Assembly (NCBI GenBank): GCA_002699025.1
Contig: PABA01000076.1
Location: 1 to 47,689 of the forward strand
Reading direction: 5' to 3'
Source of the DNA: Sandaracinus sp.
Lineage (GTDB): Bacteria > Myxococcota_A > Polyangia > Polyangiales > Houyiibacteriaceae
DNA: 47,689 nt
The stretch's first letter is position 1. The number at the start of each line of letters is the position of its first letter. A program made the translations under genes and the position numbers. Shown here piece by piece: positions 1-47,689 of this stretch. Below the pieces are notes generated by a model. That model saw nothing but the letters and a program-made list of their open reading frames with translations. It ran no database searches and was not told the DNA's origin.

Positions 1-300
1 CCCGGGAAGGCGTCCGCAGGACGCCCCAGCACGCGTCCGCCCGGGAAGGCGTCCGCAGGACGCCCCAGCACGCGTCCGCAGGACGCCCGAGCACGCGTCC
101 GCAGGACGCCCCAGCACGCGTCCGCAGGACGCCCCAGCACGCGTCCGCAGGACGCCCGAGCACGCGTCCGCAGGACGCCCCAGCACGTGTCCGCCGGACG
201 CCCCAGCACGCGTCCGCAGGACTCCCAGGGGGCCGCGGGCGCGCGTCCGCAGGACGCCCGGGCAAGCGTCCGCAGGACTCCCAGGGGGCCGCGGGACGCG
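1..300. repeat. 23-bp tandem repeat array, palindromic core TCCGCAGGA
   Basis: About eleven copies of a unit carrying GCGTCCGCAGGACGCC. Core starts at 75, 98, 121, 144, 167, 190 and 213 are spaced exactly 23 bp; the outer copies are less regular. Each perfect unit can fold as a 7-bp hairpin, GGCGTCC-GCA-GGACGCC. The last copies read GGACTCC instead of GGACGCC, like the array near 26.4 kb. The array continues to the window edge, and no convincing gene lies in it. Confidence 0.9.
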
Positions 301-306
301 GGGGCG

Positions 307-1746
307 TCAGTGGTGGCGGACGATGCGGGTGGCGCCGCCGCGGCGCGGATCGCCGAACGCCTCGAAGCGGCCGTGGCGCGCGAGGACGGCGTGGACACCG
401 CCGAAGAAGAAGGCGCGCGTCGGGAACTCGTACACGTTCTCGAAAGCGGCGTGGAGCCGGTGCAGCACGGCGGCCGGGTCGCGGCGTTCGGCCATCTCGA
501 GCCACACCGCGTCCTCCTCGGCGTGCACGCGCGGGGCGAGCACGGCGCTCTCGAGGTCGTCCCCGGCGACGACCCGCTGCAGCACCTGGGCGACGACGCT
601 CCGGATCCGGTTGGCCCCCCCACTGCCGAGCGCGAGCACGCCCTCGTCCGAGCGCGCGAGCGTCGGCGCGATCATCGACGGGAGCGGCGCCCCCGGCGCG
701 AGCGTGAAGAAGCCCCCCGGATGCAGGTCCTCCTCGCCGCAGAAGTTGTTCAGCTGGATCCCCGTGCCCGGCAGGCAGTAGCCCGCGCCTTCGCCGTTGG
801 TCAGCGTCATGCTCGCGGCGCCCCCCTCGGCGTCGATCACGCTGATGTGCGTCGTGCTCCCGAGCCCCGGCGCCCCGCCCTTCGCCCGATGACCGGCCCG
901 GCAGCCCTCGGCGACGCGCAGGACCTCGTCGGCTTCGTCTACCGCCGCCTCCCCGGCGAGCCGCTTCGCGATCACTCCGACGAGCCGGCCGCCGATGCGC
1001 GGCGACGTGGCGACCCGCCATCGACCGAGCTCGAGCATGCGCGGCGGCGTCACCCGAGGCACGGCGGCGTCGAGGTCTTCCTCCGTGAGGCTCCCCCCAG
1101 CGGCCACGCCGAAGGCGTCGAGGAGCAGCCCGCGGAGCTTCGGAGGAGCAGCGGCCCGGGCCCCGAAGACCTCGAGCAGATCGGCGAGCGCGGGCATGGG
1201 GTGACGCGTCCCGGGCGCGGGAGGCGCGCCGTCGGACGAGTAGGTCGCCGCCGTCTCCGCATCGAGCACGTTGATCGGCCAGAGCAGACGGAAGACCTCC
1301 GCGGACTCCTCGCTCACGGGCGCGCCCTCGCGGGCGAGCGCCACTGCCGGCCCGACGACCTCCGCGAGCGGCAGGCGCCCGAACTGCCGCGAGGCCTCGG
1401 CCAGACCCGCCAAGGCGACGGGCGCCGCGGCGCTCGCGCGGCCGACGTGGAAGACCTGCGTGGCCGCGCCGAAGTCGATCTCCACGGCGCGGAAGTCGCG
1501 CGTCGCCGGGTCGGGCGTCCCGCCGAGGCCGGGCATGGCGCTGAAGAAGTCGACGACCGCCGGCGCGTCCTCCGGCGGGGCCACGGTCATCATGCCGGCG
1601 CCCCCCGCGCTCGCCAGGAGCGGCTCGGCGACGAAGGCGGCGAGCCCGCTGGCGATGATGGCGTCCACGGCGTTGCCCCCCGCACGGAGGATCGCGGCGG
1701 CGGCCTCGGCCGTGTGGGGGTTCCCGGCGGCGACGACGGACGTCAT
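307..1746 (-). CDS. ggt: Gamma-glutamyltransferase-like enzyme (Ntn hydrolase)
   Basis: A 479-residue protein of the gamma-glutamyltranspeptidase family, which hydrolyses or transfers the gamma-glutamyl group of glutathione and related amides. The N-terminal block (about 7-50) carries the usual AGGNAVDA and GGAGMM signatures. The autoprocessing/nucleophile motif GSTTH puts the catalytic threonine near residue 298, followed by the family's PGTGIQLNN and later PLPSMIAPT segments. I chose ATG at 1746 because homology begins at once there; codons further upstream look non-coding. No signal peptide is visible, and the protein is shorter than typical periplasmic GGTs (about 550-580 residues), so it may be a cytoplasmic or substrate-divergent GGT. 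It is divergent from the GrpB-family gene across 85 bp. Confidence 0.88.
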   Translation of the reverse strand: MTSVVAAGNPHTAEAAAAILRAGGNAVDAIIASGLAAFVAEPLLASAGGAGMMTVAPPEDAPAVVDFFSAMPGLGGTPDPATRDFRAVEIDFGAATQVFHVGRASAAAPVALAGLAEASRQFGRLPLAEVVGPAVALAREGAPVSEESAEVFRLLWPINVLDAETAATYSSDGAPPAPGTRHPMPALADLLEVFGARAAAPPKLRGLLLDAFGVAAGGSLTEEDLDAAVPRVTPPRMLELGRWRVATSPRIGGRLVGVIAKRLAGEAAVDEADEVLRVAEGCRAGHRAKGGAPGLGSTTHISVIDAEGGAASMTLTNGEGAGYCLPGTGIQLNNFCGEEDLHPGGFFTLAPGAPLPSMIAPTLARSDEGVLALGSGGANRIRSVVAQVLQRVVAGDDLESAVLAPRVHAEEDAVWLEMAERRDPAAVLHRLHAAFENVYEFPTRAFFFGGVHAVLARHGRFEAFGDPRRGGATRIVRHH

Positions 1747-1831
1747 GCGCGCGCGAGCATAGCGCCTCCGCCCGCTCCCGGCCCGGTGCGCCCCTTGCGG
1801 TCGCCACCACCATGCGCACCCTGCGCCGCCC

Positions 1832-2398
1832 ATGGCCGAGCTCTTCCACCTCCGGGACGTCCCCCGCGCCCAGCTCGACGCCGAGCGCGACCGCGTGCTC
1901 GCGCGCCTCCGCTCCGCGCTTCCGCCCGCCGCCGACGCCCGCGAGGTCGGCAGCACCGCCATCCCCACCCTCCCCGGCAAGGGCGACCTCGACCTCCTCG
2001 TCCGCGCCCCCGCCCCCGCCTTCGACGCGACCCGCGCCGCCCTCGACGCCCTCTTCCCGCGCGACCCCCAGCAGCTCTCCTGCGCGGACTACCAGGGCTA
2101 CCGCGTCCCCTCGCCCCTCGGCCTCGACATCGCCATCCAGCTCACCGTCCTCGACGGCCGCTGGGACGACTTCCTCCCCTTCCTCGACGCCCTCCGCACG
2201 GACCCCGACCTCCTCGCCCGCTACGCCGCCCTGAAGCGCGCCTGGGATGGCCGCCCCATGGACGCCTACCGCGAGGCCAAGGCCGCCTTCATCCGCGCCG
2301 CCCTCGCCGCTCAGCGCGCGCGCCGGAGCGCCGACCAGCGCCCCTCCCGATCGCGCCGGAGCCCCCAGACCGGGCCGAGCTCCGCCGCGAGCACGTAG
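1832..2398 (+). CDS. GrpB/UPF0157-family nucleotidyltransferase-fold protein
   Basis: This 188-residue protein matches the GrpB (UPF0157) family, which has a nucleotidyltransferase-like fold and poorly defined function. The diagnostic stretch is at residues 40-57, with GSTAIPTLPGKGDLDLLV, where the acidic residues of GDLDLL fit the usual metal-binding position. Further family-like segments follow (DYQGYRVPSP, then LGLDIAIQLTVLDG). ATG at 1832 begins directly with family-like sequence. The last 30 residues are Arg/Ser-rich and overlap by 88 bp the 3' end of the convergent gene at 2311-4011, so this tail may not be part of the conserved domain. Confidence 0.85.
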   Translation: MAELFHLRDVPRAQLDAERDRVLARLRSALPPAADAREVGSTAIPTLPGKGDLDLLVRAPAPAFDATRAALDALFPRDPQQLSCADYQGYRVPSPLGLDIAIQLTVLDGRWDDFLPFLDALRTDPDLLARYAALKRAWDGRPMDAYREAKAAFIRAALAAQRARRSADQRPSRSRRSPQTGPSSAAST

Positions 2399-4011
2399 AG
2401 CTCGCCCTCCCACGACTGCACCATCACGCCGCCGAGTCGCGGCTCGAAGCCTGCCCCCGACCGCCAGCGGCGGCGGAACACCAGCTCGCTCTCCGCCTCG
2501 GCCAGCTCCTCCACCGGCGCGACGCGCACCCGCAACCCCGAGGGGTCGTGCTGCACGAACGCCACCACATCACCGAGCGGCGCCACGGACACCCGGCGGT
2601 GGAGCACCTCGAGGCGCGCCTCCACCTGCACGCAGCCCTCTGCCCCGCCCACCGTTCCACCTCCCACACCGCAGCGCGCCTCGCGCACCCGGGCCGGCCG
2701 ACCCATCTCGTCCTGCAGCACCACCAGCCGCACCGTCGGGCCCGCGCACTCGAACCCCACGAGCTCCCCGCCCCAGTCCAGCCCCGTATCGATCGCGTGC
2801 CCGTCGCGCCAGAGGCGCCAGCTCTCGTCCCACCACGCCAGCAGCGGCGGCGCACCACCGGGTGGCTGACAGACGCGCGGCTCCCAGAGAGGTCCCTCGA
2901 CCAGCCGGTCTCGCCCGTCCTCGCCGCGCAAGCGCACTCTCCTCTCCGCGTCGCTCCACGCCAGGCTCTCCCCGAGGAAGCCCGCCCGAACCGCCCCTTC
3001 GAGCGGCGCGCGCTCCAGAAACCGCAGCCCCTCGTCACCGAGCTCGCCCCGGATGTGCACGAGCTGCCGCGGCGTCCTCACCCGCGCCGCCACCAGCTCG
3101 ACCTCCACGCCATCGCGCCGGCTCGCGTGCACGCGCCACCCCTGCGCCACCCGCTGCGGCTCGCCCTCGTCGGGGAGGTACCAGAGGCTCCCCGCCGCCG
3201 AGACCAGAGGCCAGCCCCGCCGCGCGTCGCCCAGGAGGACCCCGCGCACCGCGCCAGGCGGCGGCGGGACGAGCGAGAAGTGGGCGCCTGCCGCGCGCCA
3301 GCTCTGTTCGCTCCGTTCGCGGATCCGACCGTCCGCGATGGCGTGAATCCGCCCGCCCCACTGGAGGTAGAGCGCGCGCTCCGTCGCCACGAAACGATGC
3401 GCGCGGCCCCGACCCCGGCCCCAGGGACGCGGGGGCTCGAGCAGCGGGGTCTCGGAGGAGACCGCGGGCACCGTCACGCCGGGCGCGCGGCGCGCAGGCC
3501 AACCCTGCTCGCGCCCGAGCCGCACGATGCGCGCGAGGCTGTTCGGGATCCCGCCCGGCCGGTCGTGCGCGAGGAGCTGCGCGAGCTCGTCCCCCCAGGC
3601 GAGGTGGAGCCGCTTCGCGTGATGCGCCTCGGCGCTCAGCCGCTCGCGTCGCCGGTCGCAGCGCGCCGGCCAGTCGTCGTCGCCGGTGCGCGCGCCGAGC
3701 TGCGCGCCGAGCCCGGCCTCTTCCCAGGGCGGCTCGCCGAGCAGGCAGGCCAGGTACGCGGCCCACGCCGCCTTCGTGTCGCGCGCCGCCCAGCGCTTCG
3801 CCCGGGCATCGCGCCAGCGCGGATACGCGATCGCGGCGAGAGCGCCGAGCAGCGCGATGACGCCGAGCCCTCCGAGCACCCAGCGCCGGGCCCGCCCGCG
3901 TCCGCGCGGCGCGCCGGTGTGCAGGCCGGCCCGGCGCTCCTCGCGCCCCCCGCTGCCTCCCTCGCCGGCCCCTCGCTCGCCGGCCCCTCGCCCCCCGCCT
4001 GGCTCCCCCAT
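2311..4011 (-). CDS. Membrane-anchored protein of unknown function
   Basis: A 566-residue protein I do not recognise. The N-terminus is Gly/Glu/Arg-rich (about 1-40), followed by one hydrophobic helix (WVLGGLGVIALLGALAAIAY) and then a long region with many Trp and short beta-like repeats such as LVSAAGSLWYLPDEGE and LVPPPPGAVRGVLLGDARRG. This looks like a beta-propeller-like exported domain on a single anchor; the fold is an inference. ATG at 4011 puts the helix close to the N-terminus; an upstream extension is possible but would run over the methyltransferase start. It is divergent from the methyltransferase gene (79 bp) and convergent with the GrpB-family gene. Confidence 0.75.
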   Translation of the reverse strand: MGEPGGGRGAGERGAGEGGSGGREERRAGLHTGAPRGRGRARRWVLGGLGVIALLGALAAIAYPRWRDARAKRWAARDTKAAWAAYLACLLGEPPWEEAGLGAQLGARTGDDDWPARCDRRRERLSAEAHHAKRLHLAWGDELAQLLAHDRPGGIPNSLARIVRLGREQGWPARRAPGVTVPAVSSETPLLEPPRPWGRGRGRAHRFVATERALYLQWGGRIHAIADGRIRERSEQSWRAAGAHFSLVPPPPGAVRGVLLGDARRGWPLVSAAGSLWYLPDEGEPQRVAQGWRVHASRRDGVEVELVAARVRTPRQLVHIRGELGDEGLRFLERAPLEGAVRAGFLGESLAWSDAERRVRLRGEDGRDRLVEGPLWEPRVCQPPGGAPPLLAWWDESWRLWRDGHAIDTGLDWGGELVGFECAGPTVRLVVLQDEMGRPARVREARCGVGGGTVGGAEGCVQVEARLEVLHRRVSVAPLGDVVAFVQHDPSGLRVRVAPVEELAEAESELVFRRRWRSGAGFEPRLGGVMVQSWEGELYVLAAELGPVWGLRRDREGRWSALRRAR

Positions 4012-4090
4012 TCCGCGAGCGTACCGCGTCGGCCTCACGCCGAACGGACGGCGGGCTTGCGGCGCGCCGCGAGCGCGCCATGGTCGGGCG

Positions 4091-4753
4091 ATGCCGAGCG
4101 AGGAGCAGCAGGTCGAGTCCGTGCGCGATCTCTTCGACGCCTGGGCGCGGAAGGGACGCGACGAGGGCATGGAGGAGGGCCACGGCTTCGCCGCGCGCGA
4201 GGCCTTCCGGCGCCTCGGCGTGGCGCCCGGCCAGCACTATCTCGACGTCGGCTGCGGCAACGGCTACTCGGTGCGCTGGGCCGCGGACGTCGACCCGAGC
4301 GTCTCCGCCGTCGGCCTCGACGTCAGCCCCGAGATGATCGCCAAGGCCCGCGCGAAGACCCCGCAGCCGAACGCGCGCTTCATCCACGCGCCCTTCCCCC
4401 TGCCGCTCCTGAAGGCGAAGACCTTCCACGCGATCTTCTCGATGGAGGTCTTCTACTACCTCCCCGATCTCACCTGGGGGATCCTCAGCGCGGCGCGCCT
4501 CCTCGTCCCCGGCGGGCTCTTCGCGTGCGTCGTCGACTACTACGAGGAGAACGCGGCGAGCCACGGCTGGCCCGAGGACGTGGGCGTCGCCATGCACCGC
4601 CTCTCGGAGGCGGGCTGGCGCGCGGCCATGGAGGAGGTCGGCCTCGAGGTCGTCGAGCAGGCGCGGCTCCGGCCCCCGCTCGCGGAGGGCGAGGCGCCGA
4701 GCTGGAAGCAGACCGAGGGGAGCCTCCTCACGCTCGCGCGCCGCCCGGGCTGA
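4091..4753 (+). CDS. Class I SAM-dependent methyltransferase
   Basis: A 220-residue protein with a Rossmann-type methyltransferase core. Motif I is LDVGCGNG at residues 51-58, the acidic end of strand 2 is in GLDVSPEM, and the motif II/III region includes FHAIFSMEVFYYLPD and LLVPGGLF. The substrate cannot be read from the sequence; the layout resembles UbiE/Methyltransf_11 small-molecule enzymes. ATG at 4091 gives a sensible N-terminus; the frame is open further upstream, but that part lies over the opposite-strand gene and has no family features. Confidence 0.88.
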   Translation: MPSEEQQVESVRDLFDAWARKGRDEGMEEGHGFAAREAFRRLGVAPGQHYLDVGCGNGYSVRWAADVDPSVSAVGLDVSPEMIAKARAKTPQPNARFIHAPFPLPLLKAKTFHAIFSMEVFYYLPDLTWGILSAARLLVPGGLFACVVDYYEENAASHGWPEDVGVAMHRLSEAGWRAAMEEVGLEVVEQARLRPPLAEGEAPSWKQTEGSLLTLARRPG

Positions 4754-4875
4754 ACGCGTCCAGCCGGGAGGGCGGGCGCCGGGGAAGCTCGACGGCCGAG
4801 GCCGTTCCCGGTGCCCATCCGGATGCCGGACCGGACACCGGACCGGACACCGGCTCGTCCGCCGAACGCGTCGAA

Positions 4876-4900
4876 GGCGAGCCCGCAGCGCCGGCTCGCC
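4876..4900. terminator. Possible terminator hairpin between convergent genes
   Basis: Eight-base arms GGCGAGCC and GGCTCGCC separated by nine bases, between the 3' ends of the methyltransferase gene and the small minus-strand gene. There is no T tract, so intrinsic termination is uncertain. Confidence 0.3.
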
Positions 4901-4922
4901 TCCGCGTGGATCCAGGCGGGGC

Positions 4923-5189
4923 TCAGTCGCCCTTGGTGGCGGCCCACTTCCGGATCTCGGTCCGGAACCACTCGTCCGCCTCGTCGGTCCACTTCATCTT
5001 CTCGCGGATGTAGGCGACCGTGTCCTTCTCGACGTCCGTGTAGCTGTCGCCGTCCTTCACCTTCTCGAGGAGCGACTTCGCGTCCTCGAGGCTGATGCGC
5101 CCGTCGCCGCGGCCCGCGACCGCCTTCTCCGCCGCCTCGAGCAGCGCGCCGTCGTACTTCTTCCCGTCGATCGTCTTGTAGTAGCCCAT
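4923..5189 (-). CDS. Small conserved protein with an EF-hand-like segment
   Basis: An 88-residue, highly charged soluble protein starting MGYYKTIDGKKYDGALLEAA. From memory, near-identical small proteins occur in many proteobacteria with no assigned function. Residues 27-38 (GRGDGRISLEDA) resemble a calcium-binding EF-hand loop followed by a helix, but only one such loop is seen, so calcium binding is speculative. The C-terminal half, with KWTDEADEWFRTEIRKWAA, is Trp-rich and amphipathic. ATG at 5189 follows a purine-rich GGAACGAG. The gene stands alone between convergent and same-strand neighbours. Confidence 0.85.
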   Translation of the reverse strand: MGYYKTIDGKKYDGALLEAAEKAVAGRGDGRISLEDAKSLLEKVKDGDSYTDVEKDTVAYIREKMKWTDEADEWFRTEIRKWAATKGD

Positions 5190-5318
5190 GGTCTCGTTCC
5201 TTCCCCCACGGTGATGTGCGTGGCGCCCGCGGACGCGGACGTCGCCCCCTCCCGGGGCGCGCGACGTATACCACGACGGCGACCGCTCCCCGGGTCCGCG
5301 GAGGCTCGTGGAAGCGCC

Positions 5319-5507
5319 TCAGCGGCGCTGGATGTCGGCGGTGGTGGAGCGGATCTCGTAGTCCATGTCGTCGCCGAGCTGCTTCCAGAGGGCGAGCGCG
5401 GCGACGGCGACGAGGACGAGGGCGATGATGTACTCGACGGTGCTGAGGCCGGCGCGGTCGGCGGACAGCGCGGGGCGAGGGTGGCGAGGCGGGCGAGGTC
5501 GGCGCAT
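5319..5507 (-). CDS. Flp-like type IVb pilin/pseudopilin
   Basis: A 62-residue protein with a basic N-terminus, a class III signal-like site AG/LSTVE (Gly at -1 and Glu at +5 of the mature form) and one hydrophobic helix, YIIALVLVAVAALALW. This is the organisation of Flp/Fap-type pilins cleaved by a prepilin peptidase. The frame could start at GTG 5522, but the ATG at 5507 has AAGGAG at good distance, so I take ATG. It is the last gene of a three-gene set with the TadE-like gene and a second Flp-like gene. No assembly ATPase or secretin gene is in the window. Confidence 0.72.
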   Translation of the reverse strand: MRRPRPPRHPRPALSADRAGLSTVEYIIALVLVAVAALALWKQLGDDMDYEIRSTTADIQRR

Positions 5508-5518
5508 GGCTCTCTCCT

Positions 5519-6520
5519 TCACTCGGCGTAGACGTAGCCGGCGCCTTGGTTGGGGAGCGTGGCCTCGGCGCGGAAGACCATGAAGCGGTAGGGGCCGCCG
5601 GAGAAGACGCGGAGGGCCAAGGGCATCTCGGCGAAGCTCTGGAGCTCGCTCACGCCCTCGCGGAGGCCGTCACGAGCGAAGGTGTCGCCAGGGCGGGCGC
5701 CGCCGCCGCCGAAGCGGGAGTCCTCATGCTCGTGGGCGGGGGAGAGGCGGCCGTCGAAGAGCACCGAGTACTCGTCGCACATGAAGCGGCTGACGATGGG
5801 GACGGCGCAGTAGAAGAGGTAGGTGACGCGGGTGGTGACGGGCTCGCGGGGCGCGAAGGTGGTGCGGTAGTCGTCCTCGCCGGGGGTCTGGGGGAAGCTG
5901 ATGGCGACCGCGCCGCGGCCATAGGCGAGGGCGCCGGGGGCGACGCCGGCGGGGGTGGCGCCGCGCTGGAAGGCGTCGCCGACCGAGTCCCAGTCGAGGA
6001 TGGTCTGGACGTCGGGCGAGGCGGAGAGGAGGGGCGCGTAGGCGGCCGCGCGGATGGCCTGGAGGCGCCCGCTGCCGCTGCCTCCGCCGCCGCTCCCGCC
6101 GGGGGGCACCGCGCCGATGTCCTCGAGGCCGCCGCTCGAGGCGGGGCCCCGGCCGGCGCCGTCGTAGTCGACCTCGTTGATGGGCTCGCCCTCGTAGAAG
6201 CGGGGGTCGTCGGGGAGGACGACGACGGCGGCGCGGGCGGCGCGGTTCGCGGCGTGGCGCACGACGAGCTTGCCGGCGTAGGCGAGGCCGAGCTGCATGA
6301 GCGCGAGGAAGAGGAGCATCACGGGCGGGCCGGCGATGAGGAACTCGGCGTAGCTCGTCGCCTCCTCGTCGCGGAGGAGCGAGGGGCGCGCGCTCGACGG
6401 CTCACCGTGGCGCGACGCGGGCCCGCCTCCGGCTTCGGCGTTCGCGGGACGAGGGCGCGCGGGACCGGCGCCCGTCGAGTCGACGCGCAGGGAGGCGGGG
6501 TCGGCAGGCCGCGCGCTCAC
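5519..6520 (-). CDS. TadE-like pilus-assembly pseudopilin
   Basis: A 333-residue protein with about 50 hydrophilic residues, then a TadE-type segment EATSYAEFLIAGPPVMLLFL at about 53-72 (Glu at the +5-like position) followed by a KLVVRHAANRAARAAVV-type helix. The remainder is an exported domain with Gly/Ser-rich linkers near residue 150. TadE/TadG proteins are minor pseudopilins of the Tad (Flp pilus) system. The start is GTG at 6520, which overlaps the upstream gene's TGA as GTGA, indicating translational coupling. Its stop lies 11 bp before the next Flp-like start. Confidence 0.75.
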   Translation of the reverse strand: MSARPADPASLRVDSTGAGPARPRPANAEAGGGPASRHGEPSSARPSLLRDEEATSYAEFLIAGPPVMLLFLALMQLGLAYAGKLVVRHAANRAARAAVVVLPDDPRFYEGEPINEVDYDGAGRGPASSGGLEDIGAVPPGGSGGGGSGSGRLQAIRAAAYAPLLSASPDVQTILDWDSVGDAFQRGATPAGVAPGALAYGRGAVAISFPQTPGEDDYRTTFAPREPVTTRVTYLFYCAVPIVSRFMCDEYSVLFDGRLSPAHEHEDSRFGGGGARPGDTFARDGLREGVSELQSFAEMPLALRVFSGGPYRFMVFRAEATLPNQGAGYVYAE

Positions 6521-6720
6521 GGGACCGGCGCTCCGAGCAGGAGCTGCGTGCGCCGGAAGGAGGCGAGCAACGGGACGCCGACGGCGACCAGGGCGCCGGC
6601 GACGAGGAGGCCGACGACGACCGTGAGGATGACGTACTCGCCGTAGGCCACGCCCGAGCTCGCCCGCGCGAGGCGGCGGAGCGGGGTGGCGGCGCGAGGC
6701 TGGAGGTCGAATCGCTTCAT
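6517..6720 (-). CDS. Flp-like small pilin, first gene of the mini-cluster
   Basis: A 67-residue protein with a basic leader, the site SSG/VAYGEY (Glu at +5) and a single hydrophobic helix VILTVVVGLLVAGALVAVG, as in Flp-type pilins or pseudopilins. It starts with ATG at 6720 and its stop overlaps the TadE-like GTG start by four bases. It differs clearly from the second Flp-like protein at 5319-5507, so the pair is not a recent duplication. Confidence 0.68.
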   Translation of the reverse strand: MKRFDLQPRAATPLRRLARASSGVAYGEYVILTVVVGLLVAGALVAVGVPLLASFRRTQLLLGAPVP

Positions 6721-6897
6721 CGTTTCGGAGCGGTGAGAGGGGCGGGAGACGGGGCTGGAGACGGGGCGGTGGAAGGCGTCACCGTGAGAACCCGGGCCGG
6801 GGGCTTCGTGACGAAAGGGGATCGGCGCGGCGGGACCCTCGAAGGGTGGGGGTGGGGGCGGGCCCCGCCGCGCGATCCAGGGGGATCTCAGGCGATC

Positions 6898-9555
6898 TCA
6901 GCGGCAGCTGAGAGGCTGGAAGTCGTCGCCACAGGCGGCCGCCGCCGAGGAGCGCTCGGCGACGCAGCCCGTGCCGGGACACCAGCCGCAGAAGGGGTCG
7001 ACGGCGCAGGACTCGCAGTCCGAGAAGCCCTCGCAGGGGGAGCAGGCGGTGCGGCTCCCGGCCCAGTCGGCCTCGCACTCGTCCATGCGCGCGTCGTTCA
7101 TGCAGCCCATGCCGGGGCACCAGCCGCAGCCGAAGAACTCGAGCGAGTTGCACTCGTCGCAGCTCTCGGCTGCTTCGCATTCGTCGAAGCAGACGGCCGC
7201 CTTCGGCGCACCGCCCGAGGTGGCGCGCGCGTTCGGCGCGAAGGCCGCCATCACGGCCTCGAGCTCGACGCCGATGGAGAGCGCGTCGGCCGTCCCGTCG
7301 CCATCCGTGTCGAGGTCCGGCGCGAGGCGCTCGGCGAGCGGCGCGAACCCTTCGAGCTCGTCGACCGAGAGCGCGTCGTCCCCGTTCGCGTCCATCATCG
7401 CGAGGGCGAGGCCGAGGCCCGCGCTCTCGCAGTCGGCCGGGCAGCCTTGGTCTCTCGCGAGGAGCAGCTCGAAGAGGTCCGCGAGCGGCACGAAGAGGCC
7501 GCCGCGGAGCGCGCTCGCCGGTACGGCACCGCCGAGGCGCGCCTCGAGGAACCACTCCCCGGCGTCGCCCTCGAGGCGGGCCCCCCGGAGCGGGAGCTCG
7601 ATGGGCGTGACGCCCTCGAAGAGCGGGACGCGCAGGACGAAGGTCTCGGCGTTCACGGTGAAGCCCGTCTCCCCGCTGGGGGCGCCCGTGAAGGTCGTCG
7701 GCGTCGTGCCCGGAGCGACCGCGTAGATGCCGCCGCCGGAGGGGTCGAGCGGCTCGGGCTCGCCCTCGTAGACGTCGAGGTCCACGGCGCCGCGCTCGCG
7801 CCGAGTCTGGAGCAGCAGGCGGAGCCGGCCGTCGTCCACGGCGCGCATCAGCGGGCGCGAGAGGGAGACGCCGAGGTCGTCGAAGAGCGCGACCACGTCG
7901 CCGAGGGCGGAGTCGAGCTCGCCGTCCCCGTCGAGATCCAGGCCGAGCGCGTCACGGGAGCGGGGCAGGCGCAGGTAGGAGACGACGTGGCGGTATTCGG
8001 CGTCCTCGCCGATGACGCTCATCCCGGCGTCGTCCTCGGGCTCGGCGGCGTCGCGGGGGCCGGCGTCCCGGAGCCAGAAGGGCGTGTCGTCGTCGTCCTC
8101 GTCGGGCTCGCCGTCGCCGCCCGAGCAGGCCGCGCCGAGCATGCAGAGGCCCGCGAGCAACGCCACGCCGCGCCGACGCCGAAGCGCGAGCAGGCCGAGC
8201 AGGAAGAGGAAGGGCAGCGCCAGGCCGCGCGCCGTGCCGCTGGCCGAGCAGCCGGTCGAAGCGACCGGATCGTCCGGGTCGGCGCCGCCCGGATCGACCG
8301 GGTCGGGCTCGGGCTCGACGGGGCTCGGCACGTAGGGCGCGGGGGCGACCGGCGCGGCCGTCCCGCAGAGGTACGAGGGGTAGGGCGTATCGCGGGTCAG
8401 GATGAGGGGAGGCGGCTCGCGTCCCCCCTCGTACCAGCCGGGTCCGCCGCAGAGTCGGTCGATGGCGCGGTAGGTCAGGGTGTAGTTGACGAAGTTGTCG
8501 GGTCGCTCCTCTTCCTGCTGGTCGATGAGGCAGCCCTCGTCTCCCTCTTCGCCTCCCCTGCGGCAGTAGTGGCCTTGGCGCTGGCTGCCGCGGGGGCAGC
8601 GCGTGGGGTTGTTCGAGACGACGGCGAAGTGCTCGCGGGCCGGCGTGAAGAGGCCGCCGCCCGAGTCGCCGCCGAGGATGTCGATGCGCGCCCGGGCCCA
8701 GAGGGGGGTGAGCTCGAGGAGGGGGGCGCTCTTGAACTTCATCGGCAGGCCGGCCGGGAAGCCGATGCCCAGGACCTCCGTGCCCACGGCGACGCTGGGG
8801 GGCTGACGCGGGTTCGCCATCACCGGCGCGGGCCCGTAGGGCTCGACGACGGGCTGCGGCGCGGTGGCGCTCGGGTCGCGCTTCAGCGTGAAGATCGTGA
8901 TGTCGTTCGAGTAGGCCCGCACCGAGCCGACGCTCGGGTTGTACTGGTGCGCGAGGACCTCGTGGCAGTAATAGACGTCGCGCTCCGTCACGATCGGCGG
9001 CACGGTCCCGCCGGTCTCCCCGCTGGGCAGCTCGTCCGCCGGGACGGCGGGCTCGCGATCGACCTCGCGCCAGTTGAAGACGACCATCGCGTTGTCGCAC
9101 CAGTCCTGGAGGCGCTCGAGGATCTCGGTACGTTCGGCTGCGGTCGGCTCCTCTTCGGGCGTGGGCACGCCGATGCAGTGGCCGGCCGTCGCGAAGAGGT
9201 TCCCGTCGAGGAGCGTGCCCGAGCAGTAGCCGACGCGCGGCTGGCAGAGGAAGGGCTGGTCATCGCAGAAGCCCTGCTCCCAGCGGGTGCTCCCCGTGGC
9301 GAGCTGGGCGTCCTGGGGCGTCGCCCGGAAGCCGAGCGAGCTCCGGCGCGCGAGCACGCCGATGTGACGCTGGCCGAAGGCCTGCAGGTCCGGGCTGACC
9401 TCGCGCCAGTCTTCGCGATCGTCCGCGCCCCAGATCGTCGCCTGCTCGGTGCCGGCGACGGGCTCGGGGCTGGCGCAGGCGCCGAGGAGGGCGGCCGCCG
9501 CGAGGGCGGGCAGGGCGCGTGGCATCCAGGTGGGGTCGTGGGGGTGTCGGTGCAC
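6898..9555 (-). CDS. Trypsin-like protease lipoprotein, MYXO-CTERM-like tail, fused to a second lipoprotein
   Basis: One 885-codon frame that reads like two proteins joined. Residues 1-27 are a signal with lipobox LLGAC (Cys27). Residues 60-370 are a chymotrypsin-fold protease: His126 in TAGHC, Asp218 in SNDIT, Ser298 in GGDSGGG. Residues 435-463 have the MYXO-CTERM layout: Cys436, hydrophobic helix, then four arginines. Normally that ends a protein, but the frame continues straight into a new lipoprotein-type leader with Cys477 in LGAAC. An Asp-rich region follows, with three EF-hand/dockerin-like loops (DLDGDGELDS, DANGDDALS, DTDGDGTAD) and two Cys-rich PSI-like modules (FFGCGWCPGMGC, FCGWCPGTGC). 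GTG at 9555 is chosen because GGAGG stands eight bases upstream; ATG at 9525 is the alternative. A lost stop codon, a sequencing error or a true fusion are all possible. Confidence 0.8.
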   Translation of the reverse strand: MHRHPHDPTWMPRALPALAAAALLGACASPEPVAGTEQATIWGADDREDWREVSPDLQAFGQRHIGVLARRSSLGFRATPQDAQLATGSTRWEQGFCDDQPFLCQPRVGYCSGTLLDGNLFATAGHCIGVPTPEEEPTAAERTEILERLQDWCDNAMVVFNWREVDREPAVPADELPSGETGGTVPPIVTERDVYYCHEVLAHQYNPSVGSVRAYSNDITIFTLKRDPSATAPQPVVEPYGPAPVMANPRQPPSVAVGTEVLGIGFPAGLPMKFKSAPLLELTPLWARARIDILGGDSGGGLFTPAREHFAVVSNNPTRCPRGSQRQGHYCRRGGEEGDEGCLIDQQEEERPDNFVNYTLTYRAIDRLCGGPGWYEGGREPPPLILTRDTPYPSYLCGTAAPVAPAPYVPSPVEPEPDPVDPGGADPDDPVASTGCSASGTARGLALPFLFLLGLLALRRRRGVALLAGLCMLGAACSGGDGEPDEDDDDTPFWLRDAGPRDAAEPEDDAGMSVIGEDAEYRHVVSYLRLPRSRDALGLDLDGDGELDSALGDVVALFDDLGVSLSRPLMRAVDDGRLRLLLQTRRERGAVDLDVYEGEPEPLDPSGGGIYAVAPGTTPTTFTGAPSGETGFTVNAETFVLRVPLFEGVTPIELPLRGARLEGDAGEWFLEARLGGAVPASALRGGLFVPLADLFELLLARDQGCPADCESAGLGLALAMMDANGDDALSVDELEGFAPLAERLAPDLDTDGDGTADALSIGVELEAVMAAFAPNARATSGGAPKAAVCFDECEAAESCDECNSLEFFGCGWCPGMGCMNDARMDECEADWAGSRTACSPCEGFSDCESCAVDPFCGWCPGTGCVAERSSAAAACGDDFQPLSCR

Positions 9556-10120
9556 GGGTCTCTCCTCCCGAGGTGTGGGAACACATGCGGGGACAACCTC
9601 GGAACACAGGTCTCCCCGGGGCCCGGCGGCGCGGATTAACAGACGTTAAAGATCCGAGCCGTGACCCTGTCGGGGGCGGGCGATGCGCGTGAACTCGACT
9701 TGCGTATCGCTCGCCCGGGGCAACGCCGTGGGGTGCGGTGACCCGGATCGGCGAAGCCGGAGAACACTTCCAGCAAGCCGCGTTCCGAACGGAAAAATGC
9801 GTACAGAAAGGCTCCTGATTCGCCTTTGACAGGTGTTACCCGGCGAGCGGTGGAGGCTCGAGTCTCCACATGACACCCAGTGTCGGCCCAAATTGGCGAC
9901 ACCACACCCCGGCGCCGTTCGCAGGCGTGATTCGGGTTCGCGAGAAGCCGCGCCGAGCGCGCGACCTCGGCCGGGCTCCTCTCGCCACGCTCGAGCACGG
10001 CCGCGGGGTCCGGTCGGCTCGGACCTCGCGTCCTTCGGGGGACGGCGACGATCCGAACGCCGCGAGCGGGCGTCGTCGCTTTCTTCGTCCCCGGGCGCCG
10101 ATTCCCTAGGCTCGCGGGCG
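9556..10120. other. 565-bp intergenic region between the protease and the MscS gene
   Basis: The two flanking genes diverge. The region is slightly less GC-rich than its surroundings. Short open frames inside it (for example 9870-10109) lack a ribosome-binding site or recognisable protein features. The only structure I see is a cluster of GACAC/GTGTC dyads at 9826-9903, listed separately. Confidence 0.6.
9826..9903. promoter_or_regulatory. Cluster of GACAC/GTGTC dyads and a TTGACA box
   Basis: TTGACA is at 9826-9831. A perfect dyad GACAC-CCA-GTGTC is at 9872-9884. An overlapping larger dyad, GTGTCGGCC to GGCGACAC, is at 9880-9903. Reuse of the same half-site suggests an operator. No clear -10 box stands 17 bp from TTGACA, so promoter assignment is weak. 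Confidence 0.35.
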
Positions 10121-11185
10121 ATGCTGGAGACGCTGCGCGAGCTGGTCGGCAACCGCTACGCCGTCGCGGGGCTGCTCGTCGTGGGCGGCCTCATCGGCGG
10201 GTGGATCGCCGCCTTCGTCATCGAGCGCACCGTCGGGGTGCTCGTGCGCCGCACGGAGACGGACCTCGACGACAAGATCATGGAGGCCCTGCACCGCCCG
10301 CTGGTGCTGAGCGTGGTGCTCTTCGGGCTCGCGCTCGCCGTGGACGTGCTGAAGATCCCCGACAAGCCGCACGCCTACACGATCAGCGCGCTCAAGACGG
10401 TGGCGATCTTCGTCTGGGCCCGGGCCGGGTTCCGCTCGGCGACGCTCTTCCTCCAGGTGCTCACGACGCGCGCCAAGAAGAACGACATCATCCAGCCGCG
10501 GACGCTGCCGGTCTTCGACATGGTCTTCAAGATCGTGATCGTCGGCGCCGCCGTGTACTTCATCTTCCTCGCCTGGAAGATCGATCTCACGGCCTGGCTC
10601 GCCTCCGCCGGCGTGGTCGGCATCGCCGTCGGTTTCGCGGCGAAGGACACGCTCGCGAACCTCTTCAGCGGGATCTTCATCGTCGCCGACGCGCCCTACA
10701 AGGTGGGCGACTACATCGTGCTCGACGGGGGCCTCCGCGGTCGCGTGACGAGCATCGGCATCCGCTCGACGCGCATCCTCACGCTCGACGACATCGAGAT
10801 CACGATCCCGAACGCGGTGATCGGCAGCTCGAAGATCATCAACGAGGCGGGCGGGCCGCAGGTGCACCAGCGCCTCGGCGTGACCGTGGACGCGGCCTAC
10901 GGCTGCGACATCGACCGGGTGCACGAGGTGCTCGGCGAGGTGGCCGAGGGCGTGCCGCACGTGCTGAAGGACCCGAAGCCCGTCGTGCGCTTCACCGCCT
11001 TCGGCGGCTCGGGCCTGACCCACGTGCTCTACGTGTGGATCGACGACGCGCACGTGCGCGAGAAGGTCGCCCACGAGCTGCACACGCGCATCTACAAGGC
11101 CTTCGAGGCCGCCGGCCTCGAGATCCCGTATTCGAAGCACGACGTGTACATCAAGGAGCAGCCTCCCCTCCGCGCGGCCAGCTGA
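10121..11185 (+). CDS. MscS-family mechanosensitive ion channel
   Basis: A 354-residue inner-membrane channel of the MscS family, which releases solutes on hypo-osmotic shock. Membrane helices are at about 13-35, 58-78, 88-112 and 132-152. The pore-lining TM3 region at 155-190 carries the conserved SAGVVGIAVGFAAKDTLANL pattern. The beta domain follows, with VGDYIVLDGGLRGRV, ILTLDDIEITIPNAVI and the C-terminal alpha/beta domain. The length is near that of small MscS/YnaI-type channels. ATG at 10121 fits the start of the first helix; upstream codons in this frame are Arg/Ser/Pro-rich and look non-coding. Confidence 0.93.
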   Translation: MLETLRELVGNRYAVAGLLVVGGLIGGWIAAFVIERTVGVLVRRTETDLDDKIMEALHRPLVLSVVLFGLALAVDVLKIPDKPHAYTISALKTVAIFVWARAGFRSATLFLQVLTTRAKKNDIIQPRTLPVFDMVFKIVIVGAAVYFIFLAWKIDLTAWLASAGVVGIAVGFAAKDTLANLFSGIFIVADAPYKVGDYIVLDGGLRGRVTSIGIRSTRILTLDDIEITIPNAVIGSSKIINEAGGPQVHQRLGVTVDAAYGCDIDRVHEVLGEVAEGVPHVLKDPKPVVRFTAFGGSGLTHVLYVWIDDAHVREKVAHELHTRIYKAFEAAGLEIPYSKHDVYIKEQPPLRAAS

Positions 11186-11308
11186 AGGGCGCGGACGCGC
11201 CGTTGCGCTGGCGGGGTCGGATGCCGCGTTCGCCCACGAGCGCAGGGCGGACCGCACGGGCCGTCGAGAGCCGAGGATGGCGAGCGGAAGACGCGCCCTC
11301 CCGTCCGT

Positions 11309-11362
11309 CGCCTTCCTTCGGAAGGCTCGACGCCGAAGGCAGTGAAACCCGGACCCCGGCGT
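11309..11362. repeat. Hairpin-containing dispersed repeat
   Basis: CCTTCC-TTC-GGAAGG at 11311-11325 is followed by CGACGCCGAAGGCAGTGAAA and CCCGGACCCC. The same design (hairpin, then a GCCGGAGGCGGCGGAACCC-like block) occurs at 12761-12893 and, inverted, at 12564-12678. It lies in the convergent gap after the MscS gene and could also act in termination. Confidence 0.55.
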
Positions 11363-11402
11363 CATGGGCGGCGCCGAAGACGACGGGCATGGCGCCGATC
11401 GC

Positions 11403-12500
11403 TCAGACGAGCGAGAGGCGCACCGGGAGCCGCTTCTGGCCCCAGTCGCCGGGGGGGCCCTCGATGACGCCGGCGAGGTGCTCGCCACAGCTCCTGCAGG
11501 CGCCGTCGTCGGTCAGGTTCCAGCGCGTGAGCCGGTACCAGTCGCGGCCGATGAGGACCTCGCCGCAGCCGGCGCAGTAGGTGCTCTGACCAGCCTCGTC
11601 GTGGACGTTGCCCGTGTAGACGTGGCGGAGGCCCTGGTCCTTCGCGATCGCCCGCGCGCGCTGGAGCGTGGCAGACGGCGTGCGGCCCTTGTCGCGCATC
11701 TTGTAGTCGGGGTGGAAGGCGCTGAAGTGGAGCGGCACGTCGGGGCCGAGCTCGTCGTGGATCCACTTGGTCATGCCGACGAGCTCCTCGGTGTCGTCGT
11801 TCTCACCGGGGATGAGCAGCGTCGTGATCTCGACCCAGGTGTCGCTCTCGTGGGCGAGCCACTGGAGCGTCTCGAGCACGGGCTTCAGCTCCGCCGAGCA
11901 GAGCTTCCGATAGAAGCCCTCGGTGAAGCCCTTGAGGTCGACGTTCGCGGCGTCGATGGGCCCGAAGAAGTCGGCGCGGGCCTGGGGCGTGACGTAGCCG
12001 GCGGTGACGGCGACCGTGCGCACGCCGCGCTCGCGGCAGGCGTGGGCCGTGTCGACGGCGTACTCGAGGAAGATGACGGGGTCGTTGTAGGTGAAGGCGA
12101 CCGAGCGGGCGCCGAGCTCGCGGGCGGCCTCGGCGATGGCGGCGGGGGGCGCCTGGTCCATGAGCCGGTCCATCTCGCGCGACTTCGAGATGTCCCAGTT
12201 CTGGCAGAACTTGCAGGTGAGGTTGCAGCCGGCGGTGCCGAAGCTGAGGACGGGCGTGCCGGGGAGGAAGTGGTTGAGGGGCTTCTTCTCGATCGGGTCG
12301 ACGCAGTAGCCGCTCGAGCGGCCGTAGGTGGTCAGCACGATCTCGTCGCCCTGGCGGGCGCGGACGAAGCAGAGGCCACGCTGGCCGTCGCGGAGAGTGC
12401 ATTCGCGGGGGCAGACGTCGCAGCGAATCTGCCCGTCGGGGAGGCGGGTGTAGTGGCGGCCGGGGAACGCGTCGGGCGCCGGGGCGGGGGAGTCGGACAT
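11403..12500 (-). CDS. amrS: AmmeMemoRadiSam system radical SAM enzyme
   Basis: A 365-residue radical SAM protein. The cluster-binding motif is Cys92-x3-Cys96-x2-Cys99 in GTAGCNLTCKFCQNW. It is preceded by a Cys-rich N-terminal segment (CDVCPRECTLRDGQRGLC) that is characteristic of the AmmeMemoRadiSam group and related to pyruvate-formate-lyase activases. The C-terminus carries a zinc-ribbon-like pair, CAGCG and CRSCG. The biochemical role of this three-protein system is not established to my knowledge. ATG at 12500 is preferred over GTG at 12518; neither has a strong ribosome-binding site. The gene diverges from the Memo and AMMECR1 genes across a 461-bp repeat-rich gap. Confidence 0.92.
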   Translation of the reverse strand: MSDSPAPAPDAFPGRHYTRLPDGQIRCDVCPRECTLRDGQRGLCFVRARQGDEIVLTTYGRSSGYCVDPIEKKPLNHFLPGTPVLSFGTAGCNLTCKFCQNWDISKSREMDRLMDQAPPAAIAEAARELGARSVAFTYNDPVIFLEYAVDTAHACRERGVRTVAVTAGYVTPQARADFFGPIDAANVDLKGFTEGFYRKLCSAELKPVLETLQWLAHESDTWVEITTLLIPGENDDTEELVGMTKWIHDELGPDVPLHFSAFHPDYKMRDKGRTPSATLQRARAIAKDQGLRHVYTGNVHDEAGQSTYCAGCGEVLIGRDWYRLTRWNLTDDGACRSCGEHLAGVIEGPPGDWGQKRLPVRLSLV

Positions 12501-12563
12501 CGGGCTCAACGTAGACACGCGTTCGGCGCTCGCTACCGGCCGGCGCCGGCGGCGGGCGCCGAA

Positions 12564-12678
12564 GGGGGTCGGGGTTCCGCCGCCTTCCGGCGGCCCTCGT
12601 CCGCTACGCGGACGAGGGGGTCGGGGTTCCGACGCCTCCCGGCGGCGGTCGTCCGCTACGCGGACGAGGGGGTCGGGG
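12564..12678. repeat. 52-bp direct repeat with hairpins
   Basis: Two full units and a partial third begin with GGGGGTCGGGG at 12564, 12616 and 12668. Each unit ends in a strong hairpin, first at 12596-12616 (CTCGTCCGC-TAC-GCGGACGAG), second at 12649-12667. Read on the other strand, the unit matches the block at 12761-12893, so the two arrays are inverted relative to each other. Confidence 0.75.
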
Positions 12679-12760
12679 AACTGGGCCGCGTCGGTTCACG
12701 TGCGCGGCCCGAAGAACCCGACGACCCACCACCACGATCCGACGGAGCCCAGTTCCCTGT

Positions 12761-12893
12761 CCCCCGCCTTCCGAAGGAAGGCCCGTCGCCGGAGGCGGCG
12801 GAACCCTGCCCCCCGCCTTCCGAAGGAAGGCCCGAAGGAAGGCCCGTCGCCGGAGGCGGCGGAACCCTGCCCCCCGCCTTCCGAAGGAAGGCC
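12761..12893. repeat. 49-bp direct repeat with CCTTCC-GAA-GGAAGG hairpins
   Basis: Units begin CCCCCGCCTTCC at 12761, 12810 and 12871. The last spacing is 61 because CGAAGGAAGGCC is duplicated inside the second unit. Each unit holds a 6-bp-stem hairpin and a GCCGGAGGCGGCGGAACCC block. Together with 12564-12678 it fills most of the gap between the divergent AmmeMemoRadiSam genes, which has no other gene. Confidence 0.75.
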
Positions 12894-12961
12894 CCCGCAG
12901 GAAGGCTTTGCTCACGGCGTTCGTTGCGGGGGGCGCCGGGCCTGCTTACCCGTGGGAGTCG

Positions 12962-13774
12962 ATGCGTTCCCGCCCCGCAGCCGTCGCCGGTCTCTTCTAT
13001 CCCGACGACCCCGCCACCCTCCACCGCGACGTCCGCCGCCTCCTCGACGCGGCGCGCCCCACAGACGCCACCCCCTCGGACGCCACCCCCTCGAACGCCG
13101 TGCCCAAGGCGCTCGTCGTGCCCCACGCTGGCTACGTCTACTCGGGTGCCCCCGCCGCCGCCGCCTACGCCCGCCTCGCCCCGGCCCGCGACCGCATCCG
13201 CCGCGTCGTCCTCCTCGGCCCGGCCCACCGCGTCCCCGTCCGCGGCCTCGCCGCGCCCACCGTCGACGCCTTCGAGACCCCCCTCGGCCCGGTCCCCCTC
13301 GAGCGCACCACCCTCGACGCCCTGGCGGCCCTCCCGCAGGTCACCCTCGACGACCGCGCCCACGCCGAGGAGCACAGCCTCGAGGTGCAGCTCCCCTTCC
13401 TCCAAGAGGTCCTCGGCGAGTTCGCGCTCCTCCCCTTCGCCGTGGGCGCCGCCTCCGCCGAAGAGGTCGCCGAGGTCCTCGCGCGCCTCTGGGGCGGCGA
13501 CGAGACGCTCATCCTCATCAGCTCGGACCTCTCCCACTTCCACGACGACGCCACGGCCCGCCGCCTCGACGCGGCGACCACCGCCGCCATCGAGGACCTC
13601 GCCCCCGAGCGCCTCGGCCGCGAGTCGGCCTGCGGCCGCGTCCCCCTCTCGGGCCTCCTCCTCCTCGCCCGCGAGCGCGGCCTGCAGGCCACCACCCTCG
13701 CCCTCTCCAACTCGAGCGACACGGTTGGCCCGCCCGATCGCGTCGTCGGCTACGGCGCCTATGCCTTCGCCTGA
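12962..13774 (+). CDS. amrB: AmmeMemoRadiSam system protein B (Memo family)
   Basis: A 270-residue protein of the Memo family, related in fold to class III extradiol dioxygenases. Visible signatures are AVAGLFYPDDPATL at the N-terminus, VVPHAGYVYSG with His55, LLGPAHRVPV, EEHSLEVQLPFL, SSDLSHF and the closing VVGYGAYAF. His55 and the histidines of EEHSLE and DLSHF match expected metal-site positions. ATG at 12962 starts exactly where family similarity begins. The gene overlaps the AMMECR1 gene by 14 bp in another frame, so the two are almost surely co-transcribed and coupled. Confidence 0.93.
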   Translation: MRSRPAAVAGLFYPDDPATLHRDVRRLLDAARPTDATPSDATPSNAVPKALVVPHAGYVYSGAPAAAAYARLAPARDRIRRVVLLGPAHRVPVRGLAAPTVDAFETPLGPVPLERTTLDALAALPQVTLDDRAHAEEHSLEVQLPFLQEVLGEFALLPFAVGAASAEEVAEVLARLWGGDETLILISSDLSHFHDDATARRLDAATTAAIEDLAPERLGRESACGRVPLSGLLLLARERGLQATTLALSNSSDTVGPPDRVVGYGAYAFA

Positions 13775-14378
13775 GCCCACGCCCCGCACCGAGGCCGCCC
13801 TCTCCGCCACGGACCGCCGCCTGCTCGACCTCGCCTACGCCTCCGTGGCCCACGCCGCGCGCACGGGCCGGCCGCTCCCGGTGAGCCTGGAGCGCGAGCC
13901 CGCCGCCCTCCGCGAGCTCGGCGCGAGCTTCGTCACCCTCCGGCACGGCCGCGACCTCCGCGGCTGCACCGGCATGGTGCAGGCCATCCGCCCGCTCGCC
14001 GTCGACGTCGCCGAGAACGCCGCCGCCGCCGCCCTCCGCGATCCCCGCTTCCCCGCGCTCCGCCCCGAGGAGCTCCCCGGCCTGAGCGTCTCCGTCAGCG
14101 TGCTCTCCCCGATGGAGCCCTTCCCCGTCGCGAGCGAGGCCGAGCTCCTCGCGAAGGTGCGCCCGGGCGTCGACGGCCTGATGCTCACCGAGGGCCCGCG
14201 CCGCGGCCTCTTCCTCCCCGCGGTCTGGGAGGAGGTCCCCGACCCGGCGACCTTCCTCGCGCACCTCCGGCGCAAGGCCGGCCTCCCCGCTGGCTGGTGG
14301 AGCCCCTCGCTCCAGGTGCACCGCTTCACCGTGCGGAAGATCGCCGGCCCCCCGCCCGCCGGCTGGCCCGCCCCCTGA
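13761..14378 (+). CDS. amrA: AmmeMemoRadiSam system protein A (AMMECR1 domain)
   Basis: A 205-residue protein with an AMMECR1 domain. The hallmark LRGCTG is at residues 66-71, followed by ALRDPRFPALRPEELPGLSV-type sequence, LMLTEGPRRGLFLPAVW and the C-terminal HLRRKAGLPAGWW. Bacterial and archaeal AMMECR1 proteins commonly stand beside Memo and a radical SAM gene, as here. The start at 13761 lies inside the Memo stop region. No catalytic mechanism is known to me. Confidence 0.92.
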   Translation: MPSPEPTPRTEAALSATDRRLLDLAYASVAHAARTGRPLPVSLEREPAALRELGASFVTLRHGRDLRGCTGMVQAIRPLAVDVAENAAAAALRDPRFPALRPEELPGLSVSVSVLSPMEPFPVASEAELLAKVRPGVDGLMLTEGPRRGLFLPAVWEEVPDPATFLAHLRRKAGLPAGWWSPSLQVHRFTVRKIAGPPPAGWPAP

Positions 14379-14468
14379 GCGCGGCTCGGACTCGGCCCGG
14401 CGTGGCACGCCGGAGCCGGATCCGAAGACGCGCCGGACCAGGCATCGGGTCGAGGCGCTCGGGGGTAC

Positions 14469-14489
14469 CGCGCTCAGAGCTCGCCGCGC

Positions 14490-14502
<13 letters not shown>
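14469..14502. repeat. 17-bp tandem duplication at the glgP stop
   Basis: CGCGCTCAGAGCTCGCC occurs twice in a row and duplicates the last codons and stop of glgP. The result is a second TGA downstream of the first. Confidence 0.7.
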
Positions 14503-17003
<2,501 letters not shown>

Positions 17004-17110
17004 GTGGGCTCCCCCTCCGGGAGAGCGACGGTACCACCGCGCGGGTGAGCGCTGGGCAACGAAGCGGCCGCGCGGGGGCCGGAACGGGGGCCGGAGCGAT
17101 GGCTCGCAGA

Positions 17111-17180
17111 GGCGCGTGCGGAGGCGGGGGCGGAGGCGCGTGCGGAGGCGCGTGCGGAGGCGCGTGCGGAGGCGGGAGCG
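17111..17180. repeat. 12-bp tandem repeat GGCGCGTGCGGA
   Basis: Six near-perfect units in the divergent gap between glgP and the DUF2288 gene. The 12-bp period leaves an open frame through it, but the sequence looks non-coding. Confidence 0.85.
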
Positions 17181-17198
17181 CGGTGGTACGCCCGGGCC

Positions 17199-17519
17199 AT
17201 GAGCGAGACGCGCGAGAGGCTGGCCGGCGAGCTGATGCCCACCGAGTGGAGGATGCTGGTGGACCACTTCCGGCGGGACGGGCTCTTTCTGGTGGACGGA
17301 ACGGTGGCGCTCCTCGACGTCGCCGTCGCGGTGGCGGACGACGCGAAGGACGCCGTGCAGGCGTGGATCGAGTCCGGGCAGCTGCGGCGGCCGACGCGCG
17401 AGGAGGCGGGGCGCTGGGAGAGCGAGGAGGGGAGCCAGTTCCTCGTCGTGATCGTGCAGCCCTTCGTGCTCGCGCAGCGGGTCGAGGACGTGCGCACCGA
17501 GGGCGGCGCCGAGGCCTGA
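17199..17519 (+). CDS. DUF2288 family protein
   Basis: A 106-residue soluble protein. The layout is that of DUF2288: an N-terminal LMPTEWRMLVDHFRRDGLFLV helix/strand unit, DVAVAVADDAKDAVQAWIESGQL in the middle, and a C-terminal hydrophobic strand LVVIVQPFVLAQ. No function is known for the family, and I see no catalytic motif. ATG at 17199 is the only good start; the repeat array lies just upstream. Confidence 0.85.
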   Translation: MSETRERLAGELMPTEWRMLVDHFRRDGLFLVDGTVALLDVAVAVADDAKDAVQAWIESGQLRRPTREEAGRWESEEGSQFLVVIVQPFVLAQRVEDVRTEGGAEA

Positions 17520-17534
17520 GCGCGGACCCCGGTA

Positions 17535-17927
17535 CTAGCGCCCCGCGAGCACGTGCTCCGGGAGCACGAAGGCCGTGAGCGTGCCAGCGAGCACCTCGGC
17601 CTCGCCGACCTTCGCGCTCACCTCGATCACGCGCTTCTTCCCCTTCTCCTCGATCACCTTCGCCGCGGCCACCACCTCGTCGCCGACCTTCACCGGCGCC
17701 GTGAAGCGCACCTCGGCCGCGCCGAGCACGACGTTCGGGTCGTTCACGGCGAGCATCGCCGCGTAGTCCGCGAGCCCGAAGACGAAGCCGCCGTGCACCA
17801 GGCCCTCGGCGTCGGCGCCCATCTCCGCCGTCGTCACGAAGCGCGTCGTCGCCTCGCCCGGCGCGAGCGCGACCGGCTCGCCGCAGAGGCGCGGGTCGAT
17901 CTTCAGGTGCGTGTTCGGCGTCGTCAT
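17535..17927 (-). CDS. Hotdog-fold (PaaI-like) thioesterase
   Basis: A 130-residue single hotdog domain. The central helix segment EGLVHGGFVFGLADYAAMLA and the following strand VRFTAPVKVGDEVVAAAKVI are typical of small acyl-CoA thioesterases of the PaaI/4HBT group; the HGG motif lines the active site. The substrate cannot be told. ATG at 17927 begins the domain cleanly. It is convergent with the DUF2288 gene and divergent from the kinase gene. Confidence 0.85.
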   Translation of the reverse strand: MTTPNTHLKIDPRLCGEPVALAPGEATTRFVTTAEMGADAEGLVHGGFVFGLADYAAMLAVNDPNVVLGAAEVRFTAPVKVGDEVVAAAKVIEEKGKKRVIEVSAKVGEAEVLAGTLTAFVLPEHVLAGR

Positions 17928-17990
17928 GGCGCGGATGCTACCCGAACGCGGGCCGTTGCGGGTTGGCGGGGCTGGGCCGACAATGGCGAG

Positions 17991-19475
17991 GTGAGCGCGG
18001 GCCCGCTGGCGATCGGAGAGGTGGTCTCGGGGGACCTCGAGGTGCTCCGCGAGGTCGGCCGGGGCGGCTTCGCGACCGTCTACGCCGTGCGCGATCGCGG
18101 GGGCCGCGAGCTGGCCCTGAAGGTCATGCACGAGCGCCGCGAGGGCGACGACGACGAGGCGGCGCGCTTTCAGCGGGAGGCGGAGGTGCTCGGGCGGCTC
18201 TCGAGCCCGTCGCTGCCGCGCGTGCACGGCGTCTCGGCGCTGCCGGGGGGCGAGACGACGATCCTCATGGAGCTCCTCGTCGGGCGCACGCTCGCGGAGG
18301 CCGTGGAGGAGGGGGCGCTCGCGCCGCGGCGCGTGGCCCGGCTCGGGGCGCAGATCGCCGAGGCGCTCGCCGTCGCGCACGAGGCCGGCGTGCTCCACCG
18401 GGATCTCAAGCCGGAGAACCTCTTCCTGGTCGCCGAGGGCACGGAGGAGGAGCGGGTGAAGGTGCTCGACTTCGGCGTGGCGACCTTCGTGGCGGGCAAG
18501 ACCGATCGCTTCGGATCGCTCACGCAGACGAACGCCGTCGTCGGGACGCCGCATTACATGTCGCCGGAGCAGATCCGCTCGGCGCCGCTCGACGGGCGCT
18601 CGGACCTCTACATGCTCGGCATCGTCCTCTACGAGCTGCTCACGGGGACGCGGCCCTTCGACGGGGAGACCTTCGCGATCCTCCTCGCGTCGATCCACTC
18701 GGGGACGCCGCCGCCGATCGCGCGCCTCGCCCCGGCCACGCCGGACGCGCTGATCGCGATCGTGGAGAAGGCCATGCGGCGCGAGCGGGAGGAGCGCTTC
18801 CGCTCGGCCCGGGAGATGGCCGCGGCGCTGCGGGCGGCCGAGGACGCGCCGGCGCCGGACCCGGCGACGCGCAGGGCGGCGGCCGAGGCGAAGGCGACGA
18901 TCCGCGCGAGGCCGGGCGGAGCCGAGACGATGGAGACGATCCCGCGCATGACGCCGGTCACACCCGCCCCGACGGCGCAGCCGGAGATGGCGCCCACGGC
19001 GCGGCCGGTGATGACGCCGACGGCGCGGACGCGGGCGGTCGAGGCGCCGGCCGGCCGCCGGCTCTGGGCGTGGGGCCTGGGGGCGGGCCTGGTCGGCGCG
19101 CTCGGGCTCGGCGCCGCGTGGTGGATCGCGCGCTCCCCGGCGCCGCCGCCGACCCCGAGCGCCGCCACGCCGCCCGCCCCGGCCGCGCCGCCCGCCCCAT
19201 CCGCGCCGCCGCCCGAGCCCACCGAGGCGCTCCCGGAGGTCGAGCCCGCCGGGGAGCTCCCCGCGGGCCTCGCGCCGCCGCCCGAGCCGCCCACCGAGGT
19301 GGCGACGCCGCCCGACCGCGTCCGGGCGACGGACGAGCGTGAGCCGGCCCGGAGGGCACGACGCCCCCGCCCGACTCCGCGCCGCGAGCCCGAGCCCGCC
19401 GAGGAGGTGGAGCCCGCGGCCCCGACGCCGCCCACCCCCACCGGCCCCCAAAGCCCGATCGCCGACCCGTTCTGA
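17991..19475 (+). CDS. Transmembrane Ser/Thr protein kinase
   Basis: A 494-residue Hanks-type kinase. The glycine loop is GRGGFATVY (23-31), the ATP lysine Lys44 in LALKVM, the catalytic loop HRDLKPEN with Asp138, the DFG at 160-162, and the activation/P+1 segment GTPHYMSPEQ. After residue 280 the protein is Pro/Ala/Thr-rich, crosses the membrane once at about 358-380 and ends in a Pro/Arg/Glu-rich exported tail with no visible sensor domain. Start is GTG at 17991: the homology begins soon after and no in-frame ATG is nearby. A kinase with an N-terminal catalytic domain, a proline-rich linker and one helix is common in myxobacteria. Confidence 0.92.
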   Translation: MSAGPLAIGEVVSGDLEVLREVGRGGFATVYAVRDRGGRELALKVMHERREGDDDEAARFQREAEVLGRLSSPSLPRVHGVSALPGGETTILMELLVGRTLAEAVEEGALAPRRVARLGAQIAEALAVAHEAGVLHRDLKPENLFLVAEGTEEERVKVLDFGVATFVAGKTDRFGSLTQTNAVVGTPHYMSPEQIRSAPLDGRSDLYMLGIVLYELLTGTRPFDGETFAILLASIHSGTPPPIARLAPATPDALIAIVEKAMRREREERFRSAREMAAALRAAEDAPAPDPATRRAAAEAKATIRARPGGAETMETIPRMTPVTPAPTAQPEMAPTARPVMTPTARTRAVEAPAGRRLWAWGLGAGLVGALGLGAAWWIARSPAPPPTPSAATPPAPAAPPAPSAPPPEPTEALPEVEPAGELPAGLAPPPEPPTEVATPPDRVRATDEREPARRARRPRPTPRREPEPAEEVEPAAPTPPTPTGPQSPIADPF

Positions 19476-19524
19476 GCTGGCCGCCCCGCCGCCCCGGCGC
19501 GAAGCGACGCAGTCACGTAGCCCG

Positions 19525-19547
19525 GCCCCACGGGCCCGCTGGTAAGC
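19525..19547. repeat. 23-bp dispersed intergenic repeat, copy 1
   Basis: The minus strand reads GCTTACCAGCGGGCCCGTGG followed by GGC. The segment recurs with one mismatch at 35119-35141 in the other orientation. Both copies lie in gaps between convergent genes. Confidence 0.6.
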
Positions 19548-19581
19548 AAAAAATAGCGAGCGCCAGCGAGCGGAAACCGCC

Positions 19582-20079
19582 CTAGCCTTCGATCGTGTCG
19601 TCCGTGGGCGCGGCTTCCTCGGCCGGCGCCTCCTCGGTCGCGTCTTCGACCGGCGCCTCCTGCTCGGTCGCCTCTTCCACCGGCGCCGCCTCGTCCCAAT
19701 GCCGGCGCGCGCCCATGACGCGCACGTCGTAGCCCTCGGCCTGGAGCATGGCCCCGGCGCGGGGGCTGCCGCGGCCGCCGAAGCAGTAGACGACGATGAG
19801 CTGATCGCGGGGCAGCTCGCTCATGCGCGCCTCGAGCTCGGGCAGCGGGATGTGCGTGCGCCCGGGGATCTCCGACTCGGCGGCGCGCTGCTCGGGCGTC
19901 ACGTCCAGGAGCAGGGCCCCGTCGGCCACCAGCTGGCGCGCTTCGGCGCCGGTCACGCGGGGCGCGGCCACGACCTCTTCGCCGCCGGCGCCGTTCTCTT
20001 CGCTCGGGGTCTCCCCGCCTCCGCCGCAGGCGAGCGCCAGGGCGAGCGCGAGGGGTGCGAAGGTGCGGATCGTCTTCAT
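19582..20079 (-). CDS. Rhodanese-domain lipoprotein
   Basis: A 165-residue lipoprotein: signal with lipobox LALAC (Cys18), a Gly/Glu linker, a single rhodanese domain at about 38-135, then an acidic Glu/Ala/Pro tail with repeated EEA motifs. The active-site loop is CFGGRGS with Cys99, and LLLDVTPEQRAAESEIPG matches the domain's N-terminal half. Likely role is sulfurtransfer or sulfur/cyanide handling outside the inner membrane. ATG at 20079 follows GGAGG by six bases; an upstream TTG is less likely. The short-chain dehydrogenase gene lies 70 bp upstream on the same strand and may be co-transcribed. Confidence 0.87.
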   Translation of the reverse strand: MKTIRTFAPLALALALACGGGGETPSEENGAGGEEVVAAPRVTGAEARQLVADGALLLDVTPEQRAAESEIPGRTHIPLPELEARMSELPRDQLIVVYCFGGRGSPRAGAMLQAEGYDVRVMGARRHWDEAAPVEEATEQEAPVEDATEEAPAEEAAPTDDTIEG

Positions 20080-20149
20080 GAAAGCCTCCAACCCGGCGCG
20101 GGTTCACGCGCCGGCGCGAGCATCCCGCGCGAGCTCGCCGCCAGCAAGC

Positions 20150-20974
20150 TCAGCGCTCGAGCAGGTCGACGATGCGCTGGAGGGTGGTGCCGTAGTGCTT
20201 CGGCAGGATGCGCTGCACCGTGTCGAGGAGCTTCGCGTCGTTGCCGATGAGGATGCGCGGCTCGTGCTTGGCCATGCCGTCGGCGATCACCTTGGCCGCC
20301 TGGGCGGGGGTCGTCTTCGCGACGCGGTCGAAGCGCGCGACCATCTGATCCTTCGAGGCCTCGCCGTCGACGTCCCGGCGCACGCGCGCGTTGCGCACGA
20401 TGTTGGTGCGGATGCCGCCCGGATGCACCGAGCAGATGGACACGCCCGTGCCCTCCATCTCCCAGCGGAGCGCCTCGGTGAAGCCGCGCACGGCGAACTT
20501 GGTGGCGTTGTAGGCGCCCTGGGAGGGGAAGGCGATCATGCCGAAGATGCTCGAGACGTTGACGACCCAGCCGGTGTCGCGCTCGACGAGGTGGGGCAGG
20601 AAGGCCTTCGTGCCGTACATCACGCCCCAGAAGTTGATGCCGACGATCCACTCGAGGTCCTCGTAGGAGATGTCGGCGATCGTGTCCTGCACGGTGACGC
20701 CGGCGTTGTTCACGACGGCGTCGACGTGGCCGTGCTCCGCGATGGAGGCCTCGGCCCAGGCCTCGACGGCGTCGCGATCGGAGACGTCGACGACGCGGGT
20801 GGTCGCCTTGCGGCCGCGGCGGCGCACGCCCTCGGCGGTGGTCTCGAGGTCGGCCTCGTTCACGTCGCAGAGCGCGACGTCCGCGCCGCGATCGGCGAGC
20901 TCCCAGGCCAGCGCCTGCCCGATGCCCGACGCCGCGCCCGTGATGGCGGCGACCTTTCCGTTGAAGCGACTCAT
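20150..20974 (-). CDS. Short-chain dehydrogenase/reductase
   Basis: A 274-residue classical SDR. The cofactor motif TGAASGIG is at 12-19, NNAG at 89-92, and the catalytic pair is Tyr155 and Lys159 in GAYNATK with a Ser-Ser pair near 141. Asp at the end of strand 2 (ALCDVNE) suggests NAD(H) preference. The substrate is unknown; an acyl or alcohol substrate is possible given the PHLVERDTGWVVNVSS-type core. ATG at 20974 follows GGGAGGAG, which fixes the start against longer readings. Confidence 0.92.
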   Translation of the reverse strand: MSRFNGKVAAITGAASGIGQALAWELADRGADVALCDVNEADLETTAEGVRRRGRKATTRVVDVSDRDAVEAWAEASIAEHGHVDAVVNNAGVTVQDTIADISYEDLEWIVGINFWGVMYGTKAFLPHLVERDTGWVVNVSSIFGMIAFPSQGAYNATKFAVRGFTEALRWEMEGTGVSICSVHPGGIRTNIVRNARVRRDVDGEASKDQMVARFDRVAKTTPAQAAKVIADGMAKHEPRILIGNDAKLLDTVQRILPKHYGTTLQRIVDLLER

Positions 20975-21160
20975 GCGAACTCCTCCCGTCGACGTGCGCG
21001 CCACCATAGGCCGCTCGTCGGCCCGAGCCAACGCGTTCCCCGATCCGGTCAGCATGGACGACGCGGCCGGGGGTGACGTGGAGGGGTGACGCGGCGGGGG
21101 GCGACGCAGCGGGAGCGTCGGGGCGGCTCGCGAGCGAACGACGTTCTATGCTTCGCCGCC

Positions 21161-22534
21161 ATGGGGCGATCGGGATGGATGGGGCAATCGGGATGGACGG
21201 CGCGCTCGGGGTGGACGGCGCAGGCCGCGGCGCTGGGGACGCTGACGCTGGCTCTCGCGCTCGGGCTGGGCTGCGGGGACGACGACGGAAGCTCGGACGC
21301 GGGCGGCCCGGACGCGGGGAGCCTAGACGCGGCGTTCGACGGCGGCTCGGACGCCGGACCGCCGGTGGACGCCGGGCCGCCCCCGCCGCCACCCTCCGAG
21401 CCTGGGCGCCACGACGTGGAGCTCGTGGACACGCGGCAGATCATCCCGGGCGACGGGCTGCCGGCGGAGACGCCGCCCATGGCGTCGAACAACAACGTGG
21501 ACGTCGTTCGGCACGAGGGGCGCGTGTACCTCGGCTGGCGCACCGGGCCCGACCACTTCGCGAACGAAGAGGTCGTCATGCACGTCATCTCGAGCGAGGA
21601 CGAGGTGAGCTGGCGGCACGAGGTGAGCTTCGACCTGGACACGGATCTGCGCGAGCCGCGCTTTCTGAGCTGGGACGGGCGCCTCTTCTTCTACTTCTCC
21701 GTGCTCGGGACCAACCGCTACGCCTTCGAGCCCATGGGCGTGCGCGCGACCGAGCTCCAAGAGGACGGGAGCTGGAGCGAGCCGGTGGACATCGGCATGA
21801 CCGGCTACGTCGTGTGGCGCACGAAGGAGGTCGGCGGGACGCCCTACATGACCGCCTACCTCGGCGGCGAGCACATCTACATGTTCGACGGCGAGCCGCT
21901 CGACGTGGAGCTCCGCACGACGTCGAACGGGATCGACTGGACGCCGCTGACGCCGAGCGCGGAGCCCGAGCAGACCTGGGTCTACCGGGGCGGTGGGAGC
22001 GAGAGCGACTTCGCGATCGGCGACGACGGGACGCTCTACGCGGTGATCCGCAACGAGGCCGGGGACGAGACCGGTTGGGGGTCGCTCGTGTGCTCGGCAC
22101 CGGCGGGGGATCTCGCGGCCTGGAGCTGCACGCACGACCCGAAGAAGTACGACTCGCCGCGCATGTTCTGGCACGACGGGGAGGCGTATCTGCTGGCGCG
22201 GCGGAACGTGACCGAGACCGGCTTCTACGACCTGATGCACGAGCGCGGCACGGACATGTGGAAGACGATCCAGTACCAGACCGACTACTCGTCGCAGCCG
22301 AAGCGGTGTGCGCTCTGGCGCTGGGTACGGGGGGAGGGCCGGATCGCGTGGGTGATGGACCTTCCGAGCCGGGGCGACACGTGCTTCCCGGCGATCCTGC
22401 GGGGCGCGTCCGAGGGCGAGATCATCGTCTACGACTACAGCAACGACCTCGAGGGGCCGGACCTCGCGTGGAACGTGGGGCAGCGGGGGGAGACGCGGAT
22501 CTATCGGCACACGCTTCGGTTCACGACCAGGTGA
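21161..22534 (+). CDS. Lipoprotein with a sialidase-like beta-propeller
   Basis: A 457-residue lipoprotein. The leader has a short Gly-Trp-Met/Ser repeat before the hydrophobic part and ends at the lipobox LGLGC, followed by an Asp/Gly/Ala linker and a Pro tract typical of myxobacterial lipoproteins. The rest contains repeated strand-turn elements such as GRVYLGWRTG, EDEVSWRHEVSFDL, WDGRLFFYFS and DDGTLYAVIRNE. These resemble Asp-box/six-bladed propeller (sialidase or glycosidase family 43-like) proteins. No catalytic residues can be assigned. ATG at 21161 or 21179 is the start; there is no clear ribosome-binding site. Confidence 0.8.
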   Translation: MGRSGWMGQSGWTARSGWTAQAAALGTLTLALALGLGCGDDDGSSDAGGPDAGSLDAAFDGGSDAGPPVDAGPPPPPPSEPGRHDVELVDTRQIIPGDGLPAETPPMASNNNVDVVRHEGRVYLGWRTGPDHFANEEVVMHVISSEDEVSWRHEVSFDLDTDLREPRFLSWDGRLFFYFSVLGTNRYAFEPMGVRATELQEDGSWSEPVDIGMTGYVVWRTKEVGGTPYMTAYLGGEHIYMFDGEPLDVELRTTSNGIDWTPLTPSAEPEQTWVYRGGGSESDFAIGDDGTLYAVIRNEAGDETGWGSLVCSAPAGDLAAWSCTHDPKKYDSPRMFWHDGEAYLLARRNVTETGFYDLMHERGTDMWKTIQYQTDYSSQPKRCALWRWVRGEGRIAWVMDLPSRGDTCFPAILRGASEGEIIVYDYSNDLEGPDLAWNVGQRGETRIYRHTLRFTTR

Positions 22535-22717
22535 GCCGACGCCCCGCGCCCATGGCCGTGCCCGTGCCGGCGGGGACGAGGAGCGAGTCGGGTGCGCCTC
22601 GTTCGAAGGGCTGGCGGAGGGCTCGGGGGTGAGCGCGCGAGCCGCGTCGCTGGCTCCCCTGCCCGTGCCCTCGCGCCTCTTCCCGTTCGATGAACAATCG
22701 ATGAGCTCGTCCAGCGG

Positions 22718-22752
22718 CGGGCAGGGGCAGGGGCACGGGCAAGGGCAGGGGA
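22718..22752. repeat. G-rich short tandem repeat (GGGCAG-like)
   Basis: Six-base units GGGCAG/GGGCAC/GGGCAA repeat in the gap between the propeller lipoprotein and the end of the five-gene operon. Confidence 0.6.
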
Positions 22753-22771
22753 GGACGCTCTGCGAGCGTCC
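22753..22771. terminator. Possible terminator hairpin for convergent genes
   Basis: GGACGCTC-TGC-GAGCGTCC is a perfect 8-bp stem with a 3-base loop, 12 bp beyond the end of the five-gene minus-strand operon. There is no T tract. Confidence 0.4.
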
Positions 22772-22782
22772 TGGCGAGCGTC

Positions 22783-23289
22783 CTAGCGGGCGTCCATCGG
22801 GACGCCCTGGACCCAATCGGTCCGCTCCAGCCCGTTCGCCTCGTGGCAGTCGATGCAGAAGCCGAGCTCGCCGCTCATCTGCAGCGCGCCGCCGGCGTCG
22901 TACATGCCCCACCACCAGTCGTCGGTGCGGGCGACGCCGCCCTCGGCGCCCTTCACCATCACCGTGTAGGCCGTGAGCGCGCCCTCTTCGTCGAGCATCT
23001 CCTTCACGATCATCGTGAACTCGGGGAAGTCTTCGATCGCCGCCGACGAGTCGTCCGGGTCGAGGTCGCGGTAGAGGTCGACGCCCTCGTTCGACACCCA
23101 CACGTTCACGGTCTCGGCCGCGTGCTGCGACTCGAAGGGCGTGGCGTTGATGCGCGTGAACTCGCCGCTCGTCTCGAGCCCGGCGAGGCGCATGGTGATC
23201 GTCTCTTCGTCCATGCCCCCGGCGTCGGAGGAGCAGGCGCCCGCGAGGGCGAACAGCGCGGCGAGCGCGAGGGGGATCGGGGTCTTCAT
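22783..23289 (-). CDS. Cytochrome P460-like c-haem lipoprotein (operon gene 5)
   Basis: A 168-residue lipoprotein: signal with lipobox LAGAC (Cys19) and a compact domain ending in a c-type haem motif Cys145-x2-Cys148-His149 (CIDCH). The preceding WWWGMYDAGGALQMSGELGF pattern and size match the cytochrome P460 family, which binds haem c and oxidises hydroxylamine or handles NO-related species. The special haem-crosslinking lysine of true P460 cannot be confirmed here. ATG at 23289 overlaps the upstream TGA (ATGA) and has GGAGAAG before it. It is the last gene of the operon with the Cys-rich peptide. Confidence 0.85.
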   Translation of the reverse strand: MKTPIPLALAALFALAGACSSDAGGMDEETITMRLAGLETSGEFTRINATPFESQHAAETVNVWVSNEGVDLYRDLDPDDSSAAIEDFPEFTMIVKEMLDEEGALTAYTVMVKGAEGGVARTDDWWWGMYDAGGALQMSGELGFCIDCHEANGLERTDWVQGVPMDAR

Positions 23290-24344
23290 CGTTCTTCTCC
23301 GTGGGTCAGTGCAAGCGCGTGGATCTCCGACGCGCGGCAGGGGGCCAGGGCGTCGGCGAAGCTCTCTCGGGTGGGCGCGTCCATGTGGTCCGCGAGCCAG
23401 CGGCGCGAGGCGCAGGCGCCCCGGGCGCGCGGCTCGTCCGAGGCGAGCCCCGCCTCGAAGTCGAGCGACGCCGTCGGGAGCGCTCCCTCGGCGCAGCGGG
23501 CGACCAGGCCGCCGCGCCCGTCGGCGTCGTGGAGCGCTTCGCTCCCGTCGGGGCAGCGCGCGCGGACGGCGGGCCGGAGCAGGTTGGGATCGCGCGGACG
23601 GTATCGCTCGAGCGGCTGCGCGTCACCCATCACGGCGAGCGGCGAGTAGAAGCCGTCGCCGTCGGTGGCGCGGAAGGGCACGCCTTCGCCGACGCGGGCG
23701 CGCGCCGGGCGGCCCTTCGCGTGGCAGGCGACGCAGCCGCTCCGCGACGCGAGCAGTGAGGCCGCCCGCTCGGCGCCGACGCCGCCGTGGGCCCGGCCGC
23801 CGCCAGCGCGGATCAGCTCGGCCAGCGCCGCGTGGGCCGCCCGCTCGAGCCCGGGCGTGGCCTCGCTCCACTCGTAGCCGACGAGGCGCGCCCCCGCGCC
23901 CGGCCGCTCGGGCCGGAGCAGGCGCATGTGCCGCAGGCCGCCTTCGCCGATGCGGACGCCGCGCACATCGCCGACGACCCAGCGCCCATCCACGCGAAGC
24001 CGTTCGACCCGGTCCGCCTCGGCGCCCTCGGGCCAGCGGAGCGCGCCGGCCTCGTCGGTCGTGAAGCGCGCGCCGACCGGCAGGCGCACCCAGATCTCGA
24101 TGCGGCTCCCGCCGTCGCGGCGCGTCGGCGGCGCGAGCGGCGTGACGAGCTCCACGAAGCCCTCGCGCGACCAGTGCGCGTCGGGGGCCTCGATCACCAG
24201 GCGCCGGCTCCCGGGCCCGAGCTCGGGGTGGCTCCAGCGCCCCTCCTCCGACAGCCCGAGCGTGGCGCCGACGAGCGCGGCGAGCGCGAGCAGGGCGAGC
24301 TGCCTCGCGCCAGTCTTCGGGCGCGGCGCCCTCGGCGCGCTCAT
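23286..24344 (-). CDS. Exported protein with one c-type haem motif (operon gene 4)
   Basis: A 352-residue protein with a basic N-terminus and a hydrophobic leader (residues 14-31), so it is exported or N-terminally anchored. It carries one haem motif, Cys204-x2-Cys207-His208, in GCVACHAKG. Residues 45-165 look beta-rich (REGFVELVTPLAP, IEIWVRLPVGARF), and more cysteines lie near the C-terminus. I do not recognise the family; the one-haem architecture suggests electron transfer or haem-dependent chemistry. ATG at 24344 overlaps the preceding stop as ATGA, and the 3' end overlaps the P460-like gene in the same way. Confidence 0.8.
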   Translation of the reverse strand: MSAPRAPRPKTGARQLALLALAALVGATLGLSEEGRWSHPELGPGSRRLVIEAPDAHWSREGFVELVTPLAPPTRRDGGSRIEIWVRLPVGARFTTDEAGALRWPEGAEADRVERLRVDGRWVVGDVRGVRIGEGGLRHMRLLRPERPGAGARLVGYEWSEATPGLERAAHAALAELIRAGGGRAHGGVGAERAASLLASRSGCVACHAKGRPARARVGEGVPFRATDGDGFYSPLAVMGDAQPLERYRPRDPNLLRPAVRARCPDGSEALHDADGRGGLVARCAEGALPTASLDFEAGLASDEPRARGACASRRWLADHMDAPTRESFADALAPCRASEIHALALTHGEER

Positions 24345-25075
24345 AGGAGCCCCCGGCGCCGGAGCGTCGCCCGGCCCGCCTCGAGGATCGCCGGGCCGAT
24401 GGCCTCCCGCGCCGCCGCGTCCAGCTCGCCCCAGCCGTCGGCCAGGGCGGCCAGCTCCGCCGCGCCGGGGAAGAGCCAGCGCGGCCGGCCGCTGGCGGGC
24501 GCGCGGTGGAGCAGCACCGTAGTCGGCGCCGGCGCGGGCTCGAGGGGCCGCTCGCCCTGCCGCGCGTCGCGGACCCAGCCGGGCACGTCGAAGGTGTAGC
24601 GCCGCACGATCGCGGGCCCCTTCACGGCGCCGCGGGGAGCCGGCGCGCCCACCACGCGCAGGCGGTGGAGCGCTTCCTCCCAGTCGGCGACCTCGACCAC
24701 CCAGGCTGGCGTCTCCCGCGCGCGCAGGGTCTCCGGGAAGCCGAGGGCCAGCGCGGCGTAGTCCGCCTCGGCGCCGCGCTCGCGCCCGAGGTGGGCGCGG
24801 AGGGCCGCATCGAAGCGCTGCTCGCCGAGGGCGTGGCGCGTCGCGACGTAGAGCTCGCGGAGGATCCGCGCGCGCCCGGCGTGGACCATGCGGACGACCC
24901 GCGCGAGGCGGGCCCGGTCGCTGGACGGTCCGCAGCGCGCCTCCAGCTCGGCGGCGTCGAGCTCACCGCGCAAGGCGCCCCGCATGGCGTCGAAGAAGGC
25001 CGAGAGGCGCGGGCTCGGCGCGCGGGGGGCGCGGGGGGCGCGCGCGTCTCGCCGCGGGTCGGAGTCGCTCAACAC
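24341..25075 (-). CDS. DUF2063-type partner protein (BufC-like, operon gene 3)
   Basis: A 244-residue protein placed directly after a DUF692 gene, the position of the HvfC/BufC (DUF2063, putative DNA-binding domain) partner. The N-terminal SAFFDAMRGALRGE and the helical VRMVHAGRARILRELYVATR region fit that family's start, and ALALGFPETLRARETPAWV fits its middle. In related systems this protein binds the precursor and assists the MNIO enzyme; I infer the same here. GTG at 25075 follows GGAGG by seven bases and overlaps the DUF692 stop; TTG at 25072 is an alternative. The sequence is divergent, so family assignment is moderate. Confidence 0.72.
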   Translation of the reverse strand: MLSDSDPRRDARAPRAPRAPSPRLSAFFDAMRGALRGELDAAELEARCGPSSDRARLARVVRMVHAGRARILRELYVATRHALGEQRFDAALRAHLGRERGAEADYAALALGFPETLRARETPAWVVEVADWEEALHRLRVVGAPAPRGAVKGPAIVRRYTFDVPGWVRDARQGERPLEPAPAPTTVLLHRAPASGRPRWLFPGAAELAALADGWGELDAAAREAIGPAILEAGRATLRRRGLL

Positions 25076-25929
25076 GGCGACGCCTCCATGCGCGGTGCCA
25101 TCGCCCGGCGGGAGGACCGCTCGGCCAGCGCGCGTTCGACGACCTCGCGCACCCGGTCGGCCTCGTCGAGCACGCGGTCGAGGGGTGGGATGTTCGTGTC
25201 CCACTCGAGCAGCACGGGCACCTCGCCCGTCCGCCGCAGCGCGCGCGCGAGCAGGTCGAAGACCTCGGCGCGGATCGGGTGGCCGTGGTCGTCCACGCAG
25301 AGGTCGCCGAGGTCGAGGTGGCCCGCCACGTGGATGCGCGTCGTGCGCTCGAGGGGCATGGCCTCGAGGAGCGCCACCGGGTCCGTGCCGTGGTTGAAGG
25401 CGCTCACGAAGACGTTGTTCACGTCGAGGAGCAGGCCGCAGTCGGCCTCCTCGACGACGGCCGAGACGAACTCGCCCTCGCCCATCTCCGAGCCGGGCAT
25501 GGCCACGTAGGTGCTCGGGTTCTCCACGTCGAGCGGGCGCCCGAGGCGCTCGGCGGCCTCGCGGATGCGGGCGGCGGCCCAGCGGACGGCGTCCTCGTGG
25601 AAGGGGAGCGCCAGGAGGTCGTGCGAGTGGAAGCCGCCGACGTTCGAAAAGCTGAGGTGCTCCGTGTAGCGCTCGATGCCGAGCCGATCGAGGAGGCCGC
25701 GCAGGGCGCGGAAGAGGTCGGGGTCGAAGGCATCGGGCCCGCCGAGCGACATCGACACGCCGTGGGCGCCGATGGGAAAGCGCTCCGCGGCGCGCGCGAG
25801 GGCGCGCGAGAAGGGCCCGGCCTTCCCGAGGAAGTTCTCCGGGACGATCTCGAGCCAGTCGATGCGCCGATCCGTCTCGAGGACGGCCTCGGCCAGCGGC
25901 CGGCGAAGCCCGATGCCGACCCCGCGCAT
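25069..25929 (-). CDS. bufB: DUF692 / MNIO-family peptide-modifying enzyme (BufB-like)
   Basis: A 286-residue TIM-barrel protein of DUF692, the multinuclear non-haem iron oxidative (MNIO) family that includes MbnB and bufferin synthase BufB. Family blocks are GVGIGLRRPL, DWLEIVPENFLG, GAHGVSMSLGG (His56), YTEHLSFS (His91), RPLDVENPSTY (Glu136), GLLLDVNNVFVSAFNHG (Asp169, His180), RIHVAGH (His200) and LLEWDTNIP (Glu242). These polar residues lie where the iron ligands of the family are expected. Known members oxidatively convert cysteines of a precursor peptide to azole or oxazolone/thioamide groups. The ATG at 25929 shares its A with the TGA of the Cys-rich peptide gene, so the two are translationally coupled. 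Confidence 0.93.
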   Translation of the reverse strand: MRGVGIGLRRPLAEAVLETDRRIDWLEIVPENFLGKAGPFSRALARAAERFPIGAHGVSMSLGGPDAFDPDLFRALRGLLDRLGIERYTEHLSFSNVGGFHSHDLLALPFHEDAVRWAAARIREAAERLGRPLDVENPSTYVAMPGSEMGEGEFVSAVVEEADCGLLLDVNNVFVSAFNHGTDPVALLEAMPLERTTRIHVAGHLDLGDLCVDDHGHPIRAEVFDLLARALRRTGEVPVLLEWDTNIPPLDRVLDEADRVREVVERALAERSSRRAMAPRMEASPC

Positions 25930-26150
25930 CAGCCGCAACCCGCGCAGCCGGCGTCGCTCCCGGGGCAGCCCGCGCAGCCCGCGTCCGTGGCCGGGCAGCC
26001 CGGGCAACCGGCGCAGCCCGCGTCGGCGGCGGGGCAGCCTGCGCAGCCCGCGTCGACCATGGCTTCGCCGTCGTCGTCGCCGCAGCCGCTCACGGCGACC
26101 GCGCCCGCGACCAGCGCGACCTGGAGGATCTCGAGGATGTCCTTCTGCAT
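25929..26150 (-). CDS. Cys-rich repeat lipoprotein-like peptide, candidate RiPP precursor
   Basis: A 73-residue peptide. The leader (1-22) is hydrophobic with a lipobox-like VSGC (Cys23), followed by an acidic spacer. The rest (33-73) has four DAGCAGC units at 33-39, 43-49, 56-62 and 66-72, joined by Pro/Ala/Gly linkers with an extra Cys52. Ten cysteines in all, nine in the repeat region. ATG at 26150 has GGGAGAG upstream; the stop overlaps the DUF692 start. Position and Cys content match BufA-type precursors modified by DUF692 enzymes, but this is not the usual DUF2282 BufA sequence. Signal peptidase II processing would leave a lipid-anchored, Cys-rich, possibly metal-binding product; that is inference. 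Confidence 0.85.
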   Translation of the reverse strand: MQKDILEILQVALVAGAVAVSGCGDDDGEAMVDAGCAGCPAADAGCAGCPGCPATDAGCAGCPGSDAGCAGCG

Positions 26151-26198
26151 TCGTCTCTCCCTTTCCCGGGCGCCTCGCGCTCGGATGATGGGCGGCTC

Positions 26199-26223
26199 TA
26201 CGAATGCGCGAGCCGGTGGTTAC
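26199..26223 (-). promoter_or_regulatory. Candidate ECF-sigma promoter of the Cys-rich peptide operon
   Basis: On the minus strand GTAACC (26223-26218) is followed after 15 bases by CGTAGA (CGTA at 26202-26199). This has the AAC / CGT shape of ECF sigma promoters and would start RNA about 40 bases before the ATG at 26150. From memory, it resembles the GTAACC-N16-CGAA motif described for Caulobacter SigF, whose regulon includes bufferin-type genes. No sigma or anti-sigma gene lies in this window. Confidence 0.5.
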
Positions 26224-26272
26224 GTTGCGCACGTCGCGAATAAATCCACGAACCATTCGCAGAAGCGCAACG
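26223..26272. promoter_or_regulatory. Inverted repeat next to the operon -35 box
   Basis: Eight-base arms CGTTGCGC (26223-26230) and GCGCAACG (26265-26272) flank 34 bases that are AT-richer than their surroundings, including AATAAATCC. The proximal arm abuts the candidate -35 box, a position suited to a regulator. Confidence 0.35.
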
Positions 26273-26340
26273 AACAGCGCTCATCTGGCGCAGACAGGGC
26301 CCGATGGAGCCCGTCTTCGCGCCCCCAACGCCATCCGGAC

Positions 26341-26637
26341 GGCGTCCGCAGGACTCCCGAGCGGCGTCCGCAGGACTCCCGAGCGCCGGACTCCCGGTGT
26401 CCGCAGGACTCCGGTTGCCAGCGGTGCGCCCCAAAGCTGAACTCAGCTCGCTCGGGAGCCACGGTGTCCGCAGGACTCCCCAGTGTCCGCAGGGCTCCCG
26501 GCGCGTCCGCAGGACTCCCGGGTACGCGTCCGCAGGACTCCCGGGTACGCGTCCGCAGGACTCCCGAGCGGCGTCCGCAGGACTCCCGGGTAAGCGTCCG
26601 CAGGACTCCCGGGTACGCGTCCGCAGGACTCCCGTGC
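26341..26637. repeat. Tandem array of TCCGCAGGACTCCCG, same family as the window ends
   Basis: About eleven copies of TCCGCAGGACTCC. Copies from about 26506 on keep roughly 22-23-bp spacing; earlier ones are irregular and interrupted at 26412-26462 by unique sequence with the palindrome AGCTGA-AC-TCAGCT (26435-26448). The core matches the array at 1-300. It fills the gap between the operon promoter and the small exported protein gene; no gene is seen in it. Confidence 0.85.
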
Positions 26638-26655
26638 GGCGGCGCCTCCGCGTGC

Positions 26656-26850
26656 TCAGCTCGGCGGGTGCGCTCCGTCGTCGCTGGGCCCGCCCTCGTC
26701 GGCGTTCTGCTCCTCCCCGCTCTCCGCCGGGGCCTCCTCGGGCTCGAGCGGCTCCGGAGGCGCGCCGCCGCCCCCGCTGCTGCAGGGGCCCGCGGGGACG
26801 TCGAGGAAGGCGAGGGAAGCGAGCAGCGCGAGCGAGGCGAGGCGGACCAT
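26656..26850 (-). CDS. Small exported protein, hypothetical
   Basis: A 64-residue protein with a clear signal-like start (MVRLASLALLASLAFLDVPA), one cysteine and an acidic, Pro/Glu/Gly-rich remainder without a domain. Its ATG at 26850 lies nine bases after the end of the Rieske gene on the same strand, so it may be the last gene of that transcript. No ribosome-binding site is obvious. It could be a lipoprotein or a chance frame. Confidence 0.5.
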   Translation of the reverse strand: MVRLASLALLASLAFLDVPAGPCSSGGGGAPPEPLEPEEAPAESGEEQNADEGGPSDDGAHPPS

Positions 26851-26859
26851 GGGCCGATG

Positions 26860-27873
<1,014 letters not shown>

Positions 27874-28051
27874 GGGCGTCAGTCTGGGGCGAGCGCGCGG
27901 CGGCGCCAACGCCCCCTCGGGAAACGCTGCGGGGGCGCTGCGGCGCCGCACGCGTCCGTCCGCCGGCTCGGCGACCCCCGCTCGTCGCGGAGGGACCGCT
28001 CCGCTCCGAGCCATGCGGACCGACCCGCGCGGCGGACCGGCCGGCCCCGGG

Positions 28052-29164
28052 TCAGCGCGCCAGCGCCAGGGAGCGCGCGACGCGAGGCTGGCGGAGCTTC
28101 CAGATCCAGCCGTCATAGAGGAAGTGCAGCATCGACGTGCCGACGTAGTAGGCCACGTAGGCTTCCGTGCCGCGGCCGGCGCGCGCCACGACGTAGAGGA
28201 AGACGAGCGAGCCCACGAGCGGCGGCGCGAAGAGCCAGGGCCGGCCGAGGAAGACCGCCGCGACGCTCCGCCGCTCGCGCCCCGGCGCCTCCGCGCCGCC
28301 CCAGCGCCGGGCGCCGAAGTGGTGCACGAAGAAGACGTACTCGATCGCGTGCGCCGCGCCGAAGCAGAGGTAGCCGACGATGGGCCCGTGCACGACGAAG
28401 ACGGCGAGGAGCGCGAAGGTGGACGCGAGGAAGATCCAACGCGGGCCCCGGTCCACGGCAGCGCGCCGCTCGTGCATGACCCAGCGGAGCGCGATGGCCG
28501 CGAAGCCGAGGAGCGCGACGCCCACGGCCGCGAGGTAAGCCGGGTGCTCGACCACGGGCGCCAGCTGCGCGTGCAGGCGGCGCGCGCTCGGGTGGCTGGC
28601 GAAGGTCTCGGCGCGTGCCCAGGGCAGGAGCACGGCGAGCGCGACGACGCCGCCCCAGAGGAGCGCCCGATCCCGGCGCGCATGCGCCCGCGTCTCGAGC
28701 CCGTGGCCCGCGCGCCCGGCGTAGGCGCGGAGGATGCCGTAGCGCTGCTGCACCGTGTGCCAGACGTTCCAGAGGCCGCTCGTGACGAGGAGCGCCCCGG
28801 CCGGCGAGATGCGGAGCGGCCCGAGGGCGAGCGTGCGCTCGGTGGAGAGGGCGAGCGCGGCGACGCCGAAGAGGGCGAGCGGGGCCAGGAGGTAGGCCGC
28901 GCGGCGCTCGCGGAAGGTGTCCCCGTCGCCGTAGACGAGCACGAAGGTGTAGTGCCGGTGCACCCAGGTCAGGCCGAGCACGACGAGGATGGCGAGGGCG
29001 AGGGACTCGCGCGCCTCCCAGGGACCGAGGGGCGCGACGCCGAAGACCTCGGCGCCGATGCCCAGGCCGAAGACGACCCAGAGGTAGACGGGCAGCCAGC
29101 AGAAGGCGAGGCCGGCCACGTCGAAGAGCGGTCCGCGGAGCCAGGGGCGAGCGGCGGAGGGCAT
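28052..29164 (-). CDS. Polytopic membrane protein, unknown function
   Basis: A 370-residue protein with about eight hydrophobic helices (for example VAGLAFCWLPVYLWVVFGLG, ALALAILVVLGLTW). It is rich in histidines at helix ends: WVHRHY, NVWHTVQQRYGILR, AAHAIEYVFFVHHF and SMLHFLYDGWIWKLR. Such His clusters recall membrane di-iron enzymes or haem proteins, but I do not recognise the family. ATG at 29164 puts the first helix 14 residues in; the longer frame upstream runs over a plus-strand gene. Co-orientation with the Rieske gene suggests, weakly, a shared electron-transfer job. Confidence 0.75.
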   Translation of the reverse strand: MPSAARPWLRGPLFDVAGLAFCWLPVYLWVVFGLGIGAEVFGVAPLGPWEARESLALAILVVLGLTWVHRHYTFVLVYGDGDTFRERRAAYLLAPLALFGVAALALSTERTLALGPLRISPAGALLVTSGLWNVWHTVQQRYGILRAYAGRAGHGLETRAHARRDRALLWGGVVALAVLLPWARAETFASHPSARRLHAQLAPVVEHPAYLAAVGVALLGFAAIALRWVMHERRAAVDRGPRWIFLASTFALLAVFVVHGPIVGYLCFGAAHAIEYVFFVHHFGARRWGGAEAPGRERRSVAAVFLGRPWLFAPPLVGSLVFLYVVARAGRGTEAYVAYYVGTSMLHFLYDGWIWKLRQPRVARSLALAR

Positions 29165-29194
29165 CGGGAGGACAGGATGGGGGGCGGGCCGGAG

Positions 29195-29518
29195 ATGGGC
29201 AACGAAGGACCGTGCCGGTGCCGACGACCCGTGCCCTGGCCCGGCCCGCCGGTCGTCGAGGACGCGAGCGAGGCGGCCGGCCGGCGCGGCGAGGATGGTC
29301 CGCTCCACGTCCGGGGCGCGGACGTCCCCCTCGGCGCGGCGCTCCTCTTCGTGCCCGACGGGAGCCCGCTCCTCGTCGCGCACTCCATCGACGCGCACGC
29401 CTACCGCCCGCCCGACGTCTTCCTCGAAGCCCTCCGCGCCTGCCCACCCACGCGCTCGATCGCCTACCGCCGCGCCCTCCTCGCCTCGGGCGGGCGAACG
29501 CTCCTCCGCCGCCGCTGA
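29195..29518 (+). CDS. Hypothetical protein
   Basis: A 107-residue open frame starting ATG at 29195. The second half (VPDGSPLLVAHSIDAHAYRP, then SIAYRRALLASGGRTLL) reads like a genuine small globular protein, while the first 20 residues are Cys/Pro-rich and less convincing. It diverges from the polytopic membrane protein by 30 bp and precedes the ABM-domain gene by 71 bp. No family is recognised. Confidence 0.45.
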   Translation: MGNEGPCRCRRPVPWPGPPVVEDASEAAGRRGEDGPLHVRGADVPLGAALLFVPDGSPLLVAHSIDAHAYRPPDVFLEALRACPPTRSIAYRRALLASGGRTLLRRR

Positions 29519-29589
29519 GCCCCCGCGGGCCGGGCTCGGGCTCGGGCTCGGGTCTGGACGCCGCGCGCCCCGGCCCCAGGCTCGCCCGC

Positions 29590-29928
29590 ATGTCCGTGGT
29601 GAAGATCAACGCGATCTCGGTCCCCGAGGGCCGGGGTGAGGAGCTCGAAGCGCGCTTCGCCAAGCGCGCCGGCGCCGTCGACGACGCGCCCGGGTTCGAG
29701 GAGTTCATGCTGCTCCGGCCGGTGAAGGGCGACGACCGCTACTTCGTGATCACGCGCTGGGCGTCGGAGGAGGCCTTCCAGGCCTGGCGCGAGAGCCGGG
29801 CCTTCCAGAAGCAGCACCACGCCACCCACGAGGACGGAGGCCGCGGCGAAGCGAAGCCGAGCCACCCGGTGGCCCAGGCCGCGGCGCTCCTCGAGTTCGA
29901 GGTGGTCTCGCGCAGCACCGGGGGCTGA
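29590..29928 (+). CDS. Antibiotic biosynthesis monooxygenase (ABM) domain protein
   Basis: A 112-residue dimeric alpha/beta-barrel-type protein. The pattern MSVVKINAISVPEGRGEELE, then APGFEEFMLLRPV, DRYFVITRWASEEAFQAW and a terminal LLEFEVV strand is that of ABM/IsdG-like proteins. IsdG-type haem degraders carry Asn, Trp and His in set positions; a Trp (ITRWAS) and paired His (KQHHAT) are present, so haem oxygenase-like activity is possible but unproven. ATG at 29590 starts the first strand directly. Confidence 0.85.
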   Translation: MSVVKINAISVPEGRGEELEARFAKRAGAVDDAPGFEEFMLLRPVKGDDRYFVITRWASEEAFQAWRESRAFQKQHHATHEDGGRGEAKPSHPVAQAAALLEFEVVSRSTGG

Positions 29929-29955
29929 CCGAGCGACCCGCCCCACGGCCCGCGC

Positions 29956-29972
29956 GAGCCGGCCCGCGGCTC
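29956..29972. terminator. Possible hairpin between convergent genes
   Basis: GAGCCG-GCCCG-CGGCTC stands 28 bp after the ABM gene and before the convergent zinc-ribbon gene. No T tract follows. Confidence 0.28.
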
Positions 29973-30079
29973 GAGCTCGCCGGCCGGACCTCCCGGGTCG
30001 GCTCGCGCGACGAACGGCGGTGCCCCCTCGACCGGCGGCGCGCTCCGCCTCTCCCGCGCCGACCTCACCGGCCGCCGCC

Positions 30080-30838
30080 CTACAGGCTCTCGAGCGCCCG
30101 ATAGAAGCCGTAGATCCACGCGCCCACCGTCGCCCCGAAGAGGAACGCGAAGATCACGAACGCGGCGATCCGTCCGGCCCAGACGCTCTGCCGGTCGGCG
30201 ATCGCCTTCGCCTCGCGCTTCCAGGCCTCCACGCTCTCCGCGAGGTCGCCGCTCCACGCAGCCAGCAGCCCCTCGGCCGCGACCATGCGCGCGTCGCAGT
30301 GCGCGCAGTCGAGGACGACCGTCCCCCCGGGCACGCCGACCGGTGCGCCGCAGCGCGGGCAGCTCGCCTCGCGCCGCCGCAGCTCGATCGCCTGGTCGAG
30401 GCGCCAGGCCCGGTAGCGCGCGACGCCGCGGCCGAGCACCTGCCCCAGGAAGATCCCCACGAAGGACACGACGAGCCACGAGGTGGTGCAGGCGAGGCCG
30501 GCCAGCACGAAGCTCGCGTCGGCGCTGTCGTACATGCGCGCCAGCACGACGAAGCCGACGACGATGCCGACGATCACGGCGATGGGCTCGCCGGCCATCC
30601 CGGCGCCGCCCTCCCGCTCGATGATGCGCCGCACGGCGCCCCGCCCCTCCTCGAGCGCATCCCGCGTGGCCCGGTCGAGCGCCGGCGCGACCCGCGTCTC
30701 GGCCGGCACGCGCACGCGCTCGCCGCAGTAGACGCAGCCGACCTCGCTCCCCTCGCCCGTGATGGGCGTCGAGGCCCCGCAGTGCGGGCAGGGGAACGTC
30801 TGCAAGTGCGCAGGGGGGCTCGTCACTCCGCCCACCAT
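30080..30838 (-). CDS. Zinc-ribbon membrane protein
   Basis: A 252-residue protein with an N-terminal Cys4 zinc ribbon (CPHCG and CVYCG, about 17-38), two membrane helices (PIAVIVGIVVGFVVLARMY and a longer one ending VVSFVGIFLGQVLG), a second Cys4 ribbon (CPRCG and CAHCD), and a C-terminal helix RIAAFVIFAFLFGATVGAWI. This layout is common in myxobacterial proteins of unknown role. ATG at 30838 has GAGGTGAC close before it. It is downstream of the Cys-rich lipoprotein gene on the same strand. Confidence 0.82.
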   Translation of the reverse strand: MVGGVTSPPAHLQTFPCPHCGASTPITGEGSEVGCVYCGERVRVPAETRVAPALDRATRDALEEGRGAVRRIIEREGGAGMAGEPIAVIVGIVVGFVVLARMYDSADASFVLAGLACTTSWLVVSFVGIFLGQVLGRGVARYRAWRLDQAIELRRREASCPRCGAPVGVPGGTVVLDCAHCDARMVAAEGLLAAWSGDLAESVEAWKREAKAIADRQSVWAGRIAAFVIFAFLFGATVGAWIYGFYRALESL

Positions 30839-30877
30839 GTCACCTCGCGGTCCTGCCGCGCGAGCGCCCGGCCGCGA

Positions 30878-30928
30878 CCATCCTCGCCGCCCCGCCCATC
30901 CTCGCCGCCCCGCCCATCCTCGCCGCCC
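30878..30928. repeat. 18-bp tandem repeat CCATCCTCGCCGCCCCGC
   Basis: Almost three units, at 30878, 30896 and 30914, just past the 3' end of the Cys-rich lipoprotein gene. Confidence 0.85.
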
Positions 30929-30932
30929 AACC

Positions 30933-32861
30933 TCAGGGCGCGACGACCTCGATGAGCCGCTCGTCGAGGTTGTTCTCCCGGTTCGTGTCCACGCAGCTCG
31001 AGCAGAGCGGCTCCGCCACCGCCTGGATGCGGTAGAAGTCCGGCGTGAGGTCCGCCGGGATCCGGTAGCTCCGCGTCACCAGCTGGTCCTCGCCCACCGG
31101 GATGAGCCGCGCGATCTCGTCGCTCGCCAGCACCGTGAAGCCACCCCCGGTCTGCTCGAGCCCGACCAGCCACAGGTGGTTCGTCGCCGGCTGGGAGCCT
31201 CCGACGTTCGCGATGCGGAAGTCGATGCGCAGCGTGTCGCCGGCGGCCACGGTCGTGCTCGGCGCGGGCATCTCGATGCTCACCGCGTAGTCGGGTCCCG
31301 TGCGCCCCGCGATCTCGTCCTGGCGCCGGTTGTTGCGCAGGTTCGAGTCGCCGACCGGCCCCGGATCGCTCTCGCCCGGCTCCACCGTGCGGGCCCGCAG
31401 CCGCGTCCCCGCCTCGAGCACGAAGGCGGGCCCCACGAACTCCGCGAAGGTCTCGGCGACCGTCTCCCCGGGCCCGAGCCCGTCCGGGAACGCGATCCGA
31501 TCGACCTCCACGAACTCGGCGCTCGCGCCGCAGCCGAAGCTGCTGCACACGCGCGTCGTGCGCTCGGCCTCCACGACCACGTCGAAGGCGCCGCTCCGGC
31601 CGTCGCCGAGGTTCTCGAGGTCGAAGGTCCAGAAGACGTCCTCGCCGACGAGGATCTCCTCGCTCCCCCGCCCGTCGGGCTCGAAGGCCGTCATCGCGAC
31701 GTCCACGGAGCAGCCGTCCTCGAAGAGCGTGTCCCGACCGCCGTCGCAGTCCGCGTCGATGTCGTCCCCGCAGGTCTCGCCCACGGGCGTCACGTCCTCG
31801 AGGCAGCTCCCGGACCAGGTGCCCCCCGCCGTGCAGAGCTCCTGCCCGTCCATGCAGGCTCCGACGCCGCGCGTGCCCGCGGGCCCCGTGTAGCAGGCCC
31901 GCGTGTCCCCGGGCGTGCAATCGCAGACGCCTTCCTGGTCGAGCCCCGGCGTCCCGTCGCAGTCGTCGTCGGTCGCGTTGCAGGTCTCGGTCCGGCCCGG
32001 GCTCCGGCCGTCGTCGTCGTCATCGCAGTCGCCACCGCGGTCGTCGCAGGCGAGGCTCATCGCCGCGTAGCCATCCATGTCCTCGTCGAGGAGCGCGTTC
32101 ACGCAGCCGACCTCCGCGTCGCAGGAGTCCGCCGTGCAGGCGAGGCCGTCGTCGCAGTCCCGCGCCGCGCTCGCGCAGGTGCGCGTCTCCGGGTCGCAGA
32201 CGTCGACGGTGCAGGCGTCCCCGTCGTCGCAGTCGAGGTCGTCGGCGCAGGTGAAGGTGCAGTCGGCCTCGCAGCCGTCGCCGTCCGTCGCGTTGCCGTC
32301 GTCGCACTCCTCGTCGCTGTTCACGACCCCATTGCCGCACTCGAGGGCCTCGCAGGCGCCGAAGACGCACTCGCCCTCGGGGCAGCTCGTGCCGTCGGCG
32401 GCGTTCACGCCGAAGGAGCAGAAGCCGCGCTCCGTGTTGCAGGTCTCCTCGCCGTTGCAGACGAGCCCGTCGTCGCAGTCCGCGTCCTCGGCGCAGGTGA
32501 GCAGGCAGGCGCTCGTGCAGCCGTCCTCGTCGTCGTCGTTGCCGTCGTCGCACTGCTCGCCCGCGGCGCGGCTCGCGAAGCCGTCGCCGCAGGTCGTGGT
32601 GGTGCAGGCGCCGTCGATGCAGATCGTGCCGTCGGCGGGCTCGCCGCAGGGATCGCCGTCTTCGGCGCCGGCGCACTCGGCGTCGCCTCCGTCCGGGGTC
32701 GAGGCGTCCGGTCGGGCCGCGTCCTCGGGGCGGCCCCCGTCGTCATCGGGGACGAAGGCGTCGGCGCCGGCGTCGACCGGGCCGCCGTCGTCGTCGCCGC
32801 AGGCGGCCATCAGGATCAGCGCCGCGAGGGCGGCGCGGAGGAGCGTTCGTTCGAGGGACAC
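30933..32861 (-). CDS. Cys/Asp-rich lipoprotein with DUF4215 repeats and a CARDB-like domain
   Basis: A 642-residue lipoprotein. The leader ends at Cys21 in LMAAC, followed by an Asp/Gly/Pro linker. Residues 60-260 contain myxobacterial Cys-rich repeats (EQCDDGNDDDEDGCTSAC, EECDDGNATDGDGCEADC, both DUF4215-like). Next comes a MopE-like motif (CDDRGGDCDDDDDG, CNATDDDCDG) that in other proteins binds calcium or copper. From about 390 to the end the sequence is beta-rich, with VFWTFDLENLGDGRSG and DTLRIDFRIANVGGSQ typical of CARDB adhesion modules. Surface display is likely. Start is GTG at 32861 without a clear ribosome-binding site. It diverges from the ATPase gene by 177 bp. Confidence 0.87.
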   Translation of the reverse strand: MSLERTLLRAALAALILMAACGDDDGGPVDAGADAFVPDDDGGRPEDAARPDASTPDGGDAECAGAEDGDPCGEPADGTICIDGACTTTTCGDGFASRAAGEQCDDGNDDDEDGCTSACLLTCAEDADCDDGLVCNGEETCNTERGFCSFGVNAADGTSCPEGECVFGACEALECGNGVVNSDEECDDGNATDGDGCEADCTFTCADDLDCDDGDACTVDVCDPETRTCASAARDCDDGLACTADSCDAEVGCVNALLDEDMDGYAAMSLACDDRGGDCDDDDDGRSPGRTETCNATDDDCDGTPGLDQEGVCDCTPGDTRACYTGPAGTRGVGACMDGQELCTAGGTWSGSCLEDVTPVGETCGDDIDADCDGGRDTLFEDGCSVDVAMTAFEPDGRGSEEILVGEDVFWTFDLENLGDGRSGAFDVVVEAERTTRVCSSFGCGASAEFVEVDRIAFPDGLGPGETVAETFAEFVGPAFVLEAGTRLRARTVEPGESDPGPVGDSNLRNNRRQDEIAGRTGPDYAVSIEMPAPSTTVAAGDTLRIDFRIANVGGSQPATNHLWLVGLEQTGGGFTVLASDEIARLIPVGEDQLVTRSYRIPADLTPDFYRIQAVAEPLCSSCVDTNRENNLDERLIEVVAP

Positions 32862-33038
32862 GCCGCGACGCTACGCGGCGGCGGGGGCTGCGGGCTGTCC
32901 CTTCGGCGCTCAGCTCGCGCTCAGCGCGCGCTCGCCGGTCATGGGCGACGCGCTCGCAGACGGCGCCCTCCGCGCGCAGGCCGCGTGCTACACCTGGGGG
33001 TCCCCCGTTCGAGGACGCCCGCCGCCCGCCGCATCTCC

Positions 33039-35114
33039 GTGACCGACCTCTCCCCTCCGCGCTCCACCCCTCCCCTCGGCGCCCGCCGGCCCACCCCCGC
33101 CGCCGGGCTCGCGCGCCAGCTGGCGGCAGCCCGCGAGCGGGTCTGGGTCGCGCGCCCGGAGGCCGAGCGGGCCTTCGCCGCGCTCCTCTCCGGCGAGGGG
33201 CCCCCCGCGCTCTTCTTCGCCGGCGCCGGCGGCCTGGGGAAGAGCACGCTCCTCGCCCGGCTGCGGCGCGAGGCCGAGGCGCGCGGAGAGCGCACCGCTG
33301 CCCACGACCTGAGCCGGATCCCCGCCGATCCGGCGACCGTCACCGCGCTCTTCGACGGGCTCCGCGCCGGGTCGCCGGGCTGCGTCTTCCTCGACGGCTT
33401 CGAGCACCACGCCGGGCTCGAGCGCCACTACTGGGAGACCTGGCTCCCCTCGCTCCCCGACGGCACGCGCGTCGTGCTCGCCGGGCGGCTCCGGCCGCGG
33501 GCGGCGCTCCTCCGGGCGAGCGGGTGGCAGCCCCTGCTCCGCGTGCACGTGCTCGACCGGCTCGACCCGGAGCGCGCCGCCGAGCTCCTGCGCCACCTCG
33601 GCGTGGACGAGGCCGCCATCCCCGCGCGCGTCACGGCGAGCGCCGGCCACCCGCTGACCCTCGCGCGCCTCGGCGAGGTCGAGGTGCTCCCCTCGGGCGA
33701 GGTCACGGACGCCTGGCTCACGGAGAGCCTGATCGGCGCGCTGGAGACGCCGCGGGAGCGGGCGCTCGTCGCGCTGGCCATGGCCGACGGCTGCGACCGG
33801 GCGCTCCTCGCGGCCTTCCTCGAGCAGGGGGACGCCCGCGCGATGGAGGCCTGGCTGCGACAGCGCCCCTACGTGCGGCTCACGCCCCAGGGCTGGGCGC
33901 TCCACGAGCTCTACGCCGACCCGCTCCTCCGGCAGGCGCGGCGCGCGGCGCCGGAGACCTACCGGCGGATGATCCGCGTGGCGGGCGATCACCTGGCCGA
34001 TCGGCTCGCGCTCGAGACCGCCCCGGAGGCGCGCCTCGAGATCCTGCGGCGGGCCTTCTCCATGGCCCGCCTCCAGCCGCCGACGGCCGAGATGCTCCCG
34101 GACGTCGCGGCGCGCGAGTTCTACTGGGACGCCTTCGCCGAGCCCGACCGGGCGCCGATGCTGCGGGCCGTCGAGGCGCACGAGGGACCGACCTCGGCCG
34201 CGATCTGCGCCCACCACCTCGCGGCCGAGCCGAGCCGCGCGCGCGTGCTGCGCGATGGAGACGGCGCGCTCCGGGGCTTTCTGGTGCTGCTCGACCGCGC
34301 GGGGCTCGATCGCGCGGACGTCGCGCGGGACCCGGCGGCCGCCTTCCTGGACGACGCGACCCCACCCGGCCGGGACGGGATCCTGGTCCGCCACTGGATG
34401 GCGCTCGAGACGCACCAGGCGCCCTCGCCGGTGGCCTCGCAGGTGCTGCGCGCCTTCGTCGGGGCGGCCTACGCGCGGCCCGGGCTGGCGCGGCACTTCG
34501 TGCTGGAACCGGACCGGGACGGGGCGGCGGGCCAGTTCTGGGTGGAGCAGGGGCTCCTCGACGTGGTGCGGGATCCGGCCTTCGAGGAGGACGGGCGCAG
34601 GACGCGGGTGGTCGGCTGGGATCTGGTCGCGGAGCCGATCGCCGAGCGGCTCCGCCACACCGTGCGCTTGCACCTCGGGGAGGCGCGGGGCGAGGAGGCG
34701 CCGGCGCTCGCGGAGGCGGCGGTGGCCGACCCGGAGGAGCGGGTGGCGGCGGTCGAAGAGGCGCTCCAGAAGGCGCTCCGGCGCTTCCACGACGACGAAG
34801 CGCTCGCGCGGGGGGCGCTGGCGGAGCGGCTCGCGGGCCCGCTGGGCCTCGGGGAGCTCGGCGTCCTGGAGGCGGCCGAGCGCGTGCGCGCGCACCTCCG
34901 GGAGGCCGCCGCCGCGCTCCCGGCGACCGCGAAGGTGGCCGCGCCGGGGGCGCTGCTCGAGGCGAGCTACTTCACCTCCCCCGTGCCCAAGCAGCTCACC
35001 ATCGCGGCGGACATGGGCATGTCCTACAGCTCCTTCCGGCGGCACCTCGCCGACGCGCGCCGCGCCCTCGCCCTCCGCCTCGCCACGGCGGTTCCGCTCG
35101 CCGGCGCTCGCTGA
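33039..35114 (+). CDS. STAND-like P-loop ATPase with C-terminal HTH-like region
   Basis: A 691-residue protein. Walker A is GAGGLGKST (62-70) and Walker B the hydrophobic-acidic VFLDGFEHH near 116. A helical region follows (ALVALAMADGCDRALLAAFL, then HELYADPLLRQARR) that resembles the winged-helix/ARM parts of STAND regulators. The middle (about 400-520) is alpha/beta and loosely GNAT-like. The last 40 residues (TIAADMGMSYSSFRRHLADA) look like a helix-turn-helix, so DNA binding is possible. Start is GTG at 33039; upstream codons look non-coding. A role as a signal-responsive ATPase regulator is an inference from architecture only. Confidence 0.78.
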   Translation: MTDLSPPRSTPPLGARRPTPAAGLARQLAAARERVWVARPEAERAFAALLSGEGPPALFFAGAGGLGKSTLLARLRREAEARGERTAAHDLSRIPADPATVTALFDGLRAGSPGCVFLDGFEHHAGLERHYWETWLPSLPDGTRVVLAGRLRPRAALLRASGWQPLLRVHVLDRLDPERAAELLRHLGVDEAAIPARVTASAGHPLTLARLGEVEVLPSGEVTDAWLTESLIGALETPRERALVALAMADGCDRALLAAFLEQGDARAMEAWLRQRPYVRLTPQGWALHELYADPLLRQARRAAPETYRRMIRVAGDHLADRLALETAPEARLEILRRAFSMARLQPPTAEMLPDVAAREFYWDAFAEPDRAPMLRAVEAHEGPTSAAICAHHLAAEPSRARVLRDGDGALRGFLVLLDRAGLDRADVARDPAAAFLDDATPPGRDGILVRHWMALETHQAPSPVASQVLRAFVGAAYARPGLARHFVLEPDRDGAAGQFWVEQGLLDVVRDPAFEEDGRRTRVVGWDLVAEPIAERLRHTVRLHLGEARGEEAPALAEAAVADPEERVAAVEEALQKALRRFHDDEALARGALAERLAGPLGLGELGVLEAAERVRAHLREAAAALPATAKVAAPGALLEASYFTSPVPKQLTIAADMGMSYSSFRRHLADARRALALRLATAVPLAGAR

Positions 35115-35118
35115 TGGG

Positions 35119-35141
35119 GCTTGCCAGCGGGCCCGTGGGGC
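35119..35141. repeat. 23-bp dispersed intergenic repeat, copy 2
   Basis: GCTTGCCAGCGGGCCCGTGG followed by GGC, one mismatch from the minus strand of 19525-19547. It starts five bases after the ATPase stop and lies between convergent genes, as the first copy does. Confidence 0.6.
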
Positions 35142-35214
35142 AGCCAGGCGACTTCGCCGCGCGCTGATCCCGGGCGCCGCCCCACGGGGCGAGGCGGCGG
35201 AGCGGCCCGCGGGC

Positions 35215-38200
35215 TCAGAAGGGCGGCAGGCAGGCGCCGAAGGTGCAGTTGGGGCGCGACGCCGGGCAGTCCGCGTCCCGCGCGCAGCTCCCGCAGAGCC
35301 CCGTCGCGAGGCAGGCGTCCGCGCCGAGGTCGCGGCAGGCGTCCTGGCTCGCGCAGGGCGTGCAGCCGGCGTCGGAGATCGCGCCGCAGCCCGCCTCGCA
35401 GCTCAGGCTCCCACCGACGTAGCCGCGGGCCTCGCAGGAGTCGCCCCCGAAGTCGCTCCCGTCGCAGACCTCGTCGCTGCTCCGCCGCCCGTCCCCGCAG
35501 CGCCCGCAGCCGCTCGTGTCGAAGGCGCAGCTCCCGTCGCAGGCGAGCGCGCCCGAGTCGAAGCCGAGCGTCGTGCAGCGGAGGCCCCGGAGGTCGCCGC
35601 CATCGCAGACCTCGCCGGCCCCCGCCTCACCGTCCCCGCAGGTCGGCGCCTCGGAGGTCGGCGTCACGAGCTGCACGATCATCGGCCCGGGCAGGCTCAG
35701 CTCGGGGCTCCCCGCCGGGTCCAGGACGAGCGAGTAGGTGGGGCTCGCCCAGCCGAGCGCCTCGCCCCCGAGCGCCAGATCCACCTCGCCCACCACGAGC
35801 TCCCCCGTGTAGACCACGTCGCCGCCCTCGCCCCCGCCGTCCTGCGGCGCGAGCCAGGCGATCACCTCGCCGAAGGAGCCGACGACCGCCGGCGCGACCT
35901 CCGCCTCCGCCGGCAACGCGAGCGTGATGGACCAGCCCCCCTCGGTCGCGGCCTCGAGCGCGCAGTCCTCCTGGCAGAGCGGCAGCGCCACGGCCACGTC
36001 CGCCTCGGCCAGCACGGCGACCTCGCCGTCCAGGAGGATGCGACGGAGCTCGGGCGTGTCGCAGAGCACGCCCCGGCCGTTGGCGTCGAGGTCCCGCTGC
36101 TTCGCGTTCGCCACCGTCGGGCAGTTGTCATCCGCGTCCGGGACGCCGTCGTCATCGTCGTCCGCGTCGCAGGCGTCGCCCTCGCCGTCCCAGTCCGAGT
36201 CGACCTGACCGTCCGCGTCCGCGACCGCGGGGCAGAAGTCGCAAGCGTCCCCCACGCCGTCGCCGTCGGCGTCCTCGGCGCCCCCCTCCGCGCGCGGGCA
36301 GAGGTCCTCCTCGTCGGGCACGCCGTCCCCGTCGTCGTCCTCGTCGCAGGCCGCGCCGAGGCCGTCCCCGTCCGCGTCCGAGAGGTCGTCGCCGGGCTCG
36401 AAGGGCCGATCGGGGCAGCGGTCGCGGCCGTTGATCACGCCGTCTCCGTCGTCGTCCGCGCAGTCCGCGGGATCCTCCCCCGGGAAGGTCGGGCAGACAT
36501 CGTCCTCGTCGGGCACACCGTCCCCGTCGTCGTCCTCGTCGCAGGGCGCCCCGAGGCCGTCGCCGTCGAGGTCCAGCCGGAGCCGGTGCGCCGTCGCCAC
36601 GTCCGGGCAGAGGTCGCTCTCGTTCGCCGTCCCGTCGCCGTCCCGGTCGAGGTCGCACTCGTCGCCGATGCCGTCCCCGTCGAGGTCCGCCTCCTGATCG
36701 TCGCCCGTGAGCAGGGGGCAGAGGTCCTCGTCGCTCGGCACGAGATCGCCGTCCGGGTCGGCGCCGAGGCAGGCCGCGAGCTGAGCGAAGCGACCCGGAT
36801 CGCCGAAGAGCGCCTGCGCGCCGCGCTCCGAGGTGAAGGCGCTCTCGGCGACGACGAGCACGGCGTTGCACTCCTGCCCGGCGTCCAGCTCGCCGGCCTC
36901 CTCGAGGAGCGCCGCGGCCACGAGGAGGTGGTCGAAGAAGTCGACGACGCCGTCGCGCTCGCTGGCGAGGGCGAGCGCGAGGCCCGCGAGCCGGGCGGAC
37001 GCGGCCGGGCCGATGCCGGCGTAGGTGCCGTCCGGCGTGAGCGGCTCCGTGCGGAGCTCGGGGTAGCGCCCCCCCGTCGCCAGGAGCTCGAGGGGGAGCT
37101 GCACGAGCCTCCCGTTCGCATGCGTCTCGCCCGGGAGCAGCGGCACGTAGTCCGCGAGCGTGAGGCGGAGGCCGCGCCCGTCGACGCCGTCGCAGGTCAG
37201 CTCGCAGCGCTCGCCCCCGGTCTGGCCGGCCAGGTGGGAGCCGAAGAAGTAGGCGAGGCCCTCGGCGACCGCGCCGCTCGCGCCCTCGCCCGCGAGGCCG
37301 GCGCTCTCCTCGATGAAGGCGTGTGCCACCTCGTGACCGAGGAGCCGGGGCGAGCTCTCGTCGCCGCCGATGCGCACGAAGTCGCACTGCGCGTCGTAGG
37401 AGCCGGCGGGCCCGTCCTCGCCCTCGCCCGGATCGCGATCGCGCGCGAAGAGCTGGAGCCGCGACGGCGCGCCGTAGCCGAAGAGGCTCGCGAGACCCGA
37501 GCCCAGCGCGTCGAGCTCGACGCCGGCGCGACCGGCGAGCTGGTGCGTCCGCCGCGTGTAGCCGTCGGCCGTGGCGAGGCAGCCTCCGTCGAGGCACTCG
37601 ATGAGCGGGGCGAAGGCGAGGAGGGAGCTCGATTGGCAGTCGGCGTGGCGCATGCCTTCGAGGTCGTGCGTGGTCCGCGCCGGGGCGTCGCCACGGGAGG
37701 TGCTCCAGCTCTCGAGGACCTCGCCGCTCGTGGCGCCGACGAAGGCGTGGAGCGTGAAGGCGGGGCCGCCCGCGGGCTCGACCGGGAGGCGGATCTGCCA
37801 GACGGGCTCGGGCGGGCGGAGCGGCTCCGGGCGCGCCTCGAGGGGCAGGCTGACGCGATCGTCCCACCAGCCGAGGCGGGGCCGGCCGGCCGGCGCGGGG
37901 TCGCTCACGTCCCGGGCGCGGGCGAGGATCGCGACGGCCTCGGTCGGGCCGACGAGGTCGCGGGGGAGCTCGCCGAGACCGCTCGCCCAGCGGAGCGTGC
38001 CGCGCACGAGGCGCTCCCCGTCCAGCGTCAGCGCCGCGCGCGCGCCGATGACCTCGAGCCCGGCGTGCACCTGCCGGAAGACCACCTGGTCCCAGCGGTC
38101 GTCTCCGACCGCGAGGGGGCGGCTCCGGGCGAGGCGGGCCTCCTCTGGATCGGCGACGTCGAAGAGCGCGCCGTAGCGCTCGAGGAAGCGGCGGGCGCGG

Positions 38201-38769
38201 GCTTCGGGGGTGGCCCCCTCGAGCGGGAGGTCGGCCTCCACGCGGCGCGGGCGGCCGTCCGGGTCGGCAGCGACGCGGCTCCCGGGGGCCGCCTCCGCGA
38301 GCCGGGCGCGGGCCTCGGCCGCGCGGCTGACGACGACGGTCCGGGCGGTGGAGGCGAGGAGCTCGTCGCCGCGGAGGAGGCGCGCGCCGAGCGGGACCTC
38401 GACCTCCGGGGTGCGTCCCGCGTCGTCGAGGACGAAGCCGGGGAAGAGCTGCTCGCCGCGGGCGCGATCGAGGGCGACGGTGGTGGGGGGGAGGCCGCGG
38501 GCGCGGAGCTCGAGCGTCAGCCCCGCGGCGTCCGCGTCGCCCGCGTCGAAGGCGACGGTGACGTCCGCCCGATCCCCGGGCACGGCGGCGCCGGCGGCCG
38601 GAGCCGTGATGGCGAGCGATGCGGAGGAGCTCGCGGCGTCGGGGACGCGGCCGTCCGCCGGTCGAGCATCGGCGGCGCCACCGTCGGACGGGGGCGCGTC
38701 GTCGTCGCCGCACGCCGGGGCGGCCGCCAGGAGGAGCACGAGGAGGGAGCACGGGAGAGAGCGAAGCAC
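35215..38769 (-). CDS. Thermolysin-like metalloprotease lipoprotein with TSP3 repeats
   Basis: An 1184-residue secreted protein. The leader ends at lipobox Cys20 (APAC). Residues 40-400 look like an Ig-like module and an FTP/PepSY propeptide (RFLERYGALFDVADPEEA, VFRQVHAGLEVIGARAALTL). The zinc motif HEVAH is at 479-483 with a third ligand Glu503 in VAEGLAYFFG, the 20-residue spacing of M4/thermolysin peptidases. From about 655 to 870 are calcium-binding thrombospondin type-3 repeats (DLDGDGIGDECDLDRDGDG and similar). The C-terminus is Cys-rich, with DUF4215-like CGDGEAGAGEVCDGGD units. Start GTG 38769 is chosen for the signal peptide; there is no ribosome-binding site. Confidence 0.88.
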   Translation of the reverse strand: MLRSLPCSLLVLLLAAAPACGDDDAPPSDGGAADARPADGRVPDAASSSASLAITAPAAGAAVPGDRADVTVAFDAGDADAAGLTLELRARGLPPTTVALDRARGEQLFPGFVLDDAGRTPEVEVPLGARLLRGDELLASTARTVVVSRAAEARARLAEAAPGSRVAADPDGRPRRVEADLPLEGATPEARARRFLERYGALFDVADPEEARLARSRPLAVGDDRWDQVVFRQVHAGLEVIGARAALTLDGERLVRGTLRWASGLGELPRDLVGPTEAVAILARARDVSDPAPAGRPRLGWWDDRVSLPLEARPEPLRPPEPVWQIRLPVEPAGGPAFTLHAFVGATSGEVLESWSTSRGDAPARTTHDLEGMRHADCQSSSLLAFAPLIECLDGGCLATADGYTRRTHQLAGRAGVELDALGSGLASLFGYGAPSRLQLFARDRDPGEGEDGPAGSYDAQCDFVRIGGDESSPRLLGHEVAHAFIEESAGLAGEGASGAVAEGLAYFFGSHLAGQTGGERCELTCDGVDGRGLRLTLADYVPLLPGETHANGRLVQLPLELLATGGRYPELRTEPLTPDGTYAGIGPAASARLAGLALALASERDGVVDFFDHLLVAAALLEEAGELDAGQECNAVLVVAESAFTSERGAQALFGDPGRFAQLAACLGADPDGDLVPSDEDLCPLLTGDDQEADLDGDGIGDECDLDRDGDGTANESDLCPDVATAHRLRLDLDGDGLGAPCDEDDDGDGVPDEDDVCPTFPGEDPADCADDDGDGVINGRDRCPDRPFEPGDDLSDADGDGLGAACDEDDDGDGVPDEEDLCPRAEGGAEDADGDGVGDACDFCPAVADADGQVDSDWDGEGDACDADDDDDGVPDADDNCPTVANAKQRDLDANGRGVLCDTPELRRILLDGEVAVLAEADVAVALPLCQEDCALEAATEGGWSITLALPAEAEVAPAVVGSFGEVIAWLAPQDGGGEGGDVVYTGELVVGEVDLALGGEALGWASPTYSLVLDPAGSPELSLPGPMIVQLVTPTSEAPTCGDGEAGAGEVCDGGDLRGLRCTTLGFDSGALACDGSCAFDTSGCGRCGDGRRSSDEVCDGSDFGGDSCEARGYVGGSLSCEAGCGAISDAGCTPCASQDACRDLGADACLATGLCGSCARDADCPASRPNCTFGACLPPF

Positions 38770-39312
38770 CGGGGGAGTGTCGGGGCGGGCGCACCGCGGG
38801 GGCGCTCGATCGGCGCTCGATCGGCGCTCGGCGACGAATCGGACCGGACCCACGCGACCCGCACAGCCGCGGAGCGCACAGCCACGACCGGACCGCGAAC
38901 GCACAGCGGCGAGCACACAGCCGCGAGCACACAGCCGCGACCACACCGGGAGCGCACGGCCGCGTGCGCACAGCCGCGACCGGACCGCGAGCGCACCGCC
39001 GCGACCACACAGCCCCGAGCGCACAGCCGCGACCACACAGCCGCGACCACACACCCGCGACCCACACAGCCACGACCGGACCGCCGCGAGCGCACAGCCG
39101 CGAGCGCACCGCGAGCGCACCGCCGCAACCGGACCCTCGCGAGGGCCCCCGCGCACGAGTTGGAACACAATTAAAACACGTTGAAGTGTCCAAAATGGAG
39201 CCCCAGCTTGTCTCCTGCGACCGTCGCCCCTTCCCCACAGCCCACGGTGCACAGGGGGCGCGACGGCCACTGCGCTCGGCCCGGCGCCGGCCCGGACCAC
39301 GGAGGAGCCCCC
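38770..39312. other. 543-bp divergent gap, mostly minisatellite
   Basis: It separates the metalloprotease gene (minus) and the truncated haemoglobin gene (plus). It contains an 11-bp repeat GGCGCTCGATC at 38801-38830 and the 14-bp array listed separately. After 39140 a short AT-richer stretch (AACACAATTAAAACACGTTG, 39163-39182) could hold promoter elements for the haemoglobin gene. No gene is seen. Confidence 0.6.
38850..39138. repeat. 14-bp degenerate minisatellite, GCGACCACACAGCC-like
   Basis: About twenty units of 11-15 bp, mostly 14, built from GCGAGC or GCGACC followed by ACACAGCC, GCACAGCC or GGACC. Open frames through it encode low-complexity Arg/Thr/Ala/His peptides that I do not consider real. 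Confidence 0.85.
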
Positions 39313-39750
39313 ATGAGCTACACCCCACCCCCCGCGCCCCGCGACCTCGAGGCCCAGCGCGCGCGCTTCCCCGTCGCCGCCATCGAGGAGCTCGTCCACA
39401 CCTTCTACGGGCAGGTGCGCGAGGACGCCGTGCTCGGACCCATCTTCGCTCGCCGCATCGACGCCTGGCCGCCGCACCTCGCGCGCATGGTCACCTTCTG
39501 GCGCTCGGTGCTGCGGAGCGAGCCCGCCTTCACGGCCTCGCCCCGCGGCAACCCGCGCGCGCTCCACGCCCGCATCGAGGAGCTCCAGCTCGCCCACTTC
39601 GATCGCTGGCTGGGGCTCTTCCGCAAGACCGCCGAGCGCGTCTGGGCCGAGGACCCGGCGGCCGCCGCCGAGGTGACGCGACGGGCGCGGCGCATCGCGC
39701 GCACGCTCGCGGGCGACGTGCGCGCGAGAGCCGGGGGCGCGCGGCCGTGA
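39313..39750 (+). CDS. Group III truncated haemoglobin
   Basis: A 145-residue globin. The group III signatures are HTFYGQVREDAVLGPIF (Phe31-Tyr32, B-helix), WPPHLARMVTFWRSVL, the RGNPRALH segment and LAHFDRWLGLF with the likely proximal His95. Group III truncated globins bind oxygen and are linked to NO or redox stress, with function still debated. ATG at 39313 has GGAGGAG at ideal distance. Its stop overlaps the downstream regulator's GTG start, so the two are coupled. Confidence 0.92.
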   Translation: MSYTPPPAPRDLEAQRARFPVAAIEELVHTFYGQVREDAVLGPIFARRIDAWPPHLARMVTFWRSVLRSEPAFTASPRGNPRALHARIEELQLAHFDRWLGLFRKTAERVWAEDPAAAAEVTRRARRIARTLAGDVRARAGGARP

Positions 39751-40415
39751 GCGCGCGGGCGAAGGCCAGCGAGGATCCGCAGGGCGAGATCCTCGACGCG
39801 CTGCGCCGCGAGGGGCCGCGCACCGTGGACGCGCTCCGGGCGCGGCTGGGGCTCTCGAAGACCGCCACCCGGGGGCACCTGCTGCGGCTCGAGCGGGCGG
39901 GGCTCGTGGAGCGGGCGGAGGCGCCGCCGACCGCGGGGCGCGGGCGGCCACCGCTGATGTTCCGGCTCACCGAGCGCGGCGACGCGCGCTTCCCCACGCG
40001 GGACGGCGAGCTGCTCGAGCGGCTCCTCCGCTTCCTCGAGCGCGAGGGGGAGAGCGAGCTCGTGGAGCGCTTCTTCGAGGGGATCTGGCGCGAGCGGCGC
40101 GCGGGCTTCGCCCGGGCGCTCGGCGACCGGCCGGCGGAGGTCGGCGCCCGGGAGCGGCAGGCGCGGCTCGTGGAGCTGCTCGAGCGGACCGGCTTCATGC
40201 CGGCGATCGAGCGCGGCGGCGAGGAGGGCCGGCGCCTGGTGGTGAAGGCGTGCCACTGCCCGCTCCCGGCGGCCGTGCGCGCGACCCGGGTGCCCTGCCG
40301 GCTCGAGGCGCGCTTCGTCGCGGAGGCGCTCGGGGGCCGCTTGGTCTCGACCTCGATCGCCGAGACCCGGCGCGAGCCCTGCGCGTTCGAGGTCGAGCTC
40401 GAGCCGCCCGGCTGA
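39747..40415 (+). CDS. SufR-like winged-helix regulator with a Cys cluster
   Basis: A 222-residue transcriptional regulator. The winged helix at about 10-80 includes LSKTATRGHLLRLERAGLV and the wing GRGRPPLMFRLTERG, as in SufR/DeoR-type proteins. The C-terminus has Cys169, Cys171, Cys184 and Cys212. The C171-x12-C184 spacing and a later Cys match the SufR iron-sulfur ligand pattern (C-x12-C-...-C), so a redox- or NO-sensitive cluster is likely. GTG at 39747 overlaps the haemoglobin stop as GTGA. It probably regulates the globin operon in response to iron, NO or oxidant; that is inference. Confidence 0.87.
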   Translation: MSARAKASEDPQGEILDALRREGPRTVDALRARLGLSKTATRGHLLRLERAGLVERAEAPPTAGRGRPPLMFRLTERGDARFPTRDGELLERLLRFLEREGESELVERFFEGIWRERRAGFARALGDRPAEVGARERQARLVELLERTGFMPAIERGGEEGRRLVVKACHCPLPAAVRATRVPCRLEARFVAEALGGRLVSTSIAETRREPCAFEVELEPPG

Positions 40416-40614
40416 AGCAGCCACAGGAACCGGAACCGGCCACCGCGCCCGCTCGCCCTTCCATGGCCGCGTTCCCCACGGGGTGTGTCGCCTCACGAAG
40501 CGGAAGACCCCGGCTCCCCGCTCGCCCTCCGTGGCCCAGTCCCCGGAGCCCCGCGGCCCACGGCCGCTCGCCGCCCACGCCGGCGACCCCGCGGTCCACG
40601 GCCGCAGCTCGCGC

Positions 40615-40971
40615 TCAGCCGAAGGTCCAGCCGCCGCGGGGGAGCATGAGCTGGATCGCTCCGACCACCAGGATCCACCCGATCGCGAGAACGAACGCGA
40701 CGCTGACCTCGCCCCGTTCGCGGGCCCGGAGCTGCGCGGGGATGGAGAGGAGGAGGCCGAGGACGGCGAACGCCATCGAGAACGCCATCACGCCGTCGCC
40801 GAGCAGGAAGAGGCCGTGGAGGATGAGGAGCGCCTCGAGGACGACGCCCAGGCAGGTGACGGTGATCGACGCTGGCGTCCAGAGCGTGAAGGGGTCCTCG
40901 CGGCCCTCGACGCTCTCGGCTTCGCCCTGTGGGCCGCTTTGTGAACTAGGTTCACTCATCAGGTCGAGCAT
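40615..40971 (-). CDS. Small three-helix membrane protein
   Basis: A 118-residue protein with about 30 hydrophilic residues and three hydrophobic helices: ITVTCLGVVLEALLILHGLF, DGVMAFSMAFAVLGLLLSI and VSVAFVLAIGWILVVGAIQL. No family is recognised. ATG at 40971 or 40959 may be the start; neither has a good ribosome-binding site. The longer open frame upstream runs into a repeat array. Confidence 0.7.
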   Translation of the reverse strand: MLDLMSEPSSQSGPQGEAESVEGREDPFTLWTPASITVTCLGVVLEALLILHGLFLLGDGVMAFSMAFAVLGLLLSIPAQLRARERGEVSVAFVLAIGWILVVGAIQLMLPRGGWTFG

Positions 40972-40986
40972 ACGCGCCGCCGGCGC

Positions 40987-41156
40987 GGGTCTACCTTCCG
41001 GCGCGGGTCTACCTTCCGACACCGGTCCACCTTCCGACGCCCGTGCAGCTTCGGGCGCCCGTCCACCTTCCGGCGCACGCCCGCCTCTCCAGCGTCCGCC
41101 TTCCGACGCCCGTCGTGCTGGTGCCCGTCCACCTCTCCAGCGTCCGCCTTCCAGCC
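40987..41156. repeat. 18-bp degenerate tandem repeat (TCTACCTTCCG-like)
   Basis: Units begin at 40987, 41005, 41023, 41041 and 41059 with consensus GGGTCCACCTTCCGGCGC; later units vary in length (15-18 bp) and show CTCTCCAGCG. It lies between the small membrane protein and the metallophosphoesterase gene. Confidence 0.8.
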
Positions 41157-41246
41157 CCGTCGGCGAAGGCCGCGGCGCCCGGAGCCGCTCCGAGGAGCCG
41201 CCACGAGCCCATCCCGTTTCGGGAGCAGCGGCGCTACGCTCCCTCG

Positions 41247-42281
41247 ATGCTCCCCTCCACGCCGGGCTCGCGCGCCGTCCTGTCCGCTCCCTGGCGCGCG
41301 CCGCGTCGCCGGGGGCTCCTGGCGCTGGGGCTGCTGGTCCTCGGGGCCTGCCGGAGCGAGGCCGGGCTCGAGCTCGTCGACGCCCTCGAGCCGGAGGACT
41401 ACACGGTCGTCGTCCTCCCCGACAGCCAGATCGCCGCCGCCGGCTTCCCGGAGGCCATCGACGCCCAGGTCGACTGGATCACCGCGCACGCCGACGCGCT
41501 GCACCTCGCCGCCGTCGTCCACGTCGGGGACATCGTCGACGACAACACCGACCCGACGCAGTGGGCCGCCGCGTCGCGCTACGCCGAGCTCGCCGCCGTG
41601 GCGCCGACGCTGGTCGTGCCGGGGAACCACGACTACGGGCCCGGCGGCAGCGCGGCCTCCCGCCAGACGAACGTCGACGAGCACTTCTCGGAGCACGAGA
41701 TGGCCCGCCTCGCCCTGCGGCACGGCTCCTTCCCCGCCAGCAGCGTGGAGAACTCCTTCCAGCTCGTCGACGTGCCCGGCGAGCGCGACCTCCTGCTCCT
41801 CGGCCTCGAGTTCGGCCCCCGCGACGACGCGATCGAGTGGGCGCGCGGCGTCCTCGACGACCACCCTGGGGCGCGCGTGCTCCTCTCCACGCACGCCTAC
41901 CTCTACTCGGACGACACGCGCTACGACCGGGCGCGGGAGGACCAGCTCTGGAGCCCGTACTCCTACGGGCTCGCGGCGGGCGGCGTGAACGACGGCGAGG
42001 AGCTCTTCGAGGGGCTGATCCGCGCGCGCGACGAGATCGACGTCGTCGTCTGCGGCCACGTGCTGAACGACGGCACCGGCCTGCGCACGGACCGCCAGGA
42101 TGCCGGCGGCGTCGTGCACCAGATGCTCGCGAACTACCAGTTCTACCCGATGGGCGGCGCCGGCTATCTGCGCCTCTTGGTCTTCCGGGGCGACGGCCGG
42201 GTCGAGGTGCGGACCTACTCGCCGCTGCTCGAGGTGGAGCTCGTGGATCCCGATCAGCGCTTCGAGCTCGCCCTCGACTGA
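41247..42281 (+). CDS. Metallophosphoesterase lipoprotein
   Basis: A 344-residue lipoprotein: basic leader, lipobox LVLGAC (Cys35) and a calcineurin-like phosphoesterase domain. Metal-site motifs in order are LPDSQ (Asp59), HVGDIVDD (Asp95), VPGNHD (Asn127, His128), LLSTHAYLY and CGHVLND. The domain resembles cell-surface phosphoesterases of unknown substrate; phosphatase, nuclease and phospholipase activities occur in the superfamily. ATG at 41247 gives the complete signal peptide. The Ser/Thr kinase gene follows 148 bp downstream on the same strand. Confidence 0.92.
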   Translation: MLPSTPGSRAVLSAPWRAPRRRGLLALGLLVLGACRSEAGLELVDALEPEDYTVVVLPDSQIAAAGFPEAIDAQVDWITAHADALHLAAVVHVGDIVDDNTDPTQWAAASRYAELAAVAPTLVVPGNHDYGPGGSAASRQTNVDEHFSEHEMARLALRHGSFPASSVENSFQLVDVPGERDLLLLGLEFGPRDDAIEWARGVLDDHPGARVLLSTHAYLYSDDTRYDRAREDQLWSPYSYGLAAGGVNDGEELFEGLIRARDEIDVVVCGHVLNDGTGLRTDRQDAGGVVHQMLANYQFYPMGGAGYLRLLVFRGDGRVEVRTYSPLLEVELVDPDQRFELALD

Positions 42282-42429
42282 CTCCGGGGGACCGCCGCGG
42301 ATCTCCCTCGCGCGCCGCGCGCTCGCCGCGTCGATCCCCCGCGCCGATCCCCGGCGCGCTGCCCGCTCGATGCCGGCCGAGCGAGCCGACGCCTCGACGC
42401 GCCACGGGGCCCCTGAGATACTCCGCGCG

Positions 42430-44289
42430 ATGGGGCAGGACCGGGACGAGAGCGTGGAAGACGTCGCGCTCGCGAGCACGCAGGCCTCGATCCCGCCTGC
42501 GCCCGTGGCGCCGAAGACGAAGGAGCTGCACGCGGGCATGGTGCTCCACGGCACCTACGAGCTCGAGCGGCGGCTCGGGCAGGGCGGCATGGGCGAGGTG
42601 TGGAAGGCCAAGCACCTCCGGCTCCCGAAGCCGGTCGCGATCAAGGTGCTGCTCCCGTCCATCCAGAGCAGCGGCGAGGTGGTCGCCCGCTTCCAGCGCG
42701 AGGCGGAGATCGGCTCGCGCCTCGCGCACCCGAACATCGTCCACGTCTTCGACTTCAACACGCTCGAGGATGGCCGGCGCTACCTCGCCATGGACTTCCT
42801 CGAGGGGGAGGCGCTCGCCGATCGGATGGAGCGCGGGCGCATGCGCTACGCGGAGGTCGCGCCCATCGTCGAGCAGGCGGGGCTCGGGCTGCGCGTCGCC
42901 CACGAGGCGGGCGTGGTCCATCGGGACCTGAAGCCGGACAACCTCTTCTTGGCGAACGATCCGAACTCGGACCCGCCCTACCGCGTGAAGATCCTCGACT
43001 TCGGGATCTCGAAGATCCAGACGGCCGACCGCTCGCTCACGCGCGACCAGGCGGTGATGGGCACGCCGGGCTACATGGCGCCGGAGCAGGCCATGGGGCA
43101 GACGGCGAAGCTCGGGCCGGAGGCGGACCAGTTCTCGCTCGGGGCCATCGTCTACGAGATGCTCTCGGGGGAGATCGCCTTCGGCGGGACGACCCTCGCG
43201 GAGATCGTGCTGAAGGTCGTGCAGGAGACGCCGCCGCCGCTCGAGGAGGTCGCGCCGGACGTGCCCGCGCATGCCGCCGCGGCGGTGCGGCGGGCGATGG
43301 CGAAGGACCCGGCGGAGCGCTTCCCGAGCGTGGCGGAGTTCGTGGCGGCGTTCCTCGGGCGGGGCGCCGCGGCGTCGCCCGCGGTCGGAGGGGTCGGGGC
43401 GAGCTCGGGTGGCGCGATCCCGGCGACCGCGACCTACGACGAGCCGGTGGAGAGCGTGGCCCCACCGGCCGCGGCGCCGGCCAGGTCGGCGTCCCCCTCG
43501 GCGCCCACGCTCGGCGCCGACGAGGTCGCGGCGGCGCCCGCCGAGCCGGCGATGGGCGGGGGCACGCGCCTCGGCCTCGTCGCCCTGGCCGTCGTCGCGC
43601 TCGTCGGGGGCGGCGTGGCCGTCGGGCTGAGCGTGGCGGGCGGCGGCGAGGACGAGGCGAGCGTCGCGGATGGGGCGGGCCCGAGCTCGAGCGAGGCAGA
43701 GCGCGGAGGCACGGACGAAGCGACCGCTCCGGGCGACGGCGCGAACGACGACGGCGCGAGCGAGGCCAGCGCGAACGACGGCGCGAGCGAGGCCGGCCCG
43801 AACGACGACGCGAACGTGGCCGGCCCGAACGGCGACGGCGCGAACGAGGCCGCCGCGGACGACGGCGCGAGCGAGGCCGCGACGCCGGACGACGGCGCGA
43901 GCGAGGCCGCGACGCCGGACGACGGCGCGAACGAGGCCGCGACGCCGGACGACGGCGCGAACGAGACCGCCGCCGAACGGAACGACGACGCGCCGCGCGT
44001 GACGATGCGTGGCGCGAGCGGCATGAGCGCGCTCCCCCCCGAGGTGCGGGAGCTCCTCGAGCAAGCGCGGGCGGCGCTCGGCCAGGGCGACTCGGCTCGC
44101 GCGCTCCAGCTCGCTCAGCGCTCCATCCGCGTGCAGCGGACCCCCGTCGCGTTCGAGATCATGGCGAAGGCCTACTGCCTCCGCCACGACCTCGGCGGCG
44201 CGAACGCCATGGCGCGGAACCTCCGGGGCGCCGCCCGGCGCCGCGCCACGCGCTTCTGCGCGCGCCACGACGTCACCCTCGCGCGATGA
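42430..44289 (+). CDS. Transmembrane Ser/Thr protein kinase with repeat tail
   Basis: A 619-residue Hanks-type kinase. Glycine loop GQGGMGEV (50-57), Lys72 in VAIKVL, HRDLKPDN with Asp166, DFG at 190-192, GTPGYMAPEQ in the activation segment. After a Pro/Ala linker one membrane helix (380-403) leads to an exported region: an acidic stretch of 10-residue repeats (DDGASEAATP-like, about 425-520) and a C-terminal helical part with PPEVRELLEQARAALGQGDS, TPR-like in look. The signal sensed is unknown. ATG at 42430 is followed at once by an acidic leader. It is convergent with the aldo/keto reductase. Confidence 0.92.
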   Translation: MGQDRDESVEDVALASTQASIPPAPVAPKTKELHAGMVLHGTYELERRLGQGGMGEVWKAKHLRLPKPVAIKVLLPSIQSSGEVVARFQREAEIGSRLAHPNIVHVFDFNTLEDGRRYLAMDFLEGEALADRMERGRMRYAEVAPIVEQAGLGLRVAHEAGVVHRDLKPDNLFLANDPNSDPPYRVKILDFGISKIQTADRSLTRDQAVMGTPGYMAPEQAMGQTAKLGPEADQFSLGAIVYEMLSGEIAFGGTTLAEIVLKVVQETPPPLEEVAPDVPAHAAAAVRRAMAKDPAERFPSVAEFVAAFLGRGAAASPAVGGVGASSGGAIPATATYDEPVESVAPPAAAPARSASPSAPTLGADEVAAAPAEPAMGGGTRLGLVALAVVALVGGGVAVGLSVAGGGEDEASVADGAGPSSSEAERGGTDEATAPGDGANDDGASEASANDGASEAGPNDDANVAGPNGDGANEAAADDGASEAATPDDGASEAATPDDGANEAATPDDGANETAAERNDDAPRVTMRGASGMSALPPEVRELLEQARAALGQGDSARALQLAQRSIRVQRTPVAFEIMAKAYCLRHDLGGANAMARNLRGAARRRATRFCARHDVTLAR

Positions 44290-44338
44290 GAGCGCCGGGC
44301 GCGCGTCGCTCCCTCCCCGTCGCGCTCTCCCCCGGCGC

Positions 44339-45205
44339 TCAGCCCAGCTTGCCGCCGTACACCGGGAAGACGTTGGCCTCGCCGTAGTCGTCGATCTCGG
44401 GCAGCCCCTTCAGCGCCTCCATGTCCTCGTCGGAGATGGTGAAGTCGACCCCGGCGTTGTCCTTCATGTGGGCCGGGTTGGCCGTCTTGGGGAGGGGGAG
44501 CAGGCCGAGCTGGAGGGCGTAGCGGATCGAGAGCTGCGGGATGGAGACCCCGTACTTCGCCGCCATCTCGCCCACCGCCTCGTGCTCGAGCAGCACGCCG
44601 TGGCCGATCGGCGAGTAGGCCTCGGTGAGGATCCCCTGCGCCCGCGCGAAGTCGATCAGCTCCGTCGGCGTCTTGCCGATGTGCGCCAGCACCTGGTTCA
44701 CCATCGGCTTCACGCGGCAGGAGCCGAGGAGGTTCTCGAGGTCGACCTTCTGGAAGTTCGAGACGCCGATCGCCCGGAGCTTGCCCGCCTCGTAGGCCTC
44801 CTCGAGCGCGCGCCAGGCCTCGCGGTTGCCCTCGAAGAAGCGGTCCTCGCCCGCGAACTCCATCCAGGGCTGCGGGCTGTGGATGAGCATCAAGTCGATC
44901 ACGTCGAGGCCGAGCGCCTTCAGCGAGCCATCGATGGCGCTCACCGCCTCGTCGTGGGACTTCACCTCGGCGGCGAGCTTCGTGGTCACGAAGAGCTGCT
45001 CGCGGGGGAGGCCCGACGCCCGGACCCCTCGACCGACGCCTGCTTCGTTCTCGTAGGCCTGGGCGGTGTCGATGTGGCGATAGCCGAGGGCCAGGGCAGC
45101 CTCGACGGCCTCGCCGACCGAGTCGTCGGAGATCATCCAGGTGCCGAGCCCGATCTTCGGGATCTCGACGCCGTTCGCCAGGGTGAAGGTCTCCTGCAGG
45201 ATCAT
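44339..45205 (-). CDS. Aldo/keto reductase
   Basis: A 288-residue (beta/alpha)8 NADPH-dependent oxidoreductase of the AKR superfamily. The catalytic tetrad is visible: Asp46 and Tyr51 in HIDTAQAYENE, Lys76 in VTTKLA, His109 in LMLIHSPQP. Cofactor elements IGVSNF, VNQVLAH and LPKTANPAHMKDN follow the AKR5/2,5-diketo-gluconate reductase type, giving likely small carbonyl substrates such as methylglyoxal. ATG at 45205 begins the first strand MILQETFTLANGVEIPKIGL. A 373-bp gap with a tandem repeat lies upstream. Confidence 0.92.
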   Translation of the reverse strand: MILQETFTLANGVEIPKIGLGTWMISDDSVGEAVEAALALGYRHIDTAQAYENEAGVGRGVRASGLPREQLFVTTKLAAEVKSHDEAVSAIDGSLKALGLDVIDLMLIHSPQPWMEFAGEDRFFEGNREAWRALEEAYEAGKLRAIGVSNFQKVDLENLLGSCRVKPMVNQVLAHIGKTPTELIDFARAQGILTEAYSPIGHGVLLEHEAVGEMAAKYGVSIPQLSIRYALQLGLLPLPKTANPAHMKDNAGVDFTISDEDMEALKGLPEIDDYGEANVFPVYGGKLG

Positions 45206-45578
45206 GGTCGTTCTCTCTCTCGGCGCACCGAGCCGTGGGCGCGGTGGGTGATTCGTGGGTGGAATGCGGTGGGTGGAATGCGGTGTGTGGAATGCGGGGC
45301 GTGGGGTGCGGGGCGTGCCTTCGGGCGTGCGCAGGTACGCCGATCGCCCAGAGGGCGGGATGGGGGCGAGGGCCCGCGTCCGTGTGCTCGGGCGCCTCGG
45401 GTCCGGAGGCCCGACTCCCACGGCTCGAAGCTAGCCTCCGCGGTGCGCCCGCGGAATGGGCGTTCCTGGCGGATGTCTGCCTGATCCTGCCGTGGCGTGC
45501 AGGAACGGATGCCGTCCGGGGGCGCGGGGCCACGCCTCGCGCCGTTCGCCTCCCGACGAGCCGGCGGCGCGACCGTCG
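45206..45578. other. 373-bp gap upstream of the aldo/keto reductase
   Basis: Both flanking genes are on the minus strand. The gap holds the 14-bp tandem array at 45244-45319 and otherwise nothing I can assign. Confidence 0.6.
45244..45319. repeat. 14-bp tandem repeat GTGGGTGGAATGCG
   Basis: Units at 45255, 45269, 45283 and 45297 with partial copies at each end. They start 38 bp upstream of the aldo/keto reductase ATG, inside its likely promoter or leader. Confidence 0.8.
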
Positions 45579-47183
45579 TCAGTGGTCGTCGCAGGGGAGC
45601 TCGAAGCGCTCCCCGAGGTACACGCCGAGCTCGTGCATGATCAGGTGGTAATTCTCCGCGACGGGCACGCGGCGCAGCGGCCGCGGTCGACCGCGACGGA
45701 TCCACTGCGAGCCCTCGTCCTGATCGACGACCAGGCGGAGGTTGCCGCTCGCGGTCGAGAAGATCTCGCCCTCCGAGTCGGAGACGATGTCCCGCATCTC
45801 GAGCCGCTCCATCGCGCCCCGGCGGCCACGGTAGACGTGGTAGTCGCGCCGCGTCTCGTCCGTGTTCCCGCGGTCCACGTAGTAGTAGACGCCGCGCTGA
45901 TCGCGGGCGAGGGCGTAGGGCTCGCGGTCGAAGGGCGCGGGCCGCGTCTCGGCCTCGCGGAGGATCGCGACGCCCCGCTCCCCGTCCGCGAGCGCCCACT
46001 CGCTCTCCCGCTCCCCGCAGGTCAGCGTGCAGGTGCCCGCCTCCCGGTCGACCTCGACGTGCGAGTAGAAGCGCAGGTCGAAGCCGCGGAAGCCCGAGTT
46101 GTTCCCCTCGTTGAACTGGCGCGGATCGAAGAACCAGCCGCGCCCCACCATCTCGGGCTGGGGCGAGTGGTAGAGCGTCTCGGCCGTGCCGTAGGAGATG
46201 CCGAAGGTCGCCTCGCGGCGGTGCGGGTGGACGACGAGCACGTGCTCCTCGTCCGCGCTCAGGCAGACGTCGGTCTGGAACCAGGCGATGGCTTGATCGA
46301 GCGTCCCCCCGGCGGCCGTGGGCTCGGCGAGGAGGGCGGCGTGCGCCTTCTGCTGGAGGTTCGTCGTGTCCTGGGAGACGGTCCAGGTCACGGTCGCGCC
46401 CTCGCGCTCGAGCGACCAGGTCTCGGGCTCGGCCCAGACACACTCGGCGCGCTCGAGGCTGGCGACCAGGGCCTGGCCCGGCGGGTAGCGGCAGACGGAG
46501 CGCATCGCGCTCAGGAGGGTGCCGCAGTAGCTCGAGACCGAGGTGTCGAGGAGCACCTCGTCGGAGACCGAGTCCCAGCGCACGTCGAACGCCGGGACGC
46601 TGCCGCAGGCCTCCTCGGTGCGCGCGATGTCGCGGGCGAGCGCCTCCTCGTGGTGGGCCTCGGCGGCCTCCCGATCGAAGGTCTGGGCCGCCTCGAGCGA
46701 GCCGTCGCGCGTCTGCTCGACGTGCGTCGCGTGGAGCGCGGCTCCGTCGAGCTGCGCCGAGAGCGCCTCGTCGTACTCGAGCTCGAGGGGGCTCGAGAGG
46801 CCGGGGGCGAAGAGGCGCCAGTGGGTCTCGCCGTTCGGCCGGGTCTCGCGGTGGACCGGGTAGTAGTCGTCGCCATCCCACTGCGTGATGTAGGCGATGC
46901 GACCGCCCCCCCGATCGCTGACCGTCCCGAGGAAGACGAAGCCCGCGGCGGGCGTGCGGACGCCCGTGATCTGGAAGTAGGCCTCGTCCGTGCCGAACTC
47001 CGCGATGTTCACGCGGGCGCCGTCGGGCCCGGTCAGCACGCGCGTCGTCGCGAAGCTCGGCGCCGGGGGGATCGGCTCGGCCGTCGGCTCCTCCGCCTCG
47101 GGCGTGCTGCCACCGCCGCAGGCCAGCGCCAGCGCGAGGAGCGCCACCGCGGCCGTTCGGGTCGTCTTCTCGAGCATGGCCAT
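45579..47183 (-). CDS. Large lipoprotein of unknown function
   Basis: A 534-residue lipoprotein with lipobox LALAC near residue 22 and a Gly/Pro/Glu linker. The body contains many Trp, Tyr and Asp residues in beta-like stretches: GRIAYITQWDGDDYYPVHRE, RGVYYYVDRGNTDETRRDYH, RGRRGAMERLEMRDIVSDSE. Several cysteines are spread through it (about residues 197, 224, 239, 253, 309). No domain is recognised. Start is ATG at 47183 or 47177; GAGGGAGAGGGAG precedes both and does not decide. It is divergent from the small acidic ORF (102 bp). Confidence 0.82.
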   Translation of the reverse strand: MAMLEKTTRTAAVALLALALACGGGSTPEAEEPTAEPIPPAPSFATTRVLTGPDGARVNIAEFGTDEAYFQITGVRTPAAGFVFLGTVSDRGGGRIAYITQWDGDDYYPVHRETRPNGETHWRLFAPGLSSPLELEYDEALSAQLDGAALHATHVEQTRDGSLEAAQTFDREAAEAHHEEALARDIARTEEACGSVPAFDVRWDSVSDEVLLDTSVSSYCGTLLSAMRSVCRYPPGQALVASLERAECVWAEPETWSLEREGATVTWTVSQDTTNLQQKAHAALLAEPTAAGGTLDQAIAWFQTDVCLSADEEHVLVVHPHRREATFGISYGTAETLYHSPQPEMVGRGWFFDPRQFNEGNNSGFRGFDLRFYSHVEVDREAGTCTLTCGERESEWALADGERGVAILREAETRPAPFDREPYALARDQRGVYYYVDRGNTDETRRDYHVYRGRRGAMERLEMRDIVSDSEGEIFSTASGNLRLVVDQDEGSQWIRRGRPRPLRRVPVAENYHLIMHELGVYLGERFELPCDDH

Positions 47184-47285
47184 CTCCCTCTCCCTCGGCT
47201 CGTCGGTACCCGATCGACGCGCCCCGCTCAAGCGACGGGGGGCGACGCCGGGCGCTCGGGGCGCGGGGGTCGATGCGGAGGGCAC

Positions 47286-47543
47286 GTGTTCCGGGCGCAG
47301 GCGACGCTGGACGAGGACCGGGACGACGCGGAGGCGGCGGCGCGGGCGATCCGGGCGATCATCGCGGAGATCCCGGCGGTCGATCCGAGCGTGCCGGGGC
47401 GCGTGATCGACGAGGCCTCGGAGCCGGCCGCCGAGCCGGTCACCGAGCCGACCTCGGAGCCCGCGAGCGATGCCGCGGACGGCGAGGACGGGGGCGACGA
47501 CGCCGCAGCCGCCGCGGCCCCCGACGAGGCCGCCGCCGAGTAG
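47286..47543 (+). CDS. Small acidic low-complexity protein
   Basis: An 85-residue frame from GTG at 47286. The first 40 residues (LDEDRDDAEAAARAIRAIIA and VDPSVPGRVIDEASEP) look like a normal helical protein; the rest is Glu/Ala/Asp-rich. GGAGGG stands close upstream of the GTG. No family is recognised. It may be a genuine small gene or a chance frame. Confidence 0.45.
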   Translation: MFRAQATLDEDRDDAEAAARAIRAIIAEIPAVDPSVPGRVIDEASEPAAEPVTEPTSEPASDAADGEDGGDDAAAAAAPDEAAAE

Positions 47544-47603
47544 CCGGGAGGTCCGGGCTGGAAGCGCGGCTCGGGCGCCGCGCCCACTCGGCCCGCGCGC
47601 GTT

Positions 47604-47689
47604 CAGGCGTCCTGCGGACACCACGCGTCCTGCGGACACCACCACGCGTCCTGCGGACACCACCACGCGTCCTGCGGACACCACCACGC
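47604..47689. repeat. Tandem repeat TCCTGCGGACACC, inverted copy of the end-repeat family
   Basis: Four cores TCCTGCGGA at 47610, 47628, 47649 and 47670, spaced 18, 21 and 21 bp, running to the window end. They are the reverse complement of the TCCGCAGGA cores at 1-300 and 26.3-26.6 kb, so this array is inverted relative to those two. Confidence 0.85.

Follow-up and report, generated by a model that had tools for sequence, protein, structure and literature searches.

The contig PABA01000076.1 of Sandaracinus sp. (assembly GCA_002699025.1, positions 1-47,689; this whole stretch of 47,689 nucleotides is referred to as the window) contains a cluster of five minus-strand genes running from position 26150 to position 22783. 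In gene order, they encode a precursor peptide, an MNIO (DUF692) modification enzyme, a DUF2063-like partner protein, a haem protein with a CVACH motif, designated CYT4, and a cytochrome P460 with a CIDCH motif. Consecutive genes overlap by 1 (TGATG), 7 (GTGTTGA), 4 (ATGA) and 4 (ATGA) bases. The original prediction had described a five-gene overlapping operon, and its coordinates, families and overlaps of 1-7 bases were all confirmed.

The precursor gene (25929..26150) codes for a peptide of 73 amino acids that consists of a short leader (MQKDILEIL), a hydrophobic stretch, a lipobox (AVSGC) and DAGCAGCP repeats, in which both Cys-Ala and Cys-Pro occur. Nine of its ten Cys residues follow the lipobox, and no family match was found for it in Pfam or NCBIfam. 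Lipoboxes and signal peptides, here and in the homologous loci, were read by eye.

The MNIO (25069..25929), whose ATG start lies in the TGATG overlap, matches PF05114 with 313.6 bits (E 1.2e-93, cut-off 25), and its matches in a phmmer search include 3bww, TglH (8hci) and MbnB (7dz9). The metal-ligand positions (H56, E136, D169, H200, D213, H215 and E242-type) are invariant in the 47 MNIOs aligned. The partner protein (24341..25075, GTG start) scores just below the PF09836 cut-off (26.4 of 27.2 bits, E 8.8e-6), which its relatives exceed, and the profile of its family matches 3DEE, the solved DUF2063 partner, a PME1 protein of Neisseria gonorrhoeae (E 9.4e-6). The partner is thus of the PME1 type, and the predicted combination of an MNIO with a DUF2063-type partner and a Cys-rich precursor is supported. 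No export signal was seen in the MNIO or in its partner.

CYT4 (23286..24344) is a c-type haem protein of 352 amino acids belonging to an unnamed family; sequence comparison with Pfam, NCBIfam and the PDB gave no family match and no convincing PDB relative. It contains a single CxxCH motif and four further conserved Cys residues, and starts with a membrane helix in the window protein and with a lipobox-like sequence in several homologues. The best structure matches of a model of residues 42-262 (mean pLDDT 73) were to McP460 of Methylococcus capsulatus, namely 6hiu (Z 5.7, 113 residues aligned) and 9hrk (Z 5.6, 116 aligned), both with an rmsd of 4.1, followed by the next chain at Z 4.7. P460 ranked at the top with this trimmed fragment only, unrelated helix-grip and LOV folds being placed above it when the whole model was searched, and Foldseek gave no match below E 0.001 for the fragment. 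Profile-profile comparison of CYT4 with P460 was colinear (P 0.0013) at a probability of just 19%. A P460-like core fold is a tentative suggestion for CYT4.

The last gene (22783..23289) encodes a lipoprotein of 168 amino acids (lipobox LAGAC) that passes the PF16694 threshold (29.4 bits, cut-off 27). As in other members of the P460/c'-beta superfamily (PMC11928373), the CxxCH motif lies near the C-terminus and the cross-link Lys is present. In an alignment with 7ead, 9hrk, 6hiu and 6amg, Lys96 of the window protein is aligned to Lys106 of 6amg, at the position occupied by Phe61 in 7ead, and this haem cross-link Lys is invariant in the 15 sequences compared (the window P460 and 14 homologues). 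Unlike hydroxylamine oxidase type P460s, the window protein lacks the distal carboxylate: the proton-relay site, Ala131 in NsP460, is Thr in the window P460 and most homologues and Ala in fused forms. NsP460 itself possesses the cross-link, lacks the carboxylate and does not oxidise hydroxylamine (PMC11928373), so no such activity is expected for the MNIO-linked P460s. Further differences from the superfamily are a His at the capping position, in the window P460 and its homologues, and the link or fusion to an MNIO substrate. The capping His was considered as a mark of MNIO-linked P460s, but it also occurs in many P460-like proteins of the order that have no such link, and the idea was rejected.

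The conservation of the neighbourhood was surveyed with CYT4 as the bait. Thirteen genomes carried CYT4 in each of three overlapping samples, made up of 194 relatives, 184 genomes from the order and 379 genomes from the phylum; the samples lie almost wholly within Myxococcota and include many incomplete genomes. The loci were fetched and scanned with profiles built in this analysis (n=22, the window included). An MNIO gene adjoins CYT4 in 16 of these 22 Myxococcota loci; a DUF2063-like partner is present in all 16 and a P460 domain in 14, the exceptions being L091, which is cut by a contig end, and L093, where none occurs in the stretch read. In this order, a genome of several million bases usually holds between one and a few MNIO genes, so chance adjacency in 16 of 22 loci is out of the question, and the occurrence of the same five families across the 16 loci places the gene set far beyond chance. 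The absence of a conserved neighbourhood in relatives, which the original prediction had named as evidence against itself, was therefore not what was found. CYT4 is not strictly dedicated to MNIO systems, because six of the 22 loci have no MNIO nearby (the contigs of L022 and L095 are short or cut, and L020 is a near-copy of L021); loci in which CYT4 has no neighbouring MNIO are L020, L021, L026, L029 and L096. A scan of a genome collection with a tight CYT4 alignment gave five loci, of which four were labelled Polyangia, Myxococcota, Myxococcales or Polyangiaceae and one uncultured bacterium.

The gene order varies around a precursor-MNIO-partner block that is invariant across the 16 loci. 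CYT4 and P460 follow this block in the window and L018; CYT4 precedes and P460 follows it in L019, L027, L089, L090, L092 and L094; the order P460-CYT4 precedes it in L023 and L088; and the P460 gene is divergent from the remaining cluster genes in L028. In L024, L025 and L030 a precursor-P460 fusion is followed by the MNIO, the partner and CYT4. Apart from LysR-type regulators near three loci, no further conserved operon member was found across the 16 loci, and no copper gene was found to be conserved beside the CYT4-MNIO loci.

The linked MNIOs form a separate group. In a tree of 47 sequences, comprising the 16 linked MNIOs and 31 others of the order (including L002, a second MNIO of the source genome), a single branch separates the linked MNIOs from the rest (91/94; recovered in 94% of bootstrap trees and in 0/500 shuffles). 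After the addition of MNIOs from 40 more loci (87 rows), they still form one group (SH-aLRT 95), placed beside 27 MNIOs whose legible precursors are mostly of the SCG type. CYT4, P460 and the GCP precursor are all absent from the flanks of the 70 other MNIO loci of the order, which were read for about 1.5 kb on each side at the first 30 loci and about 3 kb, where the contig allowed, at the other 40; legible precursors at these loci are either ECKG-type (bufferin-like) or SCG-type. This agrees with the prediction that the gene set differs from known bufferin operons. Positions governing substrate choice in FonB also distinguish the group: the Arg-Arg pair is found in 15/16 linked MNIOs versus 1/31 others, and the Phe250 position is Thr, Gln, Asn, Ala, Ser, His or Leu in linked MNIOs and Glu or Asp in most others.

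At each of the 16 loci, the gene immediately preceding the MNIO encodes a lipoprotein-like precursor. The precursors share a layout of a short leader, a hydrophobic stretch, a lipobox-like Cys (mostly a lipobox) and 2 to 17 core Cys residues, and the common leader reads M, K, K or T, often D, L or I, x, x, I or V, L and often E. Gly precedes the core Cys in 122 of 123 cases; the residue that follows is Pro (104), Ala (11) or Gly (8), and the residue three positions before is Asp, Glu, Thr or Ser in 83 of 123. The precursor of L019, with GAGCGG repeats, is an exception to the motif, while in L088, L089, L090 and L092 every core Cys stands before Pro.

In L024, L025 and L030, the reading frame of the leader, lipobox and GCP repeats continues through a P460 domain that has CxxCH and HDFVYT near its end, and no separate P460 gene was found in these clusters. 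The fused domains match Pfam weakly (E 0.0036 to 0.032, below the cut-off); they match the profile of their own family strongly, but the fusions were used in building that profile. The MNIOs of these three loci cluster in the tree (95/82), which suggests that the fusion arose once and was retained in three genera. Nothing else points as strongly to joint action of the Cys-repeat peptide and the P460 haem as this fusion does. The precursor lipobox and leader, the GCP motif, the P460 identity of the last gene and the precursor-P460 fusions were all absent from the original prediction.

Comparison with known systems places the operon among MNIO-PME1 clusters, in that a DUF2063 partner follows the MNIO in 16/16 loci and a Cys-rich signal-peptide precursor precedes it. 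The captophorins (fontiphorin, oxazolin HvfA and gonophorin; PMC13097082) likewise combine an MNIO, a DUF2063 partner and a Cys-repeat precursor; the Arg-Arg pair of FonB is kept in 15 of the 16 linked MNIOs, and the acidic or hydroxyl residue often found three positions before Cys recalls the Glu of EGKCG. Unlike captophorins, the window-type motif is (A/G)GC(P/A) instead of EGKCG, the Phe250 position holds Thr, Gln, Asn and others, and the system includes two haem proteins and P460 fusions, with no DoxX seen. The original prediction had likened the operon to a bufferin- or methanobactin-type system. Membership of these families is not supported, as the window MNIO falls below the equivalog cut-offs (BufB 279.9/310, HvfB 275.5/360, ChrH 46.1/600 and MbnB 36.4/325 bits) and the precursor has no family match, EGKCG or ECKG motif. 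The lack of EGKCG, with the HvfB score, likewise sets aside an oxazolin/HvfA identity.

Bufferins Buf1 and Buf2 (PMC12452194) share the gene order, the signal peptide and, for some bufferins, a predicted lipoprotein nature, and the MNIO landscape paper reports a fusion of Buf1 with cytochrome c and sulfatase. The present precursor, however, lacks DUF2282 and the Cys-Lys motif, being set apart from Buf2 by its motif, and the cytochromes are of other families. Chryseobasin-type (ChrH) peptides and DAG-RiPPs, which are known also from Myxococcota, resemble the window system in the Cys-Pro of the CPxCGxG motif and in having lipidated MNIO products (PMC12636315), as predicted here; the window precursor lacks CPxCGxG, and the window system differs in possessing a DUF2063-type partner and an MNIO of a distinct subfamily. 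With methanobactin (MbnABC) the system has in common an MNIO and a partner, which here too would act on peptide Cys. The haem proteins MbnH and MbnP occur near some methanobactin operons, but those of the present operon are not of the MauG type, and the methanobactin precursor is not known to carry a lipobox. By the tests run on these sequences, the operon is thus neither bufferin, oxazolin, methanobactin nor chryseobasin.

The combination present across the 16 Myxococcota loci is an MNIO-PME1 RiPP system with a new precursor motif, a separate MNIO group, new haem partners and precursor fusions, for which no published description was found. Nor did any paper in the literature searched treat both MNIO and cytochrome P460, and the text of the MNIO landscape paper mentions neither myxobacteria nor P460. 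That text reports hundreds of unclassified signal-peptide precursors preceding MNIO genes, so single members of the present group may already stand uncommented in survey tables.

Attachment of c-type haem occurs outside the cytoplasm, and both haem proteins bear their own signal anchor or lipobox; they should therefore act after export. Their involvement in MNIO catalysis or in export of the peptide, as had been proposed, is not supported and was rejected on these compartment grounds. The lack of a visible export signal in the MNIO and its partner implies that modification comes first, followed by export, lipidation and contact with the haem proteins.

Sequence shows the gene set, how it is conserved, the motif and lipobox of the precursor, and the fusion of precursor and P460, and on this basis we consider it fairly probable that the operon encodes a lipid-anchored, MNIO-modified peptide (a RiPP-lipoprotein) working with two extracytoplasmic c-type haem proteins. 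The modification of Cys and its kind, the metal and the haem chemistry are what we infer beyond this. Oxidation of the Gly-Cys-(Pro/Ala) sites by the MNIO and the DUF2063 partner would take place in the cytoplasm, with the short conserved leader as the probable recognition element. The modified precursor would next leave through Sec, gain a lipid at the lipobox Cys and be held at a membrane, where the modified Cys residues, in the simplest case 5-thiooxazoles or a comparable product of four-electron oxidation, may bind Cu(I) or another soft metal. The P460 and CYT4, both attached to the membrane, could act with the tethered peptide in redox steps or in the binding of small ligands, for instance in Cu(II) reduction or the handling of NO or peroxide. 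Lipidated MNIO products have been demonstrated (PMC12636315), and the characterised MNIO-PME1 pairs form 5-thiooxazoles that bind Cu (PMC13097082), so the simplest product would be a thiooxazole-like metallophore with a lipid anchor. The peptide is most likely a captophorin-like lipid-anchored RiPP, and it probably binds Cu(I). Points against this reading are the CYT4 loci that have no MNIO neighbour, the failure to find a conserved copper gene beside the loci, the missing P460 in the stretch read at L093, and the behaviour of FonBC towards Pro.

In a rival reading, the operon would be an ordinary copper-buffering captophorin operon, the peptide alone sequestering copper at the membrane and the haem genes, as members of the same regulon, serving stress response or respiration with no direct contact. 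Metal or oxidative stress does elicit characterised MNIO-PME1 products, which bind Cu (PMC13097082), and CYT4 can stand without an MNIO; yet the precursor is fused to P460 in three genomes, and CYT4 and P460 accompany the linked MNIO group only (0/70 other loci), which makes this reading rather unlikely. Alternatively, the operon might encode a haem-enzyme system directed against nitrogen oxides or peroxide, with the peptide chiefly tethering the P460 haem by its lipid and relaying electrons or metal to it, and not serving to store copper. In the fusions the Cys repeats do form an N-terminal tether of P460, P460s bind NO and related ligands (PMC11928373), and the conserved Lys marks a cross-linked haem. 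Nearly all homologues nevertheless have Thr or Ala where hydroxylamine oxidation needs a carboxylate, and up to 17 Cys residues exceed the need of a tether, so we regard this as quite improbable. That the Cys-rich peptide holds metal by plain thiols while the MNIO modifies something else is hardly credible: its modification is indeed an interpretation and FonBC rejects Pro, but the precursor directly before the MNIO in 16/16 loci stands where bufABC operons, with their order precursor-MNIO-DUF2063, have the substrate gene (PMC12452194), its motif is nearly invariant, and no other Cys-rich candidate was seen before the linked MNIOs.

FonBC is the characterised enzyme type closest to the window MNIO and its partner. 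This well-studied thiooxazole enzyme accepts Pro at no tested site (PMC13097082), and Cys-Pro sites may therefore bear another modification. A distinct RiPP class is a tentative possibility, in which Gly-Cys-Pro would be oxidised by the separate MNIO group through a route that excludes the azetidinone intermediate. The product would be a chain of metal thiolates, tethered by lipid, whose electrons pass to and from P460-type haem and which would itself tether the haem protein in some species.

Of the two proposed 5-thiooxazole routes, one uses the amide N-H after Cys, as does the oxazolone-thioamide route (PMC13097082). Because Pro lacks this N-H and is rejected by FonBC, the Cys-Pro precursors represent a natural mechanistic test, and those of L088, L089, L090 and L092, in which all core Cys are followed by Pro, bear directly on the point over which the two proposals differ. 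The fusions of precursor and P460 link MNIO peptides with haem proteins, and supply a definite partner for P460s in which the hydroxylamine-oxidase carboxylate is missing (PMC11928373).

The genome of Sandaracinus sp. encodes a second MNIO operon (L002, 713-2844, contig C144), in which a precursor carrying a lipobox and EASCGGEASCG repeats is accompanied by a DUF2063-like partner. This operon is similar to captophorin (HvfA-like) clusters, and no haem genes were found within the locus. A third match to PF05114 in the same genome (L003, 1501-1908, contig C156) is partial, covering profile positions 100-234, and sits in a 361-aa open frame.

In L088, a locus of another genome in which CYT4 is encoded together with an MNIO, the precursor (7117-7779) carries ten repeats of the AGCPGT type. 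Behind these, its C-terminal part of some 60 residues is again rich in Cys; there is no Pfam match.

Immediately upstream of the window operon, about seven tandem copies of the 23-base unit GTCCGCAGGACTCCCGGGTACGC occupy positions 26340-26641. The upstream neighbour on the operon's strand (26860-27900), encoding a Rieske protein with a DUF5914 domain, lies outside the conserved gene set.

Three tandem P460-like domains, each containing CxxCH with a His in front, are encoded in a single open frame in loci L098 and L110 (genome G042, contig C320); no MNIO linked to this frame was present in the stretch of that contig read.

Homologues of CYT4, the membrane-anchored c-type haem protein of the operon, are also encoded in L020 (7197-8180) and L021 (7071-8054), from two genomes of one genus. 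The sole MNIO of these genomes sits elsewhere, with an SCSG-type precursor. Therefore, CYT4 can occur without the remaining module.
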